From contig CM027378.1 of assembly GCA_015680905.1 (NCBI GenBank), forward strand, positions 71,081,501 through 71,145,500: DNA of 64,000 nucleotides, written 5' to 3'. The DNA is from Coptis chinensis. Taxonomy: Eukaryota; Streptophyta; Magnoliopsida; Ranunculales; Ranunculaceae. Positions 1 to 64,000 of this stretch are shown here, one piece after another (within the stretch, counting starts at the first letter, position 1; the number at the start of each line of letters is the position of its first letter). The notes beneath the pieces are model-generated. The model had not been told where the DNA came from. It saw only the letters and a program-made list of their open reading frames with translations, and ran no database searches. Both the position numbers and the translations under genes were made by a program.

Positions 1-957
1 ATTTCAGACTTTCTTTGTACACAAAATAAAACGACATCCACTACTACCTAGAGTGAACTCAACCACCAAAGCCAGAAGCATCCTGCCCTGCCTCTTAAGA
101 GCATAAACAACATCCATAGTACTCCCCTATCAGTGATAGTAACAACATCACGAATCAAGTTTTCTAGAAAGATCTTGAGGACGCTACGTGCCTCTTCGTA
201 GATCAGAACACTAATACGCTTTTATGTGGCAGTGAACAGATACACCATAAGCATATGTAATCCCTTCAGGCAAGAAAAAAACTAAACCTAACAGCATGCT
301 CAATTTGATTAACCAAATAGTTAGGAATTAATAAAGAACCTCACTGTACCAACATTGTATTAGTATATACAAACGTTCGACTGGTTTAGACCATCAACTC
401 ACTGATTAGTTATGGTAAAAACTTTCATGTAACTGTCACTTCAAAAGGCAGCTTCGTAATACAAAACAATCAAGTTGGAGCAGGGCAGTACCATGATACA
501 CACTCCTAATAAGTATTTTGTGCTTAACAACAGGCGCATTCAGTTGAAATGTATCAAGGCAAAAACTATCTTTTGCATTACCTACAAATGCTATCCCTCA
601 ACAGAAAACTAAAGAGTAACGGCAGCAATTTCACATGTTTGATATGAAATTGTAATCTATCATTGTGATTTTGCAAGGAAATATAGATTGTTTTCAAGTA
701 CTCGGTACTAGTTTGGGAAACAACATAGAAAACAATTGTTCGTAATAGATGTGTCCCCATTCAACACAGCACCAGCTCCGATCCCTCACCCAACTCATTA
801 CCTTTGAATTTTTCTCTTGTGAGTTGTTCTAGATATCTAGTTCACCCCAAAGTTGTCCCTCCAAAGTAATGTTGTGTTTCAAAAAATAAAGTAATGTCGT
901 GTATTAATTACTTGAGCTGGTGCATGACTACCACGACCTGCAACTCTGAAATAGGTT
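1..957. other. intergenic, no gene seen
   Basis: AT-rich sequence without a recognisable exon, RNA gene or clear repeat terminus. The only open frames are short and lack recognisable protein motifs. It may be the distal flank of a gene outside the window. Confidence 0.5.
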
Positions 958-1062
958 TAGTCCCACATCGGTTAAGAAATCATCTTAGATCTGGATATAT
1001 TAGATTGATTAGATTGTTTCCACTTACTAATGTCGAGGCTTATTAAGTGAAAACCCTACACC
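958..1062 (+). repeat. older repeat, left part, with a USE-like motif
   Basis: GTCCCACATCG at 960-970 matches the upstream sequence element of plant snRNA genes (RTCCCACATCG). A TATA-like stretch follows at about 996, 25 bases on, a spacing close to that of Pol III-type plant snRNA promoters. No snRNA body is recognisable downstream. The same motif is common in dispersed plant repeats, so a repeat is likelier than a working promoter. The segment just before the hAT insertion (1015-1062) resembles 9408-9470 on the far side, as if both belong to one older duplicated repeat. Confidence 0.4.
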
Positions 1063-1404
1063 CACTGTTCTAAAAATCGGTCACTCGCCTAGGCCCAAGT
1101 CATTTAAAAAACAGGTGGACCGACTAGGCGGTCCAGTCAATTTTTTTATTTATTAATTTTATTTTTGAATGATTAAATGTTGAAAATTAAAGGCACATGT
1201 AGGCTTAAGATTTGAATGAGTTTAAAAGACTAAAGTCTAATGTAAATTATTTGCTACTATAACAAAGAATATGTTTGTATATGAAGTCGATATTCTTCAA
1301 CTATTACGCATTTTTGTAATAAGTATATTTGTTTGTGTTTATTTTTTGAGTTATGGAAAATGATTTTCTTCATTTCTTGTAGTATAGGTGTGTATTATTA
1401 TATA

Positions 1405-1431
1405 CTAGTGAATGCCCGTGCCAGTCGGCAC
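1405..1431 (-). other. Helitron 3' terminus with hairpin
   Basis: On the minus strand a 5-bp stem with a 4-base loop (1431-1418) is followed by nine bases and CTAG (1408-1405). The spacing and the CTRR-type ending match Helitron termination signals. A second terminus of the same design, with similar bases between stem and CTAG, occurs on the plus strand at 57233-57259. Confidence 0.8.
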
Positions 1432-2376
1432 TCTAGACACATTGCTTTTGAACAACACCCCAAGATACCATCTCTATGGTAGCATAGAATTGATGATATA
1501 TATAACAATTTCTAACAGTTTTATACTTCATAATCATTTCATACTCATACTCAAGTGAGCTTAATTATTGCGATTCTATGCATTTCGGTTCTCACAAACC
1601 AACTCATTACACATACCCTTACACATTCATTAATTCAATACATATCAGAATGAGAATGATGAAAATAAAGGGAGAAAGTCTTCAATTAAGAGCATCATCA
1701 TTTTTTTTTTTAAATAAAAAAATCCAGCAGAGTCTCCTTTGTATTTTCAACATTTCAAAAACCTAAATCCTGTCATAACCTGAAAATCAAACAATATAAT
1801 TCTCATAGATCAACCATACCAAAATATATAACTTCATATTTATACATAACACAAATTACTTCTAAAACTAAAAGACAACTCATTAAACATTAAAGAAGAC
1901 TTTGCATATATAATTTTTCACCTGGGGCTAATTCTAGTAACGAAAAGGAAAAATAAAATAAAATAAATACTCCACACCTACTGATTGAGTTCCTCATTTA
2001 TCTCATTCTCCCCTCTATGCATACTGTTCACACCATTCTTCTACCATATGGATAAATGCACCATAGAGCAAAGACTACAATCATATCGCTGAAAAATTAT
2101 GGCAATTTAACTTGGTACCTGCAAACAAACCACATACACATGATTTTTTTAGATTTGATACATTTAGCATATTGTTTACAAAAGAGATGGTTCTCAAAAT
2201 AAAATAATCTCTATTCTTATTTTTAAGTATCCACGCTATCATAAAAAATAAAAAAAAAACTATCATAAAAACTTACATAGCATATATATGGATACAACAT
2301 ATTCTTTAATTTCTAAACCAATAAAAGTAGCATTCTTTAATTTCTTACTCACCTTTTCTCATTGGTATCGATGTCC

Positions 2377-5300
2377 TTAGAGAAGAACTTCTGGGTATAC
2401 GACATTTGTAGTACAATTTCTTGCATTAGGTGGAAGAAAAACGGATATTCTTTTTGAAGAAGTACATCTGGACATGGCCACATAGAGTTGCCCATGACTG
2501 AAAACCGGTGTCCTCAAATCAATGCCAACATATTTCACTGACTGGCCTTGCGATTTATTAATTGTCATGGCATAAGCTAGTCGAACAGGGAATTGTCGCC
2601 TTAGTAGTTTGAAAGGCAACTCTGAATTTGAGGGAGCCAGAGATATTCTTGGGATGAGTACCGGATTTCCAGCTTTCTCTCCAGTTAAAATTTTGGCTTG
2701 AAGAACTTTACTCGCACATTGAAGCACCATAAGTCGTGTCCCATTGCAAAGGCCATTTTTAGGTGCTATGTTCCTGAGCAACATTATAGGGCATCCAGGT
2801 TTTAACTTGAGATTGAAAGGTGGTAAGCTAGAAGGGTCGAGGGAGTTTAGAAACTCGGTGGGATAGTAAGCCCCACTTGGATTATCAATATCATCTTCGA
2901 TGATTTTATCTGCAGCCAAATACTCGAGCGCTTCACCAAGGAACAAATTCAGTGCAACCTCATTAATTGCACTCACATCATCATTACGGGCAACAAGAAT
3001 AGTACGATCAGTTAAGACATTTGGAGACAGTGTGTCTATAACATCTAATTGGGGATAGACAGAGAAGATGAGTTCTTGGATATTGGTACACTTGCATATT
3101 CCATTCGGCAATTGTACGCATTCTTTAGGATTCGAACCAATCTAAATGAATCAAAGCAAAAAAATGAATTCATTAGTTTCTAAAATAGTTCGTTTATATA
3201 TGGAACTAATGGAGAAAAAAACATTCTAATTAGAAGGCATTAGTAGCACACCTGCAACAAAAAATCGGCGAATTCGACATTCTCGGACTCTGCCATTTCA
3301 AGCTGCATGTTTAGTACCAAGTGCAAAACTTCTAAATAACTCCAAAGGAAAGAGTGTCGTAGTGATGCACCAACAAATTGCTCTCTTTGGCCTAACGGTA
3401 TAACAGGCAATGTTTGTCGAAAATCACCACCAAGAACTGTAGTGATACCACCAAATATCTTCTTGTTTCTACAAATATCTTGAAGTGTTCTATCCACAGC
3501 CTCAACACAGTATCTATGTTGCATGGGCACCTCGTCACAAACAATTAGTTTTGTTTCTTTAAATAGGTCAGCAAGGTCAGAATGTTTAGTGAAGCCGCAA
3601 AAAGTGGTATCCATCACATCAATTGGAATTTTAAATGTATAATGAGCAATACGTCTATCAGACAATAACAAAGATGCAATTCCCGGTGATGCCACCATGA
3701 TGACAATAAGACCCATGCTGCGGCAGGCCTTTGCAATTGTATTATACAAAAAAGTTTTCCCTGTACCAGCTGCTCCATTTAAAAAGAAAAGTTTGCCCTT
3801 GTCACCAAATACTGAATCAGTCACAGTAGTGTAAGCATGAAGTTGTTCGTCATTAAGACGACTCACATCAACTGCAACCTCTTCTCCTATGCCTTCATGC
3901 TGAAGTTGGCATTGCTCCCAAATGAGCCTATTGCCAACAATTTTACTCCAATCCTCTTTTGGCTTTGGCATGGGTGGGAAATTTTCCAATGTCTTCCCAG
4001 ATTCTAAAAGGATTTGTTCCACCAGATATAAGTCATAATCTGTTATTTGCTCATCAGTTGGATCTAGGATGTCGTGCTTTGTTCGAAGCCAGTGTCCAAG
4101 ATCATCACATATACTCGATGCAAATTTGCTCCAAAGTAGATCTGGTCGTAACGGATGACACTCTAAAAGAATTACACAAAACAACCTCCGTAGTTGATAT
4201 CCAGTTTTCATTATCGCTACCTCTTCTAGGCATTGTATCCACTCATCATCAGCTTCCAACAGCCCACGGGCAATACATGCTTCTTTGTATGTGTTGTTCA
4301 CGGTATCACCGACTTTATAAAGATATGCAAAGGAGGTAGGCTCTTTTACAACAGTAAGTAGCAAGCGTAGATAAAACCACTCCCCGGCATTAGGGCTTGC
4401 AAAATACATCCTACCAATGGAAGGTCCCTGAGTCCTAGGAATCCACTCTTGAGAGTCTTTGTGGAAAACATAGTGTCGTGGAAATTCTTGATAGGTATAT
4501 GCTCGTGCATCACGGATCTTGACCTGGCGCTTTAAAAGAAAGCCGATCTTTGAAGTTTGGTCTCTGCCTCGGGCAAGAATTGCATCCATAGGCTCTTTGC
4601 TATTGAAAATTGAAAACAACCATATGCATACCTTCCAAATGAAGCGCCAATCGTTGGACACTTGGAAACTCTTTATGCATTGGATTTTGAAATAGATGTC
4701 ATGCAGCTTCTGTTGGTCTAATGTACCTTGCATCGATATATTGTTGAATCTCATCATTTGTTCTTGCCGCCACCACTGTTGCTTTGTCATAGCCTTTGTA
4801 AATGTACTTGTTAATATATTTAACAGCTTGACACAATGCACAAACTTTAACATTGATATGGCAGCCAAACATTTCAGACAGATATGCATTGTAGGGAACA
4901 ACATCTCCATTATCAACTTTAACTATTTTATTCTTCTTCTTCACAAAATATTTCTTGCCAGTGTCGCGCCTTCGACCATTTTTTATCCATAATTGTTTCC
5001 TCCACAAACTCTTTTAGATAGCCTTTGGTACATCGACCATTTTCCATACATGAAGCACTCGAATCTCGATCACCACAGGGGCCATGAACCATGCACTTCT
5101 TCACTGTTTCAAACAATGCAGGGTGGGTGTCAGGGTCTGGGAATTCAGCACATACAAATTTAACCACTTGCTTAATGTTTCGGATCTTGTCATCATGCGC
5201 AAGAAATAAAAGGCAATGCATGTGTGGAAGACCGCGCTTCTGAAATTCAATGGTATAGACATATACAACCACCCATCATTCTTCAAGATTTCTTTCATAA

Positions 5301-7491
5301 TTGCTTTTCGTTTCAGCTCGAATACCCGTGCAACTATTTCAGGCCGAAGTGTCAAAGTTTGGTGTTCCTTGAGCGCATCTTTAATTTCCTGCCAATTAGG
5401 GTTTGCAGTCACCGTAAGAAAAATATATGGGTGCTTATAGTGCCGGGTGATAGCCATTAAATCCTGAAAAATCTCGTACATGTGCCTTGGACTTCCAACA
5501 TGCGAGGAAGGCAAAATGAACCGTTGGCCAATTTGATCAAGACTTAATCCCTCAAGTGCAACATTTGTCAAGCACTTGTACACATCCGAACGGATGGTGT
5601 CTTGATTTAGTCTAATGTATCGCAAACGGTTCTGTTTATATACAGCCTAAGCATCAACCAAAAATTCATGCAACAATTTACACCCTAACAAGATGGATGA
5701 GTACTATGTGGGTCGTTCAAACAAACGGTAGGCGTAATACAATAATTGGGTGAGTCTTGCATTGCTTGGAGCATTTCTCTTGACGTCCCACAACTTTAAA
5801 TCAGGTGACCAACCCAAATCCCCAGAAGGAAACAGAAGAACATAATGCAAAGGCAAATAAGCGAGATGATATTCGCTTATCCATTCCAACTCATGCCCTC
5901 CTCTCAAGCGAAGTACAATATCACGCATGACATCAACCTTACTCCCATCTCCAGGCAATATTACTGCGATCTCATCAGTTGTCGGAAGATTGTACCTTCG
6001 TCTATCCGAATGCGGATCATAGTGTAGATGGACCGGAACATTGTTATTCTCAAAAGCATTTTCAGTTAAAACCTCAAATGCTTGCTTATAGATATCACAA
6101 AACTTGTGCGTCTGCAGAAGAGTTTTTTGTATAGTTTTCAACACTTCTCTTGACAAATTCGGGTTGCGATTGTGGCGGTGATCCAAAGCAGCTAGGGGAT
6201 CATAAATATAAAGTTGCGAAAACTTAGGTTCCATCCCCAGATCAGGCAACAATGAACTGATTTGGTGTTGCAACTCCCCATGAATAGTGATCGAATGAGG
6301 TTGGACCACGCCCATGTAACACACGATCGTTAAATTTGCAACCAAGACTGGTAAAGGCATTACACACATTGTATTGTCGAATCTACTCATGGAATAATCT
6401 TGCACGTTTATTAGATCCTTCGAATAAAGATTTAAGTGCCGGAGGTAGTGGAGAAAGAAGCGGTAGCTTAACTTTTCCTTGTAAACAGCAAGTTCCGAAT
6501 AAAGGTCGGTTGCTCCTTGATTTTGATAACTGTTCATCTTTCCAATGAAGGGCCAAACAAAATGGACAGAGAACATCCATCTTTCCCAAAAAGTGGCGGC
6601 GATTTGGAACAGGAAGCACATGGCCTCTATGAGGATTAAGAATTTCTTCTTCACTTTCATCAAATCCAGTCATATCATGATCACTGCAAAAATAGACATA
6701 TGATATATCACGCTTTACGGTATGTTGAAACCTAACAAAAGAGTGAGAATTTAAGCACTTGACTTACATAGTGTTATCCTCACAACTTTGCACTGTGATA
6801 TCTTCCGTGATAGATGAAGAGGACCCAACTTCGTACGTTGACCTCGTCTTCTTAAAGGAATCTGATATGTAATAAGATATAACGTCTTTTTCCCTCTGTC
6901 TCCGATTTTGTTATGCTATAGTCCTTTGATCGATATCTTTTTCTCTTCGAAGACATTGTGTAATAGATCTCCGATTAGGAGGTGCAATAGAGCTTTGACT
7001 GGGAGACACAATAGATAAGAGATTGGGAGGCACAGTAGATCTTCGATGATGAGAAATAACAGATAACACATTAGGAGTCACGGGAGATCGTCGATTAGGA
7101 GGCACAACAGATAACCTATTAAGAGCCGCGGGAGATCTTCGATTAGAAGGCACGACAGATAACCTATTAAGAGTAGCGGGAGATTTTTTATTAGGATGCA
7201 CAATAGATAACCTATTAGGAACCGCATTAGATCTTTGATTAGGAGGCACAACAATAGATAACCTATTCGGAGCCGCATTAGATATTCGATTAGGAGGCAC
7301 AACAAATAAAATATTGGGAGTCACAGTTGATCTTCGATTAGGAGGCACATATAGATTAGGAGGCACAACATTTCTTTGATGTGGAGGCACATATATACCA
7401 GATTGGGAGGTTCAATAGGATGACGTGCTATGGAATTGACTGGGTGAAGTAATGATTCCATTTCTCTCTCTTCCATGCGCTCTTTAACCAT
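2377..7491 (-). pseudogene. Helitron Rep/helicase gene, decayed
   Basis: In transposition order it holds a proposed start codon at 7491; a repetitive Pro/Asn/Arg-rich segment (about 7390-6911); a Helitron-like N-terminal domain (6663-5704, ending near the family motif HLAYLPLHYVLLFP); the HUH replication-initiator region with His-Met-His at about 5224-5213; a two-tyrosine motif [10 protein letters not shown] at about 4827-4797; and a PIF1-type helicase. Its Walker A motif GAAGTGKT is near 3777-3755, with DE, GGDFRQ and a C-terminal TINKSQGQS block that continues to 2377. An intron at 3251-3142 (GT/AG) separates LLQ from IGSNP and keeps the frame. The reading frame is interrupted in at least four places: stops between 5704 and 5625, and shifts near 4930, 4700 and 7380. 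The protein is therefore unlikely to be functional, although nearly every family motif survives. It would nick DNA and drive rolling-circle transposition. Confidence 0.92.
6955..7390 (-). repeat. in-frame tandem repeat, about 57-bp period
   Basis: Repeats of roughly 57 bases encode variants of a 19-residue unit such as NRLSVVPPNRRSPAALN on the minus strand, about seven or eight copies with drift. The frame stays open across the array but has no ATG of its own in that frame. The ATG at 7491 is in an adjacent frame, so a shift or missed splice near 7380 is likely. Low-complexity N-terminal extensions occur in some Helitron proteins; a specific function is not known to me. Confidence 0.65.
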
Positions 7492-8428
7492 GATTGCCTA
7501 GGAAGCATCAATTCACAAAAATTTGGAAACATGCAAAGTTAAATAATCAAAACAGAGATCTAATCAAAGAGCACGGCGAAGACTCAAAGTAGTAAATTGT
7601 TAGATACCTAATTAAAAAACATCGAGATACAGTTATATAATTAAATGCAAACTATTCGAAAGATTAAATTCGACGTAAATATAATGGTATGAAGAAGTTA
7701 AGGAAGACATAAAAACTCGAAAGCAGTCCAATATAAAGCAGTCCAAATTGCTCCCCATGACCCATGTTCATTCATAGTACATGATACAACATGAAACTCT
7801 AACAATTCAATATTGTTTCGTTGTTGCTTTAACTAATGTATATTTTAACAATAAATGTTGTATCATAAAATACCATTCAAACAACATTTTAACAATGAAC
7901 AGATTTTTCACGGCGAAATCGATTTTATGATACATTTATATTCAAAGCTACATGATACAACATTTTTAGAATTTGCACTCAGTGTAATTGGGAGAAAGAT
8001 ACTCCAACCCCTGATATGGGATTCACTGCTACTGAATGATCAAAAAGGCCTCTAACATAGGGGGCACGCTGTTTGTGAAAAGTTGAAAGCCACTCTGAGG
8101 CAAGCTAAATGGAACTACTGAATGGACTTTGGCACAGTGGACACGCTGATTTGTGAGAAGTTGAGAACCACTGAATGGAACTTGTGCTTGCAAGTCTTGC
8201 AAGCAAGTCGAGGAAGGTTTTTTTCGTTGTTGCTAAGGACATGAATGAAAAGAAACTGAGATAGTTGGCACTTGGCAGTATAGCGCAAGCTTATTATTAG
8301 GGCTGTTCATTCTACAGGAATCACATACGTAACTTTCCACCATTCACTTAACTCAAGTCTACATTATCAATCGTATCATCATCCTCACCACAGGATATGC
8401 CCCGTGTCTTAAACTATGATGAAATAGA
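7492..8428. other. Helitron 5' non-coding region
   Basis: Lies between the proposed RepHel start and the Helitron 5' end. It contains a loose duplication at about 8060-8180 (two copies of a segment with a GGACACGCTG-like core followed by TTTGTGA and GTTGA) and no recognisable coding sequence. A promoter for the element gene would be expected here, but I see no convincing TATA box. Confidence 0.4.
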
Positions 8429-9316
8429 TCGACCGGTGGACGTAGAAAACATTAAACATAAAAAGATACCAACACAAACAAATAAAAACTGAGAAAAGCT
8501 GCATCAGTGCATAAGATGCACAAAGTTCAAAAAAGTGAAAAACCTAAAGTGTGAAAAGAAACATGCATCAGTACATAAGATACACTAGATACACTGTAAG
8601 ATATGAAATAATATGTTAACTAACAGACGCAACTCATTTGGAACAACAGGATTCCTAATTCCCCACATGACATTAAGGGGAAGAAAAACATAGGTCAAAT
8701 TGCCTACTCTAATATGCCTACTTACTCCAATAGAATGACTAATATCCTAATATACTCTGCCTCCAACCATTGGACTCCTGTTATCACATACACTTAGTTA
8801 ATTTTCACATACATTAAGTTAAGCAGGTCACCTTCACTTGAGTTCAGGACTTGGAAGTCAGTATTGTTCAAGTCAGAAGAGAAATGAGAACAACCTTGAT
8901 CTGCTTCTTCAGTTGTAGCTGATGTTCCTTCTTCAATGGCTACTCAATCAAGAAGACATGATGATTAACTTTTTGGGATTTGGGGATTTTGGAATAAGGG
9001 GAGTTCGAGTGCTCGACGATGAGGAGAGAAATGGTATAAAACCCCAGCGATGATGAGGTGAGAAGATGTTTTTTGGTAAAAAAAATGGAAACTAATGTTT
9101 TTTGGGCTCAAACCCACGCCGTTAGATCTTGCTCAAAATGATCCCGAACATCCTTTATTATAATTTTGTCTTTTAGTGCTAAAAAAAAATCCTATCTTAT
9201 TAGATAGATATTAAGAAAAAAAAAACCGCCTAACGCCTAGCCCGTTTAGGCAATGTCTAGAAGGCCTAGGCGCTCTCCCACCGCCCGACTACCGCCTAGT
9301 GTTTTTTAGAACACTG
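8429..9316. other. right arm of the hAT element, non-coding
   Basis: This is hAT sequence resuming after the Helitron. It has two imperfect copies of a GCATCAGTRCATAAGATRCAC-like block (8502-8522 and 8565-8590) and a terminal CCTAGGCG-rich segment (9225-9300). No transposase motif is visible. Confidence 0.5.
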
Positions 9317-9669
9317 CCTACACCTATTACAGAAGGCCTTAGACTTGGGCCTTTAGATGGTATAAGTGGAGACAATATCAACATCTGGTTGCAAGTGGCA
9401 TCGGGCCCACTTACTTAATGTTGAGGCTTTTTGAATAAAAACCCAACACATAGGCTTTGGGCATGGGCCGAAACAAAATAGTTTTTCTAATTTTGGTAAA
9501 GAAAAAAGGCGTCGTGTGTAGCATCTAGAATCAACCGCATGCCCGAAATTCCCACAAAATATCAAAACCGAAAACAAGTAGAACGCACCAGATCAAAACC
9601 CAGAGTCAACAAACGCGTTTCGTCCTTTCTGGGTGGGACCCACATAAAACATGCATCGAAATAAGTAAT
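9317..9669 (+). promoter_or_regulatory. displaced former upstream region of the LRR gene
   Basis: Before the MULE inserted, this stretch ran directly into 16598, just upstream of the LRR start codon. It includes a W-box on the minus strand (AGTCAA at 9604-9609, read as TTGACT), the core site of WRKY factors. It also contains the right part of the older repeat (9317-9490). Whether it ever was the working promoter is inference from position. Confidence 0.45.
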
Positions 9670-9922
9670 GAGTGATTTTTTGCTCCCAGCGTTGGTTCCT
9701 CCAAGCGCTCCAAGGGATATATCAGCCATACACGTTTCATTTTTTCCATCCAAAAAAAGATGTTACAGCTGTATAAAATCTTCAAAATTTTGGATTTTAC
9801 TTGTTTGTCCCTCATAATTAAAAAGGAAATAAAAAGGAAAAATATAAAGAAAAAAAGAAAGTGGAATAAACCAACGTGTGTTCCTTCTTATACGGCAGTT
9901 TCTTCAACTTCTTACTGCAAAA
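9670..9922 (+). repeat. MULE terminal inverted repeat, left
   Basis: Matches the reverse complement of 16336-16588 nearly base for base. It contains an AT-rich tract and TATAAA-like words that could serve as a promoter reading into the element, as MULE terminal repeats often do. Confidence 0.93.
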
Positions 9923-10512
9923 ACCAGTTACTCTTTTCAATTAATTAACAACCACACTTATCTAGTGACTAGATGCGTAGGTTCCCTAATCCACAATTAT
10001 CCAACAGTAACAAAGATCTGATGTTGTTAGGCACCTCATTCAATGCTTGAAAATCACCAGACCTTTGATTCATACTAGCTAATTTATTTCCTTTGTTATT
10101 GAAGCTGGTCAAATGAAGCCAAACATGATATAGTACTTGAGGATAAGATTTCAGTAAGTTTCCTTGTCTTCATCCTTGAGCCACGTAGGTTAAAAGCGAA
10201 AAAAGAAAAAATATAGTCAATATACTGAAACTACAGTATACCTAAACGTGCTAACCGCAGTTGTTGGTCCTCTGGGTGTGAGTAGAAGATTACAATTTTG
10301 TTTATAATTTTGCATACTGTTTCTAATTGTGCTAGTGATGGTGGTTGAGGACTTGGGGTCCATGGGTCTAATGAGTTAGCATATTTGATATGATATTTAG
10401 TTTTTATGGGAGTTGATCATCTTCTCAGATATTATTTTTCTATATTAATTACCCTGGGCTTTGTTTTTCCGTCAATTTGTTGCTTTATCTATTTCTTTTT
10501 GAATGACGACAG

Positions 10513-10578
10513 GGTGATGCTGACAGTGCACTTGATCGACTTTGGCAGAAGAAGAAGGTCGAAGTTCAGCAGCAGTAG
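10513..10578 (+). pseudogene. captured C-terminal exon, host gene not recognised
   Basis: A polypyrimidine tract and AG at 10511-10512 precede an open stretch encoding GDADSALDRLWQKKKVEV, three glutamines and a stop at 10576-10578. The charged, well-composed peptide with a clean acceptor, followed by several hundred bases that look like a 3' untranslated region, suggests a transduplicated gene end. It lies on the opposite strand to the transposase. I do not recognise the parent family. Confidence 0.45.
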
Positions 10579-11679
10579 AGATGCTGTTTAGCATTTGAAG
10601 GTCTTCTGTAGGGAGAGTAATTTAGAACTTAGAACCCTTTTGGTATTATTTTTGGTGAACCTAATAGTTTTTAATCGATGTTTGTCTTAACACTTGGGAT
10701 ACCTGAATCTACATGTTAGAATGAACTAATGAAGTGTGTCAACTGCTTTCTACTTCTGCAATGTTAACCAGCTTTACTTAATTTCCATCCTCATTGGGCG
10801 ACATCTGAGTCTAAATTATTATTTGATGACTTAAAGAGATATTTAGATACTTGTCTGTATGCCCTATGTAGGATTGTATTTGTGTATATATATTTCAAGA
10901 TGATACCTGCGCTTGTAGATGCTACTGTAAGTTGTACCGTAGTTGTGAAATAATTCCTACACTGTCGTCACTCACAACACTCTGTTTGGTTAAGGCAGTT
11001 GGCACATTGGGGTGGGAGACGATTTTTCTTCATCCTCCAAAAAATCAAATACTGATTTTGAGGAAATGAAGTGGTAGGTTTATCAGCTTCAGAGAGATTT
11101 ATGATCCACTGCCTGCAGTGTTGATTCAGTTGAAAAAGAAGAGCGACTGAATGAGAGTTTTTAACGTAATTATGGCGGGGGTGTAGCCCTCTCTTTGGAT
11201 CCAAGGTCCAGAAGTCCAAGTTTGCAGTCAGCTAGTTACCATGGCCATAGGAATAGATAGGCAGGGAGTTGTCAACTTCTATGCATTATGTTTTTGATCA
11301 TGCACATCAAGAAACATGTTCTCTGGTAATGTCTGTTTGACTAATTCCTCAGACACCAAAATTGAGAGGAAATGGTAAAGCCATACCGAATAGATAGAAT
11401 GCTGCACTTGAAATCCCAAATACTGAAGCAACAGAACTTCCCAATACCTAAAATCCCAAAATTCAGACCCCTCTTCTTTGAATCTGTCTTTGAATTGTAA
11501 TAATTTAAGAACACAAGTTAGAGTGAAAACACTCCCTTTACATGTTCACTGAATTTTATACAAACGACAAATAAAAACAAAATGTATGTAAGTTTTCTCA
11601 TTTAACTACAAATCAAGACTTCCTACATAAATCAAATATAAAAACAAGTACTATTTTATTTTTCTTTCCAACAATGATG
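10579..11679. other. MULE interior, non-coding
   Basis: Probably 3' untranslated or intergenic sequence carried along with the exon at 10513, followed by AT-rich filler up to the OTU-like region. No motif-bearing open frame was seen. Confidence 0.4.
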
Positions 11680-12827
11680 CACTACTCTAGATAAACGTCT
11701 TGTAGCTTTTGCATATTGGTCGGAACCGATCCATCCCACCTCGCCCAATTTTTCTTGCGAACAGATTTCCACATTGCTTTGCTTCGGCAATCTAACAAGC
11801 CCAACCTCGCCAAACCGGAGGTAGAGGAGCAATATCTTTTAGCACAACCGGCACAAAATGTGTTCCTTTGTTTATGTGGCAAATGACGATTATCCAAACA
11901 ATTCTTCTGGACTGTCCTCGGGAAGTACGTAACACATAATTTTGGTGGTGCTATAGTGACAAAAGCAACATTAAAAGCACTTTATGACTAAGGAACCCAT
12001 GTCCGGTAGATCAAGCCATTCTTTTTCATTCATTGTAAAAGACTTGGTACACTCTAAGTTTCTTTTGTGGTTTTCAAACACGTCATGACCGTACAACTTT
12101 GTATAGTAATCCGCATATTGCATCAGCTCTTTCAACATAAGCCCCCTTATGGTCTTCCATGCTAAATCATCTCAGATATCCTAACAAGCTATGGATCTAT
12201 AACCACAATGCCCATCCGGAGTTACCTCGCCCAATGACTCAATCATATCACAAATCAAAGGATTAAAGTCACCCAAAACATTTTCCCACTTATGCTTGAG
12301 GTCTTCATTTTTTAGAATTATTTCCGGCCTAGTATTTTTTTTTCTACTTCTCTTCACCTTAATTTTTTTTGTTGCTTCCCTTTCCATGTCGTCATTTTTG
12401 CTGAAATCAAGCCTTCTACGTGGTAATCCCTGCATAAAGTGTACATTTTGTTTATAATTATTATGATTCTATGATATGATAAACTTGTGACCGAAAAAAT
12501 TGAAGTATCTAAAGCTGTAGTACTAGTTTTTGACATACTAATAGCATGACTCTAACTAGATTATAGTTATTTTAGATGGTACCTGTCTAAACTCAGTATC
12601 ATTGATCATGGAATTAAAGCTGCTTGATTGTGGTTGTCCTCCATGGTTCATGGAAACCTGCTTTGTGCCATTCAAACTTTAGTATAATTTCATTTGGTAC
12701 AAAAAAGAGTGTATAAATTAAGTTATGGAATTGAATCACCTGTTGCAATAGTTGTTGAAAACTGAATGTAGAAGTAGTTGCAAAGCGATTTACAGAGCCG
12801 ACTCCATTTTCTAGAGCACTAATTCCC
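11680..12827 (-). pseudogene. OTU cysteine-protease-like segment of the MULE
   Basis: Three exons in phase can be read on the minus strand: about 12827-12740 (ending FQQLLQQ), 12657-12583 (starting VSMNHGG) and 12429 onward (starting GLPRRRLDF). The last contains a basic KKIKVKRSRKK stretch and then PDGHCGYRSIA, the OTU signature holding the catalytic Asp and Cys. Downstream, after frame breaks, a THFVPV word in another frame near 11850 resembles the segment around the OTU catalytic histidine. OTU-type proteases accompany transposases in some plant MULEs. Stops follow directly after the Cys block (about 12180), so the domain looks broken. Confidence 0.65.
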
Positions 12828-13676
12828 TATCACAATTCACAAATACGCTTTAGCAAGACAAATAAGAATGTACACATAACCACTTTGTAAATGAAAATTG
12901 ATCGCTTGCATTATCTACGTGAAAGAAAACCAAGCAGTGCATGGCTATTTAGTTTAACATCACAAGTCAGACTGTCAGAGTCCATAGAATAAAAGAGATT
13001 TTTTTTTTTTAAAAACATGGGGGTTACTACTTACTATCACAATGCAGCACATAAACTATTTGTACTATGCTCTATACTTTCTAAACCCATAAAACACCTC
13101 CTGATCACAGTTCCTGTACCTACTTTCATACAGTTTCTTCTTTACATCTGTTTAAATTGCACTCGATGACAAATCAAACTCTAGCAAACACAAAAAAATA
13201 CGGTAACATGTGTGTATTCATTTGGTAAATGTTGTGATGTTTTGATATCAAGTTGTATTTGCTGTTCAAACAATGACTCCGTGGTTGTTTCCATATACAA
13301 AACTATTTGAATTACTGGTTATAGCCTTTTGTGCCATGATCAGGATGACCAAGGAACTGATCACGGTGAAGTGTTTCACTGTTTGAAAGGGTAATTTATG
13401 GATGTTATATCAGTGTTCATATTTTATCTTTTTTACTTTCTGACTAAAAGAACCACAATAAGATCCAATCAAGGCATAAAACGTCATACGGAAAACCAAG
13501 TAGATTAATTCATAGAGAACCAACAAAAAAAACAAAGCTACTGATTTCTTTTGTAAAAGAGAATGTTAATTCAAACTAAACTTCACAAGTAAACCCACCA
13601 GCAAACAATAAAATGACAAACCAAATGACATGATGACTTTCAGACAAATAAACCATTTAACTTCTCAAATACTCAC

Positions 13677-13941
13677 CTGGCTCAACGATGCCACAGGAGG
13701 TAAAGGGCCGGGGCAGTGTTGCGCCCTGTAGGCAATGTCGAGGCTGACCTCTGAGCGGGGATACTAAGCTGTTCATATAGAGCCATTTTGTTCCTTGGAG
13801 GTGCCCTTGGTCCTCCTTTCTCTGTATCATTAACATGAAGCCTAGGAAACCATACTTGAGTGGATTGAAGAGCAACTTCTTCAGCAGTGTTAAAATGTCT
13901 ATTTTCCTCGTCACTTGTAGCTTGAACAGTATTCTTGTCAC
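13677..13941 (-). pseudogene. ELF3: EARLY FLOWERING 3 fragment inside the MULE
   Basis: One frame on the minus strand reads [13 protein letters not shown] and [17 protein letters not shown] over 13849-13748, which is the highly conserved N-terminal block of ELF3, a scaffold of the plant circadian evening complex. Upstream residues ([13 protein letters not shown]) are not ELF3-like to my eye. A splice donor CAG/GTGAGT ends the exon at 13677. The ELF3 frame closes on a stop just before the donor; the frame ending [10 protein letters not shown] runs in phase into the next exon at 12827, so a small indel separates the two. This is either a captured gene piece or an exon fused to the element's gene. 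Only the N-terminal block is present, so it is not a complete ELF3. Confidence 0.85.
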
Positions 13942-14027
13942 CTTGTTGTCATAAAATAAAGAGATGATAAGGCCACTAAATTGTTAATTAATTAAAATAT
14001 CACATCATTAACCAAATGTAAATAATA

Positions 14028-16187
14028 TTAAGACAAACCTTTCCCGGTTCTTTTACTCTTCTTCGATTTCGTTTCCAACACGCCTTTAATTCGAGCCTTG
14101 GGACCAAAACGTTTCTTGCGTACTGGATTCCTTAAGGGTGGAATGTCACCTGATTGGCTTCTAGTAAAGTTTTCCTCAATCTGCTTTGCAACATTATGTG
14201 AGCTTCCATGTGTATCTCCTTCACTGTCAGAAAAGAACTCTAGTGTTGAAATTGTGCGAAGCATTTCAGATATTGCAAAATCCCTTCTTCTCTTTGACCT
14301 TGCTCCTTGTCCAACCAGTGTTTGTGCACAATGGGATATTTCACTAAACCGTAGTGAGAATTCGGGATCTAAGTCATCTCGAATCACTTCCCCGTTAGAG
14401 TCATACACAATATTGGTTGCAGCTTCCATTGTCCATCTCTTTAAATAATATACTGAAGGGAGACTAGACACCTCTAACTCAAGGAATAATTTCAGTATGT
14501 GTTTACACAAAATCCCCTGAAATTCAAACTTTTTGCAACTGCAGCTCACTAGTTGTGTAGAATCCGTGTAAGTAACTGTCCGCTTCCTAGTATTTGCTTT
14601 TCCAACCAACCTTACTGAGTAAGATCTTGTCTCACCATCAACACCAAGTAGTTCTAACTTTAAAGCTAGACTTTTGATGCATTGCTCCTGAAAGATCTTA
14701 AATATATTTCTTGTGTACTTCTCCGATGCTTCACGCTCAACCACCCAAAGAGTAGACAAAGTAGGTTTTGTTTTCTTGTTATTAGTATCAGCTAACCTTT
14801 CTTTCAAACGTCTCCTATTCAAAGCCTTGTCAAACTGACTTACAAATTCTCGAAGAATAAGATTTCCCGAGAAAAATTTCTTCAAAAATTTGTTAATGCT
14901 CTCACTTCTCTGCGTAGTTGTCATACCAGCACAAAAATGCTCGTGACCATAAACTTGTGCCCATTTAGTCTTCGTCTTATACAAATTCTTCAGCCATTCA
15001 TTTGCTTGCACGCCATAGTCAGAAAGTAACTTTTTCCAACTTTCTTCAAATTCATCAACTTGTTTCGGGGTTATATATACACCTTCTAAAATCATTTGCA
15101 AAACCTGTTGGGTATTTTTCAAGACATACTTTAAGCACTTAGCCGCATTGAGATATATATGCCATAAACAAAATCTATGGTGGGTGTTAGGGAACACTGT
15201 GCTAATAGCATTGCCAATTGCAGGCGCTTGATCTGTAAAAATGGTTTCTGGGTGCTTTCCTCCCATTGCTTCTAGAAATGTCTTGAACAACCATTCAAAA
15301 GATGGTATTGTTTCATCCGCAAGCAAACCACATCCGAAAAGAACAGTTTGCCCATGATGGTTTACTCCGACCAGTGGTGCACATATCATATTGTAACCAT
15401 TTGTCCTAAACGTTGTATCGAAAGACATCACATCTCCAAAATTATGGTAGTCCGACCTTGACTTCGCATCAGCAATGAAAACTCTACAAAGCCTATTATG
15501 CTCATCCCTTTTAAGCTTGTAGAAAAAGAACTTATTGGCTTCTTCCTTCTTTGACAAGTAATCTAATAGGCATTGTGCATCACCTTCTTTCCACGGACTC
15601 AAGGCGTGTTCTTGAAATAACATTATATAAATCTGATTCTAAAAATTCAAATATTCAGCCCCACTAGCCTCGGTTGCTCAAATAACCCATAATATCGTTG
15701 GTTCCAATTCACGAGGAGCTCATATTTTGTATGAGGTCTTTTTTGTGAAAGATCTATTCTCTGGGTGAGACCGCAACATGTGTGCATTAGTTGGATCCAC
15801 AAGAGGATGATTGTGCTCTTCCACAAATTCAGTCACAACATACTTCTTATTATCGTTCAATCTTATCATCATCATTGCCTTGCATCCACTCCTCCTTTCA
15901 TCTCTTTTTTTAACTGGAGTTGTCTTCTGTTTGTAAAACCCTTCCCAAGAGCAAGTCAAATCTCTTCGCATTATTTCACGAGCCGCATTTCGATACATCG
16001 AGTTCTTCCTAACACTAAATCCGACAGTCTTTGCATATCTGTTATAGAAATTATATGCCTCCATATCACTATCCAATAACATCCCAACTACAGGAATTTG
16101 ATTATCTGAATATTTGTTATACTCTCGAAAGTCCACACCCACTTCCTCATTACTTTCTGCATAATCCATAACACCATCATTTTCCAT
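14028..16187 (-). pseudogene. FAR1/FHY3-like MULE transposase
   Basis: The first part (16187 to 15720) carries the FAR1 DNA-binding zinc finger, with Cys in CSWEGF and SGCKAMM and the His pair in EEHNHPL. ATG at 16187 is preferred because codons further upstream come from the terminal repeat. The second part (15623 to 14028, 531 residues) is the catalytic core: Asp in SFDTTFRTN, Asp in IFTDQAPAIG, CLWHIYLNA, and a SWIM zinc finger CSCKKFEFQGILCKHIL near residues 355-371. A basic tail ends the frame at 14028. Between 15720 and 15600 related sequence (YLSN, LYNVISRTRL) is present in shifted frames with stops, so the gene is broken there or the intron is mis-spliced. Host FAR1 and FHY3 are domesticated relatives, but the flanking repeats show this copy is a transposon. 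Confidence 0.93.
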
Positions 16188-16335
16188 CGAGTATAAGGAT
16201 AAACGAGAGAGCTGAGCAATGTGTGTGTGTATTTTTTTTTTTTTTTTAGAGAGTACGTGAAGAAGACTTAAGAGGTTCGAGGGACGGTTTTTTTTTTTGT
16301 TCCAATTTCCAACTCTTTCTGTTTTCTCCATCGTG

Positions 16336-16588
16336 TTTTGCGGTAAGAAGTTGAAGATACTGCCGTATAAGAAGAAACACACGTTGGTTTATTCCACTTT
16401 CCTTTTTTCTTTATATTTTTCCTTTTTATTTCCTTTTTAATTATGAGGGACAAACAAGTAAAATCCAAAATTTTGAAGATTTTATACAGCTGTAACATCT
16501 TTTTTTGGATGGAAAAAATGAAACGTGTATGGCTGATATATCCCTTGGAGCGCTTGGAGGAACCAACGCTGGGAGCAAAAAATCACTC
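16336..16588 (-). repeat. MULE terminal inverted repeat, right
   Basis: Inverted partner of 9670-9922. It now forms most of the sequence immediately upstream of the LRR gene, so any promoter activity it has outward could influence that gene. Confidence 0.93.
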
Positions 16589-16628
16589 ATAAGTAATAAC
16601 TCATCCCCACTCTTCCTCGTCACCTTTG

Positions 16629-16633
16629 TTGAC
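16629..16633 (+). promoter_or_regulatory. W-box core upstream of LRR gene
   Basis: TTGAC followed by C, 89 bases before the start codon. It is the WRKY-binding core, in keeping with the pathogen-responsive expression reported for LRR1-type genes. Single short site; occurrence by chance is possible. Confidence 0.3.
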
Positions 16634-16721
16634 CACTTCCAAAAACCCTTTGGAGGTCTCTCATAACTCATCGAAAACACTTTCCTCTCTTTTGCTTCTT
16701 GTTCCAAACGTTACTATTAAA

Positions 16722-18538
16722 ATGGCTCTTCAACTGCTTGTTTCTTCACTTGCTTTACTTGTTTGTATCTGTCCAACTATCTCCACCAACTCAGAAGGTA
16801 ATCATTCTATCTATATGTCTTATGCCTTTTTGTTTATAAATTTGAGCTTTTTGTTGTTGGTAGGGAATGCTTTGCATACTTTGAGAACAAGACTATCTGA
16901 TCCAAATAATGTTCTTCAAAGCTGGGATCCTACACTAGTTAATCCTTGCACTTGGTTTCATGTTACCTGTGATTCTAGCAACCATGTTATCAGACTGTAT
17001 GTGCTTACTTCTCTCTCTCTCGATCAGCTTCATCTTTTTTTTGTTTTTTTATATTTCTCACCATTTCTCATGTTGTTTAGGGACTTGGGTAATGCTAATA
17101 TCTCTGGTTCTTTGGGTCCCGAGCTTGGAGAACTCAAACATCTCCAATACTTGTAAGTGTCATGTGTAGATAAATTTAGCTTCCGCATTAGTAGTATTGC
17201 TTAATTAAATAATTGAAATTTGGGAATTTAATTGGTTTCAGGGAGTTATACAGAAATAATATTAAGGGGAAGATTCCTAAGGAATTGGGTAAATTGAAGA
17301 ATTTAATTAGCATGGATTTGTATGAAAACGCGCTCCAAGGAACTATTCCGAAATCTTTGGCTAAATTGAAGTCACTCAAGTTTCTGTAAGTTTTAGTTGG
17401 AGAAGGGTTTTGATTTGTTGTGTTATTAGATTTTTATGTGCTTGTAAACTTACTGTTATTTTGTATTTTGATGGCATAGGCGGTTGAACAATAACAAACT
17501 CACAGGATCAATTCCAAGAGAACTAGCAAAGCTTTCAAACCTCAAAGTCTTGTAAGAATTAAAAATTATGATTAAAATTGATGTAAACTACTTTCGATAG
17601 GACTGCCTTGTGAATTTTTTCACTTATTATTATTTTGTTTTAATGTTGCAGTGATGTTTCCAATAACGATCTTTGTGGAACAATTCCAATTGATGGGCCA
17701 TTTGGAAGCTTTACCCGTGAAAGGTACTCATCCTCTGCTTCTGCTAATTGTTGCTTATTTGCTCTGACCTGTAACATTTTAGTTTGCATTTATCAGTTTG
17801 CCCTTCTTATTCTCCTTCAATATGGTAGTCAGTTTAAGGTTAATATCGAAGCCTAGACTTTGATCCCAAAATCTGAATCAATGATATTAAGAAACAATTT
17901 AAGATTGCAGAACTATTTAGGAAGAAGAAAATACACCCTGAAGGTTCATAAGATGGTTCTCTCCGGCTAATAACTACATTATCCTATAAGATTATAATTC
18001 ACGTAAATGTCCTGTATCTGCAATAATATAGGCCAAATGTGGGAGGTTTTAAGATCTCAATGCTCTCATGTCTACCTGAATTCTAACAATTCCATTCTAA
18101 ATGGAATGAGTAATATAGACCCAAAATCCTGTTAAGTGAGAAAATGCTCTATATGGAAGTGTAGTATGCACTTCAACAAATTTATCATTTGCATATATTT
18201 CTGTTATGATTGATTTTTTGGAGCTATCATACATCGATACATGTAGGTATTCACGCATGCTCTCATGTCTACACATAGTTGTTCCTGTATATGTTCTTTT
18301 ACATATTAGACTTTTTATAATGGTATTAAGAATGCTTATATTCATGTTTTGCCCTGCATCTGAATTTCCTAAGAATGCATCTTCAAGTGCATGTGAACTT
18401 CTATTTCAGTCTCTTAAATTATCTTATGGAGATCCAATTGAGCAACGGTTTCTTTGTTTGTAATTCAGTTATGAAAACAATGGCAGACTCAATGGCCCCG
18501 AGCTCCAAGGACTTGTACCGTATGATTTTGGATGTTGA
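16722..18538 (+). CDS. LRR1: secreted leucine-rich-repeat protein, LRR1 type
   Basis: Seven exons: 16722-16797, 16864-16996, 17081-17152, 17242-17385, 17480-17551, 17652-17723 and 18469-18538, all with GT/AG borders, giving 212 residues. A hydrophobic signal peptide (about residues 1-22) is followed by an N-terminal LRR cap ([14 protein letters not shown], then WDP and the cysteines in [10 protein letters not shown]). Five plant-type repeats follow, LxxLxLxxNxLxGxIP. Exons 3, 5 and 6 are each exactly 72 nt and exon 4 is 144 nt, so introns fall one per 24-residue repeat. It ends YDFGC without a transmembrane helix or kinase. This matches the LRR1/LRR2 group, which resembles the ectodomain of SERK receptors and is secreted or apoplastic, with roles in defence reported for relatives. 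The ATG at 16722 is chosen because the signal peptide starts there. A 6.9-kb MULE ends 133 bp upstream. Confidence 0.96.
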
Positions 18539-19123
18539 AGCAGATTGCATCTGCATCTCCTGCCGGATCATCACATGCTGTGGTGAACTTCATATCCAAG
18601 AGGTTTATGTGAGACCTTGAGCTTTACTAGATATATATATGTGTGTGTGTGAAATATAGATATTCAGTACAATAGTCATCTAAACCACTGGGAAAGAAAA
18701 TAAGACAGTGAAATGAAACCAAGTCATTCTACTTGTAAGTTGTAACAAATCAGACTAATACTAAATGAAAATTCATGAGAATATTTAACATATATATTGT
18801 TTCCATGGGTTCGCAGTATTCTTTTGTAGTTTTGTTTATAGTTTTCACGTGGTACTGTAGCAGAGTAGAAGAGGTCCGTGTCCGTATTTCTTCATTTCCA
18901 GAAATGAGATCAAGAGAATTATTCCATGAACACAAGACAGAGCTCTAAGGGTCCATTGAGTGGATATCTGATATTCTGGACCCAGCTGTTCCCTGCCTAC
19001 TTGTCGAAGAAGTCATGTCTTCTGTAAAAAAAACAAAAATCAGCTAAATGATGTATTATTTTTTGCTCTTATTGTGTGTTGCAAAGATCATCTACAAATG
19101 TGATATTCATGCCTTTCATGGTG

Positions 19124-19335
19124 CCAGCAACGATAAATATTAAATAAAATTATTAACTAAACAAAATATTGCTAAATATCTCCAAATATCATAATATATT
19201 TTAAAATATCAAAAATATTATTGAAATATTACTGATATTTACAGCTGTATATATCTCTAAATTTATTGTGATATTTATATATTTTTTGTTGAAATCTTGA
19301 TATTTATCGCGATATTTTGTACGTGAGAGTACCAG
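19124..19335 (-). repeat. remnant of the GATATTT-rich hAT-like family
   Basis: AT-rich sequence built of AATATC/GATATT words, ending GATATTTTGTAC, the same end as the element at 59883-60313. Its left part (AAATATTAAATAAAATTATT) corresponds to the interior of that copy in inverted orientation. Only one terminus is recognisable, so it is a truncated copy. Confidence 0.55.
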
Positions 19336-19338
19336 AGT

Positions 19339-19422
19339 CTGCAAACTTGGCAAGCGTTATCTAAAAATGACACATTGACTCTGCAAACTTGGCAAGCGTT
19401 ATCTAAAAATGACACATTGACT
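19339..19422 (+). repeat. perfect 42-bp tandem duplication
   Basis: Two identical 42-bp copies (19339-19380 and 19381-19422) beginning CTGCAAACTTGGCAAGCG. Perfect identity points to a recent local duplication. Confidence 0.95.
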
Positions 19423-20293
19423 CAGACGGGTTATGAACTCACAATACTCGTAGAACTGTTATGAATTGCAAAAGGGTGACTTCTATAAGCTCAAAGCTCG
19501 TTTAGGTTTGATGCAATTTCTGTTTTACTAGTTCCTCGTTCACACGAGTGGCTCGACGATGGATTGATGCAATTTTTGTGTTATTAGTTCCTCATTATGG
19601 CTCGAGTGCGAGGTCAATGCAAATGCTTCGAGTAAACAAGTTTACATGCGAGTAACTGCATATTGGCAAGGACAAATTTCAAACAACTAAAAAAACCTAC
19701 TTTTGGCACTTTTACATCCAACGCACATCCTAACACCTAGAGTGTGGTCTTAAGAAAGTGTGCTCATCTTGTACCAAATTCTCTGCTCCCAAAAATTCCT
19801 ATTCAAGAAACTGATAACAAGCATACTGCATTACTTGCACAAGTAAAATAAGAGAAGCAGGAAGCTTCTGATACACCTGTTGCAAAGTACTAGCAGTTGC
19901 ACTTTCTCATTATAATTTCCAAAGTAACGCCTCTGAACATTGCCGCTGGATATAACATGGGACCAAATTGGTAATACAATTGAAGTCAAAAGGATTTAAT
20001 GTCAAAACGGCTACAATCATCACATAGATGGAAAATGTGCAACAAACTCAATTGTTCCTTCAACCCAACAACTCTTCATTATGTAAAGTACAGTAGGGTT
20101 AAATAAGTTACATCTCCAATAAATGACACCAAAGGGTATTTCAACTTTCATGCAAGACGAGTACTTTAGCGTATATGGTGTCCCATGAAAGAATGAGAGA
20201 CTTATTTGGCCCGCATCCTGCTAATCTCACACCAAAGAATCTTCTAATTTCCATGCAAGCAGGGCACTCCAGTGTGTAAGGTGCTCCTCCTCA

Positions 20294-29052
<8,759 letters not shown>

Positions 29053-30315
29053 GTACCATGTACCATGTACCAATTTCTAGCTGCTTTCATTCAGTCATTC
29101 AGTTAAGTTAATTTTTCGAATGCCAATCTTCAAGTGTCCAGCTAGGTTGATCTGGGACCATGTGACTAGCTATGAGGTGTGAAATTGATAATGACTAAAA
29201 TTGGGAGATGGTGAGTGAACCCACCCAAACTAATGCATGCTGACGTCACATTATCATGGGCTTAGTCAAAATAAAACAATGGCCACTCCAAAACAAAACT
29301 ATGGCGTAGATTGTGCGTTACATTAGAAAGGCCAAGTGGACATCTCACATCAGAGTATACAAGTCACAATTGTTTGCAACCTTGCTAACAAAGCAAAGTT
29401 TGTAGACTTTAATTTTCTTTGCAGATCATTGACTCTAACAGTGTAACCCTTCGTGCATCAAAGTTGATTAAAGTGAATTACAATGCATTTAAAAGCTAAA
29501 AAGTGCAGCAAATCAACATAAGAATCAAATAAAATGTGGAGTAGATGGGGAAAAAGTGGGGGAGATGCTTCTTAATTGTATATTTGTGGAGCTTTGCAAT
29601 AAATATTTCGTGCACCTTTTGCGTAACATGGTTTCAACGACCTAATATACTTTGTGCACATGTCTGAGTCGAGTGTCCGGCAGATGCGTTAATTGTTGAC
29701 TATTCTGTTCTGTCTTCAATGAACGAAAGCTCAAATAAATTTCCAAATGAAAAGCACACTATCTCACTCACTTAATTGCAAAAGTAATTGTCGTATAAGT
29801 ATGTATAGAACCCACCTTATCCACTTATCCTGATAGAGTCTCTCATCCATCTATTTGTGCTACTTTGTCTGGAGAATAACTCGTGGAGAGATTTACAAAT
29901 GTGAATCTCAAGGGAATCAGAGTCTACTATCTCGAAGCAACTTGGTGAATGTATGGATAACGGTTCTTTGAGCTTTTGGTAGGAGCTTTATAAGAGCAAC
30001 GTGTTTTAGAGGCAGTGCACAATTTAACAAACCAAATTCTAAAGTACGCAGGTTTTAACTGCGCTATAACATCTGGCCCTCCCATCAGGCGAGGGTGTAT
30101 TGCATGGGAGAGTCTATAACCAAGGCTCTAGATGACAGCGCACTCATAATCCCGGCGTACTCTAGCAGCTCTAATTTAACAACTTCAATGTCCACTATAT
30201 GGGCGTATGGAGGTGTTTAAAGAAATATATTTGAAGTTTGAGGTTTACAAGTGCGTGCAAAGGCCGGTTCAGCTGCTGTGAATGTGAAGATATGTTGCGT
30301 GACAGAATTTTGATG
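29053..30315. other. CK2-alpha upstream region and intergenic
   Basis: Immediate upstream sequence of the minus-strand CK2-alpha gene, then AT-rich intergenic DNA. A short direct repeat GTACCAT lies right at the start codon. No further gene seen. Confidence 0.5.
29241..29248. promoter_or_regulatory. TGACGTCA bZIP site upstream of CK2-alpha
   Basis: Perfect palindrome TGACGTCA, the C-box/CRE-type site bound by plant bZIP factors, 189 bases upstream of the CK2-alpha start codon. It is adjacent to TGCATG, an RY-type core. The position suits a proximal promoter element. Confidence 0.45.
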
Positions 30316-30385
30316 GAGTTTCATCAATAATTCTACACTGACACAGAAAATTTGACACAGTTGACCGACACAGTGATGTGGCACT

Positions 30386-30535
30386 GCAACATCAATGTTG
30401 CAATATAAAAAACCACCACTGCAACATCAATGTTGCATCGAGAAATACCACTGCAACATTAATGTTGCACTATATATGAAAATCACTATAACGTTAATGT
30501 TGCACAAAGAAATATCACTGTAACATCAATGTTGC
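30386..30535. repeat. array of GCAACATCAATGTTGC palindromes
   Basis: Five copies at 30386, 30421, 30453, 30488 and 30520, alternating 35 and 32 bp apart. Each is an imperfect palindrome with a 2-4 base centre. Two further copies (37074-37089 and 37105-37120) continue the array beyond the CACTA insertion. Regular spacing suggests repeated protein-binding sites near the terminus of the element. Confidence 0.9.
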
Positions 30536-30569
30536 ACCCACCATACCATAATAGGCTATTACTAACAGT

Positions 30570-30960
30570 CAAAAACTGTTACAAAAAATATTTGTAACGC
30601 TTTTTTTTTATCCGTAACAGTTTGGGCGTGGGTAATCTGTTACAAATATTTGTAACGGTTTAAAAGCGTTACAAAGCATTATTTTGCTAACGGTTTTTTC
30701 CGTAACTGAAAATATTTGCTAACGGTTTTCTTTGCTCAATTGTATTACTATTTAGTAACGGTTTTATAATGTTAGTAACGCTTTTTTTGTGTTACTCTTT
30801 TCTAACATTAGTAACTGTTTTATAAAATTAATAACGTTTTTTTGTGTTACTCTTTTCTAACATTAGTAACGGTTTTATAAAGTTAGTAATGCTTTTTAGT
30901 GTTACTGATTTATAAAATTTGTAACGGTTAATTTTCTTTTGGTAACGGTTTTGCTACTTC
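30570..30960. repeat. CACTA subterminal repeats
   Basis: More than ten short copies of GTAACGGTTTT, GTTACAAA and their complements, in both orientations. Such clusters are the transposase-binding subterminal regions of CACTA elements. Confidence 0.85.
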
Positions 30961-33810
30961 GTAAGTGTTACTCGGTGCAAAGCTTAGTTATAGTTTTCCA
31001 CCGTTACAAACTATTTCATATGTAAAAAAATATATATATATCTCCAAAACCACCCTTTTTGGGAGACTACTGAACCTGCATAAAGATGCCCCACTTATTG
31101 GGTATTCTACAATAGTCCATAACATAAACAAGAAATTAATCTCACAAGTACATCCAATCACATAATCTTTTATTAAAATAACATCACCAAAACATCTTTC
31201 ATAAATAGGACTTGCCACAAATGAAATACAAACTATTTTCCAAATCAATGGGACTTATCCTTAAACTCAAACTCTCACGTCATTTGTATAGAACTAGCAC
31301 CTTCAGTAGTTGCAAGCATCAAGAGATGATTTTAGGATGGTATCATCAGAAAAGTCCCTTTCATCCTATACACCAATAGAAATATATAAAAAGGAGTCAG
31401 GCAGTAGAAAACAAATATGTATAGATATATACTTATATCCTATTCTTAAGTAGTAGCTCCTTATATTCAAACTATGTAATTCAGAAAAGAGAATATGGTA
31501 GTAGGCTAGTAGCAATAGAAGCATAGTATAGACATGAAAAATTATGTAACGCTCCAAAACCCTATAACCTTGTCAGACACCTTGACGAAAGACACAAAAA
31601 TTTCTGCAGAATATCCTCTGTATTTTCAACATTTCATATACATAAATCCTGTCATAACCTGAAAATCAAATAATATATTGATTCGTAAAACTAACTACTC
31701 AAATATATATTGATTCGTAGAACTAGCTACTTAACCATCTCGACCAATGCCAGTTAAATTAAATAACCAATCCTTGAATCAAAAGGACACTACAAATTAT
31801 ATACCAAAATTAAAATGAAAACAACATATACACCACTTCCACTTATATCAATGTTATACACCTCTATTAGTTCCAACCCGAGATACCACACTTCGAATAT
31901 ATATACACCATACATTCACACTACTCACATGTAAGAACCCATCTTCCAAAACAAAACTCATGAATAGACTGCATGAAGGAATTTAGACAACTTTTAGAAC
32001 GGAATAGACTACAAATTGAGGGTTTACCGCATTAAAACACCCACACAAAAAAATGAAAAAGTTTTGTTCATTAAGTTAGAGTGTACATGGAGATCCTTAA
32101 CACTTCCGGCATGCCCAACAAAAGGAGTAGGTTCTACTTTCCATGTTCCACAAGACAAAGGCTCCCACAAATGAATAACCTTCTTACAATCCCCTTAAGA
32201 CATGAAAAAATAAGAAAGAAAATAGTAGCAGTGTTAGTTTTGAGTATATTGTTTTGCGGCATCGTAATTCAAATACACTAGTATACTACATTGCAATGGG
32301 GGCATGAGCGGAGTGGGGAAGATTTTTTTTTTTTTTTGGGGGGGGGGTTTAAGAATATGAAATGTCCATCTTACTTAGGTTTCAACGATTTTTATGCTTT
32401 CATACATAGCTTGATTGGACCAAAATCCACAAGTGAAGAAGAATCTACAAGCAAGGAACAATCTACAAACCAGGAAAAGAAAACATATCACCACTAAAAT
32501 CTTGAACTCTAAGGGGTATTTTGATTTTAATAAATATATATTCTTCCTTTGGAATGTTTCTTCATGTTATGCAACTTAAAATGAAGTGCAAAAGATAAAA
32601 GATCAATGGTGATTCCTTTAGTACGTAAGGTTGTTAAGATTTAAGACCATTACCAATGGACCTCATTCAGGTCATCTCCAATCCAAGTTGGTCTAAAACC
32701 TTTCAATTGGTGTGAACATATTTAGCCTAGCAATTTAAGCTCTCAACACAGACTATGATAATAGAATATTTATGAATTTCTACCGAAACCTTATCATATG
32801 CAAACATCGATCTACTTCCTTTCTTTTCTGTTTCCTCATGAACCCAACCTCAAGAGATTGATTATGTATTTTATTTATGTTCAAAACTAAACAAAATCAT
32901 GCATCATCACTTAAATACTCAAATTTCAATTTTCAACAAAATAAAAACCTAATTAAAATTGATTTCTCAAAAGAAATTGCTTTGGATTTTTCTAGCAAAG
33001 TGGAAAAAAGACTATATAGATACCCAAAGACCTAGATATGCTGCAAGTGGCGAAATTGTTTCATGGATGTTAAAACTTGGAAGCTGGGAGGTTGATTCAA
33101 GTGATATAATGAAGATTAGGAGATGTAATAATTAAAGGGTAATGCTGGGAATCACAAAACTTTAGCAATTTAGTTAAGCAATCAACAAGACATTTACGTC
33201 GGAATACTTAAACCATTATTTGCCTTTGAATTAACTAGAACATAAAACAAACAACATATATAGGCTCTGAACAATTAAATACTTGATTTCATCGGTGCTT
33301 AATGCTAAATATTTATAAAACAAACAACCCCTAGCATTCGCCAAAACATGATACCAAAACAGAAATCTAATTTTTTTCATTGAAGAACACAATATATCAA
33401 AACAAAAATCATACATTTGGTTATAACTGAAGTAGCTAGCACCGAAGTTAATATCAGTTGTGAATTAAACACCTAGTAGTGCAAAAATAACGAAAAACTA
33501 TAAATTAGATAAGTAAAATATTCAAACCCTTGAAGAAGAAAGTGAGAGAAGAAAGGAGTACTACCTACAGATGACGGCGGCGGCAGAAGTATTGAGAGAG
33601 AGAGAGAGAGGCGACAGAATTAAAAAAAAAAAATCCCAATATTACTCTATGTATGGGGTGGAGAGAGAGATATAGACTTAGAGTTTTATTTAGTTAGAGT
33701 GAGAAGGAGAAATAGAATAGCGGGAGCTTTTATTTTTTTTTCCTCTCGCCCAAAATTCTAATTTAGCAATTAATAGTATTCTTTTCACGTTTTATTTTCT
33801 AATATTTTAT
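30961..33810. other. CACTA interior, no gene recognised
   Basis: AT-rich sequence with short unrecognised open frames. Segment 31615-31670 closely resembles 1736-1790 in the Helitron. A short GA microsatellite lies at 33594-33610. From about 33520 to 33740 the purine-rich sequence resembles a 5' untranslated region on the minus strand, but no exon follows that I can name. Confidence 0.45.
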
Positions 33811-34002
33811 AAACCTTAACGGTTTGCTGCCAAAACAAAAAAAATTAAATGTGTTACAAATTAATTCTCAATACAGGGGAAATTAACGTAACATTTTATA
33901 TACAAATATAACGCCTAGAAAAAGTTAGGCATTTTGTTACACCTAAAAAGCTTTAGGAACCAAAAATTTTGTGCATTACTAATATCCTATTTTGGTGTAG
34001 TG
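33811..34002. repeat. second CACTA-type right terminus
   Basis: Ends CCTATTTTGGTGTAGTG at 34002, the same terminal bases as the true right end at 37058, with GTTAC-type subterminal repeats before it. The following bases (GAA) do not match the ACC duplication of the outer element. It is either a nested or tandem CACTA copy whose left end is not recognisable, or a remnant of element fusion. Confidence 0.7.
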
Positions 34003-35076
34003 GAAATCTAATTCAACAGAGTATCTCAAGAGCGTATAAAAATTAACAAAATGATTACTACTACAAATCTACAACACAAGGAAGAATGGGACTAACGAGT
34101 AGAGGAGACTTACCTGAGATTTACAACAAGAAAAGATATATTAAAGCATCCAAAATCTTATCCAAAAGCTCCAAAACTCGTCCTGTCATAATACTGGTCT
34201 TGTCTTAATATTGACGGGGTTATCACATGGTTTTCACCCCTAAATGAACTGAAATTTTGAATCATCCCAAGAAGAACAACAACCTAACTCATACATCATT
34301 TAAAAGTCCTATGAATCATGTTTCAAACGCACCAAACCACATGCAAATACAAGTTTTGTAGAAGAAGTTATGCCTTCATTGGTAACACATGACATATCTG
34401 ATTTTTAATCCGAAGTGACCCATGACAGATCTGATTTTTAATCCGAATTCACTTCATTTTCTTCTATCTGGAACAAGTTATAATAGTGGTTTCATTGAGA
34501 CCCATAAACCCTCAACTGAAACCTTTAATTCCCCCCTTCACTCAAATTCTTCCTTTTTGAACTGGTTTTCCTTATCTAAATACAAAAAGAGATGAATTGG
34601 ATCACCAATCACATATATAATTTTGATGAGAAAGGAAGGGAAATATCTCTCCCATACTCTTAATTCTCCCCATCTTAACACACCCATCCAACACACCGAC
34701 ATTATTATTAGCAACCTCTAGAAGAAGAAGAGAGATCTTCCGATGGGTCTAGGGGTTTCTCACCTTATCTGTTTTGTACTTCGGATTGGGTTCGAAAGAT
34801 CAAGTTAATCCCCATTAGTGAATTGGGTTGTCCATCACGCAACATTCTATGCTAATGGTGGTCTTTAAACTAAAACCAACTTAAGGCCCCTCAAAGCAAC
34901 TATGAGCAGTAGACCAATATATTAAGACCCAAGCCTTCTGTACTCGAAAATGAAAATAAATTTCGCACAAGGGGCTAAAGGCTTGTCAGAATTCATCCCT
35001 AACAGATATTCCTATTAGCCCGGCTTTTAGCACTATCTATTTATGAAAATTTGATGCACAAAACAAGGAAACACGA

Positions 35077-35079
<3 letters not shown>
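34003..35079. other. CACTA interior, right portion, no gene recognised
   Basis: Unremarkable AT-rich sequence. A short direct repeat of CCGAA..TGACACATGACAGATCTG-like words lies at 34385-34450. No coding motif seen. Confidence 0.4.

Positions 35080-35172
<93 letters not shown>
35080..35172. repeat. (AT)n microsatellite
   Basis: About 93 bp of uninterrupted TA dinucleotides. Likely to be length-polymorphic and prone to assembly error. Confidence 0.98.
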
Positions 35173-35174
<2 letters not shown>

Positions 35175-35637
35175 AACATTATAGTTCACTCATAACAATG
35201 AGAACATATATTTAATTTGTCCAAATGAAGACCAAGTCAGAAGAAATTTTATCAAAGGCAACTGATAGGGAACTTGGAACTATAATTAACAAACAAAGTC
35301 TAAAGGACCTCAAAAGAACGTGCTATTTTCAGACAAATGAGAAAGGCTATAGCACCAATCTAATTGATTAACAAGTTTGACTAACTGTAGCACATAAAGA
35401 TTCAAGGGAACCTAAAACTGGTTTCACTATTAGGGTTGTTTGGTTCAAAAAATTATTTTTTCATTACTTTTTTTTTTACCAAGCAAGCAATATAGTATTA
35501 GCACATGCCATTATCAGTCACATTCCAACATCAAAGGCACTAATTTTGTTCCTAATTATTATGAAATCCGAAAGAAACCATAGATCACATACCAAGGACA
35601 CAAAAGACTAGAACAAAAACCAAGCTAGACTGTCCAC

Positions 35638-36290
<653 letters not shown>

Positions 36291-37327
36291 TTAGGATTAA
36301 GGCATGATTGAATACTGATATTTAATTATTTAAAAGCTAGTTTTAAGCTTTTAACGAAAAAATAGAGTTTTCAGAGAAGCATGTTGAGAATTTCAGACGT
36401 GAACACAGTTATAAGTCATTAATCAATAAAAAAAAACATATGCAAACAAGAACAATCAGACCACATGACAGTCGCTTCACTAAAAAAAACACAAACCAAA
36501 AGTAAAAATCGTACCTTTTGCAGCAACTAGAACCAAACTTGCAACTGAATCAGACCAAGCAAACCCTACATCATAGTGGAGTAAAATAGCGAGAGAGAAG
36601 TAATTGAACAGAAGAGGTGGAAGAGGATGAATGACTTACAAACAACAAACAAAGCAGTGAAAGATTGAAAGAGAATAAAGATATTTGAGAGTGAGTGATA
36701 GAGATTTGAGAGAGATTTACTTGAGATCAAGAGAGAGAATCGATGAAAGAGAGTTTCTTTCCTTAAGGAGAGTTGTGAATTAGTGAGAGCGCGAGTTTTT
36801 TCTTGAATCTCTCTTTCATAAATTCCCAAATTTCTAATTTTTTTGTTTTTTTTTAAACTGTTCACAATTTCACAGTGCATATATGTCGTAAGAAAATAAC
36901 TAAACACCGTTACAAATTAATTCAATTTTAATAAAAAATCATTGTAACAGTTTATCATCATTCCTTACGGTATTAAAGTGTGAGGGACTCTCTCACGTTA
37001 AAAAACTGTTACTAATTAAAAAAAGTTAGCGTTACTAATTTCCTATTTTGGTGTAGTGACCATGAAAACCACTACAACGTCAATGTTGCACCATGAAAAC
37101 CACTGCAACATCAATGTTGTACTATGAAAAATCAATAGAATGGATGGTTTGCTATGAAGAAAAGATAAGAATGACAAAATAGGAATGGAAAGATGATAAT
37201 GGAAAGAGAATAAGTGTTTTGAGTGAGAGAAAAAAGATTTTTGGCTATTATTTTCACCACATGCCACGTCACTGTGTCTTGACTGTGTCATTTTTCCTTT
37301 GTTAGTGTAGTATTACTCGAGTTTCAT

Positions 37328-37873
37328 AGTATGTTTTATTCCAAAATTTAAACATTTTTGTGACACTTGATATGATCATGGTTTAAGTAATATATTAGCA
37401 TTTGTGTTGTTAAAAATAGAAAAGTAAAAATTGAGTGCAAGAATGTCACTCGGCATCCAGCAATAAATTTATACTGAAAGAACCCCCCATCCCCAAAAAA
37501 TAATAATAATAATAAAATACTATCACTTAGAGTATAACACACCTCCTTCGAGTCATTGAACTTAGAATCAGTCTATATATATATATAACCTAGCACCTCA
37601 CTCATGTCACTGAAAATTATATAATAAGTTCCCATTATTAATTAAAATTAATATCCAAATAACAAAACTACACATACAGTAATAGATGATATATAGATAT
37701 ATATGTTCGAGCGACCAGTTTGAAGACTTATAAAAACCAATACATAGCACAATTCACATACTTGTCTAACGACTGCACGAGTAACACAGTTTGTCCTAAG
37801 GCGGAATTTTCCCCGTACACCCAATAAAACTTCGGGTTTTTTTTTGTTGTTGTTTGGGGTAAAAAATAAAACT
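37328..37873. other. intergenic between element clusters
   Basis: AT-rich, with a short (TAA)n tract near 37500 and short TA runs at 37573 and 37692. No gene or element terminus recognised. Confidence 0.5.
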
Positions 37874-37878
37874 TGTGT

Positions 37879-38449
37879 TGTAAAGGTTGTATTTTGTTAA
37901 CCTTACTGGTGTAGGCAATCTTTGGGGAGAAAGGTGTTTAAGGGATTGAATTGACCGAGTTTGTATGGACGAACTGCCTACGTATCAAGTTCTCTGCTGG
38001 GGGGGAGACTTGAATCAAGTCAGACGTAGTTCATCATCCTCTTTATATAGGTAAGATGCTCATGCCTCCAGCTCTCCTGCGTAAGGTCAGGTTCAGGTCT
38101 CCTCTTTGTTGGCTAACCATAATGGCAAGTTATGGAGAATCAATGAGATGTGTGCCTGAAGTTGTGGTCATGAAAGTCATAATAATGACATACATTACAG
38201 ACCGTTATGGAACGGAATGAGCGAGAGTGATAGAGGTCACTTCTGACTTAGATCGTCTATTTGACTTGAGTCACTATGAAGCGAGCTCGTAGGACGAAGT
38301 TGAAGATCGCTTGATTTGAACAGGTCGCTTGCCTGAGTTGGTTCACTATGAAACGAGCTCTGAGGACGAGAATCGGAGGTTGGTTGGTTGTTCTATTTAT
38401 GCTGGACATGTGCTTGATATTCATTGGATGTGAATATTATTTTCTCATA
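37879..38449 (-). repeat. 3' LTR of the gypsy element
   Basis: Downstream LTR in element orientation, 571 bp, matching 47778-48353. A purine-rich GAGATGGGG stretch just inside it (about 38453-38465, minus strand) is a plausible polypurine tract. Confidence 0.93.
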
Positions 38450-38790
38450 TAGCCCCATCTCAGTAGGTCACTATGTGCAAGGGAGGGACCTGCTGAGAGA
38501 GATCGATATTGCGTGTTTGGCACATGTGTGGATGTGAACAGTTGTGAGCAGAAATAGCAACTCCCTCATTTTGTGGGATTCGAAAAGACGCTACAGAAGG
38601 ATACATGGCTGTCTAGGGCTATTGTGTAATGATGGTTTGTTTTGGAGAACTGAACTGGTATCTTACATAAAACGCTTCTTGGGAACTGAAGAGTTGTTGG
38701 CATCTTCATTTTTCAGAGTTTGCACAAGGTTTTCAATACTTAGGTTAGTTCTCTGCCATTTTTGTTTTTCTTTCTTGCTTTGAAGGTTCA

Positions 38791-41060
38791 TTGTTTGTAG
38801 TCTCATTTAGGTCTTTGATTTGTAACCAAAAGAGAGAGAAAGTAAACATGTCTGATTCAGACGATACTCACTCTGATAAAATGATAGAGGAGTCGTTAAG
38901 GTTTGAAAGTGAGGGGGAAGAGGTAAAATACGATTCTGTCATTGCTATAGTGAGTAGTTCTGGTCGTGACAAGGTCTCCGTATCAAATGGGTTGCCCCCT
39001 AAGATTATAAATAAGCGTGTTGTTAACAACTTTGTAGATTTAAGGGAGGCTTTTGATATAAACGTAAGCAACCTAGAGATACATGAACTGGGAGAAGATG
39101 TGGACGTTTTTAGCAACGTGTTCATGCCACTAGATTTTAGGGTAGTTGTATGTGAGTGGCAGTTGCGAGCTGGCTTGATGATTCCATTCTCGAAGCTTAC
39201 TTGTGATTGTTTGAACTTCTGTGAGAAATCGCCTTGCTAGTTCGTTGGCAACAGCTGGCGGCTCCTTAAGGTTTTTGACCTGTTGAACGAGAGTGGAGAT
39301 TATAACATCCAACTCGATAATATTGTTGAGCATTTCGCTGTGAAGCGATCTCGTGCTAACAACTTTAGCCTATAGATGCGGACGAAGAAGTCAAGTGTTA
39401 TGGACAGTGTAAGCAACGAGCCATGGGAGAAAAGGCCGTTGTTGCTAATTGGGAATTAATGTACATCTGGTTTTAGTGTCCAGACTAGGGTTTGTAATTT
39501 TGCTGGTATGTCGTAGTTTTAATTGTTGTGTATTGGGAAATATGCCCTGTGTTTGAACTAATCTTTGAATTGGTTTATTGCATAGGTCGTTATTATGAGA
39601 AGGACCATTCGTTTTGTGATCAAAATGTTTGCCTGTCTTAGTCGATTTGAGAAACATAGGAAGCTTCCTGAAGTAGCGAGTTATTTCGTTAAGAGGGGAG
39701 GGCAAGAGATAAGGGCGAAGAGGAAGATTTAGAAGAAAAGGGCACGTGGTCAAGCTGATCGGGGGTCGTCAACTGAATCTATGATGGATATGGGACATAG
39801 TGGCATTGTTACCAAGGAGGAGAGGAATAGGGGTAGTGGCGGGAACTCAGGATCTGGAGGTGGGTCAGTGAGGCGACCTGTTCAAGGTGAAGGCGGTGAT
39901 GGCATGGGGGTCATTCCTTTGGATAGGATGAGGGAGGGCTCACCGCTAGACTTGGAGGAGATCGGCTTTGTGGCTCGTCGGCCGAGTAGCCTGGGGAAGC
40001 GGATGGCAGATGAGCCTAACCCTAAGGTCGTCAAGCTGGCCAGAAATGTTGAACGATCTGTTGGTAGTTGTTCTAGTCCTGCAATAGAGCGATCTGGAGG
40101 GAAAAGGGTTACGAGGTCGACACGGGGGCTCGACTTGAGTGTACCCGATCTTGATAGTTTTGAAAAAAGGTTAAATCTGGCTGGTGATGTAGGGGGTGTA
40201 AAGGGAAAGTTGTTACTAGGGACAGTGGTAAGACAGCTTCTGTGAGGAGCAAGGGTGACGACTTAGACCAACACCTCGTCTATGTGAATGAGAAGATAGG
40301 GAGGAAACATGCGGTTAAAAGATCAGACTGCAGCTTCAGGTTGGCACCCATTGTTAGTTGTCTTCTAGATGGAATTGTGTTGGATGGGGACAGAAAGGAG
40401 CTGGACGCTATAGATTTTGATGAGAACCTGAGGACGATAGATATGGCCCATTACTTGGTAAGCGGTGTGCTTTTTTGTTCCTTCTTTTCTATCTTGAAAC
40501 TAGGGCTAACATTGATGTCTCTCATGCAGCTGCTCGTTAGGTACTAGAAACTAAAACAAATGGTGTAAATCAGCGAGGGTGAGAAGGGCGAGCTGGAGAG
40601 ATTGAGGGAAGAATTGAGTAATGTCCAGGTTGTTCAGGAGATCAAGAAAAAGGAATTGGAAGAGCTGAAGAAGGTGTACAACGGGGTGGTTTTAGAGAAT
40701 ACGGCTCTGAACAACTCTGTGGAAGAGCTGAAAGAGAAGCTGGCTACTGTGACATATTATGCCAAGACATGCAAATGGGTTGCTCAGCGAGCTAAGCAGG
40801 CATATGATGGCTTGGGCCAAGACTATGATGAGTTGAGCATATGTACTTTCAATTGAAAGAGGAGCATGAAAGTGAGGCTCGAGGTACAAGTGTAATCAAC
40901 GTACCTGGAGATGCTAGTAATGCTCCATCTGTCAGCGCTGTGGTGCCTTCTAAGTGACCTGAAGAGGTTGATGACGCCCTAGAGCTTCCAGCTAATGTTG
41001 AGACTACTGTCCCTGACGACCTGGACCTTTTACAGATTGAGGTTTTGACTACTGTTGCTT
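38791..41060 (+). other. antisense open-frame region of the gypsy element
   Basis: Several plus-strand open stretches (about 38791-39240, 39781-40245, 40242-40547 and 40602-40856) run opposite to gag-pol. They encode acidic, Gly/Ser/Arg-rich and coiled-coil-like sequence. Extra antisense open frames between integrase and the 3' LTR are known for Tat-lineage elements, and some match the plant family of putative gypsy-type transposon proteins (PF04195); I infer this relation from position and composition. Broken. Confidence 0.6.
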
Positions 41061-41559
41061 GATTTGTTCTACTTCTCTGAGAGGGTTTTGACTAATGTAC
41101 GTTGCTTGATTTGTTCTACTTCTCTGAGAGTTGCGAGGCTTTTCCATTTTTTCTCTTGATGCTCTATTTTTTCATGTAGTTGTGATACAATAAAGCTGGT
41201 TTCCCGAACTTGCCTAGGCAGTTCGCCTTATTATTGGTTGTATGGCATGGGCCAGATACATTAAGAGCTGATAACCTGGGGCGACCTAGGCAGTTCACCT
41301 TTATTATATGCTTTGGTTTTGAGATCTGACCAAACTGGTTTCCACATAAGTGGCAGTTCGGCAAACTTTAAATAACTGGTTTCCTGAGTATGTTCAGGCA
41401 GTTCGTCTTTTGCACTTTATGAAATGCATGTTTACTTCAAAGTATTAACTTACTTTTATCTGAATGCTTGTTGCATGTTGTTCTGACATCTCAGTAGGGA
41501 TTTAACCTAGGGATGTATGTTCCATTGTCTAAAAAGACTTAGGATGTTATGAAGCATTG

Positions 41560-42180
41560 GAGTTCGATTAAGCGTACTGCTCTGGAGAACGTTTTGAGTG
41601 TTCGAAGTTGATCCTAGTGAGAACTGTTGGAGCTACGAAGTCCTTGAGCTTGAGTGAGCGTTTTAGCTTAAGTGAGTGTGTTACTCTTAGAGAGTGTTCT
41701 ATGCTTAGTTGATCCTAGAAGTACAGATCTCCAATTATTGAGAACTGTGTGAGCTATGTAGCCCTTAGCTCGAGTGAGCATTTGATTGTAGAGAACGTTT
41801 TAGCTCTAGAGAGTGTTTTAGTTCGCTTGAGCGTTTTGCTCTTAGATAGTGTTCTGTACTGATTTGATCCTAGAGTTGTGGGTTTCCAACTAGTGAGAAG
41901 TGGTAAGGCTAAGTAGCTTGTGAGCTTGAGTGAGCGTTTTATTGTGTTGAACATTTAAGCTCCGGAAAGCGTTTAAGTTCAAATAATCGTTTGGCTCTTA
42001 GAGAGTGTTCTGCACTGAGTTGACTCTAGAAATGTGGTTATCCAACTAGTGAGAAGTAGGTGAGCTATGTAGCCCTGAGCTCGAATGAGCATTTTAGCAC
42101 AGAGAACATTTGAGCTCTTGAGAGCATTTTAGTTCAAGTTAGTGTTTTGCTCTTAGAGAGCGAGTTGTGCGACTGTTTAA
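41560..42180. repeat. tandem array inside the gypsy element
   Basis: About four diverged copies of a roughly 155-bp unit with recurring GAGTGAGCGTTTT, CTCTTAGAGAGTGTT and TTGATCCTAGA words (markers near 41709, 41866 and 42017). Tandem arrays in the untranslated region downstream of pol are a known trait of Tat-lineage elements. Confidence 0.8.
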
Positions 42181-42719
42181 TAACATAGAGAGATTGCAGT
42201 GCATTGATGCAAAAATAAAAACTATGTGTACAGTGTTTAGAGTAAGAACTCAATGGAAATGGAATTTTTTATTGATAAAATTTCTTTAATAAGAAAGTAT
42301 TCCAAGGACGTAGTAATTAATGCTTGTCCATCTTGGGTTTTGATCCATGCTCCATTGCCAACGACTCGTTCCACTATGTAAAGGCTTTCCTATGTTGGTG
42401 TCAGTTTCGAGTCATCCTTAGTCTTTTTCAAGACGAGGTCCCTCGGTTGGAAGCTTTGAGGGTTTACTCGCTTATTGTATGTTTTCCTCAGAGTTTGGTG
42501 GTAGGATGCCACTCGAATGGCTGCTAGGTCGCGTCATTCTTCAAGTAAGTCGACCTCTCGAGCAAGAATGGAATCGTTCTGCCTGGATTCGACGATCTCA
42601 GATTGAGTCATTGTAACTATTAGCTCAGTAGGAATGGCAGCCTCAGTACAGTAACATAGTGAGAACGGTGACTCGCCTGTACTAGAACAAGTTGTTGTTC
42701 TATGAGCCTATAGGATGTT

Positions 42720-43983
42720 TTCTAGCTGCAATGGCCATTGGCTTTTGTTCTTTTCAATCTACTTCTTTAAGTTCTCTAGGATTGCCTTGTTGCTGGCTTA
42801 TGCTTGACCGTTACTTTGAGCGTACTGGGGGGTGGAGAACGCGTGAACGATCTTTCACTTAGCCAAAAATTTCTTGACTATTTTTCCCTTGAACTGGGAG
42901 CCATTGTCCATCACTAATGTGTGGGGTAAGCCAAATCTGATGATAATGTTGGTCTAGATGAAGTTTCTGACATTAGATTCTTTGACACGAGCTAAGGGAA
43001 TTGCTTCTATCCATTTATTGAAGTAGTCTGTTGCAGTTAGGACAAACTGGAAGCCTGTGCTTTTATGTGGAATGAATGGACCCATGATGTCTAATCCCCA
43101 CATGTGAAATGGCTAAGGGCTGGCAATATTGATGAGTTTGCGAGCTGGCTGGATGATGTTGTGGCCAAATGTTTGGCACTTAATGCATTTGAGTACATAC
43201 TTCTTGGCATCGATCTGCATTCTTGGCCAGAAGTATCCTTGTGAGATCGCTTTGTGAGCCAAAGAGCGACCTCCTGCGTGGTTTCCGCATTCTCCCTCGT
43301 GGATCTTTGCGAAAATCATCTGACCCTGTTCTGGGCTTATGCACCTCAGATGGGGTCCTCTGTCAGACTTTCTAAAAAGTTTGTCATTTACTAGGCAGTA
43401 GCGACCTGACTGGTATTGAACCTATTTGGCCTTGGTTCGATCTGTTTGTGTCTTGCGTAGCTGGATATACTTTATTATAAGTTGCATCCATGTTTGACTC
43501 ATCTGAGTGTCAGAGAGTGGGCATAGGTCGGTAATTTCTAAGACATGGTCATTTCGGTAAGCAGGTCTATCAACTACTTCGATGAGTAGTTTCCTAGGGT
43601 CACAGTTCAGTGTTTAGGTTGCGAGGTACGCCAAGCTATCAGCATGGCGATTCTCTTCCCGTAGGAAATATATGGTGTATGGTGACTTTCTTGAAAGAAG
43701 ACAGTAATTGATTTACTACTTGAAGGTACTTAGAAAGGTTACCTTCATTGGTGGTATACTCATTGGCGACCTGGTGAACGACCAGTTGTTAATTGCTAAA
43801 GACCTTGAGCTTATGAACTTTGAGCTCTAACGCCATACGAAGTCCTATGATCAGGGCTTCGTAATCAGCTTCATTGTTGGAGGTCGCAAAATCGATGCGA
43901 ACTGATTTTTCCACCATGGAGCCATCTGGTGACACTAGGACTACTCTGACCCTGCTGCCACCTAGATTGCTAGCTCCGTCCAC
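42720..43983 (-). other. integrase and second RNase H-like region (fossil)
   Basis: 43319-43113 resembles the integrase zinc-binding domain (CIKCQTFGH); sequence to about 42720 resembles the integrase core. 43983-43789 resembles the extra RNase H domain of Tat elements (DGASNLGGS, NNEADYEALI). Broken. Confidence 0.8.
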
Positions 43984-44043
43984 GAAGAGTGACCATACTG
44001 ATGGGTCATGTTGTTTAGAGGTCGGGGTGTTGTCCTCTGGTTC

Positions 44044-45700
44044 CTAGTTCAGGTCATCAACTGGAAAATCTGATAAGAAATCAGCAATGACTTGGCCCTT
44101 CTGAGAGGTTCTTGGGGTGAACTCAATGTAGTGTTCACCAAGTTCTTCTTCCCATACTGCCATGCGAGTTGTCTTGTTGGCTTTAAGAAGGATCTTCTTT
44201 AATGGCAGGTCGGTGAGCACTTTGATTGGATATGTTTGGAAGTAGTGCCTGAACTTTCTTGCTAAATAAAGTAGTGTCAGTACTGCCTTTTCAATGTGGG
44301 AGTAGTTCTTCTCAGCTGGCAACAATGTCTTGCTTGTGAAGTAGATCAGTTTCTCTACATTCTGTTCCTTTTTGAAGAGAACTGAATTGATAGCGAAGTC
44401 AAACACAACTAAGTACAGCCCCAACATTTCACCATCTATTGGTTTTGCCAACACAGGTGGTGTTGTCAAATAGTCCTTGAGAGTAGAAAACACTTGGTGG
44501 CATTGCTCGTTCCATGAGAATTGTTCACCCTTCTTGAGAATTTGTAGGAAAGGTTGGCATTTGTTTGATGCTCTCGATATGAATTGGTTTAGAGTTGCTA
44601 CCATTCCTGACAGTTTATGTATTTGCTTCTTTGTTTTAGGGTCGGGCATGTCCAAGAAAGCTCGAATCTGATCTGGGTTTGCTTCTATCCCACGTTGTGA
44701 GATCTGATAACCCAGAAATTTCCCAGAGGACGCTCCAAAGAGGCATTTTTCGGGGTTAAGTTTTATCTGAGTTCGTCGAAGTCTAGAGAACGCTTGTGTG
44801 AGATAATCTAAGTGGTCTCCAACTTTCTTGTTTTTGATGACCATGTCGTCTATGTAGACTTCCATGGTGTCACCTAACATGTCTTAGAACATATTGGTGA
44901 CGGGTCACTGGTAGGTCGCTCCAGCGTTCTTGAGGTCAAACGGGAAGACGTTGTAACAGTAAATTCCTTGCTCTGTCATGAATGAGGTTTTCTCTTGGTC
45001 TTCTTCTGCTAGTGGGATTTGGTTGTAGCCACTGTAGACATCCATGAATGACAAGAGCTCGTGACCACAGGTTTGGTCCACAAGTCGGTCGATTCTTGGT
45101 AAGGGGAAGCTATCCTTAGGAGTTTCTAGATTTAGGTTGGTAAAGTCCACGCAAAGGCGAACTGTGCCATTTTTTTTTGGGACTACTACTATGTTAGCGA
45201 CCCATTCAGGGTAATCAACCTTCCTAATGAAGCCAACTTTTTTGAGATTTTCGACCTCTTCATTGATTGCTTTATGAAATCTAAGAGATAACTTTCGAGG
45301 TCGTTGGCGAACTGGTTTAGCGTTTGGGTTAACATTTAACTTATGGCATGCAACATTAGGATCAATTCTAGGCACATTGATGTACGACCAAGTAAAAATA
45401 TATTTATTTAATATTAAAAAGCTTACAAGTTGTGCCTTGAGAGTAGGATCAAAGTTAGTTCCTACATAAACGAACTTGGGGTCATCCTCGGTTCCTAGGT
45501 TAACCTTTTCCTTCATCTCGGTTTGAGCAGCCGTCTCAGTGGGCTGAGCGACCTCTGGGGTCTTGGTATCTTGCGGTGTATCCTTGACCGGAAGGGGTGG
45601 GGCGACCTCTGGGGTCTGAGCTTCTGGAGGGGCATTTTTTATTGAGCCCCCAATGTTTTCCTTTGTCAGTTCGCTTTGGGGGGACTTGGTCAGAGTCTTG
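44044..45700 (-). other. reverse transcriptase and RNase H region (fossil)
   Basis: Reverse transcriptase motifs include VVPKKNGTVRLCVDFTNLN upstream and the catalytic VYIDDMV block near 44850. RNase H-like sequence follows toward 44044. The family assignment to Ty3/gypsy is secure. Broken. Confidence 0.92.
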
Positions 45701-45867
45701 ACCCCAGAGATGAAGTCTTCTACTAGCTTGGTTTTGGCGATCTCTTCCTTATTTTTGAGTGAAGCCCCAGCAAGCTTGTTGACTGACAGGATCTGGTTGC
45801 AATTGTAGGCATCGAGCTGGTTGCTTTTGAGCTCCATCATGCCTCTGGGGCCAGGAAAGCGTAAAAC

Positions 45868-46224
45868 CTAATGGAGTGTTGATGGCACTGCTTGCATCTT
45901 GTGGTTCCAACGACGTCCTAAAATAACAGTATATGATGAGTTAACATCTAGAATGCTAAAGCGCGTGTTGATGCTGATTTTATCTTCGCGTGACCCGACT
46001 GAGACAGGTAGAATTATGTCTCTAATTGGGTCAGCTCGAGATCTATTGAAGCCATAGAGGGGGGCTATTGGATCAATCATAACCGACTTTGGTAAGCTCA
46101 TCTCTTTGATAGTTTGGTAGAACAAAATATCACATGAGCTGCCTGGGTCGATCAGGGCGCGCTTTACTATCCAGTTACTAATTTTGACATGGACCACCAG
46201 AGCGTCGTTATGCGGGAGGCACAC
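45868..46224 (-). other. aspartic protease-like region (fossil)
   Basis: ALIDPGSSCDILF resembles the D-S/T-G region of retroelement aspartic proteases, and a later VILGR block fits the family's second conserved segment. Part of the gypsy element. Confidence 0.75.
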
Positions 46225-46699
46225 CTTGTTGAGGTTGGCCTCAGTGAAAGTGATGTCTCCTGAGTTGCGGGCAGTTACGTGTAGGGCAAGACCCGCTTGT
46301 GAGGAGAACTGATAGATCGACTTATTGTAGGGTGCCTACACGTCTCCTTTTCTCCCTTGTGGACGTGATAGAGTCGTCCTGGAAGGTGATCATGTTGATC
46401 ATTCTGTTGTTATCTATGTTAGATGAGTGTTGACAACGATCATGACGAGATCAGTCCATAGAGCGTCCTCGAGCGTGGGAGCAATCTTGGTTGTGGTTGT
46501 ATGGAGGAGTTCGGCTTTGCTCTTTGCGGGCTATGAGCTTGTGGCACAGGTCACCATCGGCTATATCAATATAGTGCTTGATATGGCCTGCCTCAATGAG
46601 GTCTTGGAGGTAGTGCTTGAGTATGCGGCATTCGTTGGTCTCATGACACTTTGCTTTGTGGAAAGCGCAGTATGGCTTTCCTGGTGTGTCTTATGGCCG

Positions 46700-47560
46700 T
46701 TTTACCTCAAGTCGGTAATAAGCCGCTGTCTTTATCTTCTCCAGTATGTAACTTGGATATCTTGTCAGAACAGCGAACTTGCGCTTCGTGTGCATCCTGG
46801 TACCATATCGACTTCTGTCCTTGTGGTTTGGGTCGCTTTTTGGAGGACGAGGCAGAGTCTGAGATTAATGCGAATTCCTCTTGTTCACCTTCGTGATCTA
46901 AAGCTTCCTGTAGCTTTATATACTTGTACACGTGAGTGTACAAGTCTTCTAGTTTTGCAGGACGCTCCTTCATGAGCGACTTATATAGCCAGGTATTTTT
47001 AGGGATTGCCTTGGTGAATGCCAAGGTTGCAAAGGACTCTTGGAGGTCGCTTTCTATAGACAGCAAGTTTGTCTTGAATCGCCCAAAGAAGGAGTGGATT
47101 GACTTGTCTTTCTTCTGAGACAGCAAGAAGAGTGAGTCAACGTCGGTTTTCTTACGTCTGTTGTGGATGTAATGATTAGCGAACTGATCGGTTAGCTTCT
47201 CAAAGCTATCGATGGAGTTCGGTTCTAGTGAGTAGAACTAGTCAAGAGCTCTTTCTTTCAGACTTGCATGAAACAAGCGGCATTGCAAGTAGTCGAACTA
47301 TTGTGCACTATAGAGTGCGAGGCTCTGGATATAGCGAGCAACGTGTTGACCGGGACACATATTGCCATCATATATTGCGAAGCGCGGCTGAATGAAATCG
47401 TGCAGGGAGGGTTTACTGAGTACCTCCGGTGTGAATGGGGATGCTCGATAAGTTTTCAGCATCTTCTGGACGATTTGAGTGGCATCCTTCTTCACAGTAC
47501 TCTGGTCAATTCGCTGGGACAGCTCGTTGATTTGCTGGTTCACTTCGTTAATCCTCAGCG
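46700..47560 (-). other. gag-like region (fossil)
   Basis: Minus-strand sequence with FFGRFKTNLLSIE and SFATLAFTKAI resembles the retrotransposon gag core. A short Cys-containing stretch is expected downstream. Broken. Confidence 0.7.
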
Positions 47561-47764
47561 GTGACTCCGTTGTGGTTCTGGGCTGCCACCTGATTTTTCA
47601 GTGCGGCGTTTTCCTATCGTAAGAGGGTGATGCTGTCGTTCATGGTTCCCATCTGGGTGGCCATGCTCTTCATTTGTTCTTGTAGGCTGTCCATACTTCG
47701 TGGGCTTGAAATTTGTTTGAAGGTTTTTCTAGTTGAATGATTGTGAACTCAAGAAATCGAGCCA

Positions 47765-47777
47765 CAGACGGCGCCAA
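47765..47777 (-). other. primer-binding-site-like sequence
   Basis: TTGGCGCCGTCTG on the minus strand, directly inside the 5' LTR. TGGCGCC is a common start of gypsy primer-binding sites. Confidence 0.65.
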
Positions 47778-48353
47778 TGTAAATGTTGTATTTTGTTAAC
47801 CTGACTGGTGTATGCAATCTTTGGGGAGAAAGGTGTTTGAGGGATTGAATTGACCGAGTTCGTATGGACAAACTGCCTACGTATCAAGTTCTCTCTGCTG
47901 GGGGGAGACTTGAATCAGGTCAGACGTAGTTCTTCATCCTCTTTATATAGGCAAGATGCTCATGCCTCCAGCTCTCCTGCGTCAGGTCAAGTTTAGGTCT
48001 CCTCCTTGTTGGCTAACCATGATGGCGAGTTATGGAGAATCAATGAGATGCATGCCTGAAGTTGTGGTCATGAAAGCCATAATGATGACATACATTACAG
48101 ATTGTTATGGAGCAGAATGAGGGAGAGTGATGGAGGTCACTTCTGACCTAGAACGTCTTTTTGACTTGAATCACTATGAAGCGAGCTCGTAGGACGAAGT
48201 TGAAGATCGCTTGATTTGAACAGGTCGCATGCCTGAGCTAGTTCACTATGAAACGAGCTCTGAGGACGAGGATCGGAGGTTGGTTGGTAGTTCGATCTGT
48301 TTATGCTGAACACGTGCTTGATATTCATTGGATGTGAATATTACTCCCTCACA
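47778..48353 (-). repeat. 5' LTR of the gypsy element
   Basis: 576 bp, begins TG and ends CA in element orientation. A CTTTATATAG word in both copies lies on the plus strand. Confidence 0.94.
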
Positions 48354-50445
48354 TGTGTTATTACCTACTATGCGTTTACAACCACAACATGTATAGTTCC
48401 TAATAGCCCACATTTAATCAGACATTAAATCACTTCAGCTTCGGTTACCAAAATTAAAATAGAAAACCCATTTAGCATCCACTAAATTTACAGTGTAGTA
48501 GAGAGTTGATCAATTAGTTGGGTTAAACTGCTAAAGGCTTCAAAAGTGGGGTTAAATAAATGCCAAGGATTACCAAAAAATAAAAATAAATACTAATTCA
48601 GTGGATCGGCTTGGTTTTGAAGAGTTGGCTTCCCTATGAAAAATGAAAACGCTTTTTGTGTTGTATTAATTGCCGTTTTGCTTTAAAAGTGGGCTTGATC
48701 CCTAATACTCGCAATGACCATCAACCCCAAACGTTACCACTATCAAAACCCTCTCTTTCTCTCTTGATACCTTACCACTATCAAAACCCACCTCAAAAAA
48801 TCATGCACCATCGACTTCTTTGTTCATCTAAATGCTTCACTCCACACCTTCGATGGCAGGTACTGTGTTTGATCTATCTCAAGTATTCGACTAATTTAAT
48901 TTTGGGATTAAACATGGTTTCCACTTCCTGCTGTTGGATTAATTTTCCTACCAAAGATGCTTTGAATTGGTTCTGCTCCAAGTTTCTATTCTTAGTAGTT
49001 GGGTTTTAGTAGCTTATGCAATTCCTCTTATTATGTTTTACCAGTTCAATGATTTTCAATCAGGTAGCTTGAAAGACAAATATGTTACTATGCACAAAAT
49101 TTCACACTGGCTTGAACTATGTTGTTGTCGAGATCAATTACACTTGAACTATTTTGCTCACGTCGTCAGGTATGTATAATGTTTCTAGACTAGATCAATA
49201 ACAAACCTCTTTTCTATTGTTTCTTGCTACTTCGAAGTTGCAAATGTCCATGCTGTCAGATCCATATATACATACATACCTATATTTTTTATTGGCCTAA
49301 CAGATTGCATATTTATTAATTCAAGTGAATTGTTCATGGTTTAACAAATTTTCAATTCATTAAAGTTGGAATAAAAACATAAAATAATTCTTAACTATTG
49401 GGTTTAATTGATTAAATGTAATCGGTTGTGAGTTAACACATTAAAACGTTATTAAAGGCCGGGTTTGTAGGCTTGGGCATCTAATAGACTCAAACGGACT
49501 TGCATCCAATGGCGTATCCTCTCCCCAATTACTACCTCCGAAGTTTCCTTTTTCTTCACCAAAATTGATTGGATTAATCAAGACACTATTAGTACACCCA
49601 TTAGAGCACCAGTGATTGTTACCTTACGTTGCTCCACTACAAAAATTTATCAATAGAGTTAAAGTAGAGCATGACTTTTACTAACTTAGCTTCTCTCAAC
49701 TCCCTGTATAAAACTCTCTATCCCAATTTCTGGCATCAAGGTTCCTCTTCCAATCCAACAAATTTACGTAAAAAAAATGCAATCAAATTGAGGTTTGCAA
49801 TTTCAAATGTTTTTTTTGGATAAATTTGTTTTGCTGTGATTTAGAAATCCTTACAAACATCTTATTTACATGGTGTCGTCTATTCAGTTTATCAGGAAAA
49901 TTGGTGTTCTTAGTATGCTTCATATTTTGCCTAATGTATGATAGTTCTGAAGACTTGAGCTGTTGGGATTAGGAAGGCACAGTTAAATGGAACAAGATAG
50001 AAAAGCGATTAACAAGCACGAGCGTGAAAGAAATTACACAAAAGTCTTGTTAGGAACTCAATGTTATTACCTTGATTAGATTTGCTAAGGATGAGGAAAA
50101 ATATTAAACCACGAGAACCATACTCCAGCTAGGTACATTTCCTTTTTCTTCCTTAATAAATTCATGTGATGTGGTGTTAGTCTACTTTAATTTATTTTTC
50201 ATGCTATTAAAAGTCAGTAGATACAATGTTGGTTCTTGGTATCTCAAGCTGCTATATGCATGTATGCTCGACTTGGTTAGCACGTAACAACATTTAAAAG
50301 CTTAAGTTTGTTTGTGTTTTATGTCTTGGCTATTTGTCTTTTGTTTTGAAGTTTTCACTTGCTATGTTTGTTGTTTCTGTTCCCATCCCTTTACACTGGT
50401 ATGGTACTTTAAAAAATTCCACAACATAGTAGAGTGTCTATTGCT

Positions 50446-50917
50446 GGCTCCAAATGAAATATGGAGGCACTACAAAGCTACACCTTATTTGGACCATTTT
50501 TTTTTTTTGGAAGTAATTAAAAGGGTTAAGACCGGCTACCCCCAAACTATATTAATGAAATCAATCATAAATACAACCTAATGCATCCTCCTCCACTATA
50601 CATTGTAAGCATTCACTTTCGGTGAAAGGGTGTAAAACATTACATTATTCGGATCCTTTAGTTTTCTTTTCGGTTTGTTTTTTGAATTGAAGGGCATAAA
50701 TAGAAAGACATAAATAGAAGATGATTGTAATGCCCAGGAAGAAAAAGTGTACTTATAGTGGCTCCAAAAGAAATATGGAGGCACTACAAAGGTACACCTT
50801 ATTCAGATCCTTTAGTTTCTTTCAGGATTTATTTTTGAATGGACGGGCATAAATAGAAAAGACATAAATAGAAGATGATTGTACCGGCCGGGATGAAAAA
50901 GTTGCACTTATAGTGGT
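50446..50917 (+). repeat. tandem duplication, about 155-bp period
   Basis: 50646-50762 and 50800-50917 are diverged copies sharing GACATAAATAGAAGATGATT and ending ACTTATAGTGG. A partial third copy of the intervening segment (AAATATGGAGGCACTACAAA) is at 50446-50493 and 50760-50807. Confidence 0.8.
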
Positions 50918-52496
50918 ATGGCAGAGTGATTCATGATCATTACATGAACCTAGAACATTATTACAAATTTGTATTGATTTGATTGATGCCAAGCCACCAA
51001 TCTGAGTATACCTAGCATGACTATTTATAAGCATTTCATTGCTCTTTTTGGGAGGCCTATCTTGGCTCATTTACAAAGTTAGAGGTTGTTCACACTTCTA
51101 ATCCATTAGTTTTCCTTATGGTCAGCATTTTAAAACATGAAGAACCTAAAAGATGATGGAGTGTACGTGTTTGATAAATTGACCAAGATTATATATTGGT
51201 TATGATAGAAGATTATGTCTTTGGAGTGTGCGTGTGTAGCCAATGGTTTAAAGAAATTTACTGCTCGGGAAGGCACCGGTATATGAATTTCGGGATGGTG
51301 AAATTCCATGTTAGACTTTGGGAAATTTATTGTGTTCATTTAATGTGGGGGTGTTTGTCGACCTACAAAATCCAGGTTTCTAGGTACTTCATCTCATGTA
51401 AGTTACCCATTTTGATTTCCATTCTTTAGTTTTTTCTTTTACTTCTTTAGGCCAATTCAGTGATGCACCGCGGTTTTTTTATATGTTTACGATTTGTTTT
51501 ACTAAATTTTCTATGCAAAGTTCCTTTTTGGGTTGTTGTTTCCCGTTATGTTCTAAATTTTGAGGTTGCTTTGCATCTTCGATACCATTTTGGGATACTT
51601 TCTGTTGTGAGTAATTGTCTTCAATCTCATTTGAGCACCTAAACAATTTCAGCATGCATCCCAATTTATTTGTTTGTTTAGTTTGTGCATGTTGAAGTAT
51701 TGGCCTTCGCGATTTCTCTACCTTTTCAAATCCTTTCTCTTTTGAAAGTGATTCTGAGCTGCTATTTTTTTTAACAAAAAGAGGGCGAGAGGGGTAGCAG
51801 ATTTAGAACACTTTTGTCTCATATCCTCTACATAAAGGTTAATTTTAGTGCATTATGTTGGTAGACACCCAAAAAATTTAGTTCATAGAGGTTAATTTTA
51901 GCCAATTTCCTTTTCCTTCACCAAAAATTAATAGACACCCAATTAATTAGTACACATCGGTTACTCATCTTTTTCCTCTCGCATACTTATTGAGAGTTAG
52001 AGCACCACTGATTATTTCCTTCTGATAGTTGCTCTCCATTTTCCTTTCCCATTCAATAAGAGTTAATTTGATTAGTATGCAATTTCTCTACCTACTTTAG
52101 TGGTTTGTAACGCTTAATGTGTTGAAGAAAATAAATGGTGTTTAAAGCATACAACGTTATTTGTAACTTCTCTACTGTTTAAAGCATGTTTTAAAGCATC
52201 CTTTCTTTCCCAGAATCATGCGTGGATACTATTTTTCTATAAAAAATAAAATCTTATGCATTCTTAACCTTCAAGAATTTAAGCACTCCCCCTTTGTTTG
52301 CGGAAATGTCGATTGAAGATATAATTGAGAGTGTGTTTTCATAAATGCTAATTGCAATAAACAAATTTGACTTATAGTGGACCCACTAATGAAGTCTCAT
52401 TCCCAGTCCTTCATGAAGGTTTGACAACTTATTGGCCCTCTTGGGTCCTTCATTGCAAGATATCAAGAACTAAAGATTCCATTGCCCTCAATCTCC

Positions 52497-52645
52497 TCTA
52501 CCAATAACGATTATGATTTCAGTTAGATATTTTTGTTATGACATTTATATATAATGACTAATGACCACATATAGAATTCTCCTCTACCAATAACTGACTA
52601 CGATTTCAGTTAGATTTCTATTACGACATTTATATTTAATGCCTA
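52497..52645 (+). repeat. tandem duplication, about 75 bp
   Basis: Two copies start CCTCTACCAATAAC and share GATTTCAGTTAGAT, ACGACATTTATAT and AATG. Differences suggest an old event. Confidence 0.75.
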
Positions 52646-52655
52646 AGATTCTTTT

Positions 52656-52960
52656 ATACAAATATCAATGAAAAGTACATGTTAATAGCGCATTGTACAA
52701 CACAAAAATAGAATTCTTTGGGCTCAAAATAGAGGCATTCTCATAAGCAACTGCGGGTCAAAACCCCAGAAGGGTGACCAACCCTACTTCTGCCTACAGA
52801 ATACGTCATGTTCCCAAAAGCCGGAGCAAAACCTGATTCTCAGATCTAGGGATTGCCTAAGCCTTATATCTAATAAGGGCATGTGAGGTGAAGAAGTGCT
52901 CTATTTCTGTGTTGTACAATATGCGCTACGAACATGTACTTTTCATTGATATTTGTGTAA
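52656..52960. mobile_element. MITE-like element with about 55-bp inverted repeats
   Basis: 52656-52710 and 52901-52957 are inverted copies (CAAATATCAATGAAAAGTAC, then GCGCATTGTACAACAC versus GCGCATATTGTACAACAC). The centre is about 190 bp and non-coding. No convincing target duplication; family not assigned. Confidence 0.7.
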
Positions 52961-53236
52961 GGATGTCAGTATGTCACATACCAGTGTGGGCTTCTAAAAC
53001 CCGTTTTCTTATTGGATTTTCAGCAATTATATATCTTCTTATTGTTGTCAGATTTTAATTTTTTATTTGTTCCCAGCAAAGGTTTTATGCATACTTCCTA
53101 ATTGTTACCTGCCTATCCATACTAAACCTTTTATTCCTTTTGTTTTTTGATAGATATTAAGGTATATTGCAAGTTTGTAACTACCTTCTGTTCTCCATTA
53201 AAAACAAACCAATAAATTTGCAAAAGTGAAAGGGCA

Positions 53237-53353
53237 TTGAATTAGAAGGCAACGTACTTCAAGCCAGGATGTGGGAAATGATCAAGCCACGAGGAAAACA
53301 TGTACATTTTCTTCATTTCCCTCATCGTTGGATTGAAATTCAAATTAAGGTAT
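53237..53353 (+). other. possible exon with OB-fold-like sequence
   Basis: An open stretch reads GIELEGNVLQARMWEMIKP and HFPHRWIEIQIK and ends at a GT donor-like site (AAG/GTATTG). EGNVLQARMW resembles the DExGNxIQAxxW strand of RPA-like OB-folds, which Helitrons often carry. The match is short and may be chance. Confidence 0.25.
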
Positions 53354-56300
53354 TGTTTCTTTCGTATACTTCCATTGGATGATTTAATTAAAATGATGCT
53401 TACTAAAAAATTGTTGTTAAGAAATCCAAGTGTCACTTTATTTGTTGAATCTATTACTATATTTGATCATTTTTCTCTACTTTGCTTTTTTTTTTTATAT
53501 ATATAGCAAGGATAGTGTAAACCAAGGTACAATAGTACTTGATGAGACTAGCCTCCCCAAAAAAATATCACCACCCCAACCAAAAAAAAAAGGATATAAA
53601 AGTAGTTTTTATGAATGCGCACCAAAGAGGTTTGATCTTTTTCATGTTGTGTTCAAGTGGTGTGAATAGGTAAGAGGGCATAATTTGGTGGAACCAAGTG
53701 TTGTTGCTAAAGAATTGTTTAATAGAGCGTGTTGAATTCAGTGTGCATAAATGTATAATATGTATTTGATTTCAGTGATCCCAAAATTATACTTGCTTTT
53801 GCAAAGTAAGCTATTCATCTATAGTATTTTTTTTATTACTGTAAGTTCCTTGCACAAATTGATCTTCAATGTCCATTGAAAGTGGTCTAAGAGATGAAGA
53901 TGCTCGGCTCTAGGAAGCATTCTTGCATTGTATTAGTCAAGTATTTTCAGATACTTAGAAATCTTGCATACTTACTAATACAAATGACATTATTGGACCG
54001 AGTAGAATTGTCGTTTAGAATGTTTCACTCATACAATATTCAAGTTTCTTCAAAACCCCTGCTCGGTGGCCCTATATGGATTAGAAATTGTTGATCCCTT
54101 TATCCCTTGCTTACTATGTGAACTTGAGATATTGGATATAAGCATAAGTAAGGTGTAAAACCGTGACAACTTCTTTAGCCTAAACAGTTAGTACTTTGAG
54201 ATTTACTAGGGTAGATGTTCAACAATGGGTAGAGAATCCCATGGCCTTCTCAACTGGGAGATTCAGCTTTAACTTAACAAACAAAGGGTTGGGGGTTATT
54301 GACTGCCCATATTTTAATTTCAGCGAGTCGTTGAAGCATTATAGATGGATTATCAAGTCTCGAAGGGAGTCAAACCTTTAAAAGTGCTAAATTATTTTTC
54401 AACCATTGTAATCTGCTATAGTTAGTGTTGCCTGTGTTTTTAGGATTATTGATTGGTACATCGGTCCTTTCTTTGGATCTTTGATGATTCTCATATATTG
54501 CTTAATGCAAAATGAGTAACGAGACATCTATTACCAATGGAGTAATGAGACATTTCTTTTACAATTATGGTTTGTGTTGTGCCTACTGCGGCCTCTCTTT
54601 CATCACATATGAAGTGGTTGATATATGCAATTTTTGAAATCCATAGATTGTGTTTAGAGTGGTAGTTCTCAAGTGATGTGTGGTTGGACCAAACTTTACG
54701 TGGTGTTCAAAAGTTTAGACAGGTGAGTAGAATTTATAATTAATAGTATGTAATTAGAACAAGATTGATACTATCATAGGACTAGCATGAAAAGGTGATC
54801 GAGCAACATCTTTCTTTGTTTGGAGTAATTATTACAATCATGCAAAAGATGTTATTCCGTATTGCAAGTGAATACTAGGAATGTTACTCTGGGTGTATAG
54901 TTAGAGTTCAGTGTTGGGAATACAGAATGTGTGTTTCTCAATACTGTAATTACTTTGCAAAAACTCTTGATCGATGGGATCTATAACACTATAAGCTCGA
55001 AGTTAGTTATTTGTCTTAATATTTAAGTTTGGAGAACTTTGATTCATTTTCCTCAGTTGGTTATTGCCGCAATACAACAAATAACACAACCAAGTTCCAT
55101 TTGATAAGAGATGGTATGATGAAATATTGATGGCCTGGCATGTTTCCTTGATAATTTATACCAAAGAAATTCGATTGATGGGAACATAGAAACTATAACA
55201 CAGTTTATTTATAGGTTTCAAGAAACATCGACTCCTTTGACAAATAATGTTGTTACATAGAACTCTTCTTTAATAATGGTTGGATTTCAATTTGAACATT
55301 TAGTTCCTACTATATATACTACTTGATTGTGCCATGTTATATATATATATATATATATGCTCATAGTTGTTTTGAAGACATGATAGAAAGAATACACGAT
55401 CCTTGGATGCTTGGCCCTCTTTTGACAAGTCCAACATGTTTATGACTCTTGGAAGTTGAATTGATTAAAGTATGCTCTTAGTCTTATGTTGCTTTAATAT
55501 GTTACTTCTAATTTTGCTCTAATATTATTTTCCTGGATGTCTAGCCAGATGTCATTTGTATTGAACAATGGGATAACTCCGAAAATAACCAACTAAATTT
55601 GTCGGCTTTTCAGAGACTATTGGGAGCTAATCAACAACTATGTTGGCGCTCATGAATCCACTGAGAAGAAAAGTGCTAAGATGTGTTTCAAATTTAAAAA
55701 AGTTGGAAGAAGAAAGAACAACGCATTCTAATCTAATTACAAGGAGATGTTCCGTTACTGTGAAGTATAGTGCTAGATCAAGTGTAAGTTCGAAATCACT
55801 TCCAATGTTTCATATTTCAAAATTTTAAAAGAAGAAAGAACGCACCCTAAGCTAATTGCAAGGAGATGTGCAGTTACTGTGAAGTGCAGTGCTAGATCAA
55901 AACCACTTCTAATGGTAATAATCTAAACTCTTGACCTCTTCGATTTAGCAATGTTACTTAATTCCTCAACTGCACTGAATGCATATTTTCTATTCGAGAA
56001 GCTTACCTTCCAGATTCAAGGTCAATAGAAGATTGATGAATGTCTTGAAAATTACCTCAAAGATACCAACTTCTGTACATATGGTGGATGTAACATCTAA
56101 TGCGGCATGCAGCGAAATGTGCCAAGAAAATACATAAAGTGACACCTACATGACTTCAAATGTGGGAGAATTAGAATACGAAGTGTGGGATTTTCTTGAA
56201 ATGAGTCTCATGTTAACTGGAATAAAGACGAGTAGATCTATGTTACTATCCTCCTTGACGTTAGTTGTCGAAAAAATAACTATTCTCCTTGACCACTGTA

Positions 56301-57232
56301 AATACTTGAACACTCAACAAAGAAAAAAGTATGTGCAAACTGTGCAACTTTTAATGAACAAAAATTTTGTCGTTTCAAATATTTGCATTGTCTATGCTTA
56401 GGAATTGGGTACTACCTAGGGGAACACCTTTACAGGTTCTGATATATATATCGTAGATCGTGAATTCAACAAAGACCTTAGATTCAAGAATCTAAAGCAT
56501 GAACTTGATTTACCTATTTATGCAAACGTCCTTTTCCTAACTGAAAGCCATGAGACTGGGTCGGAAGATGTCCTCAAAAAGCCCACTGGTCGAGATAACT
56601 TCAACTTGCCATGCACTGGCCAACTCCAACCAAATTTAAAGACCGGTTAATATGTTCCAATGTGGGTGTCGAAAATCTTTAAAGGTTCTCTTCAATACCA
56701 AATTTAAATATATAATGAATGAATTTGATGAATCTTATTAACAAAATTAAGGGGCTATTAAATAGTTGCCAACACCTTAATTCTGTGGAAGGGCTTCAAT
56801 GGGTTTTGGTTTGAGTCCTTTCTTGCATGAAGAAGTGTCCATGAAGTGTCGCCCATTAAGTGAGTTTCAAGACAAATTTCTTAAAGCTTCTGAAAAAACC
56901 ATGAATGTTGAAGCTTCTTAAAGTCAAAGCGATGATCTTTGTTCTAATTTGGTTATAATAGAGGTACATGCTCTTCTCAAAGAACTCCTTCAATTCCTTA
57001 TCATCTTTGAGTTTTTAACTGGTGTAGTACTACTGTTAGAAGAATATACTTATCAACATGTATTAACCAAAAAGGTATCCAGGGAATGTCCCCAATTCCC
57101 ATTTGGTTGAGAAAAGGTTTGCATAAAATCAATAGAATGATTGGGATATAGTCATGGTAAAACGTTGTATACTGAATGCGGTAGAGTTACATTCAGTGCC
57201 ACAAACAACATAATAAGCACCTCATAACCAAT
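53354..57232. other. no gene recognised
   Basis: Short open frames only (for example 56150-56401) without motifs I can name. A diverged duplication of a CTAATTRCAAGGAGATGT block occurs at 55732 and 55852, and a short TA run at 55339-55357. Possibly Helitron interior. Confidence 0.35.
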
Positions 57233-57259
57233 CGTGCCGTCAGCACGGGTTATATCTAG
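57233..57259 (+). other. Helitron 3' terminus, plus strand
   Basis: Hairpin CGTGC/GCACG (57233-57247), eight bases, then CTAG (57256-57259) followed by T, the same design as the terminus at 1405-1431. The bases after the stem, GGGTTATAT, compare with GGGCATTCA there. The element would extend leftward from here; its 5' end was not located. Confidence 0.65.
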
Positions 57260-59882
57260 TCTATTATAATAAAACAAAATAGATAGACAAAGGGTGGTCG
57301 GGATCGTCTTGGGATCTGAGTTAGATGTGCGTAGAGATTTGCATAGACTATTTTAATTAGAGGGGTTTTTAATACAAATTCAATGTATGCATTAGTTATA
57401 CATTAATTGGATGCCTAATGTAATCAATATTTTAATTAATAGTAATTTAATGAGCTAACGTAAGCATTGGAACCACATAATTTGTGTCCAATTCATACAT
57501 TGGATGCCTAATTTAATTTAATTAATATTTTAATTAATAAAAATTTAATGGACTAACTTTAAACTTTCTTTAACTTTGTTCCTATTACAACGACTTCTCT
57601 CCCCAATCTGTTTGTGGGCTTTTAGATTGGGCTTTGTTTCTATTAGACCAAATCACCAAACAAAACGTAAAGGAATAAACCAAAACGTCAAACTTCCAAT
57701 AGACCCGCCAATTAACTCCACCATCAAGTACCGCTTAAAACAAAGTTGGTTACAATTACACAACAAAAATGGTTGTCTAATTAATGTCCCCTCTTCTCAA
57801 CACTTAGCTCAACATCTCTGGCTCCAGTCTCTCTCATCGCCATGATGCACCACTCCTATTCTCTCAGGTAGGTTCTCTTTCGATTGTTTGAATTTTTTCC
57901 CCCCACAAACGTCTCCTTTCATTCTTTGAACAATCTTTTTGAAACTTTGAACGAATTTGAATATAGGCATTTTCATTGCCCTTGGATTGCCAGTTTCAAG
58001 CATAAGATGGTGATTTGAAGTCGTTGGTAATATGACGTTACCTTTGTTGGTTTATTCCAGGATAAAGTTGTTTGCCAAATTCTAATGGCCTTTCACAATC
58101 TGAAGTGGAAATAAGGTACGAGTCCTTATTAAAATGATGTTGGGGTTGTATATCATTATCAAATGAAGTGTTGTATATGAGTATATCGTCGTTAATAGAT
58201 TGATTTTTGTTATTATTTATTTATTTTTATTTCTATTTTTAAAATTTTGATGACTTGATTCAAATGTGTTCCAGGGCAATTAAACTCTTTGTAAAACAAA
58301 CATTTTTTTCTCTCGCTCTCTCTCTCTTCCTCTTCATATTTACTGCTTTAAGCCTTGAAACGCCTCTATTGGAGTCTTTTCAATTTGCATCTCATATCAA
58401 TTCCATTTGTTGCGCCAGACTATAAACCGCACTTCTCCAAACTCTCTCACAAGTTTGGTGAGATTCAATTCCATTTGTTCTCTTTGGTTGCATATCAATG
58501 AAGTAGGAATCTTACTTCTTAGACTTTTTGCATGGTAGTCGTAATGGGTTCTAAATTTTCATTCATCTGTAGGGGTGGCAATAGTTTTTTAATGGTTTCC
58601 TATATTGACATTTTGTGTTTAAATTGTTTCTTGAACTGATCTTTCAATATAATATGTAAGGTTGTAGAGGCCTAATCACCGAGTTTTTTAGATTTTATGG
58701 CATGTGCTCAATATCGTCAATGAGGTTTACTTCATGTATATTGTCAACAATGTTTACTTCCTGTAAGTATCTGTTATGTGTTAATAAATGATTTGTTTAT
58801 CATTTTGTTACTGAATTTAGACCATTTTTAGTCGGGAGTAAGCTGATACCATTTTCTGAATAGTATAACAATTTTCTCTGCGTTTAACATTTCTCCATTG
58901 GAAACTATATTTCAAGTGTGTATTTTTCCGTACTATATATTTGTGGTGGTGGGGGTTTTGAAATCCTGATGGCATCTCCACATATATGTATTGGGAGTTA
59001 TAATGTTCTCCCTTTCTTATTGAGAGCAATTTAAAATCTGAACACATTTTATCTTTGGCTATGGGCTACGCATGTCCTACCTTCTCGAATCCTTCAAACA
59101 TATGTCTCACTTGTGATTTGAAAGCTAAGGATTAATTTCGATTATTAATCTTGAATAACACATACAACCTTCAGGACCTTCAATCAATCTCATTAATCCT
59201 TAGTTATTGGTTGTTTTGTCCATGCGATTTTAGAATCTCCGATAACTTTGTAGTTTAAATAGGAAGCCACAAATCGGTTCACGGTTCACGGGGATTCTTA
59301 TAAATTGTTTATTCCATTAATATTTCTACTCTGTTTTTATTGTTAAACTTTTCTATACTCATACTCTACCGAGTGATTTTATATATATAAGAACCTCAAA
59401 CACACATTTGAAATTTTTTTGTGGATTGACACCTTTTCTGCGAAGGCCTATCTGAATACGTTTCTCTATTTCGATGGTCGTGTGTCCTCAGGTCTTATCA
59501 AAATAGCTCAATGCATGTTCTTTTTTACCTAATAACGCAAGCGCCATAGTACAATGGAAAAGAACATGCAGGGTTATCACCAAAAGACATCTCATGGGAT
59601 GTGCTTCAACGGTCACGCAAGGAGGTGTTACGAACTAACATGCCACATCTTAAATTTTTTTTTCCAGTCGATATGGTGAATTCTACAACCTTATTTGTGG
59701 AAAACTGGTAGTTTAATTCTTCATGAACTACATAGGAATTTTATTTGCTTGTTTTTTTTACTAATTGTTCTTGCATGGTGTTTGCTCAAGGTATTTGTCA
59801 CAATTCTCTTCAGTCGTCCATGACTTCAATTAGGCAGTTCATCCCCATCATAGGTTGAACACTAGCCTCAGGTAGTTTTATT
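57260..59882. other. no gene recognised
   Basis: AT-rich sequence. TCTATTATAATAAAAC at 57260 directly after the Helitron end resembles a Helitron 5' start, so a second element may abut, but this is weak. A CT-rich tract lies at 58307-58330. No exons assigned. Confidence 0.35.
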
Positions 59883-60313
59883 CATAGTACAAAATATCCC
59901 AATATATCGCGATATTTGGGGATATCTATCCAAATTTCAGAGAAAGATATATAAATATCACGATATGTTTAGAGATATATACGACTGCAAATATCAGCGA
60001 TATTTCAACAATATTTGTGATATTTGTGATATTTTGAGATATCCTGCGATATTTGGAGATATTTGGCGATATTTTGTGTATATAATAATTTTATTTAATA
60101 TTTACCATTATATTTCAAATAAATATAAACAATGTATCATGATATATCAAGAAATATCCACAATATCTACGATATTTATCGATATTTTGGATATATCCAC
60201 GATATTTGCATGTGAAACAATATCAAATATCCCCAAAGAGGGGGATATATCCACGATACATATCCAGAAATTGAATATCGATAAATACCCATATCCTGAT
60301 ATTTTGTACTATG
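59883..60313. mobile_element. hAT-like MITE, GATATTT-rich, 431 bp
   Basis: Terminal inverted repeat CATAGTACAAAATATC at 59883-59898 and its inverse at 60298-60313. Flanks GTTTTATT (59875-59882) and GTTTTACT (60314-60321) agree at 7 of 8 bases, consistent with an 8-bp hAT duplication. The interior consists of drifting CGATATTT and GATATATC words and encodes nothing credible. Confidence 0.8.
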
Positions 60314-60321
60314 GTTTTACT

Positions 60322-63300
60322 TGACAGACCACATCTCCTAGGGTAGTTTTAATATTGAGTTTGAGAAGTTGTCTTATATAATAGTTCCATTAGTTTTGAT
60401 CAGGCCTTTTTTAATTTGTCTATGTTATTGATGTCAGTCGGTATATATGTATAGATCGAGCTTACTAGCAATTATAAATATAGTATGTTTCTTATGCTTA
60501 TGTTTCGAATTTTCCCTAATTTGATTATATTTCCTTTTTTCTTTCTCAATCAAATTAAAGAAGAAAAGCCCTGTAGAAATTAGTTGGAGTGCAGGTTGTT
60601 CTACTTTGTCTACTCCTTCTCAGGTAATCACGTACAGGTAGTTGTTTGTGAGGTTAGGTGTTATAATCGCTAAATTGATCTTTCATTTTGCGTATGAAGT
60701 TGAAAACGCTACTGGTGTGCCTACAACATGCCTACCATATGGTTGTGAATTGTGATTAGTAGCTCTGTATGTACGTAGTTTCATGCTCCAAAATTTGTTT
60801 CTAATAATGCATTTTAGTTTGGTTACTTTTCCTTTTGATATCAAGGATCAAAATTGCTTACTTTAGCAATGTGTAAACATTAGCAGTTCTTATCCAATGC
60901 GGCAATAAATATGGTTGTGAATTGTGATTAGTAGTTTTGTAGTTTCATGCTCTAATTTTTGTTCCTAATAATGCGCTTTAGCTTGGTTACTTTTCCTTTT
61001 GATATCAAGGATCAAAATTACTTACTTTAGCAATGCGTAAGCATTAGCAGTTCTTATCCAATGTGCAAGCACAAGCAGCATGAGTCTTGAACGTGTGCAT
61101 TCAGACACCACAATGGGTTTGGGCTGGACCATGTTTAGCACAGATTCAATGTATCATATAAAGTGAGGTATTCATCTTCTTTTCTTTTACAAGTTGAACC
61201 ATGTCTTGCTTTCTTTTATTTTTCTCTTATTCATTTATTTTACAAAAAAAATATATATATATTAGTATAGTATGTTTCCATTTGTTATCATGATTGGGGT
61301 TTTTTTGACATTTGAGTTTGTTGTTCAAGTAGGAGATTGTAAAAAAAGTTGATTTGGAGTTGGGTACGGTTGGATTATCAATTTGGCAATTCATTACAGA
61401 TTGGATATTGATTACTATGCAATAAGTCTGCTTAAAAAATGGCTACATTTTTTTAGTTGTTTTCATTTACACACTTTGCTTTGATCCACTCAATATAGTT
61501 TTATCGAAGAAAAAAAAAATATCCACTCGATATTAGTTCTCAACATCTCCTTGATTTTAAGGCTTGATTTAAAATTTTGAGATAGTTTATATTTGTGTGG
61601 ATTGAGTTATTTGTAATCTTTGTTTTGTAGATTGCCAAATGTGACCCAAGCTGGTTTGTTTGGAAGATTTGGAGGCTATTGGAGAATGTTGTCTTGGGGA
61701 GTCTGACATAACCGAAACAACATGATATTTTATATTTGTGGATGTTAAAGGTTTACTACGACTTAAGTATGAGTAGCTACATAGTTGTTGATTTTATTAA
61801 AATAAATGGAATCTAAAGTCTTTCGACTTATTGGTTCAAAACTGCTTAACAATCCACCTACCCCTAACCTAATCTGGCGTGAGTACTTAGTGTTGTCTTC
61901 TTCTAAAAGAAGCATTATTGTTAAAATGTTAAAGCGGTGTAAAGTAACGAAATTTTATACGGCCTTTTTCTATCTATATATACACAAATCTCAATTATGT
62001 CAATTTTATTGGATAAGAACAGAGTCGTGTTTGTGAAATTCAAGTATGCCCATTCACCCCTAAATATACTTGGGTGCTAATTTTAAACTTCTTAATGATA
62101 TTTTACATATCGTATATTCATAATGAACATTATTTTCTCTACAATCTTCTAGGGTTTTTTTTTTTAACTTAAAACTTTGCATCGATAAAAATTATTTGGT
62201 ACCTATATTTTTGATAATTCTGTATTTGTTCTTATATATTTTAATGAGGACAATGCGTAAATAGAAAATTTATATACACTAGCAAAAAATTTGTTAGCAA
62301 TTGACAAAATCATGCTTAGTCACTGCACCTGGTGACCAAAGTGGTCAAGGCAGTCAAAGGCAGCGTGAAAGGGAGGTGTTAGTTGATAAAGCTATCTCTA
62401 TGGCCCAAACAACATACATAATCATGAGGTGCCTTTGGTTCTAATGGGTGTTTGCTTGCTTATTTAGTGGTAGAGGCATGTTTTGCCAAGAACCCAAAAT
62501 GGAACACTATGAAGAGACAAATATAATTGATAAGAGAAGTGATAATGCCATAGCCTTTACATTTCTTTCCGGGACATAAGCTTCGGCAAAACATATTCTA
62601 ACAATAATTTTGATGTCTATAAGTTTGTGTACTGGTGGTAGCACTATGCGGTTGTCTCATGCGGTTGGTGATAGCACAAATGGGCCTTGAAGTTGAAACA
62701 ATTGGCTATGGGCTATCTTCTTCTTTCTACTAGAATTATAGGTGCATTACTTAGTTTTACGCGTTTTAATGAATTTCCGTCTAAACCCTTTTTTGAGTCT
62801 GATTTGATTTGATTTTACATTTTTCCTGTTGAAACTTTAGCGCAGCTTGTGTTCTTCGTGTCGGCAAAAGTTACACTGATCATGATTAACAACGTATCTC
62901 TACAACTTCCCTTGAAAAAGGTACGTATTTAACCCCAAACTGTTACTTAGCTTTTGCAATAATTTGTAGATTATTAATTGCGTACTTATTTGTCAGTTTT
63001 GATTTTGTATTTGTAGATTAGTTAAAGGATTCTAAATGGGGCTAAAATGATTATGTATTTGTAGGTATTTATAAGTTGCTTTCATTTAACAGTGTTTTCA
63101 TCCTTTTATTTTTATGAATTTAATGGAGCAATCTTCTTTCTTCTTAATTGAAAAAGAATTTGGTAGATATCTTCCTCTTATTGACCGTATTTTGATTTTT
63201 ATTTGTTTTTCTCCCCTAAATAATAGTATGATACTAATTGTAGCATCCACGGTGTTTTAATGATGGCTTGGTGGGTTATGTGATTAGCTACTTCAATGTC

Positions 63301-63433
63301 ACACTGTGTATTACACATGCTGACCAATGCGTTTAATTATAATAAATTTGATTCATGTGTTCTTTGATGAATATGTAAAGGATGCTTTTGGTGATCTTTA
63401 CAAATGTAGGCTTGATCAAGAGATTGTGATGAT
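60322..63433. other. no gene recognised, with one tandem duplication
   Basis: Apart from the duplication at 60739-61064 I see no exon or element terminus. Short open frames lack motifs. Confidence 0.4.
60739..61064 (+). repeat. tandem duplication, 172-bp period
   Basis: 60739-60910 and 60911-61064 are close copies sharing ATGGTTGTGAATTGTG, TTTTGATATCAAGGATC and TTAGCAGTTCTTATCC. Confidence 0.9.
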
Positions 63434-63597
63434 TGGATTGAATTGACTGAGTTCGTATGGACGAACTGCCTACGTATAAAGTTCTCTCTCTCTGGAGGGG
63501 GGGGGGGACTTAAATAAGGTCAGACGTAATTCCTCATCCTCTTTATATAGGCAAGGGGTTCGCACCTCCAGCTCTCGCGCATCAGGTCAGATCCAGG
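63434..63597 (-). mobile_element. LTR fragment of the same gypsy family
   Basis: Matches the middle of the LTRs at 37879-38449 and 47778-48353, in the same orientation, and is truncated at both ends. Its right edge is cut by the repeat starting at 63598. Confidence 0.9.
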
Positions 63598-64000
63598 TAG
63601 GGGTGCAAATGGATAGATTCGGATGCGGATATGGCTGTATCCGAATCCGAATCCGAAAATTTATACCGATATCCGAATCCGAATCCGATTTCGGATATTC
63701 GAAACGGATATCGGATAATATCCGATCCAAAAATTAAAATTAATTAAAATTTTATTTGTTTTGAATAATTCATTTTACCACTATAAAAACTAGTATAAAT
63801 ATTATATTTGTCATTTATTATTATTATTTTGTTATTATAGTTTTATATTATTAGTTTATGATTTTATATAATATTTTGTACAATAAAAAATGAATAAATT
63901 AATTATATATAATAACTATTAATTTTTAAATCGGATCGGATATTATCGGATCGCGGATATGTCGATATCCGAATCCATTATCCCAAACCGATTCAGACTT
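63598..64000. mobile_element. start of a hAT-like repeat, runs off the window
   Basis: Begins TAGGGGTGCAAATGG, a terminus typical of a widespread plant hAT-like repeat, followed by many GGATATCCGAATCCGAA-type words in both orientations. The right end lies outside the window or near its edge. Confidence 0.6.

Follow-up and report, generated by a model that had tools for sequence, protein, structure and literature searches.

A Mutator-like element with an ELF3 fragment, probably captured by gap filling and later spread by transposition

The window, i.e. the whole 64-kb stretch of DNA that was analysed, contains a Mutator-like element (MULE) that holds a fragment of the host clock gene ELF3. We observed the donor gene, the empty and filled sites, the junctions and the distinct target duplications of the filled copies, and from these we infer a gene model, a break and its repair. 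A transposase-bearing Mutator-like element would have been broken internally, in the 109-bp intron of its transposase gene, and the gap would have been filled by copying about 920 bp of the host ELF3 gene (C3:2.51 Mb), presumably through template switching during repair, with short microhomology as a guide. The filled element would then have transposed at least twice, and the ELF3 piece would now mostly be removed within an enlarged intron of about 1030 bp, as a passenger. We assign to this account, taken as a whole, a probability of about 0.8. Gene capture by such transposons is well known; in this case the event can be followed at single-base resolution, since donor, empty siblings and filled copies, all of which were found, coexist in one genome, and the capture from host ELF3 that an earlier note on this DNA had proposed is thereby borne out.

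The element and its ELF3 fragment

The element shows the features of a MULE, namely long terminal inverted repeats, a 9-bp target site duplication and a MULE transposase domain (Table 1). The earlier note had placed the ELF3 block between a FAR1-like transposase and an OTU segment on the same strand. The upstream part of this description is correct, as Pfam recognised the FAR1 and MULE/SWIM domains upstream of the block on its strand. The OTU part, instead, is a resemblance of motif (DGHCGYRSIA, which we take to be OTU-like): Pfam gave no OTU match at E ≤ 0.01 in three frames of the window or at E ≤ 1 in the 259-aa frame of sibling L014, and a PDB sequence search with the segment returned one match (E = 0.7, a Cas9 chain), which was taken as chance. 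Interruptions of the transposase frames were seen in each of the nine copies read (the three carriers of the ELF3 insert and six siblings lacking it), a count in which introns and decay are pooled. The native small exon is clean in siblings L014, L016 and L017 and frame-shifted in L018 and L019, and in L015 it was read from an upstream duplicate match. Four siblings were checked for 9-bp target duplications, which were perfect in L014 and L015 and not in L016 and L018.

Table 1. Features of the Mutator-like element and of the captured ELF3 fragment in the window.
Feature	Position	Strand	Remarks
Mutator-like element, 6919 bp, GAG...CTC ends	9670..16588	-	terminal inverted repeats ~253 bp, ~98%
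Left copy of 9-bp target site duplication ATAAGTAAT	9661..9669	.	perfect
Right copy of 9-bp target site duplication ATAAGTAAT	16589..16597	.	perfect
Frame with FAR1 DNA-binding domain PF03101	15720..16388	-	Pfam E=3.4e-25
Frame with MULE transposase PF10551 and SWIM zinc finger PF04434	14028..15638	-	Pfam E=2.4e-31; 4.7e-08
Native small transposase exon (inferred gene model)	13856..13941	-	open, phase 0 in 3/3 carriers, 3/6 siblings
Native splice donor GT, CAA/GTATGG	13854..13855	-	intact despite insertion
Captured ELF3 fragment, ~920 bp	12931..13850	-	left microhomology GTTT, right TG
Captured share of ELF3 coding exon 1, from FPRLHVND to exon end	13677..13850	-	1-base deletion in window copy
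In-frame TGA, window copy	13682..13684	-	frame open at same place in L009, L010
ELF3 exon-1 donor CAG/GTGAGT	13671..13679	-	sequence reading
Captured share of ELF3 intron 1, ~750 bp	12931..13676	-	donor comparison
Native splice acceptor GTGATAG	12827..12833	-	intact despite insertion
Next native exon GISALENGVGSVNRFATTSTFSFQQLLQQ, phase 0	12740..12826	-	3' end inferred
Frame with presumably OTU-like motif DGHCGYRSIA	12181..12468	-	motif only
Second acquired segment	9947..11361	-	97% identity with the likely donor, L027 (C5:75.889 Mb)

The 34-codon block read from the translation of the minus strand at 13849-13748, which the earlier note had identified as the N-terminal block of ELF3, is real. 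The published ELF3 N-terminal motif GGP(R/K)(P/A)PPRNKMA, as it appears in the available part of the source (PMC3270035), occurs a single time in the 64-kb window, at 13816-13781 on the minus strand. When a stretch of Arabidopsis ELF3 was used as the tblastn query, the block was matched with E = 1.7e-18, as compared to E = 0.97 for the runner-up in the window; the reversed window, used as control, gave no real ELF3 match (best E = 1.6). The middle and C-terminal blocks of ELF3 gave no meaningful E-value anywhere in the window by tblastn, and therefore the piece is a fragment and not an ELF3 gene. It comprises most of ELF3 coding exon 1, the splice donor and about 750 bp of intron 1. The proper splice donor described in the earlier note is indeed present (CAG/GTGAGT, 13679-13671), but the exon end lies 71 bp beyond the 34-codon block. 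In the window copy, a 1-base deletion shifts the ELF3 frame and leads to a TGA (13684-13682) that lies five bases short of the exon end. With the 34-residue peptide as query, a PDB sequence search gave no match and a literature search found no paper.

As a separate observation, the element contains a second acquired segment (9947-11361), also present in L009 and L010, that replaces about 3.2 kb of sibling L014. TTTT is common to sibling and donor at its left junction, and a few filler bases are found at the right one.

Donor gene, empty sites and filled sites

The assembly (935.6 Mb, 116 contigs) was searched with positions 13677-13941, and at least 13 places were matched. Three of these hold both halves of the query and six the transposase half alone; the remaining four match the ELF3 half, at 88-98% in three cases and at 77% in one. 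At the best ELF3-half locus, L011 (C3:2.51 Mb), the N-terminal block of ELF3 is followed by the middle and then the C-terminal one. Over about 927 bp, inclusive of about 750 bp of intron 1, identity to L011 is 97.7% for the window, 98.6% for L009 and 98.7% for L010, and therefore the sequence comparison identifies L011 as the donor or the donor's living descendant. Two other loci considered as donors, L012 and L013, were rejected: they match the element of the window at 95.7% and 90.6% over shorter stretches, as compared to 97.7% over the whole insert for L011. The locus at 77% belongs to another gene of ELF3 type, whose blocks, of all three kinds, are spread over L020 and L031.

A search for other MULE copies with the same exon found two beyond the window (the copies L009 and L010), at C4:23.27 Mb and C2:15.66 Mb. 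The three carriers lie at unrelated sites, each with its own perfect 9-bp target duplication (ATAAGTAAT, AGCATTTAG and AATAGCTAC), and no similarity was found when their flanks, 1.2-2 kb each, were compared. A segmental duplication is ruled out by these unrelated flanks and distinct target duplications. In all six siblings examined (L014-L019) the ELF3 insert is absent and the sequence is continuous through the site; the native intron measures 109 bp in five of them and 111 bp in one, with respect to 1028-1031 bp in the carriers. The intron borders of the siblings are CAA/GTATGG ... GTGATAG/GGA (GTATAG in L015 and L016), and the insert sits 5-9 bp inside the native 109-bp transposase intron. 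A further copy of the family, L033, spans only the first ~1150 bases and the element ends, and is thus uninformative about the insertion site.

These comparisons also dispose of a reading in which the block has always been part of the MULE family and its likeness to ELF3 is no more than a resemblance. All six siblings examined are without it, and a gene with all three ELF3 blocks matches it at nucleotide level, at 97.7-98.7% with the intron sequence included; the native-block reading is refuted by both results and retains hardly any probability.

Nine substitution positions set all three carriers apart from the donor. With L012 and L013 taken as outgroups, the change was assigned to the element branch at six of them and to the host branch at the other three, with less certainty at position 129, where L013 has a third base. 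Since these nine positions and the insert junctions are common to all carriers, the sequences point to one recent capture, and since the carriers are found at unrelated sites with distinct target duplications, transposition followed it. For dating, two substitution rates per site and year were assumed, 6.5e-9 and 1.5e-8. The pairwise divergence of the carriers (K = 0.0064-0.0081) corresponds at these rates, which may not be those of the host, to 0.2-0.6 million years.

Junctions of the insert

The junctions can be read almost unaltered, because the insert differs from the donor by only 1-2% and the donor, six empty sites and three filled sites coexist. At the start of the insert GTTT, and at its end TG, are common to the empty site and the donor (microhomology of 4 and 2 bp, respectively). 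In 200,000 random placements on L014 and L011, the probability was P = 0.022 for a microhomology of 4 bp or more, P = 0.18 for one of 2 bp or more and P = 0.004 for the two combined, a joint value that is nominal, the breakpoints having been placed after being seen; the right-hand 2-bp microhomology alone is unremarkable. The ELF3 insert starts within an exon and stops within an intron, and the terminal repeat of this MULE family, searched with up to two mismatches in the donor locus and in the stretch upstream of it (L032), was not found. For these reasons the insert does not look as if transposition, or the fusion of neighbouring elements, had brought it in. The junctions rather favour internal gap filling over the joining of neighbouring elements, and template switching during the repair of an internal break appears to fit best. 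The hexamer TGGTTT of the empty site flanks the insert at either end, the strict overlap being GTTT, and this 4-6 bp duplication could also have been left by an insertion into a staggered break.

Splicing and small RNAs

Considering that the native splice donor and acceptor both survive, the simplest fate of the captured piece would be removal as part of the intron, so that it would be mostly a passenger. The consensus of splice donors is MAG/GTRAGT. Against this consensus, the ELF3 donor CAG/GTGAGT matches at 9 of 9 positions and the native donor CAA/GTATGG at 6 of 9, and for this reason the native donor may lose to the ELF3 donor. If it did, the product would be a fusion of the transposase with 60 additional residues that include the ELF3 N-terminal block. 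In agreement with such an exonised fusion, the ELF3 exon shares the reading frame of the transposase exon and stays open up to the ELF3 donor in L009 and L010, with phase 0 on both sides; the carriers retain GTGAGT at a place where today's donor gene reads GTGAAT; and the splicing of captured exons into transcripts is documented for a soybean CACTA element (PMC1947982, available part). On the other hand, the window copy is frame-shifted and stopped, so that from its sequence it would be unable to encode the full fusion. The agreement of register and phase could be chance, being expected by our reckoning about once in nine cases or oftener. Moreover, carriers and today's host exon differ by two amino acids, one of them on the element branch, which is too few for a selection test, and the interruption of the transposase frames in 9 of 9 copies, in which introns were not separated, also speaks against the fusion. 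On balance we consider the fusion unlikely. Still more doubtful is an extension of it, in which the ELF3 exon would serve as an alternative ending of the transposase exon and the proteins of L009 and L010 would interact with the partners of ELF3 or protect the element from being silenced, the latter because silencing by the host would hit ELF3.

A different consequence would follow if the silenced element yielded siRNAs that also match exon 1 of host ELF3 and lower its expression, and we judge this rather improbable. Of the 196 21-mers of host ELF3 exon 1, 104 are found exactly in the window and 113 in each of L009 and L010; none of the locus's 21-mers occurs in the three siblings tested (out of six), and elements that capture genes are reviewed as reservoirs of siRNAs against their donors in the available part of PMC13317346. 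However, the ELF3 piece is in sense orientation, and an inverted copy of it was looked for inside the element and none was found. The shared 21-mers thus indicate a capacity for small-RNA cross-talk and are not evidence of it. The case is a natural experiment in which two splice donors compete, and one that could tell whether an exon taken from a clock gene acts back on the gene it came from.

The earlier note had also connected the capture with the role of FHY3 and FAR1 in the clock. These are domesticated MULE transposases that act in light and clock signalling, and ELF3 is not mentioned in the available part of the source (PMC13306707). A search of the genome with the FAR1 end gave at least 150 matches (150 of 150 scored, among 1245 first-look candidates). 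Given this abundance of FAR1-type sequences, the presence of ELF3 in a FAR1-type element needs no functional link; nothing found ties the choice of donor to them, and the connection looks coincidental.

Comparison with known systems

The case is a transduplication of the ordinary sort, though documented unusually well, and the element involved still bears transposase domains. According to the available text of PMC8903248 and PMC13317346, the Pack-MULEs of rice and other plants similarly enclose a piece of a host gene within MULE terminal inverted repeats, show target duplications and are multiplied by transposition; they are however defined as non-autonomous, whereas the present element, which does hold a captured host gene fragment inside its repeats, also has FAR1 and MULE transposase domains, in interrupted frames. 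In Tgm-Express1, a soybean CACTA element with five gene fragments, the captured exons likewise retain their splice sites and can enter transcripts as additional exons (PMC1947982, in part); there splicing was shown by RT-PCR, whereas the ELF3 exon described here lies in the element's own transposase intron and its splicing is a prediction. The animal Pack-TIRs explained by gap-filling or FoSTeST models (PMC8277862) share the internal breakpoint, the microhomology at the junctions and the multicopy spread after capture, and differ in that a plant MULE is involved here, for which the donor as well as empty and filled sites are at hand; in its available part, that paper leaves open whether these models apply to plant Pack-MULEs. 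The non-TIR MULEs KIU/Kaonashi, which carry Ulp1, are comparable for a captured host domain in a MULE with its own genes, but their Ulp1 is ancient and conserved, while the ELF3 piece is recent, present in three copies of which one is broken, and a putative passenger (PMC13317346, in part). How plant MULEs acquire unlinked gene pieces is still called unsettled in the available parts of PMC13317346, PMC3310237 and PMC8277862. Our literature search found no report of ELF3 captured by a transposon, which is weak evidence of absence; the one paper naming both ELF3 and Pack-MULE does so in unrelated passages of its available text.

Other ELF3 fragments and neighbouring sequences

A different ELF3 5' fragment (about L011 4373-5585 and 4373-5615) is present in dispersed copies of about 5 kb, at 4372-5522 of L012 and 4557-5753 of L013. 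L013 also contains a beta-galactosidase galactose-binding fragment (PF21467, E = 9e-12), and the two loci therefore look like the product of a separate multi-gene capture. Eight further loci match the 5' part of ELF3 at 74-88%, four of which were retrieved (L034, L035, L036 and L037). These diverged copies of the ELF3 5' untranslated region fall into two groups with different ends; in L034 and L037 they reach into the first codons, ending near the same place.

Short elements with terminal repeats as in the ELF3-carrying MULE were found at L028 4257-5594, L029 3401-5303 and L030 3285-5643. L029 and L030 hold other parts of the C5 locus, L028 holds the right part, from e5814 onwards, of the ELF3-carrying type, and in L030 the terminal repeats are repeated at one end.

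Within the window, the edge of the MULE lies about 130 bp upstream (16589-16724) of the start codon, ATG at 16722, of a gene with leucine-rich repeats (LRRNT_2), and because of this proximity its terminal repeat could affect the promoter of that gene. Minus-strand frames at 2377-6669 contain a PIF1-like helicase domain (PF05970, E = 4.8e-65 for 3240-4922), and this region is possibly a Helitron. Retrotransposon-like frames are found at 44044-47237, with a reverse transcriptase (PF00078) in 44905-45867.
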